This document shows positions 1 through 40,175 of a stretch of 40,175 nucleotides of DNA, in pieces. Made by a program: the position numbers and the translations under genes. The DNA is from a virus. The stretch lies in IMG/VR virus record IMGVR_UViG_3300025132_000096, positions 1 through 40,175 of that record; one strand, written 5' to 3'. Position 1 is the stretch's first letter. Every line of letters begins with the position of its first letter. The notes beneath the pieces are model-generated. The model saw only the letters and a list, made by a program, of their open reading frames with translations, did no database searches and was not told where the DNA came from.

Positions 1-99
1 GTTTTTGTAACTCTTCTAGTTCTTTGCGTTTTTTTGCAAGCTCAGATTCAGACTTGCTCCTTTTTTTCCCAGTATCAGCAGACCCTTGAGATTGGTTTT
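1..99. repeat. 99-bp direct terminal repeat (left copy)
   Basis: Bases 1-99 are identical to bases 40077-40175. An exact overlap of this size at both ends is what an assembler leaves on a circular or circularly permuted molecule. The coding frame of the virion protein gene runs through the join without interruption. It is therefore more likely an assembly overlap than a biological terminal repeat, and the true unit is about 40,076 bp. Confidence 0.93.
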
Positions 100-2485
100 T
101 ACCCTTCCCAGTATCAGCAGACCCTTGACCTTGGTTTTGGTTAGAACCTTTTGTTTTTCCTGTTTTAGACTTACTTCCGGTCTTAGATCCACCTCTGGTG
201 TTAGACTTGCTTCCGGCAGAACTGCTTCCAACTTCTTCGCCACCTTCGTCGTCGTCGTCGCCGCCTCCGGCTCCGTCGCCGTCTGAGCGTCCAGTCTCGT
301 CCCCAGCGTCCTGACGTTCGCCGTTGCCATCTCCGTCCCCGTTCCCGCCTTGGACAAATGGCCCCGTAGCGTTAGGGTCGTCGGAACTACCGCTCTTCCA
401 ACCCATAAACAATCTTTTTAGCCGATCTCTTAGTCCCGCAGGCAGCTTGTCAATTCCTTCTTCGCCTGCAAATATTTCCGCAATTTGCAACAGGAATTGT
501 TGGTCGCGTGATTTGATTTCAGACCTAACAGCGTCGGCCTGTAAGGTGCTTACCCACTCTCCGTCTGCGTTTTGGACCAGACCCGAATACTGAGAGTATG
601 CTTCGTTTCTTCGCTGCTCTAGCTCTGCCTTAAACTGATTCTGTTCTTCTGTCAGGCTTGCATCGAACTCATCTTTAGCCTGCTCAAACTGATCTCGTCG
701 CAACTGTTGTTGAGCAGCAAACTCGTCTCGTTCTGCCACAAATGTGTCATCAAATTGTGATTGCGCTTCCACAAACTCATCGCGTCTAAGATCTGAGTCG
801 ATTTGGAACTGGAGTTTTTCCTCCTCAATCGACTGATCAAACTGTCTGCGGCGTTCTACCAACTCGTCTTCACTTAATCCAAGACGATCACGATCAAGAA
901 GAAGCTGTTCCTCAAACTCAGCACGACGCGCCTGTCTTTCGTTTACTCTTTCGTCAAGGTCCGCTTGCCACTGATTTTGTTGCTGACCTTGGGCTTGGTC
1001 AAACTGTCGCCTACGTTCAGTTAATTCCTGTTCGCTAAGGCCAAAACGCTTTCGGTCAAGAGCAAGCTGTTTCTCAAACTCTTCTTTTCGAGCAGCCTGA
1101 GTAAGCTCAAATTCGTCTTGGCTTTGAATAAACGCAGCTTCGCCTAAAGCTACCTCACGTTCACTAAATCCTTCAGCCATAAGTGCAGCACGTTCTCGCT
1201 CATCTTGGCTTCGCTGAAATTGCAAACGCTGTTCTTCAAACGCTGCCTCACCTAATTCAACTTCGCGCTCTGTAAACCCTTCAGCTATAAGTGCAGCACG
1301 TTGCTGTTCCTCAAACTGTTTTGTGAACTGTTGCTCTTCTTGGGTTAACGTTGCGTCAAACTGAGCTTGAGCTTGAGCTAGTCTTTCAGCTTGCATCGCC
1401 TTTTCGGCTGCTACACGACCTTCCTGCAACGCTTCTTCAGCAGTTATTGTGCGTCCCTGCGATTTTGCGTCAGCCTGTATTTGTGTTGCTAGAGCTTGTG
1501 CGCGAGCGTCAAGCTCTACCTGCTGCATAGCTGACTGAGCGTCAATGTCGCGACCTTGCATACGCTCACGTTGAATAAGCTCGTCTGCTTGTAGTTTTAG
1601 CTGATCTTGGCTAATACCAAGTTCTTGCAACCTTGCGTTTCTAGTTTCGTCTAACGAAGCCTCAAACTGCTGTTGCTCTTGCGTGAGAGAACGTCTCTTA
1701 ATGTCTAGCTCTCCAACACCAAGTCGCTTAGTCAAGGCTGTCTGAACATCAAACTGACGGACATCTTCACCCAATGCGGATTTTGTGGCTTCCGCTTGTG
1801 TGCCTGTTGTCAGTGCTGAAAGGATTTTGTTCTGTCTTTCTTGTTCTGCTGCCGCTCGTTTTTGCAAGAGTTCAGCGTCTACGCCTGCAACCGCACGGGC
1901 CTGTTGCCCTGCTAGGTCGCCATAACGGCCCCCGGCAATCGTGGAGTCAGCTAACCCTCTACGAGCTAACTCCTCTTGCAACATACTACGTTGAGCACCG
2001 AACTCAGCGTTAATGTTAGCTACCTGTGCTGCACGGATTTGCTGCATTTGTGGCGTGTCATACACAGACGGCGCGTTCTGTAAGTTCTGTACCTGTTGGT
2101 TTAACTGGTTCAGAAAGCTAGGCGGTGTGGCCGGAGCAGCCGGAGCCGGGGCAGGAGCACCTGCTGCCGCGCCCGGAGCACCTGCTACTGCGCCCATAGC
2201 TGCACCTTGTGGGGCGGGGGCAGGACGAGCACGACCTTGCTGCTGCATTTCAGCAAATGTCATTGCTTGTTGTTGCTGTTGTCTTTGTGCCGCCGTTAGT
2301 GGACCGCTGGGCTGCCCGGCAGTCCCCGCTTTTCTAATAGATACTGCATTCGCACCCGGAGGTCCGGCAGATTGCCCACCACGATCCCTCTGTGCCTGCG
2401 CCTGTGCTTGTTGATTGCCGGGCACACCTGCCTGCATCTTCATGTCTTTTGCAAGCGAGCCAAAGGCGGTGTTAAACGTAGCCAT
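1..2485 (-). CDS. Large coiled-coil internal virion protein, N-terminal part (continues at 40175)
   Basis: The minus-strand frame opens at ATG 2485-2483 and is still open at base 1. It continues at the other end of the window to a TAA at 40047-40045, giving about 838 aa. The N-terminus begins MATFNTAFGSL. A Pro/Ala-rich linker follows, then several hundred Gln/Glu/Arg-rich helical residues with internal repeats: two copies around AEGFxEREVxLGEAAF and two around GLSExELxERRRQFDQ. The C-terminal part has an Asp/Gly-rich acidic stretch and then Lys/Ser-rich sequence with a 13-residue tandem repeat. It lies among other glycine-zipper and coiled-coil proteins downstream of the tail genes, where P22-type phages keep ejection proteins. 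That role is inference; no named family was recognised. Confidence 0.85.
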   Translation of the reverse strand, partial: MATFNTAFGSLAKDMKMQAGVPGNQQAQAQAQRDRGGQSAGPPGANAVSIRKAGTAGQPSGPLTAAQRQQQQQAMTFAEMQQQGRARPAPAPQGAAMGAVAGAPGAAAGAPAPAPAAPATPPSFLNQLNQQVQNLQNAPSVYDTPQMQQIRAAQVANINAEFGAQRSMLQEELARRGLADSTIAGGRYGDLAGQQARAVAGVDAELLQKRAAAEQERQNKILSALTTGTQAEATKSALGEDVRQFDVQTALTKRLGVGELDIKRRSLTQEQQQFEASLDETRNARLQELGISQDQLKLQADELIQRERMQGRDIDAQSAMQQVELDARAQALATQIQADAKSQGRTITAEEALQEGRVAAEKAMQAERLAQAQAQFDATLTQEEQQFTKQFEEQQRAALIAEGFTEREVELGEAAFEEQRLQFQRSQDERERAALMAEGFSEREVALGEAAFIQSQDEFELTQAARKEEFEKQLALDRKRFGLSEQELTERRRQFDQAQGQQQNQWQADLDERVNERQARRAEFEEQLLLDRDRLGLSEDELVERRRQFDQSIEEEKLQFQIDSDLRRDEFVEAQSQFDDTFVAERDEFAAQQQLRRDQFEQAKDEFDASLTEEQNQFKAELEQRRNEAYSQYSGLVQNADGEWVSTLQADAVRSEIKSRDQQFLLQIAEIFAGEEGIDKLPAGLRDRLKRLFMGWKSGSSDDPNATGPFVQGGNGDGDGNGERQDAGDETGRSDGDGAGGGDDDDEGGEEVGSSSAGSKSNTRGGSKTGSKSKTGKTKGSNQNQGQGSADTGKGKNQSQGSADTGKKRSKSESELAKKRKELEELQK
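68..128. repeat. 39-bp tandem repeat inside the virion protein gene
   Basis: The 22-base string starting cccagtatcagcag occurs at 68-89 and again at 107-128, a period of 39 bases or 13 codons. It encodes two copies of a GSADTGKxK-type peptide in the Lys/Ser/Gln-rich tail of the protein. The left copy lies inside the 99-bp terminal overlap. Confidence 0.85.
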
Positions 2486-2487
2486 AT

Positions 2488-3405
2488 CTAAAAGGAAATT
2501 CCCGAATCTAGTAGAAGCTCTCTTATCGCTGACCTTCTTGCGATTTCGTTTTCGTATCTTTGAGCCGCTAGTTCTTCTGGGCTAGTTGTAAAGATGCCTT
2601 CTGCTGCCGATGCTATACCTAGCGCAAGCTCTGGATTCTCTTGTGCCCATTTTCCTACGCCAGTCAATGCGCTCATTAAACGACCTTGAGGGCTTTTCTC
2701 AGCAATCCGAAAATCCAAACCTTCCCGTGGGCCTGCTAAAGCCGACTCTCTACCTGTCTGTCCAAAAGAAGCATTGCCCACAAGGTTGCCGCCTTCGCCC
2801 ATGCTGACACCGCCGGGATCAGGAGAAAACATTCGTTGTTCCATTGGCACGTATCCTTCTGGGGCAATCATTTGTCCTGCATTGACTTCACTGGCGATAC
2901 TTGGAAGGGATGGTTGCGATAGATCCGGCGGGGCAGCAAACAGTTCTGGTGGAGTAGTAGGCACTGCCCCGCTTGCCGCAGCTTGCGTTAAGGCAGGATT
3001 AAATGTTCCTTGGACTGCCGGAGCAGCAGCAGATGGAGCAAACGCTGTCTTTGCTGCCATCACAGGATCAATTTGTCCAAACCCTCCTGCGGCTGCTGCC
3101 GGAGCAGCGGTAGCGGCTTGAGCAACTGGAGCAGCGGTAGCGGCTTGAGTCGCAGTAGTCGCAGTGTCTGTCGCGGCTTGTGCTCCCGCGCCTAACGCCT
3201 TAGCGGCACCCATACCCGCAGCAGTAGTTCCCGCACCCATCAAGGCACCTTTTAATTTATCTTCGCTAGTTAGCCCACCAACCAAACCTCCGGCTAGTAC
3301 GCCACCCAAGGGTCCACCAATAGCGGTTCCTACTATTGGGGCAGCTACCTTTGCAATCGGTGCTACCACTCCTTTTAGCTTGTCTAAGAATTTACCAAGT
3401 GCCAT
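2488..3405 (-). CDS. Glycine/alanine-rich internal virion protein, probable ejection protein
   Basis: This is a 305-aa protein. Residues 12-55 form a glycine-zipper-like hydrophobic segment (IAKVAAPIVGTAIGGPLGG...LAGGLVGG). A long Ala/Thr/Pro-rich low-complexity stretch follows to about residue 150, with a more ordered C-terminus. Such composition is common in phage proteins that enter or cross membranes during DNA ejection; that family knowledge is general and no specific domain was recognised. It lies between small late proteins upstream and the 838-aa coiled-coil protein, whose ATG starts just after this stop. A structural role in the virion core is likely but inferred. Confidence 0.75.
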   Translation of the reverse strand: MALGKFLDKLKGVVAPIAKVAAPIVGTAIGGPLGGVLAGGLVGGLTSEDKLKGALMGAGTTAAGMGAAKALGAGAQAATDTATTATQAATAAPVAQAATAAPAAAAGGFGQIDPVMAAKTAFAPSAAAPAVQGTFNPALTQAAASGAVPTTPPELFAAPPDLSQPSLPSIASEVNAGQMIAPEGYVPMEQRMFSPDPGGVSMGEGGNLVGNASFGQTGRESALAGPREGLDFRIAEKSPQGRLMSALTGVGKWAQENPELALGIASAAEGIFTTSPEELAAQRYENEIARRSAIRELLLDSGISF

Positions 3406-3428
3406 TGTCCTGCTCTCGCGGTTGAGTC

Positions 3429-3602
3429 TTAATACTTCTTCTTTCTTTTAGCGGCCATCTTGCGGGACGGCATAGTTTTGTAGGATTCTTTCGGCGTAGA
3501 CTTAATGTACTTCTTCGCCGTCTTTTTGGGGATCTTTGACTTCCCTTTTCCTGAAGCTGCTTCGTACATAGCTCTCTGTTGCGCCTTACTCTGAATCGGC
3601 AT
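3429..3602 (-). CDS. Small basic DUF3008-like protein
   Basis: A Lys-rich protein of 57 aa, starting MPIQSKAQQRAMYEAASGKGKSKIPKK. The SKAQQRAM start and a following basic helical tail recall the small DUF3008-type proteins of phages and bacteria, whose function is unknown. I chose ATG 3602. A GTG at 3620 would add MSLKKP and increase overlap with the previous gene. Either choice overlaps that gene's 3' end (stop at 3586). Its high positive charge (about one residue in three Lys/Arg) fits DNA contact in the virion, which is a guess. Confidence 0.7.
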   Translation of the reverse strand: MPIQSKAQQRAMYEAASGKGKSKIPKKTAKKYIKSTPKESYKTMPSRKMAAKRKKKY

Positions 3603-3960
3603 CGGTTTCTTCAAAGACACCTAGCTCTACAAGAATTGCAAACGCAGTACCAGATAGCTCCATGCTGTCTGGAAAGTCTGTAGTTCTTATCGGCATAGGT
3701 GCCCCCTCTACTGCTTCGTTAAACAACTCTGTCAGATCCTGAGCACACTCGTTGTAACTAGGATCTTCTGGTTTTATTTGTTCCTGTCCTTCAACCAGAT
3801 GCTGCTCCACGATTGCAGATCGCATCTCGTCTCGTTCTTCAATCTGTTGTCCCAAAAACTTTCCCCACTGTCTTACTCGTTTAAGAAGACCGTAGCGAAA
3901 CCTGTTCGATGCAAACTCGTTAAAAGCGTTGTTTGCAGCATCAAGGTGTCCTCGTTTCAA
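3586..3960 (-). CDS. Conserved-looking late protein of unknown function
   Basis: A 124-aa protein starting MKRGHLDAANNAFNEFASNRFRYGLLKRVRQWGKFL. The N-terminal half is helical and basic and the C-terminal half acidic. The start is TTG 3960, placed directly after the TAG of the preceding gene (3961-3963) with a G-rich stretch upstream, so translation is probably coupled. It follows the DUF7936 protein and precedes the ejection-type proteins. No family was recognised. Position suggests a tail or virion-assembly accessory role. Confidence 0.75.
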   Translation of the reverse strand: MKRGHLDAANNAFNEFASNRFRYGLLKRVRQWGKFLGQQIEERDEMRSAIVEQHLVEGQEQIKPEDPSYNECAQDLTELFNEAVEGAPMPIRTTDFPDSMELSGTAFAILVELGVFEETDADSE

Positions 3961-4359
3961 CTATTCCCCCCAAGGAAGTGGTGGATCTTCAACTGTTGGA
4001 TCAGCGTTTTCGTTTAGCTCTTTTGTAACCAACCTCTCGTAGAGTTCGGTTTTTGATATCATCTCTTCTGGGTCGTCTGGATTTTTAGACGGAACCATCT
4101 CTGAATCAAACTTTGTGTGAACCCATGTTAGCACGGCACTTTCCGTTAAGTCCGCATACGGCGTAAAGTCGTCTGGGTTCGGTTGACCTACACGCAACGA
4201 TCCGTAGACACTGGCTACATTGGGAACCGTTTCTCCAGCGGAGTCTACATAAGTGCCGTCTTCGCCAACTAAACGCCATTGCACGAAGGTGACTACATCA
4301 GTTAGACCGTCTAAAGACTTATCTACAGTCATACCGTCTACTTGCCATGTAAGCGTCAT
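3961..4359 (-). CDS. DUF7936-like late protein
   Basis: A 132-aa protein. The N-terminus MTLTWQVDGMTV, the central pattern DVVTFVQWRLVGEDG, the segment VYGSLRVG...FTPYADLTESAVLTWV and the C-terminal PPLPW closely match the layout I associate with DUF7936 proteins, usually found next to tail-fibre genes in phages of aquatic bacteria. Function is unknown. A GGAGG ribosome site lies 7 nt before ATG 4359. It directly follows the S74 fibre gene, so a fibre-assembly accessory role is possible but unproven. Confidence 0.8.
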   Translation of the reverse strand: MTLTWQVDGMTVDKSLDGLTDVVTFVQWRLVGEDGTYVDSAGETVPNVASVYGSLRVGQPNPDDFTPYADLTESAVLTWVHTKFDSEMVPSKNPDDPEEMISKTELYERLVTKELNENADPTVEDPPLPWGE

Positions 4360-4360
4360 C

Positions 4361-7300
4361 TTACGCCTCCAACTCTGCTACGCGAATTCTTAGGTCTTGC
4401 ACTTCTTTTATGAGAAGCGGTACAAGTTTGGAGTAATCAACACCCCAAACTTGTTTGATTGGCTGTGAGGACTCGTCATCTACAAGATCGCCGTCTACAA
4501 GGTCGCCGTCTGTTCCCCGTGACACTGCCTCTGGGAACACTTCAAAAAGATCTTGAGCGACTACACCGTAGCGAACTTTATCACTTGAAGAGATCCAATC
4601 GTGTTTTACGATTCCAATGCCATCAATTAATGATCCAGAGACATCAGCCGTTTCAATGTTTTCTTTTAGGCGGCGATCCGACGAGGTGTTGTAGGCGGTA
4701 CTAGAAGTACTAGTGTCGATGCTTCCTACGTCGTTTCCGTTGTCGGTATTGTACCACCGCACCACCTCCCCTGCGGGTGTATAGTTGTAGTAATAGCCGC
4801 CTTGGTAAAACTGGTGCCCATCAACGGTGGTCGCGTCCCCGCTCTCTCTGCCAATGCAGGTAATTCCATCTGATTCTACCCTGAGCCGGACGGAACCTCC
4901 AGTTTTTACTCTTAGGTAACCAGTAGATTCCAGTCTTAGGTAACCGTTGGCTTCTGTTGCGGCGTGTTGATAAGCAACAGTTCCCCGATACTGTTCTGCC
5001 CCCGACGTACCTTCGGCAAAATCTATTCGGCCAGTACTGGTGTTGTTTGTGACAATGGACATTCCAGTGCCACCACCCGTGTTCGCAACTACAAATTTGT
5101 TTGAACCAGAGTAGTAGTCACCCGGAGCCGCTGTTCCTATGCCAACCCGACCAGACGAATCTATTCTCATTCGTTCGGAGTTGTTGGGGCTAAAGATTAA
5201 AGTGCTGTCGGTGTCTATATCCAGAATCGTATCGCTTATATCAATAAACGCTCTTTCCGTTCCTGCGGCGTTATGAAACGCTAGTTTTGTTGCGTCGGTC
5301 CCACCGATTATAGTGAGTCCGTCAGAAACGTTTAAAAAGTCTCCTCCATAGGTTAACGTGCCGTCATCTTCTAATGTGAGGCCCGTGCCCGTTCCCGCTG
5401 TTGCGTTGTCAATATTGAGATGACCACCGCCCATCCAGATACGGCCTGAAATAACACTGTCGCTTCCTACCAGTTTAATACCGCTATCATAATCAGCCGC
5501 AGACTGAAGTATGTGTAGCTTGGCTGTGGGCGCATTTGTGTTAATGCCAATGCGGTCGTTTCCTGCATCTACAAAGAAAAGGTTCGCTTCTCCGTTGCCT
5601 TCGATGCGGAAGTCAAGATCAAGAGAGTCTTCGTTAAAAATGGTAGCTGACTCATTCATTATCATCCGGGACGACAGCGTTCCTCCTACCATCGTCTCGA
5701 AGTCGAAGTACCCGTCTTCGCTACCGTCTGATGCGTCTTTAATGCGGGTTTCAATGTTGGCGTAAATTACATCTTGAGAGTTGTCGTTACGCCCATCAAA
5801 ACTAATTTCTCCAAGGTGGTCATTATCAGCAGGAGAACCTGAGTTTCTGTACAGTCTTAGGTTTGGTCCTGCGGTTGCATCGGCATCAGTCGATGTTAGC
5901 GTCAGGTTATCAGAGTTGTCGGCAACTGTAATTGTCGCACCAGCACTTGATGTAATCGCACCGTCTACTTGTAGCGTAGACGCCATATCAACCGCACCGT
6001 CGATATCAACGACGTCCAAGTTAGTAACACCGTCTACGTCTAGCCCTGCCGCACCCGCCAAAATTAAATCATCAGCAGACTCATCCCAGAGCATGTACGC
6101 CCCGGACGTAGCACCAAAAAATTTGACATCGTATCCGGTGTCGTTTACGCCAACCGTTATTGCCGCATCAACCTGCACTGCTCCATCAATGTCAACAGCG
6201 TCTAGGTTGGCAGTTCCGTCTACGTCTAAGTGGCGGGTAACAGTTAGATCGTTGCCGATTGTTACATCATCTGGAAGGCTGATTGTAAGAGTCTGGCTTC
6301 CGGCTACGGTTACGATTTCGTTCGACGTTCCTGCAATGGTAAATGTCTGGGAGTCGAGGTCTACAGCCCCTGTGCCAGAATCTCCGGCGAAGTCTAAATC
6401 TTCGGCTGTTATTTGAGCGTCCACATACGCCTTAATGGACTGTTGCGTAGCGAGCTTGACGGCAGAATTCGAGGCCATGTCGTCCTCGTCTTTAATGCCT
6501 GTTACCGTCGCACCATCACTAGCAATGTTAAGACTTGTTGCAAGCGTAGCGGCACCCGAAATATCTACTGTGCCGTTTATGTCTATCGCGGTTGCTAACA
6601 GATCAATTTCATCTGTAGCGGCAATCGTCATAACCGTTGCTGATGAGGCGGCAATTCGCTGAGACGCATCGTAGAACTGCAACTGGCGCGTACCGTTTAA
6701 CAACAGACCTGTGTCAGCAACGTGAGTCAGGGTTACGTCGGTGTCTGCGCCAAAACCAAGAACAGCACCGTCTGAGCCAAGCGTTAAGTCGTCACCAATG
6801 GTTACATCGTCTGGCAGACCGATTGTGAGCGTTTGCCCGGAAGCCGCCGTCTCTATCTCATTTGACGTACCTGCGATAGTAAACGTCTGTGAGTCAAGAT
6901 CAACAGATCCTGTACCGGAACCTCCTGCAAAGTCTAAGTCCTCTGCCGTCACCTTGGTGTCTACATAAGCTTTAATGCTTTGCTGCGTTGCAAGAGCCGT
7001 TGCAGAGTCGGTCGCCATATTGTCTTCGTCAAGAATCGTTGTAACGGTTGTAGAACCCGTTCCCTTGAGCGAAGCAAATGTGATTAGTCCGGCTGACGTA
7101 ATCGCCCCTGTAGTAAAGGCACCAGAGCCGTCCCTAAGAACAATCGTGTTTGCGGTGTTATCGGTACGCTCTACGATGCGGGTTGCCATAAACTCTACGT
7201 AGATAGACCCGGCACTCGCGTCAGAGCGCAGCACAACAGCGCATGGCTGATACACACCTGATGTCGGCTTGGTCGCCGTAAATCCTGCTGACCCGTTCTG

Positions 7301-7819
7301 ATACAGTTGATCTAGTGCTGAGAACGAGCTTGTGTTTACAACGCTTGTTACGACGCCCATGACAGTGACGTAACCTATTGCCCCACTTGAGATTGCAACC
7401 TCAACTAAACCAAACGCTGTGTCTGCCGCCGATGCTACGACATTAACCTCTGGTACTTTGTCGGTTGTGTTGTAGCCCGTCAGCTTAACAACCTGACCTG
7501 CGGTTAGGCTTGCAGCAGCCCTGACCTGTACCTGCGTGGTCTGATCTCCAACAAGAACCCACTTGGTGCCATCATCAAACCAGAGATGGTAGTCACCTCC
7601 ATCGCCTGATGTAATCCACTTACGTCCCGCTGTTCCGGCGGCAGGGCGCGAGGCAAGCGTAGACGACTGAACATGAATACCTGTATCGGCGTCATGGTCG
7701 TTATAGCTAGTACGGATTGTATTGTCGTTACCACGAACTGTGTTCGCATCAATCGGCGTAGTGCCGTTGACCGGGCTTGAAAACGTAGCAACTGCGTGTT
7801 GCGCTACCGTCGTAGCCAT
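4361..7819 (-). CDS. Tail fibre/spike with C-terminal S74 (endosialidase-type) intramolecular chaperone
   Basis: A 1152-aa protein. The C-terminal about 106 residues begin with SDRRLKENI at Ser1047, the signature of the peptidase S74 chaperone of endosialidase-type fibres. In that family the Ser/Lys pair cuts off the chaperone after trimer folding. Upstream are long beta-rich repeats. One repeat of roughly 85 residues (DEDxMAxxSAxxLATQQSIKAYVD followed by AEDLDFAGxSGTGxVDLDSQTFTIAGTSNEI and LPDDVTIG) occurs twice, around 6250-6500 and 6790-7040. The N-terminal about 200 residues probably attach to the tail. ATG 7819 overlaps the hub gene's stop as TAATG. It is the likely receptor-binding protein. 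Confidence 0.92.
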   Translation of the reverse strand: MATTVAQHAVATFSSPVNGTTPIDANTVRGNDNTIRTSYNDHDADTGIHVQSSTLASRPAAGTAGRKWITSGDGGDYHLWFDDGTKWVLVGDQTTQVQVRAAASLTAGQVVKLTGYNTTDKVPEVNVVASAADTAFGLVEVAISSGAIGYVTVMGVVTSVVNTSSFSALDQLYQNGSAGFTATKPTSGVYQPCAVVLRSDASAGSIYVEFMATRIVERTDNTANTIVLRDGSGAFTTGAITSAGLITFASLKGTGSTTVTTILDEDNMATDSATALATQQSIKAYVDTKVTAEDLDFAGGSGTGSVDLDSQTFTIAGTSNEIETAASGQTLTIGLPDDVTIGDDLTLGSDGAVLGFGADTDVTLTHVADTGLLLNGTRQLQFYDASQRIAASSATVMTIAATDEIDLLATAIDINGTVDISGAATLATSLNIASDGATVTGIKDEDDMASNSAVKLATQQSIKAYVDAQITAEDLDFAGDSGTGAVDLDSQTFTIAGTSNEIVTVAGSQTLTISLPDDVTIGNDLTVTRHLDVDGTANLDAVDIDGAVQVDAAITVGVNDTGYDVKFFGATSGAYMLWDESADDLILAGAAGLDVDGVTNLDVVDIDGAVDMASTLQVDGAITSSAGATITVADNSDNLTLTSTDADATAGPNLRLYRNSGSPADNDHLGEISFDGRNDNSQDVIYANIETRIKDASDGSEDGYFDFETMVGGTLSSRMIMNESATIFNEDSLDLDFRIEGNGEANLFFVDAGNDRIGINTNAPTAKLHILQSAADYDSGIKLVGSDSVISGRIWMGGGHLNIDNATAGTGTGLTLEDDGTLTYGGDFLNVSDGLTIIGGTDATKLAFHNAAGTERAFIDISDTILDIDTDSTLIFSPNNSERMRIDSSGRVGIGTAAPGDYYSGSNKFVVANTGGGTGMSIVTNNTSTGRIDFAEGTSGAEQYRGTVAYQHAATEANGYLRLESTGYLRVKTGGSVRLRVESDGITCIGRESGDATTVDGHQFYQGGYYYNYTPAGEVVRWYNTDNGNDVGSIDTSTSSTAYNTSSDRRLKENIETADVSGSLIDGIGIVKHDWISSSDKVRYGVVAQDLFEVFPEAVSRGTDGDLVDGDLVDDESSQPIKQVWGVDYSKLVPLLIKEVQDLRIRVAELEA

Positions 7820-9348
7820 TAGCGTCTCCCAAGGGCAAATGCTTCTAACTGAAACCTACTAAGAACAGGCAATGCTTCTCCTGAATCAATAACACTGACA
7901 TCAACATAATAACCATTTCCCCCCATCGGGATGCGATAATTCTGCGATCCCGATCCTCCCCATGTGCCCGTGCCCCATGTTGTGCCACTGGCACCCCATG
8001 TTTCGTCGTAGCTCACAGGCAAGGAGAATGATCCAAGGTCGTTCCCGGTGCTCCATTCTATTCGGCACTGGTCTGATCCCTTTAGTGAGGCCGTCAGGTA
8101 GCCCCACCGCAACGCCTTAGATAGCGAGTCGTCACCGCAATAAAACCTGCGGAACTGCGCTGTCATGGTATACCGCTCACCACCTGATCCGTCAGAGTTT
8201 AGGTTATCCACAAACACTGACGTTGCGTCACATTCGCTTACAAATCCACTTTCGTCACCTCTTAGAATTACGGGCAATCCAGACGAGTTCAATGTTTCAA
8301 ACATCGTTGTGGTGTTCGGGCTGATCCAACCAGTATCCCACGGTCCTGTCCATGAATTAAGCACTGTGTTGTAGACGTAGCAACCATAGCCCGGTAGCGT
8401 GATCCACAACTCTTTAGTGCCGCGATTTAGCACCGCCCTGATGTTTGCAAACTGAGCAGACGACAGGCTTCTGATAATGGACAGTATTGGATCTGGGGTC
8501 TGTGCGTTTGCAACAGGTGCCACTTCTGATTCGTTGCAACGATATAAGCCGCGCTCTGAGATGAAATAGGCCACATTGTCGAACGGCACTATGGCGTTAG
8601 GAGCAATCGTTCCAACGTCGGCTGTAACGCCTGTCGGTGAGACGGTAACATCGTCCTGCCCGTAACCCGTTAGGCGAGAGATTCCCCTGTCGTGAAAGAT
8701 TAGCAACGAGGTGTTAATGCTTGCTAACCCTACGACCTCCTCGTCGCCAAAAGTTCTAACTACGATCTGACCACCACTAGAACCCGTAATGCCTAGCGTG
8801 TCGCCGTTGTTTAGTGACGAGTAAAAAATACTGTCAGGAAACGAACTGTTGCCGCACGACCAGAGCCTTTGGTTGTGGACCGCGATAACCTTTGGGTTGG
8901 GTGTGCTTGCAATGTTCGTTGTTAACGACGAGCCGTCCCACTTGTTTAGTAACCCACCGTCAGCAATGTACACAACATCGTTACCGCTTGTGTCACGAAA
9001 CTGTGCAAACGATGGAACCTCTGTGGTAGACAGCGTTCCGCTTCGGGTTGTCCATGTCCACGGGTATGATCCATAAGAGCTAGTCTTTAGGCCACCGTTG
9101 ACCACAACCATGATTTCGTTTGAGCCGCTGTCTTTGCGCCACGTAAATCCGTTTTGGATATCGTTCCCGCTAGACAGTGTAGCTGCGGTTCGTTTTAGGC
9201 CACCGCGCTTTGTAATTGCGCCAAACTCTGTAAGCCTAGCGTTGACGGTTCTTCGTAGTTGGTTCTGTTGCAGCATTACCTCTGTCGAGGTTTCGTTAAC
9301 GCCGCCCTCCATACTTGGCTGTATGTCCCGAACCGTTTCTCGCGCCAT
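7819..9348 (-). CDS. Tail hub / packaged-DNA stabilisation protein (P22 gp10-like)
   Basis: A 509-aa beta-rich protein. It begins MARETVRDIQPSMEGGVNETSTEV, then has repeated propeller-like segments such as VVYIADGGLLNKWDG, IAVHNQRLWSCGN and LLIFHDRGISRLTGYG. These fit the beta-propeller hub family that closes the head of P22-type podoviruses (gp10). I chose ATG 9348, which overlaps the connector's TAA as TAATG; an upstream GTG at 9363 would run into the previous gene. It sits between the connector and the fibre gene, in the expected order. The assignment is by pattern and position, not by a search. Confidence 0.8.
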   Translation of the reverse strand: MARETVRDIQPSMEGGVNETSTEVMLQQNQLRRTVNARLTEFGAITKRGGLKRTAATLSSGNDIQNGFTWRKDSGSNEIMVVVNGGLKTSSYGSYPWTWTTRSGTLSTTEVPSFAQFRDTSGNDVVYIADGGLLNKWDGSSLTTNIASTPNPKVIAVHNQRLWSCGNSSFPDSIFYSSLNNGDTLGITGSSGGQIVVRTFGDEEVVGLASINTSLLIFHDRGISRLTGYGQDDVTVSPTGVTADVGTIAPNAIVPFDNVAYFISERGLYRCNESEVAPVANAQTPDPILSIIRSLSSAQFANIRAVLNRGTKELWITLPGYGCYVYNTVLNSWTGPWDTGWISPNTTTMFETLNSSGLPVILRGDESGFVSECDATSVFVDNLNSDGSGGERYTMTAQFRRFYCGDDSLSKALRWGYLTASLKGSDQCRIEWSTGNDLGSFSLPVSYDETWGASGTTWGTGTWGGSGSQNYRIPMGGNGYYVDVSVIDSGEALPVLSRFQLEAFALGRR

Positions 9349-10037
9349 TATCCACCTGCCCACTCGTACTTGAGGTCAGGGTACGCCATCCTTGTGGCGT
9401 TAATCGTGCGGCGGCGAATGTCATCTAGCATGGATACGCGCTCCAGTCTAGCAAGCGATCTCATGTCACCTGCGGCGGCAGTCTCTGCGCCACCTTTTAG
9501 TAACAACTGCGCGGCTGCTTCCCACACAAGAATTAGATGAGCATTGTCTGGAAAATCAAACGTAGCAAGGTCGCTTGAAAGATCGTTAATCGTCGTAGGT
9601 TTCCAGTTTACGTAGACGATTAGATCCACAGCAGAGTCCGAAGGCAGAACCTGAACATTATCCCCTGCTACGTAAAATAATCTTGGATATGATGGGAGAT
9701 AGTTAGTCGTTGTTGCGAGCGGAACATCTGAAAAATCCGTTTCTTCATACAGCACGTTGCCGTCGCTCACAGACAGTATTCGATAGAAGTTCTGCTCTGT
9801 GTCCCCACCAGATCCGGTCGAAAGACTAGACAGTGGAACGGTGCCGTCTGACGCTGTAGTAATCTCACGCTTTGCAAACTTGTAAAACGGCGCAGCGTTA
9901 AGAATGTTCGACCACTCTGCGTCAAACACGCTACCAAGTACGGTGCTAATTAAACTGTCGCTCCAACGTGAAGACGACACAGCATCCATATACTCGCGAG
10001 TCTGCTCAATAAGATCCGCTTTGGTAACGGTTGCCAT
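9348..10037 (-). CDS. Head-tail connector / adaptor protein (P22 gp4-like)
   Basis: A 229-aa protein. The start MATVTKADLIEQTREYMDAVSSSRWSDSLISTVLGSVFDAEW is a helical segment typical of podovirus head-completion adaptors. A central beta region follows (YRILSVSDGNVLYE, PRLFYVAGDNVQVLP, LIVYVNWKP) and the C-terminus is a helical pair (AHLILVWEAAAQLLLKGG). This is the architecture of gp4-like proteins that extend the portal. It lies directly before the hub gene. ATG 10037 follows an AGGA ribosome site. Confidence rests on fold pattern and gene order. Confidence 0.78.
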   Translation of the reverse strand: MATVTKADLIEQTREYMDAVSSSRWSDSLISTVLGSVFDAEWSNILNAAPFYKFAKREITTASDGTVPLSSLSTGSGGDTEQNFYRILSVSDGNVLYEETDFSDVPLATTTNYLPSYPRLFYVAGDNVQVLPSDSAVDLIVYVNWKPTTINDLSSDLATFDFPDNAHLILVWEAAAQLLLKGGAETAAAGDMRSLARLERVSMLDDIRRRTINATRMAYPDLKYEWAGG

Positions 10038-10045
10038 TTCCTATC

Positions 10046-10567
10046 CTAGTCCAGATACTTGGATTTACGTGCTGCTTTCTTTTTCGGTGCTGCTTTTTTG
10101 CGAGGCTTCTTTGCTTTCTTGCTAGAAGTAATTGCTTCAGGCACCTCAACAGCAATCTCGACACCGCCAACCTTGTGAGGATCAGCCGAATCAAGGATTT
10201 CGGCAAACGCTTCTTCTGCTGCTTTTTGTGCAGGTTCGGCGTTCCATTTGCCAATGCGATCAACAAGACCCTGAACATCTTCTCTTGGGAAATGCCTGAA
10301 CACTCTCTCTATATGCGCGGGGGCAGAGTCGAGCGAACAGTCGGAGGGCAAGTACCCAATGATATCGAAGGCACTGTCCGGGTCCGTTGATCCATTCTTA
10401 ATCATCTCCTGCCTGCGATCATTCTTGTCCCACTCCATCGTGATACCCCAGTGGGAGTCAACGCCGTGGACATACCGCAAACCGAGATCAGGGTGAATAC
10501 TCTTGAGCCTTCTTACGCTGTCGGCAGGAGGCTGCGGAGTTCCCCGTTCATTAAGAATAAGTGTCAT
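10046..10567 (-). CDS. Late protein with a lysine-rich histone-like tail
   Basis: A 173-aa protein. Residues 1-120 are a mixed soluble domain (DSHWGITMEWDKNDRRQEMI, then YLPSDCSLDSAPAHIERVFRHFP). Residues 148-173 form a Lys/Arg/Ala tail (KKAKKPRKKAAPKKKAARK) like the C-terminus of histone H1-type DNA-binding proteins. Its ATG overlaps the stop of the previous gene (TAATGA). It lies between the decoration-like protein and the connector. Contact with packaged DNA or the inner capsid surface is a reasonable inference. No family was recognised. Confidence 0.75.
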   Translation of the reverse strand: MTLILNERGTPQPPADSVRRLKSIHPDLGLRYVHGVDSHWGITMEWDKNDRRQEMIKNGSTDPDSAFDIIGYLPSDCSLDSAPAHIERVFRHFPREDVQGLVDRIGKWNAEPAQKAAEEAFAEILDSADPHKVGGVEIAVEVPEAITSSKKAKKPRKKAAPKKKAARKSKYLD

Positions 10568-11004
10568 TATTCGAGCACCAACAACTCAACATTGACAGTA
10601 AGATCAACAGCAGCAGTTCCTACTGTGCTGTCCGTAGTAACCGCAAAACGAATCGTGTCTCCGGCATCCATTGTCTTTTGCGCTTCTGTAAGCGTTGAAA
10701 GAAATGTTACTGCCGTGCCTTCGTGAGCGGTTAATGCTTCTAGGTCTACGTTGCCGCTAAGGGCCACCGCAGCATTTGCTGAAGCATCGTACTTCTGAAT
10801 AACGCCAAGGATCGTCCCACCACTAGAAGCAGGCACTGTCCCGGCTGACACCACGGCGCGGTTTGCAATGCAACGCGCAGGATGTCCCCCAAGATTGTAA
10901 GTCGTAGTTGTGCTATTACCGATAGCAGCAGCGCAACGACCTGCAAGCAGTTGAGGCAAAACGCCAAGCCTTCCCGGCTTAGGCGCGAAAAATTCGTATG
11001 CCAT
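10567..11004 (-). CDS. Probable capsid decoration/stabilisation protein
   Basis: A 145-aa protein with mostly beta-type sequence (GHPARCIANRAVVSAGTVPASSGGTILGVIQKY, VTFLSTLTEAQKTMDAGDTIRFAV). It is encoded immediately after the major capsid gene, where many phages keep a decoration or head-stabilising protein. No motif proves this; the call is from position, size and composition. A strong hairpin (11035-11065) separates it from the capsid gene, so it may be made at a lower level than capsid protein. Confidence 0.6.
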   Translation of the reverse strand: MAYEFFAPKPGRLGVLPQLLAGRCAAAIGNSTTTTYNLGGHPARCIANRAVVSAGTVPASSGGTILGVIQKYDASANAAVALSGNVDLEALTAHEGTAVTFLSTLTEAQKTMDAGDTIRFAVTTDSTVGTAAVDLTVNVELLVLE

Positions 11005-11034
11005 TTCACAGGTTTCCTATTGTGAAGCGTGAAA

Positions 11035-11065
11035 GGGGGGTAGGGCTACGAACACCCTACCCCCC
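11035..11065 (-). terminator. Strong GC hairpin after the major capsid gene (partial terminator)
   Basis: Read on the minus strand, GGGGGGTAGGG (11065-11055) pairs perfectly with CCCTACCCCCC (11045-11035), an 11-bp stem around a 9-nt loop, and is followed by only a short TTTC. It lies 7 nt beyond the capsid stop. With such a weak T-tract it may be a leaky terminator or an mRNA stabiliser that raises capsid mRNA relative to downstream genes. Confidence 0.7.
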
Positions 11066-11072
11066 CCGTAAA

Positions 11073-12386
11073 TTACGCTACGTGGGTGTAGCGAGAGGTG
11101 TCTGTGTAACCAGTAATGCTTCCGTGAGCGTTACGGGCTAGGCAGGCCATGTTGCCATACCAACCGTAAGTCGTCTCGAAAGCATCCCGACCCTGTAGCC
11201 AACGCCACGGGCCTGCACCTTCAAACTCCACGAAGCCCCAATCCCGTGCGTCAACCCAAGCCAACGACGGAACGTGGAGCAGGTAGATTGTACCTGCGGG
11301 GACGTAGTAGTCCATGACGAGCGGGATTCCACAGACCTCAATGGCCTTGTATCCACCCTTGATCGTCGTTGCAAACTCACCTGCGGTGAATCTACGCTGT
11401 CCGACCATGCTCTCCATGAGCTTCTTCCCGATGCCCGGAGTGGTCATCATTAGGAAGTCGCCGGGGCGAACCATTGCATCCTTGCCTGAACGGCCAGAGA
11501 TGCGCTGAATCATATCCCAAATGTCAGATTCAGTGGGCTGATCTGCGTCTGGGGTGTCCGTTCCGGCCACCATGCGAGTGGCATCCCAGATTGGGTATGT
11601 GCCACCGTTGATGTTATGGAGCGTGTTGTACGAACCGCCACGGTTCGTAATCGAAATTAGACCGTTCATGGCACTGTTGAACGAAGTATCGCTCGCGGTT
11701 GCCTTAACAATCTTATCTGCCGCTGCCATGCTAGAAATGGCTGTGCCCAAGGTCAGCGTGGAGTTATCTCCTGATACGCTGATTGCTGTAATCTGAGCGC
11801 GACCAAGAACCGCATCCGAAGATGAGGTGTCTAGTACGGCGATGTAGTCGCCAACCGACAGAAGCAAAGACCCCTGTCCGGCTGAAGCCACACCATAAGG
11901 CGATGTTACAACGATAGACGTTGTGCTGCCTACGCTACCAATAAGCGCAACAACACCATCTGCCTTGTTATGAAGAGCTTGCTGCATAAGCAGCGAAGAT
12001 GCGTCCTTAATCTCTTCCATCGTTTTCTTAGCGATGGTCGTGAACGCCGCATCTTTGCTCTGGGTTCCGACAAAAGCGAGGCCATCAATCTGGCGAGTCG
12101 TGTAAGCACGAACTACGCCTGCGTTGGCCTGCACTTCAGTTGCGGTTGTGTCCGGGGGAAAATACCCAGACTGCGAAAAGGTGGCTCCGGCAGGACGGCC
12201 AGTAACGACATCAAAGAAGACGTTGTTACCGCCCCATCTCATATTGCGCGGACCACCCGCCTTGCCAGACTCAAGCTGTGCAAGGAGCGGAGTAACGAGG
12301 TTCTGAACCTTCTCGCGGAACTGTGAATACACGTTCTTGAGTAGGCCAGTTAGCTCGGTATCCGTAATTACGGTTGGAGCAGGCAT
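11073..12386 (-). CDS. Major capsid protein (HK97-fold type)
   Basis: A 437-aa protein. The N-terminal helical arm (TDTELTGLLKNVYSQFREKVQNLVTPLLAQLES) is followed by GNNVFFDVVTGRPAGATFSQ, a central loop-like insertion with Ser/Thr beta strands, and a C-terminal region with a P-domain-like pattern (KKLMESMVGQRRFT...GGYKAIEVCGIPLVMDYYVPAGTIYLLHVPSLAWVD). It lies directly after a scaffold-like gene and near the portal, the standard head-gene order. I identify it by this order and by sequence style; a structural prediction would settle the fold. Confidence 0.85.
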   Translation of the reverse strand: MPAPTVITDTELTGLLKNVYSQFREKVQNLVTPLLAQLESGKAGGPRNMRWGGNNVFFDVVTGRPAGATFSQSGYFPPDTTATEVQANAGVVRAYTTRQIDGLAFVGTQSKDAAFTTIAKKTMEEIKDASSLLMQQALHNKADGVVALIGSVGSTTSIVVTSPYGVASAGQGSLLLSVGDYIAVLDTSSSDAVLGRAQITAISVSGDNSTLTLGTAISSMAAADKIVKATASDTSFNSAMNGLISITNRGGSYNTLHNINGGTYPIWDATRMVAGTDTPDADQPTESDIWDMIQRISGRSGKDAMVRPGDFLMMTTPGIGKKLMESMVGQRRFTAGEFATTIKGGYKAIEVCGIPLVMDYYVPAGTIYLLHVPSLAWVDARDWGFVEFEGAGPWRWLQGRDAFETTYGWYGNMACLARNAHGSITGYTDTSRYTHVA

Positions 12387-12393
12387 GATTTAC

Positions 12394-13503
12394 CTATATG
12401 TGTTGAAGTACCGAATCTAGTGCGCTATCTAACGCATCATCTACTGTAGCCGCTCGACGCTGCTTTTTTGGGGAGCGAGTCTTTCCCGCCCTGCCAACTG
12501 GCTTTGTCTTTTGGCCTACAAGTCTCTTAGCCTTTTGAGCTTCAACACGCGCTTTTTCCAACTTCTTCAGGGCAGCGTCATCTTTTACTGTGCCTGTAGA
12601 TTCGGAACGCTTGCTATGCTGCAACTGCGCCCAATAAGCAAGATCCTCTAAAATGTATTCACGGACAGCTTCAAACCTGTGTGATGGAACGTATGGTTGC
12701 CCATTCGGGGCCAGTTCCATGTACTGTTGTATGCCCAAAACACATTTTTCGGCAAGCTCATCAGTAGAAACAGTAGGCAGTGCATCAGATAACATTCCGA
12801 TGGCTGGCTGTAATTCTGTTTCCCAAAACTTGCCACCCTCATTTTCAATCTTATTCATCTCCTGAACTACGTGCATATCGCGAACTTTTTGTTCTGCTCG
12901 CTCTGCTCTTAGCTCTGGAGAATTTTCGTTTTTAAATGCTTCTCGTGCATTGTAATAGTAATCGTCTTCTTGCAAAAGCCTTACCAACTGATCTTCACGT
13001 TCAATCAACTGTTGCTCTAGTTGATCTCGTTGCTGTGTAACCAGATTGGTTTTTTCTTGAGCTTCTGGGTCTGGCGAAAATCTTTGTTGCGCGAGCTTAA
13101 CAACTTTGTCAAGACGATCTTTTCGTACTTTGCCGTTTGCTTTGTATTCGACAATAACATCAGGTATCTCTAACTCACCTTCTGCGTCGAATAACGTAAA
13201 GCTTGTTGCAAGCTCGTCGTCTAATACCGGAACATTGACGTACTCTTCGCTTGCAGCTTCAACTTCGGGTTCGACTGTTTCTGTGTTTTCTGTTTCAGAA
13301 GCCTCTATTTCTTCATCTTCAGTTTCAGTTTCTTCCGAAACCTCTACTTCTTCTGACTCAGCTACTACGTCATCAGTGTCAGGTGCAGCCTCTTCTGCCT
13401 CTGCGTTAGCGTTTGCTTCAGCCTCTACTTCGGCAACGATGGTTTCCTGTTCTGAAAGAACAGTTCCAACAGCTTCGCTAACTGCTTCACTAACGTCTTG
13501 CAT
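12394..13503 (-). CDS. Capsid scaffold protein
   Basis: A 369-aa protein. Residues 1-85 are extremely acidic (runs of Glu, Ala, Val, Asp, Thr). The middle is helical and coiled-coil prone (QQRDQLEQQLIEREDQLVRLLQ) and the C-terminus is basic (KLEKARVEAQKAKRLVGQKTKPVGRAGKTRSPKKQRR) and ends in a short amphipathic helix. An acidic helical body with a basic C-terminal capsid-binding end is typical of podovirus scaffolds. Its position between portal and capsid supports the call. Confidence 0.85.
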   Translation of the reverse strand: MQDVSEAVSEAVGTVLSEQETIVAEVEAEANANAEAEEAAPDTDDVVAESEEVEVSEETETEDEEIEASETENTETVEPEVEAASEEYVNVPVLDDELATSFTLFDAEGELEIPDVIVEYKANGKVRKDRLDKVVKLAQQRFSPDPEAQEKTNLVTQQRDQLEQQLIEREDQLVRLLQEDDYYYNAREAFKNENSPELRAERAEQKVRDMHVVQEMNKIENEGGKFWETELQPAIGMLSDALPTVSTDELAEKCVLGIQQYMELAPNGQPYVPSHRFEAVREYILEDLAYWAQLQHSKRSESTGTVKDDAALKKLEKARVEAQKAKRLVGQKTKPVGRAGKTRSPKKQRRAATVDDALDSALDSVLQHI

Positions 13504-13511
13504 TAAACCCT

Positions 13512-15752
13512 CTATTGTTGGAGCGATAAAAGATCAGCTTGCCGTGCTGCAATCTCTGCTTCGGGAACACCCATTGCTTGCTGCTGCATTATAGATGCGC
13601 CACCGATAGGGGGATTGGCAGTCGGGAGCGGAACCATACCCGGTAATGCGCCTTCTTGTTGTGGTGCAGATGGTGCTCCGGGTGCTCCTTCCTGAATTGC
13701 TTCAGGTGGAACCATCGCACCCTGCTTTTGCGCTGCTTGATTTGCAAGGTCAAGCCATCGTTGCTGTGCAACTTCCATCACTTGCAGATCAAGGTCGTCT
13801 TGCAAAATAATTTCGCGCTCTAATACGTCTTGGTGTATAGACTCGTCGTCTTGCCATCTCATTTCCGGCACTTCGTCCTGAGTCCGTATAGCGTCAGCGA
13901 TTCGTTTGGCGCGAGCTTCTTGGTCCTCGTCTGGTGTTGCCATGTCGCGAGCAATCGCAAACATCTGACGACGACGATACTCTTTGATATCAATAACTCC
14001 AGTTTGTAACCAGTTGTCTAGCAAGTACAAACGAAACGCCATTGGCATAGGCATCATTGTAGCGGGTTCTACCTTGACATCGCTTTGACCGTCGAGGTCT
14101 GTAGACGACACCGCCCTTGCAAGATCAGGTCGGCCTTTTCCTACGGTGCCCAACGCTCTTGGTACGTCATAACCCCAAGCCATTCCGGCCATAGAAACTT
14201 TGGCCCAATCTGTATAAGCACTTGCAAGCGCGTTGATAGCAGGAGAAAACACTCTCTCTAATTGTTCACGGGCGGCAATAATGGCTCGCCCTGATTCGCC
14301 AGACTGCTGGCCTCGCGACACAGAGTTCCAACCGCTTGCATCTTCAAAAGCCTGTTTCTCTAGAGACAACGCTTCTTTAACATCTGCTCCAACGCTAAAA
14401 CCATTTACAGGTTGAATACTTTCGTTAAGCGTTCCTGCGCCACGCACCTCAATCATTGACGTTACACCGCCAAGGAATGTCTCAGTTGCGATTGCGTTAG
14501 GCCGGGTAAGGAACCGACCACCTGCGTTGACCCTAATGTTTTCTACCCATTTACTTAGCAACGCATTGCAACGCATTTGGTGGTCAAGCCATTGCTCCAT
14601 CACCGGGCGCGGGTAATAACTAGGATCGCTAGAGCCGTCTCTAATTGGAACAACAGGAATCGTGTTCCACATTAACGGAGCAGGGCCAAAGACTACTTGG
14701 TCGCCTACAATAATAAGTTGCAAGCCATCCGGTAAAACGTCTGGATGTGGTTGCAAGTAAACTGTAAAGCGTTCAGTTATGTCTTCGTCTCTCAGTCGTT
14801 GTCCTTCACCTATCGTTGTTTGCGACAAAACCCATGAACCAACCCCCTCAGAGCCACTGTACGTAGGTGAGCTACCGTAATTAAGGCTTGACTCGCTACC
14901 ATCCAACCCACTAACGCCGTACCTGTACGCAGCTTCTGCCTTACTAATAACCTCACGAATAATTACCCAGTGAGGTTGCTGCGTTGCCGTTGCGTTTGGT
15001 GCAACACGCACTTGTTCAACGCGCAGCGTTTGGCATCCGATGTCTCCTAACGGTTTTCGCTCTCCGGGTTTCTCGCCAAGGCGTTCATCCCACGGCCCTC
15101 TATCTGAATCCCAGAACATATGCCAGAACGAAACACCATCAGTTTGTGCCCAGAACGCTGCCTCCCTAGACAGCCGTTCCATCGTTTGCTGCTCAAACTG
15201 ATACTCTAGAGACAGTTGTTGGGCTTGAGCCTTTCGTTTGTCGTCAGGATCTTGCGTAGTCGGAGTAACCGCAAAGCCGGGGCGTTGATCCACAATGATT
15301 TGCAGGCGTTGATCTAACGCCTTGTCAATCATGTTATACACGACACGCGCTGAATCCCGTGGCCTAGCAGGTTCACGCCAAGGCCCTAAGCCCTGTGCGG
15401 AAATCCATTGCTGTCCACTGCGAAACAAGCGGTTACGTTCGATTAAATGCAGGTGTTGCTGCACCGCTTCTCGTCGCGAATCCCACAACTCCCTGCACCA
15501 CGACACCCACGCATCGTTGTCTTCACTGCGCTCTGGGTCTGAAGCAGGAAAGTTGTAGCCGTACAAAGCTCGTTGCAGGGCTTGGTTTTGTTCGCCTTCA
15601 GTGCGGTTGTCGTCCTCTGGCTCGTTAACAGCCATCTGCTCGTTAGGACTTTCTGGATTATTGCTAAACCCCTCTAAGGCTCTTGCAACCTCGTCGTCAG
15701 CAAGCGCACTAAGAAAGTCTGCGCTACCGGGGCCTTCTGATTTTTCAGCCAT
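13512..15752 (-). CDS. Portal protein (P22-like family)
   Basis: A 746-aa protein, within the large size range of P22-type portals. Characteristic segments are WVSWCRELWDSRREAVQQHLHLIERNRLFRSGQQW near residue 85, ARVVYNMIDKALDQRLQIIVDQRPGFAVTP, and the long C-terminal helical tail ending in Gln/Pro/Ala-rich sequence. Portals form the dodecameric ring through which DNA enters and leaves the head. ATG 15752 follows a GGGAGG ribosome site and overlaps the upstream stop as TAATG. Confidence 0.88.
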   Translation of the reverse strand: MAEKSEGPGSADFLSALADDEVARALEGFSNNPESPNEQMAVNEPEDDNRTEGEQNQALQRALYGYNFPASDPERSEDNDAWVSWCRELWDSRREAVQQHLHLIERNRLFRSGQQWISAQGLGPWREPARPRDSARVVYNMIDKALDQRLQIIVDQRPGFAVTPTTQDPDDKRKAQAQQLSLEYQFEQQTMERLSREAAFWAQTDGVSFWHMFWDSDRGPWDERLGEKPGERKPLGDIGCQTLRVEQVRVAPNATATQQPHWVIIREVISKAEAAYRYGVSGLDGSESSLNYGSSPTYSGSEGVGSWVLSQTTIGEGQRLRDEDITERFTVYLQPHPDVLPDGLQLIIVGDQVVFGPAPLMWNTIPVVPIRDGSSDPSYYPRPVMEQWLDHQMRCNALLSKWVENIRVNAGGRFLTRPNAIATETFLGGVTSMIEVRGAGTLNESIQPVNGFSVGADVKEALSLEKQAFEDASGWNSVSRGQQSGESGRAIIAAREQLERVFSPAINALASAYTDWAKVSMAGMAWGYDVPRALGTVGKGRPDLARAVSSTDLDGQSDVKVEPATMMPMPMAFRLYLLDNWLQTGVIDIKEYRRRQMFAIARDMATPDEDQEARAKRIADAIRTQDEVPEMRWQDDESIHQDVLEREIILQDDLDLQVMEVAQQRWLDLANQAAQKQGAMVPPEAIQEGAPGAPSAPQQEGALPGMVPLPTANPPIGGASIMQQQAMGVPEAEIAARQADLLSLQQ

Positions 15753-16021
15753 TAATCAATCCTCCCAACACCTACAGCAACACGAACCTTGTTCCAATCG
15801 CCCAACTCTTCGTACCGTTCCCTTACAACACGCATCACTTCTTCCTGTGCCCAGACTTCATTCTCTTGCAATGTAATTGCAACAAGATCGTCAGGCACTT
15901 CGTAGTCTTGCTTATCTATCGTGCCGGGAGGGATGGGAGCAAACTGCTTTGCTACACTTGAAACTCTGTGGGTAGCAAAGACAAATGCCACGATCCACAA
16001 GAGTTCTATGGCGAAATCCAT
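15752..16021 (-). CDS. Small late protein with an N-terminal hydrophobic segment
   Basis: An 89-aa protein starting MDFAIELLWIVAFVFATHRVSS, a likely membrane segment of about 15 residues, followed by a soluble helical part (EVWAQEEVMRVVRERYEELGDWNKVRVAVG). It overlaps both neighbours by TAATG junctions (16021 and 15752), so it is translated with the portal. No family was recognised. A membrane role alongside head genes is unusual. Confidence 0.75.
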   Translation of the reverse strand: MDFAIELLWIVAFVFATHRVSSVAKQFAPIPPGTIDKQDYEVPDDLVAITLQENEVWAQEEVMRVVRERYEELGDWNKVRVAVGVGRID

Positions 16022-16341
16022 TAAAGCGTAACAATCGTGATGTTAGCCGTGCCACTAGACCACGCGCTTGCTCGTACACGGAACGTATGGATGCCATAGC
16101 CGTCACCTACAAAAAGTTTTTCACCTGTAGCCGACGTAGCTAGGGTTCCACTATTGCCGTCCTTCAGGTTATACGATTCAAAGTTTGTACCGTCAGCAGT
16201 TGCCTCTAGCTGAAGCGTACCCGAAAAAGTTCCCTCAAGTTGCACCGTTAACACACCGGGGCTAAGAAAGCGACAACCGTGCGAAACGGTTTCTCCATTA
16301 GCGTCAATAGACCCTGTGGTCACGTTTTTGTAGTTAGGCAT
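16021..16341 (-). CDS. Small beta-rich head-region protein
   Basis: A 106-aa protein with alternating beta-strand pattern (GVLTVQLEGTFSGTLQLEATADGTNFESYNL, IHTFRVRASAWSSGTANITIV). Proteins of this kind occur near portal genes in many phage genomes and are often minor structural or decoration proteins. The start follows a TATAGGAAACC ribosome site. Function is not established. Confidence 0.75.
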   Translation of the reverse strand: MPNYKNVTTGSIDANGETVSHGCRFLSPGVLTVQLEGTFSGTLQLEATADGTNFESYNLKDGNSGTLATSATGEKLFVGDGYGIHTFRVRASAWSSGTANITIVTL

Positions 16342-16350
16342 ATTGGTTTC

Positions 16351-16482
16351 CTATATGAACCATTGATCCATTGGGCTATCAACCCTGCGATGTCGCTTTA
16401 TGCGCGACCGTTTACAATACAGAACTACGGCACCTGCAACAACCAAAGGTGCTGTAATTGCAATTTTTTTTAGCAATACCAC
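16351..16482 (-). CDS. Small membrane protein with a basic tail
   Basis: A 43-aa ORF in an otherwise unexplained 150-bp gap. It starts at GTG 16482 and ends at TAG 16353-16351. Residues 7-23 (IAITAPLVVAGAVVLYC) form a transmembrane segment, followed by KRSRIKRHRR, a strong positive-inside stretch. Its stop abuts the ribosome site of the next gene, giving tight operon packing. The start has only a weak ribosome site. A real gene is likely because sequence design and spacing both fit, but this is not proven. Confidence 0.55.
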   Translation of the reverse strand: MVLLKKIAITAPLVVAGAVVLYCKRSRIKRHRRVDSPMDQWFI

Positions 16483-16491
16483 TTTTTCATC

Positions 16492-16821
16492 TTAGTAGCT
16501 GTCGTCAGAATTGCTGTTGTGGTTTGACTTGTCGTCTTCCTCGTCCTCTTCGTCGCCTGCAATCATAGCTTCGATACGAGCAAGGCGTTCTTCCATCAAG
16601 TCCATGCGCTCCTCATGGTACTCAACCGACTTGTCGCCGGGTCCATACGCGCCCTCTTCCTGACCCTCTGCTTCGTCGCAACCGGGACATCCGGGCATAC
16701 CACATGGGCACTCTTCTTCTTCGCCATGCTTGTGTGGCTTCTTTTTTCCCATCGTTGGGGAGCCGCCGATAGCTATGACAAGATCAACCTCGCCACGCCG
16801 TTTCATTTTTGGTTTACGCAC
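16492..16821 (-). CDS. Cys/His/acidic small protein of unknown function
   Basis: A 109-aa protein. The N-terminus MRKPKMKRRGEVDLVIAIGGSPTMGKKK is followed by ECPCGMPGCPGCDEAEG (four Cys, possible metal site), a short coiled-coil (YHEERMDLMEERLARIEAMIAG) and a very acidic end. The GTG start overlaps the previous stop by 8 nt and has an AGAGG ribosome site. The combination of a short metal-knuckle-like stretch and a coiled coil suggests a small oligomeric factor; no family is recognised with confidence. Confidence 0.72.
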   Translation of the reverse strand: MRKPKMKRRGEVDLVIAIGGSPTMGKKKPHKHGEEEECPCGMPGCPGCDEAEGQEEGAYGPGDKSVEYHEERMDLMEERLARIEAMIAGDEEDEEDDKSNHNSNSDDSY

Positions 16822-18172
16822 CGTCTGTCATACCTCTGTTAGTTGCTGCTTGAGACATTGCTGCTCCACCTAAACCTACGCCAGACAGTGCAGCTAGTAA
16901 ATCGCGAGACTTTCTTTTGTCAGGATCAAACCTAGCTTGAGGTGATCTAATTTTTTCAGGTTCAAACACATTTAGATATCTAACAATATCTGGAGCTTCT
17001 TGCCCAGTTCTTTCTGTTATCTGTTCTTTTAGCATCCGTCGATATTCTTGTAACCCCTCAATACCGTCGTCGTGAGCACTTCCTGCGCGAGTTACCCCTG
17101 TAGTCATCATTCCATCTGACGCAGCACCAAGCATAACGTCTTCTAAATTTATTTCAGCAATAATAGAGTCGTATCCTGCGGCCTGCATTCGTCGCACCAT
17201 GTCTTGTCCTGACACTCTAGGCAACATTCTAAACAAATCGTTAGAAGCAAAGTCGCCTAATTGATTAGACTCATCCAAATAACGCATCATGCCTTCGTTG
17301 GTTTGAAGCAACTCGCGCAGTTGGTCTGCCTGACCAACATCGCCTAATACGTTTTCAATGTAGTCAGCCTCCTCCATTGCTTCGTCAAAATAACCTTGCG
17401 TCATGTTTTCAAAATACTCTTGGGCATCTTCATCAAAATTATCCCAATCCATACTAAAACGTGCTTCGAGTTGCTTGTATGGGTCGCCCCCTGCGTCAGC
17501 TTTTAACACATAAGGCTTTTCAATTCTTGTTCTAGTTTGATATATCCCCGGACGCGCTTCTTTTCCTCCTTTTCCTACAAACCTGCCTTGCGATCCTGCG
17601 CTTGCGGCAAATGCGTTTTCAACTCCTGCATATTCTGACGCTTCTGGTGCATAATCAGTCAGGTACGTTCCGGGTCCAAACAGCCCTTCTTCTGAAGGAT
17701 TAAAACCTTCAAAGCCCGGATTCGGGGTTCCGTGATACCATTCTTGTTCGTGGAACCCTTGATCGCGCCCTGACCATGTTTCTGAAATTTCGTCTAACTC
17801 AGAGCCTGCTCTTGGTTGCAAAGAGGCGTCAACTTCTGCTTTAGACTTTCCGGGCGTAAATGTGCGGCGAGGTGGCGGGGCTGCGTCAGCAACAGTCTCT
17901 GCTGCTCGCGCCGTCCGTCCTGCTCGCGCTGCTTTTCCTCCGGCCTTAGCTAAATCACCAACAACAGGGACCAACCCTAAACTTGCTAACGCAATTCCAA
18001 GAGCATCGCGGTCCTTTGCGCCTTTAGCTATATCTTGAAAGTCGGCTGCATACCCGGCAGGAGTAAGGCCAAGCGCAAGCTCACCTGCAAGATTGCCTCT
18101 TACGCCTTCCCATCCACGACCTGCTGACGACAGGGCGCGAGATAGTAACGATTTGTTTTCTTCTTCGTCCAT
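16814..18172 (-). CDS. ADP-ribosyltransferase-like protein in the head-gene block
   Basis: A 452-aa protein. Residues 30-90 (LTPAGYAADFQDIAKGAKDRDALGIALASLGLVPVVGDLAKAGGKAARAGR) resemble the helical pre-toxin segment seen in polymorphic toxins. Residues 146-175 contain YHGTPNPGFEGFNPSEEGLFGPGTYLTD, matching the H...Y part of the H-Y-[EDQ] ADP-ribosyltransferase signature, with His about 147 and Tyr about 170. The third catalytic residue was not fixed by eye. The ATG overlaps the large terminase stop (TAATG). By analogy with the T4 head-packaged Alt enzyme it may be injected to modify host proteins; that is inference. Confidence 0.75.
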   Translation of the reverse strand: MDEEENKSLLSRALSSAGRGWEGVRGNLAGELALGLTPAGYAADFQDIAKGAKDRDALGIALASLGLVPVVGDLAKAGGKAARAGRTARAAETVADAAPPPRRTFTPGKSKAEVDASLQPRAGSELDEISETWSGRDQGFHEQEWYHGTPNPGFEGFNPSEEGLFGPGTYLTDYAPEASEYAGVENAFAASAGSQGRFVGKGGKEARPGIYQTRTRIEKPYVLKADAGGDPYKQLEARFSMDWDNFDEDAQEYFENMTQGYFDEAMEEADYIENVLGDVGQADQLRELLQTNEGMMRYLDESNQLGDFASNDLFRMLPRVSGQDMVRRMQAAGYDSIIAEINLEDVMLGAASDGMMTTGVTRAGSAHDDGIEGLQEYRRMLKEQITERTGQEAPDIVRYLNVFEPEKIRSPQARFDPDKRKSRDLLAALSGVGLGGAAMSQAATNRGMTDGA

Positions 18173-19503
18173 TACCAACCACTAAGTGGAAGTTGTTGGG
18201 TGTAGTCTCCGGGGGTGCGAGTCAAATCTAAAGATCCGTCAAGGGATTGTGCAACTCCTAAATCATCACCAAACGTATCGGTCAACTGGATTTCTTCAGG
18301 TGGAACGCCTTGAACACGATCCCACCCGTGCAGTGCCAATCCAAGTGCCATGACGCCATCGTCATGTAATCCACGGGGTGCCTCATACCGAACGCCAGTA
18401 GCTGTGTAGGTAAATTCAAAACTCTCAAGTTCGGCCACTAACCATGCCTCATCCGGCAATACTAACTCTTCGGCCTGAAAGGCCGCGACGAGTCTTTGCA
18501 TTAACCGCAGCTTGCTAGGGCGGCTGAACGTAAAGCCCGTTACCATGCACCCGGCCTCTTGCAAGTCGGACACAATTGCGTCACCCACGCCTGTAGAGTC
18601 TACCACCGCCGGAGTGTCGCCAATCAGTTCTCTGACCCGATCCTTAGTAACCGACCACGGGGCTTGCCACCGCTCTAGCCTGACCACCCTGCGCCATGCG
18701 TCCATGCCAATGGCAACCGTAAAGTCTTGAGCACGGGCAAGGTCAACTCCCCAGACTACTGGTTCATCAGGTTCCTCATCCATCTCCTGCACTGAACCAC
18801 GAATAGCATCCAACCCGAAAGGATTGACACCATCATCAAGCGGAATACCCTCAAACTCTTGTGCAAAAACATCTGCCGGAAGCTCCTTTCTAGCTGCATC
18901 AATTTCCTCTGGCGGTATCCACGGGTTGTCCAACGTAGACGCACGAAAGCTCTGCCAATCAGGTTCTTCTTCCAGATTGCCGCGATTGAACATCTGGATA
19001 AATCCATGCCGTCGTCCCTTCGGCGTACCCAGTATCAGGGCACGGCCACCTAAATCCACAAGAGTAGGCCGGATCGCTGCCTGCCAAGTCTCAGTCAACT
19101 CACGGACAATCCCGGCCTCGTCGATAATTACTAACGCATACTTTCGGCCACGGGCAGGGTCTTGTGTGTCTAAGGTCCAGACCTCAATCACACCGCCCGT
19201 AATTAACTCTAGCCGTTTTTCCTGTTCACTAACGCGCTGAGTAACCGGGCCTAGACGCTGCACCAGTTCACGCCAAGCCTCCAAAGCATACTTGTAGCCG
19301 GGCGCAAACCAACCAACAGGCTGTCCGTCAATCGCTGCCTTGCAAGCCAATGTGATACCCAACGCAGTCTTACCAAACCTACGTCCGCACATCACCACTC
19401 TGAACCTCGCATCGTCTTCAGCAATCTCTTCCTGCCCCTTGTGGAGCTTGTAGATGCTGACCTCTAGCGAATTGTTCGAGCCTCTACGTTTCGGTCTTGC
19501 CAT
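18172..19503 (-). CDS. terL: Terminase large subunit
   Basis: A 443-aa protein with all expected motifs. The ATPase domain has Walker A GRRFGKT (residues 40-46), Walker B LVIIDEA (124-130) and coupling motif ILGTPKG (157-163). The nuclease domain has acidic residues in GVDLA (Asp254), VVDSTGVGD (Asp302) and HDDGVMAL (Asp381/382). It cuts the concatemer and pumps DNA through the portal. A strong GAGGAGG ribosome site precedes ATG 19503. Unlike most phages, about 335 bp separate it from the small subunit gene. Confidence 0.96.
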   Translation of the reverse strand: MARPKRRGSNNSLEVSIYKLHKGQEEIAEDDARFRVVMCGRRFGKTALGITLACKAAIDGQPVGWFAPGYKYALEAWRELVQRLGPVTQRVSEQEKRLELITGGVIEVWTLDTQDPARGRKYALVIIDEAGIVRELTETWQAAIRPTLVDLGGRALILGTPKGRRHGFIQMFNRGNLEEEPDWQSFRASTLDNPWIPPEEIDAARKELPADVFAQEFEGIPLDDGVNPFGLDAIRGSVQEMDEEPDEPVVWGVDLARAQDFTVAIGMDAWRRVVRLERWQAPWSVTKDRVRELIGDTPAVVDSTGVGDAIVSDLQEAGCMVTGFTFSRPSKLRLMQRLVAAFQAEELVLPDEAWLVAELESFEFTYTATGVRYEAPRGLHDDGVMALGLALHGWDRVQGVPPEEIQLTDTFGDDLGVAQSLDGSLDLTRTPGDYTQQLPLSGW

Positions 19504-19838
19504 TCGACCTCCTCTGGCCTAGCTTCTTCGTGCGGCATTGCCGTGGGGGCACTACAGTGCGCGAAGGCTGACGGAGATTGACTCCCGCCCAAGCACTACG
19601 TGATTCACCCTTACCCATCAGTATAAGCGGATCGCCTTCTGGGCGACATACGACAACAAAAAAAGTCGTTTTCGTGGGGGGGTAAGGGGGGGATACGTGC
19701 GCTCAGGCATCGGGAGATTTCACGTGAAACGTAGATAAAGAGAAAGAGCAGTCATGGGGCACAGTGTTTCTAAGCAAGAAGATTTGTTAGCGCGAGTAGA
19801 CAAAATTCTCGCGAGAATCGGCAAACTAGAAAAACATC
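19504..19838. other. Gap between terminase genes, with G-tracts, short hairpins and a parS-like site
   Basis: No minus-strand gene is seen here although genes on both sides are tightly packed. The gap holds the large-terminase leader with its ribosome site, a TCGCC/GGCGA hairpin near 19634, two G-runs near 19675-19692, a perfect 12-bp palindrome at 19718-19729 and a 31-codon plus-strand ORF. Packaging-initiation (pac) sites usually lie in or near terminase genes, so this is one candidate. Confidence 0.5.
19716..19731. promoter_or_regulatory. Near-consensus parS (ParB-binding) site
   Basis: The 16-mer GATTTCACGTGAAACG matches the widely conserved chromosomal parS consensus TGTTTCACGTGAAACA at 13 of 16 positions, including an unbroken 13-base core. 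The inner 12 bases are a perfect palindrome. No parA or parB gene is in the phage, so any ParB would have to come from the host. The mismatch at the second position could weaken binding. Confidence 0.45.
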
Positions 19839-19849
19839 TCAAGGCTTAG
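19754..19849 (+). CDS. Tiny plus-strand ORF in the terminase gap
   Basis: A 31-aa ORF, MGHSVSKQEDLLARVDKILARIGKLEKHLKA. The Leu/Ile/Val spacing fits a short amphipathic or coiled-coil helix. A purine-rich stretch (agagaaagag) lies just upstream, and the parS-like palindrome is 25 nt further. It runs opposite to both terminase genes and overlaps the end of the small subunit gene by 11 nt. Such a short ORF can arise by chance; I keep it because of the ordered heptad pattern. Confidence 0.35.
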   Translation: MGHSVSKQEDLLARVDKILARIGKLEKHLKA

Positions 19850-20300
19850 GTCGCGAAGGAGTCTCTTCGACAAGCTTAATCTCCACCGTCTGCTTAGATT
19901 CAGTCTGGATCGCCTGTTTATCGCCAAATTCTGCCGGATTCATGCGGATTGCGGCCCATTGCAGCGTGTCAATCTGCAATTTGTCCCTAGTTACCGTCTT
20001 GTTGTCCGTATATCGGCTAATTTCTAGGGCTTCTTCCGCTAACGCCTGCGCCATTAGCAGCCTAGCCTTGCGATATTCGTAAAACCAGTACTCATCCGAC
20101 GAAATCCACCGCCTGACCGTCCCCGCTTTTAGCCCATACGGCTCTAACGTGTTCGACATCACCTGCCCATCGGCCATCTCGTTAAAGATATCCTCCACAA
20201 CCGCCGCTTTTTCTTCCTGCGTGTAGTTGATTGGGGCCTTCTGGTTGCGTTTTAACGCAAATCTGAGCGCAGGAGCACCCTTTTCTAGTTTTTTAGCCAT
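19839..20300 (-). CDS. terS: Terminase small subunit (Sf6-like)
   Basis: A 153-aa protein. Residues about 25-75 (EEKAAVVEDIFNEMADGQVMSNTLEPYGLKAGTVRRWISSDEYWFYEYRKAR) form the helix-turn-helix DNA-recognition part. The segment KLQIDTLQWAAIRMNPAEFGDK closely resembles the oligomerisation helix region of phage Sf6 gp1 (RLRVDTRKWALARMNPRKYGDK). It recognises the packaging site and recruits the large subunit. I chose ATG 20300; TTG 20306 two codons upstream is possible. It is the first gene of the long minus-strand operon. Confidence 0.87.
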   Translation of the reverse strand: MAKKLEKGAPALRFALKRNQKAPINYTQEEKAAVVEDIFNEMADGQVMSNTLEPYGLKAGTVRRWISSDEYWFYEYRKARLLMAQALAEEALEISRYTDNKTVTRDKLQIDTLQWAAIRMNPAEFGDKQAIQTESKQTVEIKLVEETPSRPKP

Positions 20301-20301
20301 A

Positions 20302-20335
20302 AGCAAACGCTAGATCCCGCGCATATCGTTGTCAA
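20302..20335 (-). promoter_or_regulatory. TTGACAAC element ahead of the terminase/late operon
   Basis: On the minus strand, CTTGACAAC (core 20335-20328) lies about 28 nt before the small terminase ATG. As a sigma70 -35 box it has TAGCGT 17 nt later, a weak -10. It is one of six copies of this octamer placed before transcription units and the only one serving the late arm. Late transcription could start here or need an activator. Confidence 0.45.
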
Positions 20336-20390
20336 GCTCTAGGTTTTGCTCCGCTCTCATGATGGCTAATACGTAGATCACGGGGGCCAC

Positions 20391-20590
20391 GCGGGGGTAC
20401 ACCCCCCCCCTGCGCTTTCGCGCTCTCGTAGCGCGAGCCACGCGCACATGATACGCGCACGAACCGCGCATGACGTGGCACGGCACTTGCACGTGCGCGT
20501 GTGAAAGCCGCTTGCAAGCTTCACGGGTAGCTTTCACGTAAGCATGATGCGATCACGAAGCGAAGCTTACTGCGCTGCTCTTGCGATCAT
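20391..20590. other. Inverted-repeat-rich intergenic region, candidate origin or pac site
   Basis: This lies between the diverging arms and has no convincing gene. It contains CGCGCT/AGCGCG (20419-20424, 20430-20435), palindromes GCACGTGC (20489-20496) and GCTTGCAAGC (20510-20519), GTGAAAGC/GCTTTCAC (20501-20508, 20530-20537), GTAAGC/GCTTAC (20538-20543, 20565-20570), a GGGGG/CCCCC pair at 20393-20406 and a direct repeat TGCGATCA (20548-20555, 20582-20589). Dense dyads at the divergence point suit a replication origin, packaging site or shared operator. No experiment-grade evidence separates these. Confidence 0.5.
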
Positions 20591-20693
20591 GAGCACATGA
20601 GACAGGGCCTCAATCTCGACAACGGATCGCCAGAAACTCGAAACCAAAAAGCTAGTAACCATGCGGTCTTTTTGATTGATTTCGCTCTGGGTG

Positions 20694-20723
20694 TTGACAA
20701 CGGAATTGGTAGGCTGATAGGAT
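20694..20723 (+). promoter_or_regulatory. Early promoter with TTGACA and TAGGAT
   Basis: TTGACA at 20694-20699 and TAGGAT at 20718-20723 are separated by 18 nt, an acceptable sigma70-type promoter. A GTCGTC/GACGGC hairpin potential follows in the leader. It would drive the first early genes from 20772. It shares the TTGACAACGG start with other elements of the early arm. Confidence 0.6.
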
Positions 20724-20771
20724 GATGTCGTCGTCGCAGTTGAGACGGCCTACTCGAACCGGAGGTTGAAA

Positions 20772-20963
20772 ATGGCACGAAACTGCTCTCACCACTTCGT
20801 GGTCTTCAAGTACGACAAGCCTATGCCTAACGGCAACATCTACAACATCTGGAAGTCGTATGATGAGGACATGATATGGGACTCGCCCAATGTCGAAGTT
20901 CTAGGATACTTCGACACCTACAAGCAGGCTCAAGCGGCAGTAGCCGCCAACAAGAGAGGTTAG
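20772..20963 (+). CDS. Small early protein of unknown function
   Basis: A 63-aa protein, MARNCSHHFVVFKYDKPMPNGNIYNIWKSYDEDMIWDS..., rich in aromatic residues and ending in a short helix (YKQAQAAVAANKRG). A GGAGG site lies 6 nt before ATG 20772, so I prefer it over TTG 20766. It is the first gene after the early promoter, a place often used for host-takeover proteins. No family was recognised. Confidence 0.75.
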   Translation: MARNCSHHFVVFKYDKPMPNGNIYNIWKSYDEDMIWDSPNVEVLGYFDTYKQAQAAVAANKRG

Positions 20964-20967
20964 GCCG

Positions 20968-21876
20968 ATGACGAAAAAGCAGAAACGCAATCTCAAAAAA
21001 GAGATTACAGCGAACATCATCAAGGCCCTTGAAAAGGGCGTGGCACCTTGGGTCAAGGGTTGGTCCGGTGGTGATGGGTTCCCCATCAACGGAGGGAGCA
21101 AACGCCGCTACCGTGGCGTAAATGTTCTTAACTTGATTGCTACCGCTCGCTTCTCTGGGTATAGCTCGAACGAATGGTTCACATACAAGCAAGCCAACGA
21201 TCTTGGTGGCTCTGTAAGAGTCGGACAGCGAGGCTCTACCGTAGTTTTCACGAAGTGGAACGAAGTTATCACGGAAGATCCTGAGACTGGTGAGGAGGTC
21301 GTAAAGACCTATCCAATCCTTCTAGGGCACACGGTTTTCAACCGCGACCAACTAGACGATATGCCGGAGCCGGAAGCTGTCGAAGACCTCCCAGAAAAGG
21401 AGCGTCACGCTAGAGCCGATAGGCTCATCAAGGCCACTGGTGCTAAGATCACCTACGGTGATGCCAGTGCATACTATCGGCCTTCGACCGATGAAATCGC
21501 CATGCCTCGAATTGAACAATTCGACCATGAGTCGGAGTACTACTCGACTCACCTGCATGAGCTTGTCCACTGGTCAGGTAGTCAAAAAAGACTCGACCGT
21601 GACCTAAGCGGAACCTTCGGCACTGAAAGCTACGCTTTCGAGGAACTTGTCGCTGAACTTGGCGCGGCCTTCACCTGTGGTGAACTGGGAGTTGACGGCA
21701 AACTTCAACACGCCGAATACATCGGCTCTTGGATCAAGAAGCTAAAAAATGATAACACGTACATCTTCAAGGCTTCTGCTCTAGCAGAAAAAGCGGCCAC
21801 CTTCCTGATGGACTTCGAGGAGTCCATCGACGAGTCGGAAGAACTCGCCGCCCAGTGGGAAGCACTGGTAGCCTAG
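20968..21876 (+). CDS. ArdC-like antirestriction / zincin polyvalent protein
   Basis: A 302-aa protein. Residues 1-130 (ITANIIKALEKGVAPWVKGW, RYRGVNVLNL, GSVRVGQRGSTVVF) match the N-terminal ssDNA-binding domain of ArdC. Residues 150-290 contain HELVHWSG with the zinc motif HExxH at 197-201 and a downstream Glu-rich helix FEELVAELGAAF, the MPTase domain of ArdC-type proteins. Family members protect incoming DNA from restriction and are injected or made early. It is the second early gene, consistent with that job. Confidence 0.9.
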   Translation: MTKKQKRNLKKEITANIIKALEKGVAPWVKGWSGGDGFPINGGSKRRYRGVNVLNLIATARFSGYSSNEWFTYKQANDLGGSVRVGQRGSTVVFTKWNEVITEDPETGEEVVKTYPILLGHTVFNRDQLDDMPEPEAVEDLPEKERHARADRLIKATGAKITYGDASAYYRPSTDEIAMPRIEQFDHESEYYSTHLHELVHWSGSQKRLDRDLSGTFGTESYAFEELVAELGAAFTCGELGVDGKLQHAEYIGSWIKKLKNDNTYIFKASALAEKAATFLMDFEESIDESEELAAQWEALVA

Positions 21877-21885
21877 ATGACACAT

Positions 21886-21934
21886 GGAGCGCGGCATACT
21901 CTGGTGCCTTCGAGGGTTCGACTCCCTACGCTCC
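21886..21934 (+). ncRNA. 49-nt mini tRNA-like element
   Basis: GGAGCG (21886-21891) pairs with CGCTCC (21929-21934) as an acceptor-like stem. AGGG/CCCT (21913-21916, 21924-21927) encloses the canonical T-loop TTCGACT. A single other arm, GGCA/TGCC (21893-21896, 21905-21908), replaces the D and anticodon arms. It starts 10 nt after the ArdC-like stop. A 37-codon ORF (21884-21997) also reads through it, so a coding explanation is possible. No known RNA family fits fully. Confidence 0.45.
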
Positions 21935-21937
21935 CGT

Positions 21938-21957
21938 AGTCTTTTAATTGATAACCT
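21938..21957 (+). repeat. Trailer repeat AGTCTTTTA(A)TTGATAACCT, copy 1
   Basis: A 20-nt string just 3' of the mini tRNA-like element recurs, with one A fewer, at 23910-23928 just 3' of the cloverleaf element. Shared trailers after two tRNA-like elements suggest a common processing signal, promoter part or duplication of the whole unit. Confidence 0.6.
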
Positions 21958-22001
21958 ATCTAATGAACTCTCACCGGAGGGTGAGAGAGTTCACTAGATA
22001 G
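21956..22001 (+). repeat. Duplicated long hairpin, copy 1
   Basis: CTATCTAATGAACTCTCACC pairs with the downstream half (GGTGAGAGAGTTCAC-TAGATAG) in a stem of about 20 bp with one A.C mismatch and a 2-nt bulge. The last 45 bases recur at 22842-22886 with 43 identical. No T-tract follows. In the frame of the 37-codon ORF it encodes SNELSPEGERVH and stop, the same end as the gene at 22526-22882. Confidence 0.8.
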
Positions 22002-22098
22002 TCAACCACTTTCCAGTAGTCCCTCACAACGGAGTTCTCAGGTGTTCAAATTAGACATACGAAAAGCACTACTCACCAACCGAACTACTGCTGACCCC

Positions 22099-22129
22099 TT
22101 GACAACGGGTTACATTGGTAGCGTCTCAA
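22099..22129 (+). promoter_or_regulatory. TTGACAAC-N16-GTCTCAA early element
   Basis: TTGACAAC at 22099-22106 is followed 16 nt later by GTCTCAA (22123-22129), the same spacing as at 24111 and 25438. It lies 34 nt upstream of the ribosome-site-bearing start at 22163. There is no good sigma70 -10 at 17-18 nt. The strict spacing suggests a phage-specific promoter or a bound regulator. Confidence 0.5.
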
Positions 22130-22162
22130 CCGCAACAGTCGAAACCTCGAAGGGGTGACAAC

Positions 22163-22495
22163 ATGACAAGCAAAGAACAACTACACGCTAACGTCCTGCA
22201 CTGGGTGGAAGTGCTCGAAGGAAACCATCAGCCGGAAAACACTGATGAGACTGCCCTCGAATATGTGCTCGAAGGCATTTTAGATGTTGAGTACACGGTG
22301 GCGGGTTCCGGTCAAGTTCTGGGTGCTTCCTACCTTATGGCCTTCGGAGGTCCAACGGTTCGGATCGACACACGGCATAATACCGTCATAGGCACTTGGG
22401 GGCATGACACCTACTCAGTCTCCTACACTGACAACATCGGCTTGCAAAGCCTCGAAGAAGATTTTGCTTCCGTTGTCGGACTTAATGTTTCTTAA
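22163..22495 (+). CDS. Early protein of unknown function
   Basis: A 110-aa protein. Notable parts are TALEYVLEGILDVEYTVAGSGQVLGASYLMAFGGPTVRIDTRHNTVIGTWGHDTYSVSYTD, a beta-rich domain I have the impression occurs in other phage and plasmid proteins, without a known function. AGGGG lies 8 nt before ATG 22163, deciding this start over one at 22115. It begins the second early transcription unit. Confidence 0.78.
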   Translation: MTSKEQLHANVLHWVEVLEGNHQPENTDETALEYVLEGILDVEYTVAGSGQVLGASYLMAFGGPTVRIDTRHNTVIGTWGHDTYSVSYTDNIGLQSLEEDFASVVGLNVS

Positions 22496-22525
22496 CTGTT
22501 GAACTTTAGAGCGAGGAAATACCCG

Positions 22526-22882
22526 ATGGACAATGTGTACGTTGAAGATGCTATGGCGTTGTGGGAAGCTGTACTAGAAATGGCAACAGAGGACGAGGAC
22601 GTAAAGGATCTTTTTGATACAGATGTGAGGTTGATGCGTAAGCAACTTGCTCTGCTGATGCCGAAAGCCAAGGCTTTTTACCAACAGTACCGAAGCGGAG
22701 GTGAGCATTTAGATAAATCTTGGGATTGGGGGTTTTGTCCTTGGTTTGTTAGGAACTGTGTTGATTGGAATGGCTTTCATTACGGACTAGAAACAGATGA
22801 TTTCCGTGCGTTGCCGGAGATGGTAGACGACGAACTGTATATATCTAATGAACTCTCCCCGAAGGGTGAGAGAGTTCACTAG
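22526..22882 (+). CDS. Early protein of unknown function ending in SNELSPKGERVH
   Basis: A 118-aa acidic helical protein (MDNVYVEDAMALWEAVLEMATEDEDVKDLFDTDVRLMRKQLALLMPKAKAF). GAGG lies 9 nt before ATG 22526; an earlier TTG at 22499 would add 9 residues. Its last 12 codons and stop lie inside the duplicated hairpin, and the same peptide with one Lys/Glu change is encoded at copy 1. No family was recognised. Confidence 0.75.
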   Translation: MDNVYVEDAMALWEAVLEMATEDEDVKDLFDTDVRLMRKQLALLMPKAKAFYQQYRSGGEHLDKSWDWGFCPWFVRNCVDWNGFHYGLETDDFRALPEMVDDELYISNELSPKGERVH

Positions 22883-22886
22883 ATAG
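22842..22886 (+). repeat. Duplicated long hairpin, copy 2 (overlaps a gene end)
   Basis: 43 of 45 bases match 21957-22001. The two differences keep the hairpin and, in the reading frame, are one silent change and one Glu to Lys change. The copy covers the last codons and TAG of the gene ending at 22882. It may stabilise the mRNA 3' end or be a nuclease processing site. Confidence 0.8.
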
Positions 22887-22915
22887 ATAACTGGCCTTTT
22901 CTTGGAGCAAGCCAC

Positions 22916-23305
22916 ATGACAAACATTCTTTATGAGGCCGACATGGTAGCGGACATGGAAGGAGATTACCACTTCTTCGCCGCTTCAGGGCATCCTCACT
23001 TCAGTTGCGAAATGGCAAAAACGCTCGACGAAGTAGTAACCAAGATGGACTCAGTTACTAAAAAGTGCATTTACCGGATCTGGCAGGTGCCACTCGCCGT
23101 AGATGCTGAGTACGAATTTGATATCAGCATCGGCCCATATGTGAAAGGGTCAGTTCTCATCGGCACTGTTTTTCCCGAAGACTATTTAGACAAACTACGA
23201 GGTGACATCGTTACCATGTGGCATGAAAAGCTTAACGAAAAGAAGCCCTCTACTGAGGATGCTAGAGACGCTTCTTCCCCTGATGTCCTTGAAGGAGTTA
23301 ACTAA
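22916..23305 (+). CDS. Early protein of unknown function
   Basis: A 129-aa protein, MTNILYEADMVADMEGDYHFFAASGHPHFSCEMAKTLDEVVTKMDSVTKKCIYRIWQVPL. It is a mixed alpha/beta soluble domain followed by a charged tail (LNEKKPSTEDARDASSPDVLEG). GGAG lies 9 nt before ATG. It shares the short WHEKL motif with the next gene, which may be chance. No family was recognised. Confidence 0.75.
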   Translation: MTNILYEADMVADMEGDYHFFAASGHPHFSCEMAKTLDEVVTKMDSVTKKCIYRIWQVPLAVDAEYEFDISIGPYVKGSVLIGTVFPEDYLDKLRGDIVTMWHEKLNEKKPSTEDARDASSPDVLEGVN

Positions 23306-23306
23306 A

Positions 23307-23690
23307 ATGTCATGTTACGAAGCGCACTGCTCCATAGAGTTTGACACGTTTGATGTCGAACTTTCAGTTCACGTTGAAGGCGAGGAGCTAGACCGTAGCT
23401 TCTACGGTTCGTCTGCCGAAGACATCGCCGATGCTATCGCTGAAGCGATGAACGAGGCCAAGCCTGAGATTGAGCAGGACGACGTGTCTCAGGCAGTAAT
23501 CGACAAGCTCACTCAGTGGCACGAAAAGCTCGACACAGATGTGCTTGACGATACTCTTTGTCGTCAGATGGACGGCGACTGTGGCGGCGAAGGTGATGTA
23601 AGCCACACTGAGTACTACGACCTCGAAGAGGTTGACGTAACCTTGGAGATGTCGGCTTGTTGGAGGGTTGAGGTAATTTACCTCAGTTAG
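23307..23690 (+). CDS. Acidic early protein of unknown function
   Basis: A 127-aa strongly acidic protein (MSCYEAHCSIEFDTFDVELSVHVEGEELDRSFYGSSAEDIADAIAEAMNEAKPEIEQDD). ATG 23307 lies 9 nt after AAGGAG and 1 nt after the previous stop. Its high negative charge could mimic DNA, as in some phage anti-restriction proteins; that is speculation. The last codons contain a 15-nt dyad GAGGTAA-T-TTACCTC (23670-23684). Confidence 0.75.
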   Translation: MSCYEAHCSIEFDTFDVELSVHVEGEELDRSFYGSSAEDIADAIAEAMNEAKPEIEQDDVSQAVIDKLTQWHEKLDTDVLDDTLCRQMDGDCGGEGDVSHTEYYDLEEVDVTLEMSACWRVEVIYLS

Positions 23691-23696
23691 CAGGAC

Positions 23697-23723
23697 AGGG
23701 GTGGGGCCTTTGGCCCTGCCCCT
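23697..23723 (+). ncRNA. GC-rich hairpin before the tRNA-like cluster
   Basis: AGGGGTGGGGCC (23697-23708) and GGCCCTGCCCCT (23712-23723) form a 12-bp stem with two G.U pairs and a TTT loop, 6 nt after a stop codon. No T-tract follows. The string AGGACAGGGG just upstream is repeated directly before the tmRNA-like element, suggesting local duplication or a processing boundary. Confidence 0.6.
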
Positions 23724-23733
23724 GAGTAGGACA

Positions 23734-23812
23734 GGGGGTGAGAATGGTTTCGACATCTCGCAAGACCCGACAGGGTACGGGATGGACTTCGGTTCGAGTC
23801 CGAACACCTCCA
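23734..23812 (+). ncRNA. tmRNA tRNA-like-domain RNA lacking the tag-coding part (mini-tmRNA)
   Basis: The acceptor GGGGGTG (23734-23740) pairs with CACCTCC (23805-23811) in 7 bp, with a G.U at pair 3, the alanine identity signal. Then comes AGAATGGTTTCGACA, which carries the hallmark of tmRNA 5' ends. A 7-bp P2-like stem, CATCTCG/CGGGATG (23754-23760, 23778-23784), is closed by ACCC-GACA-GGGT. The T-arm TTCGG-TTCGAGT-CCGAA (23788-23804) abuts the acceptor. The whole is 79 nt; normal tmRNAs are about 300-400 nt with a tag ORF and pseudoknots. ACTA follows instead of encoded CCA. The fit to tmRNA is seen directly; expression and function are unknown. Confidence 0.65.
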
Positions 23813-23816
23813 CTAT

Positions 23817-23898
23817 GCTCACAGACAGGGTAGGTGCTGTACACACCTTGGGTCTGTGGCCTATGCACTAGGTCGGGGTTCGATTCCCCCTGTGAGTT
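23817..23898 (+). ncRNA. Class-II-like tRNA cloverleaf, apparent anticodon UGG
   Basis: CTCACA/TGTGAG (23818-23823, 23891-23896) is the acceptor, with a possible G.U extension. The D-arm is ACAG/CTGT with loop GGTAGGTG. The anticodon arm CACAC-CTTGGGT-CTGTG has four of five pairs. A variable arm CCTA/TAGG lies at 23860-23872. The T-arm is GGGG-TTCGATT-CCCC (23875-23889). UGG would read proline codons, but proline tRNAs lack a long variable arm, so identity is doubtful. CACAGAC/GTCTGTG offers a competing 7-bp fold. CCA occurs one base late at 23900-23902. It could be a degenerate tRNA. Confidence 0.5.
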
Positions 23899-23909
23899 GC
23901 CATTCGCTG

Positions 23910-23928
23910 AGTCTTTTATTGATAACCT
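23910..23928 (+). repeat. Trailer repeat, copy 2
   Basis: AGTCTTTTATTGATAACCT repeats the trailer of the mini tRNA-like element (21938-21957). It lies 12 nt after the cloverleaf and is followed by GAACAACGGAGG, the ribosome site of the next gene. TTGATAAC could also serve as a promoter -10 region. Confidence 0.6.
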
Positions 23929-23945
23929 GAACAACGGAGGTACAG

Positions 23946-24128
23946 GTGCAAGTCAAGCTCACGATTACCGTTCCGGTCAACGAGAACGAACAGGCCGGAA
24001 GCGAGCTTAACGTAGAGAAGATTCTCTACTTGTTGGAGGAGGCCGAACTAGAGGGCCTCTTAGACTTTCCTTTCAGTGTTCACAGAGAGCTTCCAGAGGA
24101 GATGGCAAGCTTGACAACGGCAGTATAG
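23946..24128 (+). CDS. Small acidic early protein
   Basis: A 60-aa protein, MQVKLTITVPVNENEQAGSELNVEKILYLLEEAELEGLLDFPFSV. A strand followed by a helix suggests a compact alpha/beta fold. The start is GTG 23946, 5 nt after a perfect GGAGG. Its last codons (LTTAV) overlap the TTGACAAC element that precedes the next gene. No family was recognised. Confidence 0.72.
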   Translation: MQVKLTITVPVNENEQAGSELNVEKILYLLEEAELEGLLDFPFSVHRELPEEMASLTTAV

Positions 24129-24141
24129 TTAGGGGTCGCAA
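24111..24141 (+). promoter_or_regulatory. TTGACAAC-N16-GTCGCAA early element
   Basis: TTGACAAC at 24111-24118 and GTCGCAA at 24135-24141 have the same spacing as the elements at 22099 and 25438. TATAGT (24124-24129) lies only 7 nt after TTGACA, too close for a normal -35/-10 pair. It overlaps the end of the upstream gene and leads into the gene at 24177. Confidence 0.5.
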
Positions 24142-24176
24142 TCGCAACGGTTAACCCGAAGGAGAACCGACAACGT

Positions 24177-24575
24177 ATGCGTAAGACAAAGACAACCTCG
24201 ACGGTGCTACAGCGTTTAGCTGATGCCGCCGGAGTCAGGTTAGGCAGAGACGGCAAGCTTTGGCTCGTACACACAGCGGACCTGCTCACCCCAAGTCAAA
24301 AAAAAGAATGGCGCGAATGGGGATTCAGGACAGAACCTCGACCGCAAAACTCCACGAAAGCCCTAGCCACCTTGGCTCTCTGTCTTTTTGAAAAGTACAG
24401 GAAGGCAGACCCAGACAAGTGGGAAGCACTGCGCCAAGAGGTGCGCTATGACCCCGGCACCCGAAGGCACAGTTGGAGCACTCGAATCCAACTGGAAGTT
24501 GCGGTGCCGACTAAGGGCTTATCCTGTAACGAAGAAGTAGCATTACAAAGACTCGCGATTACGGAGATAGAATGA
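24177..24575 (+). CDS. Early protein of unknown function
   Basis: A 132-aa protein, MRKTKTTSTVLQRLADAAGVRLGRDGKLWLVHTADLLTPSQKKEWREWGFRTEPRP, with a basic N-terminus and a helical middle (KALATLALCLFEKYRKADPDKWEALRQEV). It could bind nucleic acid, judged only by charge. AAGGAG lies 13 nt upstream, longer than usual. Its TGA overlaps the next ATG. Confidence 0.75.
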   Translation: MRKTKTTSTVLQRLADAAGVRLGRDGKLWLVHTADLLTPSQKKEWREWGFRTEPRPQNSTKALATLALCLFEKYRKADPDKWEALRQEVRYDPGTRRHSWSTRIQLEVAVPTKGLSCNEEVALQRLAITEIE

Positions 24576-24865
24576 AAACCACCGACGAAGGGAGAACTAA
24601 GATGAAGGAAGGTTCCGATTATCGGCATGGGGAAAATGGCGCATGGGTTTACAATCAGAACTGCGTTCGCTCAGGTCATGTAGTGAATTTCGCAGAAGTG
24701 GAGGCTTTTAGCGAAAGAACTGAGGCTGATGAGGAGCATAGCGATTGGACTTGGTGGCCTTTGGATTACGCTCAAAGAACACTGGCTGACGAAGGGAATG
24801 GTGTCGGCCCAAACCACGTGTTCCGTCTACGTGCCGCCGCTAATGTGATTCGCTACAATGATTGA
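24572..24865 (+). CDS. Early protein of unknown function
   Basis: A 97-aa protein with a Trp-rich centre (HSDWTWWPLDYAQRTLADEG). Two starts are plausible: ATG 24572, overlapping the previous stop as ATGA with CGGAG nearby, and ATG 24602 with GGGAG 8 nt upstream. It overlaps the transglycosylase start. No family was recognised. Confidence 0.7.
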   Translation: MKTTDEGRTKMKEGSDYRHGENGAWVYNQNCVRSGHVVNFAEVEAFSERTEADEEHSDWTWWPLDYAQRTLADEGNGVGPNHVFRLRAAANVIRYND

Positions 24866-25427
24866 ACGCCTGACCTACTGGCTTGTGGTCTGTGTGATGT
24901 GGGCTATGGGCCTACTGACTATCTACCAGTTAGTCAGAATGACCTCCGACGAAGTGGTGCCAGTCGTTCAGTTAGAACCCATTCAAGCAGTGGTTCTCGA
25001 TCCAGTCGCTAGTCATTTAGATAACTGGAGGTGGCCGTGCAGTGGAGACGGCTGTGCAAACAGCAACGCCATCGGCAGGATAGCTACGTCAGTTAGATAT
25101 CACAGCAAGCGCACAGGTATCTCACAGCGTTTACTGGTCGGCATCTTGATGGTCGAAAACCCGTGGCTCGACACCACGGCTGTCAGCTATGCCGGAGCGG
25201 TCGGACTTATGCAGGTCATGCCCATGCACACTGAGGCGTGGCCTGAGTGTACGCTCCCACTCGAATCTATTGAAGGATCTATATGCAGAGGTGCGTCCAT
25301 CATCTCTGCGTTCATGCTCCGGGGTAACGAGACGCAAGCACTTTTGCGCTACAACGGTTGCCGACAACGGTACTGTCAGGGCTACCCTCGTAAAGTGTTG
25401 CAGGAGGCAGAGTTATACGATGGTTGA
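24858..25427 (+). CDS. Membrane-anchored lytic transglycosylase (SLT type)
   Basis: A 189-aa protein. Residues 6-27 (TYWLVVCVMWAMGLLTIYQLV) form a membrane anchor or signal anchor. The SLT domain follows: catalytic Glu100 in ILMVEN, GAVGLMQVMP at 113-122 and LLRYNGC at 162-168. It cleaves peptidoglycan glycan strands in the periplasm. It is encoded in the early arm, far from the lysis cassette, which lacks an obvious endolysin. It may be the lysis enzyme or may act locally at another stage. Four or more Cys suggest disulfides. Confidence 0.88.
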   Translation: MIERLTYWLVVCVMWAMGLLTIYQLVRMTSDEVVPVVQLEPIQAVVLDPVASHLDNWRWPCSGDGCANSNAIGRIATSVRYHSKRTGISQRLLVGILMVENPWLDTTAVSYAGAVGLMQVMPMHTEAWPECTLPLESIEGSICRGASIISAFMLRGNETQALLRYNGCRQRYCQGYPRKVLQEAELYDG

Positions 25428-25437
25428 GTAGTGGGGC

Positions 25438-25468
25438 TTGACAACCCTATTATGATTTGGTGTCGCAA
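25438..25468 (+). promoter_or_regulatory. TTGACAAC-N16-GTCGCAA early element
   Basis: TTGACAAC at 25438-25445 and GTCGCAA at 25462-25468 repeat the spacing at 22099 and 24111. TATGAT (25451-25456) sits 7 nt after TTGACA. It lies in the short gap before the DUF3846 gene. Confidence 0.5.
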
Positions 25469-25496
25469 AAGAGACGCAACTTTTTCGGAGGACACT

Positions 25497-25916
25497 ATGT
25501 TCGCAGTGAAGCATCCCAAGCGTGGTTGGGAACAGCGTGAAGGTATACCCACCTTGGCACAGATGCAGGAAATCGTCGGTGGCAACATAGAGCATTTTTA
25601 CCTTCCGCTTAAAGGCCGCATGGGTAACGAAAAGCAAATCGACCTGTTCGTAAACGAAGAGGGCAAGCTCTTAGACCTGCCAGTGAACATAGGGATACTC
25701 AACATAGACGAGCTTGCCCTAGTTGACATACTCGTTGGCCCGATCATAGCGGTGCGCCATGACCTAGAAGGCGAGACGGCAACACTCACAGACGACGACC
25801 TTGGAATCCTGAAGCGGCTAGAGGGAGCCGTGAAAACCGAAGAGCTAGTCTTTATACCCGCAGAACACGAAATGTTTTCTTACGCTTTGAGGAGGTTAGG
25901 CCGTGAGTCTTCGTAG
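25497..25916 (+). CDS. DUF3846-like protein
   Basis: A 139-aa protein. IPTLAQMQEIVGGNIEHFYLP, DLFVNEEGKLLDLPVNIG and VDILVGPIIAVRHD match the order of conserved elements in DUF3846 proteins of phages. Function of the family is not established. CGGAGG lies 6 nt before ATG 25497. A likely distant paralogue is encoded at 26544-26909. Confidence 0.82.
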   Translation: MFAVKHPKRGWEQREGIPTLAQMQEIVGGNIEHFYLPLKGRMGNEKQIDLFVNEEGKLLDLPVNIGILNIDELALVDILVGPIIAVRHDLEGETATLTDDDLGILKRLEGAVKTEELVFIPAEHEMFSYALRRLGRESS

Positions 25917-26547
25917 AGCGAGTAAACGAAAGGCAAAAAGAAAGGCGTTAAGTGAGGGCGCACTACCTGAGTGGACTCCGTTCAAGGATGTTACCCACCT
26001 CATGCCTAACGCTGAAGTGTATGCAGAGAGGGACAGGCAGAACAACACTGTGGCTCGTTGCTACGCTAACAGTAGGTATGAGGCTTGGGTAACAGAGATC
26101 CCGAATGGCGTAACCTACATTTCGTTTAAGGCTCTCGACAAGAGAGCGATGCACGATTGGCGTGAGTTCTGGAGAATCAAAAATGAACTTACGCATGAGG
26201 ACCGGGAAGCGATTGAAATTTACCCCGGCGCGTGGCGTGTCGTCGATACGTCGAATCAGTACCACCTCTGGGTACTGCCCGAAGGCCAAGCGATCAACCT
26301 TGGCTACACCTGCCCTGATGTAAGCGAGGGCTTTCCTGACAGGTACACCTTCCAGAAGGGAAGGCAACGTGAGATACCTGCATGGATGAAAAGATTTAAA
26401 ACTGATCCGGGATCGTACACAGGAGGAGGTGCACATGGATGCGGCCCGTGGCGTTGGTCTAGCGCAAAGAAGTTGAAGTTAGTGATTGCTCGTACACACC
26501 TCGAAGCTCTTGAAAGGATAGGAAGTCGGTACTGGAACAAGCGATGA
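25903..26547 (+). CDS. DUF7694-like protein
   Basis: A 214-aa protein. The N-terminus is very basic (MSLRRASKRKAKRKALSEG). The central segment HDWREFWRIKNELTHEDREAIEIYPGAWRVVDTSNQYHLWVLPEG matches the DUF7694 pattern found in phage proteins of unknown role. The C-terminal half is an additional domain with a Gly/Cys-rich turn (TGGGAHGCGPWRWSSAK). It starts at GTG 25903, overlapping the upstream gene by 14 nt. Confidence 0.8.
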   Translation: MSLRRASKRKAKRKALSEGALPEWTPFKDVTHLMPNAEVYAERDRQNNTVARCYANSRYEAWVTEIPNGVTYISFKALDKRAMHDWREFWRIKNELTHEDREAIEIYPGAWRVVDTSNQYHLWVLPEGQAINLGYTCPDVSEGFPDRYTFQKGRQREIPAWMKRFKTDPGSYTGGGAHGCGPWRWSSAKKLKLVIARTHLEALERIGSRYWNKR

Positions 26548-26909
26548 AAACAGTCTACGCAGTATTGGACTACGCAGAGCATTGGGACTGGGTGCTCCAC
26601 ACAGGAGTGCCCAGTAGCTCTCAAATAAAAGAATACGTGCAGGGTCCGTACACAGCCTGTTCAGGCGACTTTGATTTCAAGTTGCTCGTAAACCGATACG
26701 GAGCTTGGGCCTTTAGAGGTCAAGGTCCGTCTGGCTCGCTTATCAAAATAAGAGATGGCGTAGCATACGGTATGCTGTGTGGGCCTGTCGTGGCAGTGCG
26801 CTATGACGACGACGGGAACATTGTTTCGCTGACCACAGATGACATAGCAAAACTACACAGCATGGTAGACGAAGGATACTGTTACAACCTACCCCCCTTG
26901 ACAACGTAA
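26544..26909 (+). CDS. DUF3846-related paralogue
   Basis: A 121-aa protein. The second half, LLVNRYGAWAFRGQ...DGVAYGMLCGPVVAVRYDDDGNIVSLTTDDIAKLHSM, aligns in order and spacing with FVNEEGKL...LVDILVGPIIAVRHDLEGETATLTDDDLGILKRL of the gene at 25497. I infer divergence from a common ancestor. The VGG motif of DUF3846 is lost. Its last codons overlap the regulatory dyad at 26898-26932. Confidence 0.72.
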   Translation: MKTVYAVLDYAEHWDWVLHTGVPSSSQIKEYVQGPYTACSGDFDFKLLVNRYGAWAFRGQGPSGSLIKIRDGVAYGMLCGPVVAVRYDDDGNIVSLTTDDIAKLHSMVDEGYCYNLPPLTT

Positions 26910-26949
26910 TCCTGCTGTGGTTATCGTTGTCATAAGTCGCAACGGCGAC
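26898..26949 (+). promoter_or_regulatory. TTGACAAC promoter/operator with an 8-bp dyad and leader hairpin
   Basis: TTGACAAC (26898-26905) has TTATCG 17 nt later, a weak sigma70-type pair. TGACAACG (26899-26906) and CGTTGTCA (26925-26932) form a perfect inverted repeat with an 18-nt spacer, suggesting an operator over the promoter. The leader then has GTCGC-AACG-GCGAC (26936-26949), a 5-bp tetraloop hairpin. It precedes the gene at 26972. Confidence 0.55.
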
Positions 26950-26971
26950 ACCTTTAGCTAGTGAGGTACTA

Positions 26972-27283
26972 TTGAGCGTGAGAATTATCTGCGTAGTGTG
27001 CGGAGTAGAGTCAGGCTCACCAGACTCCACTCCAGTGGAGAGCGTGTGTGGTCATCTCAGTTGCATAGCATTAACCACCGACGCAGTGACCTCATTCACA
27101 GTAACCAGTCTTTTTGATAAGGCTGCTCGTAGGTCTGTGTATGTGCAAAACCTTTCGCCGGAGGACAGCGACGACGATGTGCGCTTGGCGATTTCCAGAT
27201 ACCAAAGAGCACGGAAACGTGCCATGTATGCAGCGGAGGTCTGCAAAGAAAATGACAGAAGCCGAAGCCAAGAAGACTTATGA
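26972..27283 (+). CDS. Small zinc-ribbon-like early protein
   Basis: A 103-aa protein. CVVC near residue 8 and CGHLSC near residue 26 could bind zinc; the C-terminal half is helical and basic (ISRYQRARKRAMYAAEVCKEND). TTG 26972 is 8 nt after GAGG and is preferred; GTG 26978 is an alternative. It overlaps the next gene by 32 nt. No specific family is claimed. Confidence 0.62.
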   Translation: MSVRIICVVCGVESGSPDSTPVESVCGHLSCIALTTDAVTSFTVTSLFDKAARRSVYVQNLSPEDSDDDVRLAISRYQRARKRAMYAAEVCKENDRSRSQEDL

Positions 27284-27689
27284 AGCACAGCTAACCGAAA
27301 TGCTTGCTTTGTATAACGAAGCCAAGTGGACACCCGGACAGCACAAGGGCAAGTGTGCGGAGGATGTGATGGAGGAAGAAGTTCCTCCGAAACACTGGGT
27401 AATAGTCCGTCGTCTTTTGATAGATGAAGTGCGCTACTCAGACAAAGTGACGACTTGCAATTTTTGCAATCAGAAGTTTGAAAGCCACCGACAGATGGTG
27501 GCGCACAGGGGCCATCAGCACCCTGAACGGCTCAAGAACTGGCGCAACCGTGGCATCCCAAGGGATTACAGGGGAGGTGTCCAGATCACGTACATCATGC
27601 GGAAGTACGGAATCAGGCGAGCCGATTGTTACAAGGTATTAGCTGATAACAATGTACCTCTAAGGGAGGAGGTAGAACGCTATGAGTAA
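27252..27689 (+). CDS. C2H2 zinc-finger protein
   Basis: A 145-aa protein. CNFCNQKFESHRQMVAHRGHQH has the C-x2-C-x12-H-x5-H spacing of a C2H2 finger with the Phe and hydrophobic core positions filled. The following segment (ITYIMRKYGIRRADCYKVLADNNVP) looks like a small helix-turn-helix. Classical C2H2 fingers are uncommon in phages. I chose ATG 27252, 12 nt after GGAGG. It may bind DNA or RNA. Confidence 0.7.
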   Translation: MTEAEAKKTYEAQLTEMLALYNEAKWTPGQHKGKCAEDVMEEEVPPKHWVIVRRLLIDEVRYSDKVTTCNFCNQKFESHRQMVAHRGHQHPERLKNWRNRGIPRDYRGGVQITYIMRKYGIRRADCYKVLADNNVPLREEVERYE

Positions 27690-27951
27690 CTGGCACCCGA
27701 AGACCGAAGGAATCTTAGCTGAGATAGAGCAAGGCATAGACTATCTCGAAAGGGTTGATAACGATCCTGTGTACGTTCGCAATCGCAGTAAGATCAGCGA
27801 CAACCTTAACAGGTTGTCTGCGTTGGCCGCTGATGGATGTCGAGCTTCGCTTATGCGTGAGTTCATTTTAGATGTAGCGACTAACGAAGAAGCGTGGAGA
27901 GCACTGACACCAGAACAGCGCAGTAAAATGCGGGAGGCATTAGGGACATGA
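27682..27951 (+). CDS. Small helical early protein
   Basis: An 89-aa all-helical protein, MSNWHPKTEGILAEIEQGIDYLERVDNDPVYVRNRSKISDNLNRLSALAADGCRASLMREF. It overlaps its neighbours by a few bases on both sides, with a GGGAGG ribosome site upstream. No family was recognised. Position before two HTH proteins suggests a regulatory or replication accessory role. Confidence 0.75.
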   Translation: MSNWHPKTEGILAEIEQGIDYLERVDNDPVYVRNRSKISDNLNRLSALAADGCRASLMREFILDVATNEEAWRALTPEQRSKMREALGT

Positions 27952-28136
27952 CACCTGAGACTCGAAGGGAAATACTCGTTGACTGTATGAAGCGCACAGG
28001 GTTATCACCTGAGCACTTCGCTCAACGAGAGCTAGGACGCGACAGGTCAACGATCTATCGTTGGTTGGCAGGAACGAGCAAGGTTCCAAACAGCGTAGCT
28101 GTTTACTTGACTCGTTACTGGAGGAGAGAGCCGTGA
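27948..28136 (+). CDS. HTH DNA-binding protein
   Basis: A 62-aa protein, MTPETRREILVDCMKRTGLSPEHFAQRELGRDRSTIYRWLAGTSKVPNSVAVYLTRYWR. The helix-turn-helix (LSPEHFAQRELGRDRSTIYRWLAG) is of the Cro/XRE kind, almost the whole protein. It could be the regulator acting on the TTGACAAC or dyad elements. Its stop overlaps the next GTG start. Confidence 0.78.
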   Translation: MTPETRREILVDCMKRTGLSPEHFAQRELGRDRSTIYRWLAGTSKVPNSVAVYLTRYWRREP

Positions 28137-28486
28137 GTCAGCTAGGCATCTTTGATGCACCTGTCGTCAGGAACTCTGACAGTGCTTACGCTCATAAAGC
28201 CGCTGATGCCATAGCTCCAAAGCTAGGCAAGATACAGCGTGAGGTCATAGAGGCGTACCGACAGTACGGGGATATGACTTCTAAAACTGCTGAAGCCTTG
28301 CCATGCTTTGCAAGTTACGGTAGATCCACTATCCAAAAACGAATATCAGAACTGAAGGGCGTAGGTATTCTTGAGTATGTGAAGGACTCACCAGACGCGA
28401 AGTACCGTCTAGTGGAAGATCGGGTGGACAACCCGTTGCCCCGGACAAGGCGAGAAGTTTGTCGCTGCTGCCGGAGGCCACTCTAA
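28133..28486 (+). CDS. Winged-helix protein with a C-terminal Cys cluster
   Basis: A 117-aa protein. LGKIQREVIEAYRQYGDMTSKTAEALPCFASYGRSTIQKRISELKGVGILEYVKDSPDAKYRLV is a winged-helix layout. The C-terminus REVCRCCRRPL has three Cys and several Arg. GTG 28133 is 8 nt after GGAG and overlaps the previous TGA. It probably binds DNA; the target is unknown. Confidence 0.75.
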   Translation: MSQLGIFDAPVVRNSDSAYAHKAADAIAPKLGKIQREVIEAYRQYGDMTSKTAEALPCFASYGRSTIQKRISELKGVGILEYVKDSPDAKYRLVEDRVDNPLPRTRREVCRCCRRPL

Positions 28487-28512
28487 AACGTTTCACTGCA
28501 TTGGAGGTGCAA

Positions 28513-29196
28513 GTGAGCACAGGTAAGATCATTATTCGACACACAGTGTCGGCAGGGTGGACCGCCGTGCCCCATCTTCTGACAGAAGATGCTAGGCTGA
28601 GTTGGAAAGCCAAGGCGTTATGGACATGGCTCGCGGGGCGACCAGACGGTTGGGTAGTGCGCTTGTCTCATTTAGTGACACAGGCTACTGACGGTATTGG
28701 TTCGGTTCGCACAGGTCTAGACGAGCTTGAAAAGCTAGGGTACATAAGCCGCAAGCAGTTGCGTGACGAAGACGGCAGGTTCATAGCCGTAGAGTACACC
28801 ATCAATCAAGCACCAGAGTCAGTTCAGCCGCATACGGAAAAACCGCATACGGATAATCGAACCCTAAACAACAAGAAACATAGCAATAAGAAAAAGATTA
28901 CCCCGGAGGTAGGTGCTGCGTATAAGCGGTTGTGGTCAGAGTACCCTTCCCGTGGAGATCACCCTAACAGCTATCCGGCAGGACTGTCTGCATACAGCAG
29001 ACTGATAGATGCAGGGCACTCAGCAGAGCTAATCTTACTGGCTGTCAGTAGGTATGCTGCATACGTGCAAGAGAATATCAAAGAACCACAGTACGTGATG
29101 TCTACCGCACGATTCTTGTCGGCTGACTGGGAAACCTTCGCAGAAGACTCTAAGCCAGAGACGACCACTTCCAGTGATGGGTTGAAGTTCCTATGA
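28513..29196 (+). CDS. Replication initiation protein (winged-helix N-terminus)
   Basis: A 227-aa protein. Residues 5-85 (IIIRHTVSAGWTAVPHLLTEDARLSWKAKALWTWLAGRPDGWVVRLSHLV and GSVRTGLDELEKLGYISRKQ) form the winged helix typical of phage replication initiators. After a Lys/Asn-rich linker, a C-terminal helical part (SYPAGLSAYSRLIDAGHSAELILLAVSRYAAYVQEN) resembles helicase-loader segments. GTG 28513 has GGAGG 6 nt upstream. It lies directly before the helicase, supporting a role in loading it at the origin. Confidence 0.8.
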   Translation: MSTGKIIIRHTVSAGWTAVPHLLTEDARLSWKAKALWTWLAGRPDGWVVRLSHLVTQATDGIGSVRTGLDELEKLGYISRKQLRDEDGRFIAVEYTINQAPESVQPHTEKPHTDNRTLNNKKHSNKKKITPEVGAAYKRLWSEYPSRGDHPNSYPAGLSAYSRLIDAGHSAELILLAVSRYAAYVQENIKEPQYVMSTARFLSADWETFAEDSKPETTTSSDGLKFL

Positions 29197-30107
29197 CATG
29201 GAAGATCAAGAACGTCTTAGACGGCTCGTCTGCTATAGACTATGGCAGTGGCTTGATCGGTGCTGACCTTAACCCGTTACCTACAGGCTTACGCTCATGG
29301 GATGCGGCTTGTTATGAAACCAATAACAAGGGCCTAGCGAATTGGTGGATGACCGTAATCGGAGGCGCAAGCAACTCAGGTAAGACCCAGTTATTACAGC
29401 ACCTGCTTAGGCAAGCGTGGCTGAACCACATGAACCCCGGCTTGATTACGATGGAGGTGCCTCTTACCGGGATACAGCGTTCTGTCTACAGCAGGATCAC
29501 AGACTTCAATTACCACGACTTAATGCCGCACACGTTTGGAGATGGTGGGGCAGCAGAAAAGGTTGTCTCTTTATCTAATCAAGTTAAGAAGTATGCAGGT
29601 AGCGAGCGCAGTTTTATGGTCGCTGAACACGACGGCTCACCTGACTTGAACGCGATCTTAGAGATGTGCTACGCTATGAAGGAGTCGGGCTGTGGCGTGA
29701 TTGGCCTAGACCACCTGCAACTTATTAAGTCTCCCATAGGTGAGATATCTGATAGGGCGACAGAGATCGCAGAAGAGCTTCGTAGGTTCGCTCATAAGGA
29801 GCGGATACTTGTGTTGGCTCTGTCTCAGTTGAATCGGTTCGCGAGCCGGGAGCGTGGACGTCGCCCTATTTGCCAAGACCTGTGGGGCGGCACCAGTATG
29901 GAGAGCAACGCTAATCAGGTAATCCTGATTGACCACACGTTTATGAGGCGTGACATGGAGTACACACACATCATTCGTACCCGGCTCATATTAGATAAAA
30001 ACCGTGAAGGTCCGAACAGGGTTAGCATGGACGTTGAGGCAAACTTTGTAACTGGAACATGGCGGGAAGCAGAGCCTCACGAAGAGCATTTGTGGGAAGA
30101 CGGTTGA
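29193..30107 (+). CDS. DnaB-type replicative helicase (ATPase domain only)
   Basis: A 304-aa protein. Walker A GGASNSGKT is at residues 57-65, Walker B VIGLDHLQ near Asp173, and ALSQLNR near 210, as in DnaB helicases. The usual N-terminal DnaB domain and any primase domain are missing, giving a RecA-core protein of the length seen in some phages. It unwinds the replication fork and probably works with host primase and polymerase. ATG overlaps the initiator stop. Confidence 0.88.
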   Translation: MTWKIKNVLDGSSAIDYGSGLIGADLNPLPTGLRSWDAACYETNNKGLANWWMTVIGGASNSGKTQLLQHLLRQAWLNHMNPGLITMEVPLTGIQRSVYSRITDFNYHDLMPHTFGDGGAAEKVVSLSNQVKKYAGSERSFMVAEHDGSPDLNAILEMCYAMKESGCGVIGLDHLQLIKSPIGEISDRATEIAEELRRFAHKERILVLALSQLNRFASRERGRRPICQDLWGGTSMESNANQVILIDHTFMRRDMEYTHIIRTRLILDKNREGPNRVSMDVEANFVTGTWREAEPHEEHLWEDG

Positions 30108-30121
30108 CAATGGTTGTCAAC
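30103..30121. promoter_or_regulatory. 8-bp inverted repeat over a gene start
   Basis: GTTGACAA (30103-30110) and TTGTCAAC (30114-30121) flank TGG. The repeat covers the helicase TGA and the possible ATG at 30110. It reuses TTGACA and could be an operator, or an mRNA hairpin limiting translation of the next gene. Confidence 0.5.
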
Positions 30122-30652
30122 GAGTTTACTGTTAACGAAGAACTTCTTCTTAGGAGAATTGAGAGTATGGCAATACACAAGTTGCGCGAAGGTCCAGTAA
30201 CCATGCAGGTTTCTGGGGCAACGGTGGTCGAAGGAAAGTATGGCAGTCAGGTAAGGTTTGATGGCGTGTTTATGGACGACGACAACGCCTCGCTTTACAT
30301 CAGCGAGCGATCTGCTGTCAATCAGCTAGAGCGGATTGCGCTTACCGTCGATACCTGTGCAGGTGAAACGCTTCACTTTGAGCACGTTCACAAAGACGAC
30401 CGCACCTACACTAACATTAAGCGTGTCACAAGTGAGAGCGCACCCAGTGCCCCTGCTGCTCCCGCAGCTACCCCTGTGGTTTCTATTGCAAGCACACCTG
30501 CTGCAAAGTCTTCTTTTGAAAGCAAGTACGAGCAGTGTCTTGGCATAGCGTTACAGCACTGTGAAGGACTAGCAGAGCAGGGTTGGCAGGTCGAAACGTC
30601 TGATCTAGTTGCAATGACAGCAACGCTGTTTATACAAGCAAACAGACGGTGA
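30110..30652 (+). CDS. Replication-region protein of unknown function
   Basis: A 180-aa protein. KLREGPVTMQVSGATVVEGKYGSQVRFDGVFMDDDNASLYISERSAVNQLERI suggests a small beta-barrel, possibly OB-like. An Ala/Pro-rich linker and a C-terminal helical part (FESKYEQCLGIALQHCEGLAEQGWQ) follow. The position between helicase and nuclease fits a single-strand-binding or recombination accessory protein, but that is inference. ATG 30167, with AGGAG 10 nt upstream, is an alternative start. Confidence 0.7.
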   Translation: MVVNEFTVNEELLLRRIESMAIHKLREGPVTMQVSGATVVEGKYGSQVRFDGVFMDDDNASLYISERSAVNQLERIALTVDTCAGETLHFEHVHKDDRTYTNIKRVTSESAPSAPAAPAATPVVSIASTPAAKSSFESKYEQCLGIALQHCEGLAEQGWQVETSDLVAMTATLFIQANRR

Positions 30653-31488
30653 CGATCACCAACAGGCACAACCTACCTGCTTCGTTTGTAGAAGCGGTAC
30701 GGCGTGACCCCTATCAGGGCGGTGGAGACATATCAGCCACCGCTCTGATAGACTCGCCTCAACGCAGAGCGTTGATCCACAAGCACAAATCTAAAATAGA
30801 TACAGATGTGTCTAGCATGGTGTGGGCACTATTGGGGTCAGCCGTGCACCACATCCTCGAACGCTCAGAGGTGGATGGCGTAGTCGTGGAAGAGCGGTTG
30901 TACGCCAACATAGGCGGTTGGGAAGTCTCTGGTCAGTTTGACAGGTACAACCCTGAAACAAAAGCCTTGCAGGATTACAAGGTTACAACCGTCTACAAGC
31001 TAGGTGGCGACAAGAAGGACTGGACCCGGCAGCTAAATGTGCTGCGGTGGTTGTGTTATCAAAATGACATAGAAGTCGAGTCGTTGCAGATATGCACAAT
31101 CCTGCGCGACTGGTCGCACAGCCGGAGTCTGCGTGATGGGGGCTATCCTGCTACCAATGTTGTAATGGTAGACATCGAAATGTGGCCGATCCCTCAGACT
31201 GAAGAGTATATCAAAGAACGTGTAGCTCTGCACCGTGCAGCTAGGGACGGCAATGCAGCCTCTTGCACTGACGAAGAGAGATGGTATTCAGGAGACAAGT
31301 GGGCAGTGAAAAAGCCCACCAGTAAACGTGCATTGCGTGTCTTTGACAATCGCCAAGATGCAGAGGATTACAAAACAGATAGCACCATCGTCGAACATCG
31401 CCCCGGAGAGTACAGGCGTTGCCTGAACTTCTGTGAGGCCGCACCCTTTTGCGAGCAATGGAATAATGGGAAAGTCTCAGAGAGATAA
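30649..31488 (+). CDS. PD-(D/E)XK exonuclease (RecB/Cas4-like)
   Basis: A 279-aa protein. GSAVHHILE (63-71) is the GxxxH motif, Asp98 lies in SGQFDRY, Asp109-Tyr-Lys111 in LQDYKV, and Gln128 in RQLNVLRWL, the standard order of RecB-like nucleases. CEAAPFCEQW near the end could belong to a Cys cluster but is incomplete for an iron-sulfur site. GTG 30649 overlaps the previous TGA. It likely processes DNA ends in replication or recombination. Confidence 0.86.
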   Translation: MTITNRHNLPASFVEAVRRDPYQGGGDISATALIDSPQRRALIHKHKSKIDTDVSSMVWALLGSAVHHILERSEVDGVVVEERLYANIGGWEVSGQFDRYNPETKALQDYKVTTVYKLGGDKKDWTRQLNVLRWLCYQNDIEVESLQICTILRDWSHSRSLRDGGYPATNVVMVDIEMWPIPQTEEYIKERVALHRAARDGNAASCTDEERWYSGDKWAVKKPTSKRALRVFDNRQDAEDYKTDSTIVEHRPGEYRRCLNFCEAAPFCEQWNNGKVSER

Positions 31489-31897
31489 AGGCCACAATTG
31501 GGAGCGTGAGGTTGCCAAGAGGTTGCGGAGTCATGGCATGGATGCCCGTCGCAACATCATGGAAACCCAACTAGGAAACACAGGTGATGTACACATCTAC
31601 AACAATCAACAAGAGATGATTGCCTGTGTTCAATGCAAGAACATGAAGTCGCCTTCGGTTTGGAAAGCAATGCAAGAAGCGATTACGGCAAGTGCGATCC
31701 ATGCTCGTATGGGCGAAGAACCCGTACCCGTGTCTGTTGTCAAAAGAACTGCGAAGCCGGGACAACCCGTAGAAGAATACGCTGTTATGCGCTTTGAAGA
31801 CTTCTGTAGCTTTATTCTTTCCTACAAAATTGGTGATCCAATTCGCAAGGTCATGGACATGGGACTCCTCGAAATCGAACCGAACGAGATGAACTAA
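31466..31897 (+). CDS. Holliday-junction-resolvase-like nuclease
   Basis: A 143-aa protein. MGKSQRDKGHNWEREVAKRLRSHGMDARRN, then TQLGNTGDVHI (Asp41) and VQCKN (Lys58) follow the Hjc/PD-(D/E)XK resolvase pattern. The middle Glu of ExK is Gln here, so activity may depend on another residue. ATG 31466 is chosen over GTG 31433 to limit overlap. It probably resolves branched DNA before packaging. Confidence 0.8.
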   Translation: MGKSQRDKGHNWEREVAKRLRSHGMDARRNIMETQLGNTGDVHIYNNQQEMIACVQCKNMKSPSVWKAMQEAITASAIHARMGEEPVPVSVVKRTAKPGQPVEEYAVMRFEDFCSFILSYKIGDPIRKVMDMGLLEIEPNEMN

Positions 31898-32064
31898 TGG
31901 GAGCCATACCAGACGCAACAAAGGTCAAAGCCGTGATGGACTTGCGCCAAGAGGGAATGTCTTACGCAGACATAGCTAGGCTTATGGGTGTGTCGCGACA
32001 GGCTGTTAGGCAGATGGTCCTTCGGGCTGCTGCGCGGAACGAAGCCGTTGAATCTGCTTCATAA
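31897..32064 (+). CDS. Small HTH protein at the end of the early arm
   Basis: A 55-aa ORF starting at ATG 31897, which shares a base with the previous TAA. MDLRQEGMSYADIARLMGVSRQAVRQMVLRAA is a clear helix-turn-helix of the resolvase/sigma-region-4 kind. It is the last plus-strand gene and its 3' end overlaps the convergent minus-strand gene by 59 nt. A regulatory role in the early-late switch is possible. Confidence 0.75.
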   Translation: MGAIPDATKVKAVMDLRQEGMSYADIARLMGVSRQAVRQMVLRAAARNEAVESAS

Positions 32065-32188
32065 CCCGCCCTATCTCTTTTGATAAATACGTGTGTTGAC
32101 GAGATCCTTCCTTGCGCTTGCCTCGCATGACATCTAGCTCACGAAGTTTTTTGTATAGGGCTTGAATCTCATCGGTGGAGGAGTTCAT
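32006..32188 (-). CDS. Small coiled-coil protein, last gene of the minus arm
   Basis: A 60-aa protein, MNSSTDEIQALYKKLRELDVMRGKRKEGSRQHTYLSKEIGRVMKQIQRLRSAQQ, two helices with coiled-coil spacing. A strong GAGGAG lies 5 nt before ATG 32188. It resembles the next gene upstream in size and design. It lies beyond the hairpin at 32350-32414, so its expression is probably reduced or separately driven. Confidence 0.68.
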   Translation of the reverse strand: MNSSTDEIQALYKKLRELDVMRGKRKEGSRQHTYLSKEIGRVMKQIQRLRSAQQPEGPSA

Positions 32189-32324
32189 CAAGCTCCTCTT
32201 GCGCTTGAACTAACTGCTTGTACAGTTCGCTTGTAGAAGCGTACTCGCCTAGTTCGCCCTTTTTTGTTAAGACGTTTAAGCGTGTAATCTTGTCTCGAAG
32301 CTGCCTGTATTTTATTTGATTCAT
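32169..32324 (-). CDS. Small coiled-coil protein
   Basis: A 51-aa protein, MNQIKYRQLRDKITRLNVLTKKGELGEYASTSELYKQLVQAQEELDELLHR. Two helices with a short turn resemble the downstream 60-aa protein, perhaps a distant duplicate. I chose ATG 32324, because longer versions read through the terminator-like hairpin. The ribosome site is weak. It overlaps the next gene by 20 nt. Confidence 0.6.
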   Translation of the reverse strand: MNQIKYRQLRDKITRLNVLTKKGELGEYASTSELYKQLVQAQEELDELLHR

Positions 32325-32349
32325 CGCTTTATGGTAGTCTGCTAAACGC

Positions 32350-32414
32350 AAAAAACCCCGCGATGTAGCTACCGAAGGATGAGCCGGACAAGGGCTCGTA
32401 GGTACACCACGGGG
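32350..32414 (-). terminator. Branched terminator-like structure of the late operon
   Basis: On the minus strand CCCCG (32414-32410) pairs with CGGGG (32360-32356), followed by TTTTTT (32355-32350). Inside, GTACC-type pairing (32405-32401 with 32373-32365) and a second hairpin GAGCC/GGCTC (32397-32393, 32385-32381) give a branched fold. The T-run makes it a good intrinsic terminator for the long minus operon. Its branched interior is more complex than usual. Confidence 0.68.
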
Positions 32415-32459
32415 TACGCCAAAGCGCAAGTAATAATACACCTCTAAGACAGTTCCTGT

Positions 32460-33746
32460 CTAGCCCTCGTATCGCCTGCCGCGCCAGTAAGCAACGCCGT
32501 CGAAGACGCGCACCCGCTCTACTGCAAAGTTCTTGCGGTCTTCCGACCAGACTACCACACAAAACCCTTGCTGCCACTGCGGATGGCTGACATAGGACGT
32601 TCTGAGGGCGCAGCAGCAACCTAAGCCAAACCAAGCTGACTGGCCGTCATATGTCTTTTTACCATAGTAACCAATGCGGTGTGTGTGTCCTGACATACCA
32701 GATTTCGAGTAGTGCTCTAGCTCTGCCTTCTCGCTTTGACCGCTGTGGGCGCGAACTTTTTCCCCGTGGGTTACGATCAGTTTATTAAACAGTAGCTTGT
32801 GGCTTGGGTACGAGATTGCTTCCCAACCAAGCTCGTCCAACCCTAGTAACGAAGGCCATGACAAAGCCTCTACTACTTTGGGCAGTGTCAATATCTCCCC
32901 CGCCTGCCGATTGTCCGCAAGCGTCCAGATTAAACGTTTAAGACGTTCTTCGTGGTTGCCCTCGCACCAGATGTGTTCAGCGTTGGGCGTCAGGTCTGTA
33001 ACCTTTGCAAAATGTGCCGCGCCTATGCGTATCTCTTCTTTGAGTGGAACCCTAAGCAGTGGATCTTTGTGATACTTGCTAATCTGTTCGCAGTCCAAAG
33101 TGTCTCCGTGGTCAACCACTAGATCAGGTTGCAAGTCCTCCATGACAGCGTACAAAATCTTCATTACCCGGTCGTCCTGATACGGGAAATGTATGTCAGA
33201 GTAATGGATGCTCTGGTAGGGTGTACCTTTAGCTCGCTTTGCAACCTTTGGTCGTTTGTAATTGAGTAGCACGGGTTGGGGCAAGGAACTGTGCTCCCAT
33301 TTCTTACGCACCTTGATAGCCACGTAGTAACACGGAATAACGACAGCCTTTTCCTTAACCTTCATAGGCACATCCCACTTTCTAACCGGGGATGCGTCTA
33401 CAATCTCCCATATCTCTGGGTCTAAGCCTGACTTTGCAAAAAGCTCTTCCGGGTTCTTGATTGACGCAGACGCTGCCACAGATACTGTGCCAATTTCGTC
33501 TTCTAGGTTGATGTCTAGTTTTTCTAGTGGCCGTTCAGGCGGCCTTAGCAACGACGACCTGCCAGTATCGTGTTCCATGTTCTCCGGGTTATACAGGATA
33601 CCCCGGCGTTTCATAATCGCTAACTGAGTGCGAGTCTCGCCAAACCGATGCCAAAACTCTGTTACCAGTTCTTGATTAGTGCGCCTAAGACTTAAAGCAT
33701 TGAGGATAAAGCTGTCTTCTTCGGCGCTCCAAGGCTTCCAAGCCAC
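32460..33746 (-). CDS. Calcineurin-like metallophosphoesterase with an N-terminal Myb/HTH-like domain
   Basis: A 428-aa protein. The metal-site motifs are DIH (184-186), GDTLD (214-218), GNHE (263-266), His327 and GHTH (353-356), a full calcineurin-like set. Residues 1-52 (WKPWSAEEDSFILNALSLRRTNQELVTEFWHRFGETRTQLAIMKRRG) resemble a Myb/SANT helix-turn-helix. It may be a phosphodiesterase acting on nucleic acids or nucleotides. GTG 33746 overlaps the upstream TAG. Its place at the end of the lysis cassette is unexplained. Confidence 0.85.
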   Translation of the reverse strand: MAWKPWSAEEDSFILNALSLRRTNQELVTEFWHRFGETRTQLAIMKRRGILYNPENMEHDTGRSSLLRPPERPLEKLDINLEDEIGTVSVAASASIKNPEELFAKSGLDPEIWEIVDASPVRKWDVPMKVKEKAVVIPCYYVAIKVRKKWEHSSLPQPVLLNYKRPKVAKRAKGTPYQSIHYSDIHFPYQDDRVMKILYAVMEDLQPDLVVDHGDTLDCEQISKYHKDPLLRVPLKEEIRIGAAHFAKVTDLTPNAEHIWCEGNHEERLKRLIWTLADNRQAGEILTLPKVVEALSWPSLLGLDELGWEAISYPSHKLLFNKLIVTHGEKVRAHSGQSEKAELEHYSKSGMSGHTHRIGYYGKKTYDGQSAWFGLGCCCALRTSYVSHPQWQQGFCVVVWSEDRKNFAVERVRVFDGVAYWRGRRYEG

Positions 33747-34384
33747 TACAACGCGCCTGCCGCTACGAGTCCGACAACGGCTAGGCTCGCGCCTACGCCG
33801 ACAGAAGGTATTGCTCGTTTTAGCTTCTCATGCCAAGGCGGGTTAGCAAGCTCTTCCCATATCTGTAGCTGAACCTGCTGCTCTACGTTGATACCTTTTT
33901 GTGTCTCTAGTTCAAGCTCTAGACCACCCACCAAAGAGCGCAATTGCCCCACAGATACCCGTAAAGCCTCGTTCTCCTGCACGTATGTCTCTATTTGAGC
34001 CTCATAAGAGGCCACAACGGCCCTGTGAGACGCAGCGAGGGAGTCAGCCAGTGCTGACACCGTGCTATCACCCAAGGCCGTTAGGCGAGCGTGTAGGTCA
34101 TCGTGCTCAGAAGACGCAGTAACAGCGCGGCTTGCTAAATCCCGGCGTTCTAGCTGCCATTGAGCGACATTTACGTCAAATGCCGAATCGCTTACGGCAA
34201 TTGCCGTTCTTAGTGAGTCGTTGTCGGCGGTAATCGTTGCTAGTTGGCTCTCAAGCTCCGCAACCTTAGCCTCTGATTCTTCTGCTTGGTAGCGTAAGAG
34301 AGCGTGTTCGTTTGATTGTTGGCAACCGCGCAGAAACAACGCAAGCGCAGCAAAGGCCAACACCAGTATCCATTTGGTCGGCAT
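33746..34384 (-). CDS. Membrane-anchored long coiled-coil protein, spanin-like
   Basis: A 212-aa protein. Residues 5-19 are hydrophobic and end in RGCQQ, a poor lipobox-like end. Residues 25-170 are continuous coiled coil (EESEAKVAELESQLATITADNDSLR...). A second hydrophobic segment lies at the C-terminus (VGVGASLAVVGLVAAGAL). A long periplasmic coiled coil with membrane ends fits an outer-inner membrane bridging lysis protein. Start ATG 34384 follows GGGAT. Confidence 0.7.
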   Translation of the reverse strand: MPTKWILVLAFAALALFLRGCQQSNEHALLRYQAEESEAKVAELESQLATITADNDSLRTAIAVSDSAFDVNVAQWQLERRDLASRAVTASSEHDDLHARLTALGDSTVSALADSLAASHRAVVASYEAQIETYVQENEALRVSVGQLRSLVGGLELELETQKGINVEQQVQLQIWEELANPPWHEKLKRAIPSVGVGASLAVVGLVAAGAL

Positions 34385-34395
34385 GGTTATCCCGG

Positions 34396-34689
34396 TTAGT
34401 CGTTGCAAATGACTTCTGATTCTCGCGAAGCCAGTGCTTCGCACAGCCTGTCGAGGCGGTCGCTCATAGCCTGAAGCTCGTCCTCAAGATCGCGGTGTTG
34501 TAAGTTACGCCTGTCTATGTATGTGTTCTGACGGCGGCTAACCGTCTCGACTTGGCTTGTTAGTGACGAGCTTTCCGTCTCTAGCGCACCAAATCTGCGG
34601 TCAATAAAGATTGCAAAGGCCATCAAAGAAACGACCGCGCCTACCGTGAGCTTGACTCCGGTAGCCTTAGAGAAGGTCGTATCCTGCAC
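34396..34689 (-). CDS. Single-TM coiled-coil protein of the lysis cassette
   Basis: A 97-aa protein. Residues 12-29 (KLTVGAVVSLMAFAIFID) are a membrane segment, followed by a coiled coil (LETESSSLTSQVETVSRRQ...LEDELQAMSDRLDRLCEAL). GTG 34689 overlaps the previous stop as TAGTG. It could be an inner-membrane spanin or a holin-regulating protein. Confidence 0.7.
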   Translation of the reverse strand: MQDTTFSKATGVKLTVGAVVSLMAFAIFIDRRFGALETESSSLTSQVETVSRRQNTYIDRRNLQHRDLEDELQAMSDRLDRLCEALASRESEVICND

Positions 34690-35084
34690 TACCGTCGCGC
34701 CCTTAGCTCTTCGACCTGAGACTCAAGGTCTGCAATTCGCTCCGCATACCACTCAAGAGTAAGCTCTTGCTGTTGGTCAAACGGGGCACTCCCTGACTCC
34801 ACCTCTTGAACAAGCTTTTCAAGCTGTGTATCAAGGTGGTTTAGCAACATAAACTGCTCTGCATCAGCAGGCAGAGAGCCTAGCTCACCTCTAGGCCAAC
34901 GCACACGAAACTCACTGTTAAGCTCTGTCTCTTGACCCATGATTAGCAACTGAGTTTCGATAGTGTTGAGCCGCTCGACAACGCCAAAGTATGCCCATAC
35001 GCCTACCGCAACTCCTGCCACAATAGACAGGAGATTACGCAGCGGCATGGTAAGCTCCGTGTCATCGTTTAGCCGGGCAGGCAT
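34689..35084 (-). CDS. Single-TM coiled-coil protein of the lysis cassette
   Basis: A 131-aa protein. A membrane segment at about residues 17-35 (NLLSIVAGVAVGVWAYFGV) is followed by a soluble part and a C-terminal coiled coil (ERIADLESQVEELRARR). It starts by TAATG overlap with the holin-like gene. No family was recognised; it shares its design with its neighbours. Confidence 0.7.
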   Translation of the reverse strand: MPARLNDDTELTMPLRNLLSIVAGVAVGVWAYFGVVERLNTIETQLLIMGQETELNSEFRVRWPRGELGSLPADAEQFMLLNHLDTQLEKLVQEVESGSAPFDQQQELTLEWYAERIADLESQVEELRARR

Positions 35085-35317
35085 TAGTCGTCTCGTTTAG
35101 GTGCCCACTTTTCAACGCCGCTAATGGAGAAGCACCCCAAGGTGATAATAAGAAAGCTGTTGTAGATAAACTCCTGAACTTGGAGTTCCATCCCCCACAC
35201 ACCCGTCGCCACATCTACAACAGCCGTAACTACCATCATTGCAAAGCTGATTGCGCCGATGATGGTCTTTTCGTTCCAATCATTGTTGTCTTTGAAAACG
35301 CTTAAAAACCTACTCAT
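35084..35317 (-). CDS. Holin-like protein with two membrane segments
   Basis: A 77-aa protein. Hydrophobic helices lie at about residues 19-39 (TIIGAISFAMMVVTAVVDVATGV) and 49-66 (EFIYNSFLIITLGCFSIS), with charged ends (VEKWAPKRDD). Size and topology are those of a class II holin, which makes holes in the inner membrane. ATG 35317 has GAGG 9 nt upstream and overlaps the DUF5675 stop by 8 nt. Confidence 0.72.
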   Translation of the reverse strand: MSRFLSVFKDNNDWNEKTIIGAISFAMMVVTAVVDVATGVWGMELQVQEFIYNSFLIITLGCFSISGVEKWAPKRDD

Positions 35318-35726
35318 TGTGGTTATCCTCAGTTGCATCTTCAATTAAGAGTAGAAACTTTTCCTCGTCCTGCACAATCTCCCAAAACTCGTTGAATGCT
35401 TTCTTGCTGTTCCATACAGCAAGCCGCCCATCCTCTGTCTCACCTCTGTCTTTGCCGGGAGCTATGCACCCTTCAAGCTCAGATGCGTAGTTAGCGGCAT
35501 GAAACAAGAGGCGGTCCCGGTCTTCTACAATAATCTCAAACGTCGGGTAATCACCACGGTGGTAGTAGTCTTTAACGCAAGGGTGCATCCCTTCTGGGAT
35601 TAACGTGGCTGAGTTCTCTATGCTAAAGAATGAATGACCGTTTTCCTTGCTATAAAGTCTACCCCACACCGCATCACCCTTCTTCACCTCACGTTTAAGA
35701 TGCCACAGTGGAGCGTTTAGAGCCAT
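35310..35726 (-). CDS. DUF5675-like protein
   Basis: A 138-aa protein. FFSIENSATLIPEGMHPCVKDYYHRGDYPTFEIIVEDRDRLLFHAANYASELEGCIAPG matches the layout I know for DUF5675 proteins, often found beside phage lysis genes. Enzymatic role is not established. Its stop overlaps the start of the holin-like gene, tying it to the lysis cassette. Confidence 0.8.
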   Translation of the reverse strand: MALNAPLWHLKREVKKGDAVWGRLYSKENGHSFFSIENSATLIPEGMHPCVKDYYHRGDYPTFEIIVEDRDRLLFHAANYASELEGCIAPGKDRGETEDGRLAVWNSKKAFNEFWEIVQDEEKFLLLIEDATEDNHNE

Positions 35727-35729
35727 GAA

Positions 35730-35972
35730 TTATCTCGCGCAGGTTATGGTCGGCAGTTCATTAGACATAGCGTCTAACATACAGATCACTTGGTCGAGCT
35801 TTCGTTCAGAGTTCTGGAGACGGCTTTCGATGCTTCTGATAGAATCCTCGTTAACGCGAACGCGATCAGGAAGATCAAGATAAGGTTGAAGAAGAACACC
35901 ACAGAGAAAAATCCCGGCAAGAAACCAAGCGGCCTTCTGGCCTGTCGCGAGCAATTCGTTAACACTATTCAT
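35730..35972 (-). CDS. Small single-TM coiled-coil protein
   Basis: An 80-aa protein. Residues 13-28 (AAWFLAGIFLCGVLLQ) form a membrane segment; DSIRSIESRLQNSERKLDQVICML is a coiled coil. It is the first gene of the lysis cassette after the large virion protein. ATG 35972 has no strong ribosome site. Its design matches the other TM/coiled-coil proteins here. Confidence 0.7.
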   Translation of the reverse strand: MNSVNELLATGQKAAWFLAGIFLCGVLLQPYLDLPDRVRVNEDSIRSIESRLQNSERKLDQVICMLDAMSNELPTITCAR

Positions 35973-35976
35973 TTCA

Positions 35977-38900
35977 TTACATCTGACGCAAGCGTTCTAA
36001 CGCCCTACGTCTTCTGGTGGTTCTAGCGCGAACTTTAGTTGTAGATTTGTCGAGAGCACGTTTGAGGGCTTCGCGCATTACAGGATCAAGCTCATCTACA
36101 GGTGCGCCTGTGTATTCTTCAAAGGCCGCAATAATTCTTTCTAGACGTTCTCGCTCGTCAGCCCCTTCGGTTTGCCTGCGAGCAGAAAAGTCTCTGTACG
36201 TTTCGTCTTTATCTTTCTTTCTTGATCCGGGTATGTAATCAATTTCCTCTAACGCTTCGTATAGAGGCCCTGACACCATAGTTCTGGGTGTCAACGGGTT
36301 TAAGGCTCTATTGATAGGATCAGGAGAGTCCAGTGTTTCGCCCAAGGTCGTCACCCTTTTCGGCAGCGACCTACTAGCATACGGAAGGTTGCCTAACACT
36401 CCTTCTACAAACGTCTCTGGTTTCCGTACATCGGTTTCTACAAATTGAGAAGCGGCTCGACCTGCGCCAGATAGCGGAATAAACGTAGCTGCTGCCCGAC
36501 CAAGCGCAGCGTCTTTAGCAAGACCACGCCCCTCTATGGTTTCGAGTGCATCACGAACACCTGTTAGCAACGGCATCTCAGCAGCGGCTCGTATTGTCGC
36601 TGAACCTGCGGCACCCGTTAGATCACTAAACAACGGCTCGCCTTCCATTTCGTCATCAACAGAAGAAAGCGATGCGCCTATCGCGAGTAACGGAGCAATC
36701 GTTCCTAGTGAAGCCAAGTTGTATGAATTGCCGCCAAACCGAATTGACAGAGGCCCTTCTCCTGTCAACTCGCGGCGTTGCGCCTCTCTTCGTTCACCAC
36801 TGCTTGCACCTATAGGTGGTGTGTATTCAGTGGTTAACACCCCGGACTTGTGCAAAGCATAGCCCATAAACACAGCAGTAGACCCTGTGATTTGTTTAGC
36901 GTACAGCATTGCTTCCATGCGACGGGCTTGGTCTTGCAAGCCTTTTTCCGTGACGTTGAAACCCTGTCTTCTCATAGAGTCAACGTGTCTTTTTAATAAC
37001 TTAGGATTGCTCCACGAACCCAGACCTATCCCAAGAATCGGAACACGTTCTAAAGCTTTGCGAATAATGTTAGTAGGCGTGTTTGGGAAGGGAACCAAAA
37101 AACTAAGAATCTTTCCTGCCGTACCGCCTTTCTTTTGCTGCTCTCGCACAAACTCACCAAAAGTAGTTCTGCTTTTGTATGTCGCATCAAGCGCATCAAA
37201 CGTGGCAAACACGATGTCGTCATCTACCACCTTTCCGCTTTGACCAGTAAGGTCCATGTAATCAAGGACAAGTTCGTCAAACTCTGGTGTTCCTGCCTTG
37301 ATCCCTTTTTTGGTAGTCTCTACGTCTCTCAAGGCTCGCATAAGAGCACGTTCTTTTAACGACTGGTTCATCGCTGCTTCAAAGAACGGTTTATCACCTG
37401 CTGCTATTATGCCGTAAATGCCGTTGTTAATTCTGTTCAAAAGGTTGGCGGCTTTTTTTGCACCTTCGCTTTCAAACGCAGTTGAGTAACGGCCTCGAAC
37501 AATCTTTGATAATGGTGTTTCAGGATCACCCAATCCTGCAAGATATCTTTCTTTGTTTTTCCAGATTTCTTTCCCGCCTTGTGAAAAACCTTCTAGATAG
37601 TCTTTTGCACCATCTAAGATGCCTGCGTTTCCAAAGACACGTTCTTGGTCAAGGTTACTAGCCATCAGCCTGTCAAGCATTTTGCCGATAGGTGTCTCTA
37701 CAAACACACCTGCGCCTGACTCCATACTCCCAAGAATATTTCTAAGCCATGAAGCAGGCATAGAAAGCAACCCGGCACGGCGGTTTTCAAGAGCAACTTC
37801 AGCCTTACTCATTTTAGTAAGTCTGTCTACAAAAGCATCAATCAGTTCTATCTGCTTGCTTTTGTCAGGCATTGCAAAGATGTCTAAGATTTCTTTGAAA
37901 TCTTTAGGCTTTAACGCCTCAAAGCCATCAATGCCAAGGTTAGCCTTCAGGATGTCTTTTATGTTGTCTGGCCCAATGTCTACAAGGTTAGATAAAGCAA
38001 GTGCCTTAATCGCGCTCATCTTTTGTAAAGATCGGCCTGAAGCAGAACCAGTAAGACTTACCGGAATCGCAATTTCTGTTCCCTGCGCGTACAACATCGG
38101 GATAGCTACGTTGTCTAAACGATTGAGTTCGGCTAGTTCTTGTACTGATTCCGTGCCGCTTAGTTTTTTGGCTTCAAGCTCAGTGCGCCTAGCTGAAGTT
38201 GCAGCTATTTCCCTCTTTATCTCGTCAATTTCACGAATCAATCGTTCTTGCTGTGCGTCACCCAGAGCCACGCTTCTACCTTGAGCAACGCCGTCGTCAA
38301 AGTCTTTTAGGATTTGCTGAACGTCTAGCTCATCCGCAGCCTTGCTTACTTCGTCTGGGCTAGATATGTCCCTAATTCGAGAAGCCCGGTCTTTAGCAAC
38401 GTCTTCAGCATACGCAAGCATATCCGGGTTCATTGAGCGAGCGACACTTGGAACAAACTGATCTACGTCTTGTTCTTCAGCTAGGTCTTCAAGTACCTCT
38501 TCCGCTCTGTCAGCTACTTTTTTGGTGCCTGCCTTGCCCGTTTGCTTTGCTGTTTTTGCAGTTGGCCCTATTAAGGCACCTGCTGCGCCACTCAAGGCAG
38601 CGTTCTCAAGGTACGCTCCCCCTCTTCCGGGTAAAACAAAGCCTCCCTCTTCAGCGGTTGCCGCCTGTGCAGCGTCAACAGGAAAGCTTGCAGCCGCTTG
38701 TGCAGCCGCTCTCTTCGCTCGACTGCCAGATCCTAACCACCTAGCAAAACCGGGAACAAACTTTGTTGCACCCCTAACTGCCAAAGTGCCGCCAGTAAGT
38801 GCTCCGGCTAGTTCTGAGCCCACACGCCCAATAGCGCGGCCTGCTTTGCCTGCGCCTGTAAACTCTAACCCCTCACTAGGCTCAGATAGTTTTTGTGAAG

Positions 38901-39108
38901 TGCGATCTAAGGCGCGGCCAATCGTAGACCCGCCTGTCAGCAGGTCATCTAAAAAAGAAAACCCGCCTGCGTAAGACGCGCCTGTTTCGGCTACGCCACG
39001 ACCAAGCCCACGAAAGAATCCGGCTTCGCCCCTGTCTTGCTTACCTGCTAGTTGCTCTGCCTGTTCGTCGCTAAGGCCAAAGGATTTAAAGTATTCTTTG
39101 CTTGGCAT
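35977..39108 (-). CDS. Very large internal virion protein, probable ejection protein
   Basis: A 1043-aa protein. The start MPSKEYFKSFGLSDEQAEQLAGKQDRGEAGFFRGLGRGVAETGASYAGGFSFLDDLL is followed by helical, Gly/Ala-rich segments with amphipathic or membrane potential (ELAGALTGGTLAVRG). The C-terminal half (FVREQQKKGGTAGKILSFLVPFPNTPTNIIRKALERVP and later segments) resembles large polyvalent-protein-associated domains of phage virion proteins. The protein is likely carried in the head and injected with DNA, like P22 gp16. This is inference; no enzymatic motif was found. Confidence 0.75.
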   Translation of the reverse strand: MPSKEYFKSFGLSDEQAEQLAGKQDRGEAGFFRGLGRGVAETGASYAGGFSFLDDLLTGGSTIGRALDRTSQKLSEPSEGLEFTGAGKAGRAIGRVGSELAGALTGGTLAVRGATKFVPGFARWLGSGSRAKRAAAQAAASFPVDAAQAATAEEGGFVLPGRGGAYLENAALSGAAGALIGPTAKTAKQTGKAGTKKVADRAEEVLEDLAEEQDVDQFVPSVARSMNPDMLAYAEDVAKDRASRIRDISSPDEVSKAADELDVQQILKDFDDGVAQGRSVALGDAQQERLIREIDEIKREIAATSARRTELEAKKLSGTESVQELAELNRLDNVAIPMLYAQGTEIAIPVSLTGSASGRSLQKMSAIKALALSNLVDIGPDNIKDILKANLGIDGFEALKPKDFKEILDIFAMPDKSKQIELIDAFVDRLTKMSKAEVALENRRAGLLSMPASWLRNILGSMESGAGVFVETPIGKMLDRLMASNLDQERVFGNAGILDGAKDYLEGFSQGGKEIWKNKERYLAGLGDPETPLSKIVRGRYSTAFESEGAKKAANLLNRINNGIYGIIAAGDKPFFEAAMNQSLKERALMRALRDVETTKKGIKAGTPEFDELVLDYMDLTGQSGKVVDDDIVFATFDALDATYKSRTTFGEFVREQQKKGGTAGKILSFLVPFPNTPTNIIRKALERVPILGIGLGSWSNPKLLKRHVDSMRRQGFNVTEKGLQDQARRMEAMLYAKQITGSTAVFMGYALHKSGVLTTEYTPPIGASSGERREAQRRELTGEGPLSIRFGGNSYNLASLGTIAPLLAIGASLSSVDDEMEGEPLFSDLTGAAGSATIRAAAEMPLLTGVRDALETIEGRGLAKDAALGRAAATFIPLSGAGRAASQFVETDVRKPETFVEGVLGNLPYASRSLPKRVTTLGETLDSPDPINRALNPLTPRTMVSGPLYEALEEIDYIPGSRKKDKDETYRDFSARRQTEGADERERLERIIAAFEEYTGAPVDELDPVMREALKRALDKSTTKVRARTTRRRRALERLRQM

Positions 39109-39112
39109 AGCA

Positions 39113-40045
39113 TTACCTGTGGATACGGTTACGTAACCTTTGCGTTATTGCCATTTCTCCTTGAAACATGTCTCGCAGTGCTTTTTCTGCATCCCTATCT
39201 CGCTCGCGCCCCTCTGAGTAAATAAACATTTCAGGGTCCGAAACACCTGATCTACTTAAGGCGTCCGTTGCCATGCCTTGCATTGCCATACTATTGCCTG
39301 CGCTTGCGTATTCAGGATTTTGTGTAACAAAACGCCTAAATGTCGGAGAGACGGTAACGCCTCTGCCTGCACTCATGTCTCTATAAAACTGGTCAATCTC
39401 CTTTTGTTGATCAAAAAGATCTTGTCTAGTCAGGTCGTCTGGTAGGTCTTCATTTCCTTGTATATCAAACTGCTCATACAGTGATGGGACAGGTGTCTCC
39501 GGCTCATCTTCTGGAATTGCAAAATCTGGCAAGTTTTCAAAAATGCGAGCAGCTTGGTCGTCGTCCAGACCGTAAAAACGAGTCAGTCGAGCCATCTGTG
39601 TTCGTTTTTCCTCCTCGTTAAAGGGCAAATTGAAAGCGTCTATTTGCTGCTTTTGCGCCTCAAGATAGTCGCTCATCACTCTACTATTAAGAGCAAGTGC
39701 GGCTTCCGCTTCTCTTTGTGCCGCAGTGGCTCGACGGTCTTCCCGTTGACCTGCGAGTACTCTTTCCCTGTAGCCTGCTTCGGCTGCTCTGCTTGCAGCT
39801 AAAGCGGCCTGCTCTTCTTGTCGTTGCTTGCGATCAAGCTTGGCTTCTAACGTAGACCTACGAGCAGCAGCGCGTTGAGCAGCTTGACGCTCTCGCATCA
39901 TCTCTAAGTCAAACTCGCGATTAGCTGCTTGCTCTTGTTGACGCTCCATGCGACCGCGCTCTTCGGCTTTTCTCCTGACCAAACCTTGTGCGCCGACTTT
40001 TGCGCCACCAAACAATCCGGCCAATACATCTCTAGCAACAGACAT
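39113..40045 (-). CDS. Coiled-coil internal virion protein
   Basis: A 310-aa protein. After MSVARDVLAGLFGGAKVGAQGLV, a long Arg/Glu/Ala/Gln-rich helix runs to about residue 140, then a looser acidic C-terminal part (PEDEPETPVPSLYEQFDIQGNEDLPDDL). It overlaps the upstream virion gene as TAATG (40047-40043). Together with its neighbours it forms a set of ejection-type proteins. No family was recognised. Confidence 0.75.
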   Translation of the reverse strand: MSVARDVLAGLFGGAKVGAQGLVRRKAEERGRMERQQEQAANREFDLEMMRERQAAQRAAARRSTLEAKLDRKQRQEEQAALAASRAAEAGYRERVLAGQREDRRATAAQREAEAALALNSRVMSDYLEAQKQQIDAFNLPFNEEEKRTQMARLTRFYGLDDDQAARIFENLPDFAIPEDEPETPVPSLYEQFDIQGNEDLPDDLTRQDLFDQQKEIDQFYRDMSAGRGVTVSPTFRRFVTQNPEYASAGNSMAMQGMATDALSRSGVSDPEMFIYSEGRERDRDAEKALRDMFQGEMAITQRLRNRIHR

Positions 40046-40175
40046 TAGACACCACCGCCAAGGGTTGTTTCAAGTTGTTTTTGTAACTCTTCTAGTTCTT
40101 TGCGTTTTTTTGCAAGCTCAGATTCAGACTTGCTCCTTTTTTTCCCAGTATCAGCAGACCCTTGAGATTGGTTTT
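40045..40175 (-). CDS. C-terminal end of the large coiled-coil virion protein (continues at base 1)
   Basis: This is the end of the 838-aa gene described at 1-2485. It runs from the window edge to TAA 40047-40045 and ends KELEELQKQLETTLGGGV. Its first 99 bases repeat 1-99; only about 32 bases are unique. The TAA overlaps the next gene's ATG as TAATG. Confidence 0.85.
   Translation of the reverse strand, partial: NQSQGSADTGKKRSKSESELAKKRKELEELQKQLETTLGGGV
40077..40175. repeat. 99-bp direct terminal repeat (right copy)
   Basis: Identical to bases 1-99. It marks circular closure of the assembly; remove one copy to obtain the unit genome. Confidence 0.93.

Follow-up and report, generated by a model that had tools for sequence, protein, structure and literature searches.

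The window, i.e. the whole stretch of 40,175 bases analysed here, is an IMG/VR virus record in which terminase, portal and capsid genes of a tailed phage are found, along with genes for a DnaB-like helicase and an antirestriction protein, ArdC. At positions 23734–23812 of its plus strand, an RNA of 79 nt, from G1 to the discriminator A73 (23812), is the tRNA-like domain of a tmRNA without the message part, and is referred to as mini-tmRNA.

Structure and surroundings of the mini-tmRNA

All the parts of the RNA lie on the plus strand. The acceptor, of 7 bp, is formed by GGGGGTG (23734–23740) and CACCTCC (23805–23811), and includes a G3.U70 pair (23736 and 23809). The D-loop motif of tmRNA, TGGTTTCGAC at 23745–23754, is recognised both in the sequence and in the Rfam alignment. 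The P2 helix consists of 6–7 bp (23754–23760 with 23778–23784): ATCTCG (23755–23760) faces CGGGAT (23778–23783), and the seventh pair is C23754–G23784. Between the two P2 strands only about 17 nt are found, folded into a cap hairpin, ACCC-GACA-GGGT (23765–23776), where the message part and the pseudoknots would be. A GGAC linker (23784–23787), a canonical tmRNA feature, connects P2 to the T-arm, TTCGG-TTCGAGT-CCGAA (23788–23804), whose 5-bp stem is perfect. The complete order is GGGGGTG AGAA TGGTTTCGAC ATCTCG CAAGACCCGACAGGGTA CGGGAT GGAC TTCGG TTCGAGT CCGAA CACCTCC A. CTA comes right after A73 and the CCA is therefore not encoded; it is encoded at this point in 20 of the 75 members of the family described below.

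When analysed with the curated covariance model of Rfam for tmRNA, RF00023, the RNA is matched end to end, scoring 63 bits (gathering score used as cut-off, 47; E 1.9e-22). The alignment runs from model position 1 to 374, with about 300 positions, corresponding to tag and pseudoknots, deleted: pseudoknots PK1–PK4 are absent, and in place of a tag reading frame with resume codon and stop only the hairpin of about 17 nt is present. G3.U70, A73, D-loop, T-arm and P2 are those of tmRNA, and there is no anticodon arm. The first-pass annotation, made from the letters alone, had described a tRNA-like domain in which a short hairpin replaces tag and pseudoknots, and had proposed the tmRNA models as a check: both the description and the check hold. 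The acceptor with its G.U pair, the tmRNA motif, the P2-like stem and the perfect T-arm are all found where it had placed them. The other program it had named, ARAGORN, makes no call on the mini-tmRNA. The minimum-energy fold consists of acceptor, P2, cap hairpin and T-arm (-30.9 kcal/mol); its z of -1.9 makes the folding energy alone weak evidence, and the case is carried by the relatives.

Three other readings were considered and rejected. For a tRNA, ARAGORN is silent, the match reported is RF00023, and a covariance model built on family members (R1, see below) gives the RNA 66.5 bits, while tRNAs score about 31 or less. A permuted, two-piece tmRNA is not compatible with the locus, because the acceptor strands and P2 close within one molecule: the 5' acceptor strand precedes the 3' one in a single piece, with a hairpin-closed P2. 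Finally, an alanine codon, GCA, concealed in the cap is rejected because the cap varies among members (CCACAAGTGG and others).

Within the window, the mini-tmRNA is the sole RNA family match above the Rfam cut-off. At 22836–22889 on the minus strand an imperfect inverted repeat resembles a miRNA family below threshold, at 27 bits (E 0.78), probably by chance. A strong GC-rich inverted repeat, CAGGGGTGGGGCC/GGCCCTGCCCCTG at 23696–23724, with no T-run, lies in the interval separating the upstream ORF from the mini-tmRNA and is a possible processing hairpin; no promoter or terminator evidence was found in the window. Directly 3' of the mini-tmRNA, at 23817–23896, lies a second tRNA-like sequence, featuring a 7-bp acceptor (CTCACAG/CTGTGAG), a T-arm (GGGGTTCGATTCCCC), a long variable arm and the loop CTTGGGT. 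It is called by neither ARAGORN nor Rfam, and is possibly a degenerate tRNA, in a small array with the mini-tmRNA.

No isolate close to the window was found. A blastn search of 23600–24000 against phage records, with settings for distant matches, returned no match, the RNA being too diverged for BLAST, save with well-chosen members. A search for close relatives of the window detected none with a mini-tmRNA at the same site; it gave a single helicase relative (L199, 48% identity), which is without a mini-tmRNA.

A phage RNA family under selection

Relatives were searched by a pattern made of the exact tmRNA D-loop, 22–52 nt and the T-loop, which cannot match ordinary tmRNAs, since these are about 350 nt long. 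At least 119 viral loci in IMG/VR contain the pattern, and 15 more contain a variant of it with TGGATTCGAC. Of the 134 viral matches listed, 126 are able to form at least 6 of the 7 acceptor pairs and at least 4 of the 5 T-stem pairs. In a far larger genome collection 26 pattern matches were found, only 5 of which pass the same test; because of this low rate, the collection was taken as a chance control. The motifs TGGTTTCGAC and GGTTCGANTCC served as bait, and their invariance in this first set is therefore partly by construction. A scan by the cap motif AAAGCCGCANGCGGAA, in which the D-loop was not used as bait, again recovered mini-tmRNAs, most of them with slightly altered D-loops (AAGGTTTCGAC, AGGTCTCGAC and others), indicating that the family is wider than the first pattern. 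The model R1, built on 32 of the mini-tmRNAs, gives members 44 bits or more and so keeps them apart from tRNAs. Mini-tmRNAs are an RNA family common to many phages.

Conservation of the structure was evaluated on these relatives. In 73 of them, with positions set by two sequence anchors only and no structure fitting, standard pairs occupy 91.1% of the cells for P2 pairs one to six, against 37–43% when the strands are slid; in the model-aligned set of 74 sequences, 95.6% of cells are paired, against 39.6–54.0% on sliding. In the same set all three helices covary strongly: the covariation score is 0.794, against 0.153 for shuffled sequences (none of 500 shuffles is as high), and double-change cells are 476, against 147. 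The third pair of the cap is standard in 38 of 49 relatives (shuffled mean 22, maximum 31), and all five T-stem pairs are present in 88 of 91 unique relatives. The GGAC linker lay outside the search pattern, so that the presence of GGA in 62 of 73 relatives is not imposed by it. Compensatory changes in other phages, which the first-pass annotation had named as a check, are present.

The acceptor features a different behaviour along its length: pairs 1 and 2 hardly change, pairs 4–7 vary freely and covary, while G.U occupies position 3:70 in 71 of 73 relatives and A73 is found in 73 of 75. G3.U70 is the identity element for alanyl-tRNA synthetase. Its maintenance amid drifting neighbour pairs points to selection for charging by this enzyme; as judged from the aligned sequences, the alanine identity elements are retained in the family, as had been noticed for the G3.U pair of the window alone.

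Genomic settings and hosts

The tRNA arrays of phages house many of the members, such as L008, between tRNA-Arg and tRNA-Lys, or L171, L135, L132, L182 and L105; many others are outside them. In the L004 group the mini-tmRNA is located between the head protease and major capsid genes, in Pontimonas phage phiPsal1 in the gap preceding the capsid gene, and in phages bearing WhiB other members adjoin HNH and replication genes. A gene adjoining all members was looked for and none emerged: recurrent neighbours are confined to individual phage groups, for example one with portal, protease and capsid genes and another with genes for HNH, O-like replication and WhiB proteins.

Two alternative roles may be weighed against these settings. 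The RNA could be a sink or donor for another partner of the tRNA-like domain (AlaRS, EF-Tu, RNase R), or a non-ribosomal alanine donor, as the retention of every contact of the domain and the wide differences in neighbour genes among phages might suggest. Such a role is quite improbable: the D-loop and GGAC linker that have been kept are specific for tmRNA and SmpB, and a tRNA-Ala would be equally good for AlaRS or EF-Tu. It could also be a decoy, or a spare part, against host defences hitting tRNA or tmRNA, given that tRNA arrays are proposed, according to PMC10264068, as a counter to tRNA-targeting defences. This appears very unlikely, in view of the many members outside arrays; moreover, no defence cutting the tRNA-like domain of tmRNA was identified in this analysis.

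Cultured phages are included in the family. In Streptomyces phages LuckySocke, BRock, Alone3, pSt2308 and Shaeky an unannotated mini-tmRNA is present in the tRNA cluster; the one of phiPsal1 is likewise unannotated, while in GiJojo a hypothetical protein is annotated across it. The family is missing from isolate annotations, and ARAGORN misses or mis-calls its members. Full tmRNAs called by this program at L038:5905–6228, L078:10045–10574 and L121:2976–3318 were judged spurious: the 3' end of each is a mini-tmRNA, joined to a 5' part found upstream, with improbable tags. Calls of this sort made by ARAGORN on other phages may likewise be artefactual. Streptomyces phage Riptide carries a degenerate mini-tmRNA (L165:1977–2053) with a decayed D-loop and the same AAAGCCGCACGCGGAA cap, and a full tmRNA is found elsewhere in this phage, at 94862–95130; the cap may serve a separate function. 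Among the matches listed for the 53 mini-tmRNA records, no full tmRNA occurs except in Riptide. SmpB is encoded in none of the 53, several of which are fragments, while the same search found it in 10 of 10 bacteria: host SmpB would therefore have to be used.

In bacteria, a mini-tmRNA was detected in 4 of 395 sampled genomes of the class of Cellulosimicrobium. All four of these actinobacterial genomes encode SmpB, and three feature a full tmRNA over cut-off. In Cellulosimicrobium cellulans MP1 the mini-tmRNA belongs to a prophage of about 52 kb, integrated at ssrA beside an integrase-like gene (named by sequence) and flanked by the intact, restored host ssrA and, 52 kb off, by 22 bp that repeat the 3' end of ssrA exactly and in direct orientation (L201:6775–6796; L203:19141–19507). 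Frequent phage integration at ssrA, with this prophage as an instance, could suggest that mini-tmRNAs are functionless, decayed host ssrA genes or attachment-site remnants. This is hardly credible: such remnants retain the 3' end only, whereas mini-tmRNAs contain the two halves, connected through a capped P2, and the strong covariation, along with the preserved G3.U70, refutes an origin as pseudogenes or att remnants.

Predicted action on ribosome rescue

By analogy with known tRNA-like domains, the RNA, a message-less tRNA-like domain supplied by the phage, would act as a competitor of the host's tmRNA, both for SmpB and for the A site; a probability of about 0.6 is given to this reading. The mini-tmRNA would be transcribed, often together with phage tRNAs, trimmed like a tRNA, provided with CCA and charged with alanine. 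The charged form would replace host tmRNA on host SmpB and EF-Tu, and would occupy SmpB and the A site of mRNA-less stalled ribosomes, offering no template. The nascent chain would be moved onto the mini-tmRNA, with block, drop-off or tag-less release of the ribosome as possible outcomes. During infection, tagging by host tmRNA would drop, and truncated phage (and host) proteins would escape marking for ClpXP. The abundance of the family suggests that phages may commonly interfere with the host rescue of stalled ribosomes; complete tmRNAs do exist in phages, indicating that suppression of trans-translation is no universal phage aim.

The role at SmpB and stalled ribosomes, as already proposed in the first-pass annotation, fits published facts. 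Artificial fragments limited to the tRNA-like domain (TLD) bind the stalled ribosome as well as SmpB and EF-Tu; seated on stalled ribosomes, TLD and SmpB together mimic a whole tRNA (PMC3929946, PMC3968760). The annotation's view that it knew of no published precedent among phage RNAs, in contrast, did not stand: mycobacteriophage DS6A carries a "TLD only" tmRNA (Mao et al. 2009), phage-borne and limited to the tRNA-like domain, with no tag coding sequence, like the RNA of the window. According to the accounts given in PMC4131195 and PMC11915505, the DS6A RNA, expressed in E. coli, inhibits tmRNA whether chargeable or not, perhaps by SmpB titration. Compared by its published description, DS6A is a single case in one phage, while the present family is large, supported by covariation, and found in tRNA-array, structural-operon and replication-module settings. 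What is already known thus consists of one TLD-only phage tmRNA and of tag-less tmRNAs in mitochondria and two plastid genes. Neither a widespread phage family nor the capped P2 nor the Streptomyces and Pontimonas examples were found described in the literature searched, which comprised few subscription papers or preprints; what was one odd phage case would become an RNA family widespread in phages and directed at ribosome rescue.

Since inhibition by the DS6A RNA is independent of charging, and the charging signal is nevertheless kept here, SmpB titration alone fails to explain the selection observed. The kept signal suggests that the mini-tmRNA acts at the ribosome, rather than as a mere SmpB sponge, and raises the question whether host tmRNA is only starved of SmpB, or a message-less rescue takes place. 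In the latter, which is the main rival to competition and is regarded as clearly less likely, alanyl-mini-tmRNA and SmpB would enter non-stop ribosomes and take over the nascent chain with one or more untemplated alanines; the mRNA would be ejected, the ribosome recycled and phage proteins spared degradation. G3.U70 and A73, kept while other acceptor pairs drift, speak for it, as titration needs neither; we know of no release route for peptidyl-mini-tmRNA, which counts against it. In vitro, SmpB and a TLD fragment yield polyalanine without mRNA (Shimizu and Ueda 2006, as reported in PMC3929946), and mitochondrial tmRNAs seemingly without tag coexist with a retained SmpB (PMC11915505). On the other hand, the one phage molecule of this kind examined in vivo in the accounts cited was reported to inhibit tmRNA (PMC4131195; PMC11915505). 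A broader form of the proposal, in which phages of many lineages use charged TLDs and host SmpB to re-enter non-stop ribosomes, an untemplated alanine tail replacing the ssrA tag, is rather unlikely; if true, it would amount to a phage-run rewiring of ribosome rescue, beyond a decoy. Cultured Streptomyces phages make the choice between SmpB starvation and message-less rescue directly testable.

Structurally, canonical tmRNAs (RF00023), including the full ones of phages, share with the mini-tmRNA the acceptor with G3.U70, D-loop motif, GGAC linker, T-arm and P2, but are about 350 nt long; the 79 nt described here lack tag frame, resume codon and pseudoknots. Organelle tmRNAs without coding sequence, known from oomycete and jakobid mitochondria and from Mallomonadaceae plastid genes of about 65 bp (PMC11915505), have similarly retained the tRNA-like part and lost the tag. 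These are organelle-encoded, with a reported nuclear SmpB in oomycetes, whereas mini-tmRNAs are phage-encoded, in cells which keep a complete tmRNA. The nearest design is an engineered TLD from T. thermophilus, made of the 5' 25 nt, UUCG and the 3' 34 nt (PMC3929946) and present in the ribosome complex 4ABR (PMC3968760): its P2 is closed by a tetraloop, while the natural RNA differs by its longer P2, an internal loop rich in A and a hairpin of its own. Two shorter members of 64–65 nt (L126:4084–4148 and L155:737–800), in which P2 is reduced to a small hairpin, come near this TLD used in crystallography.
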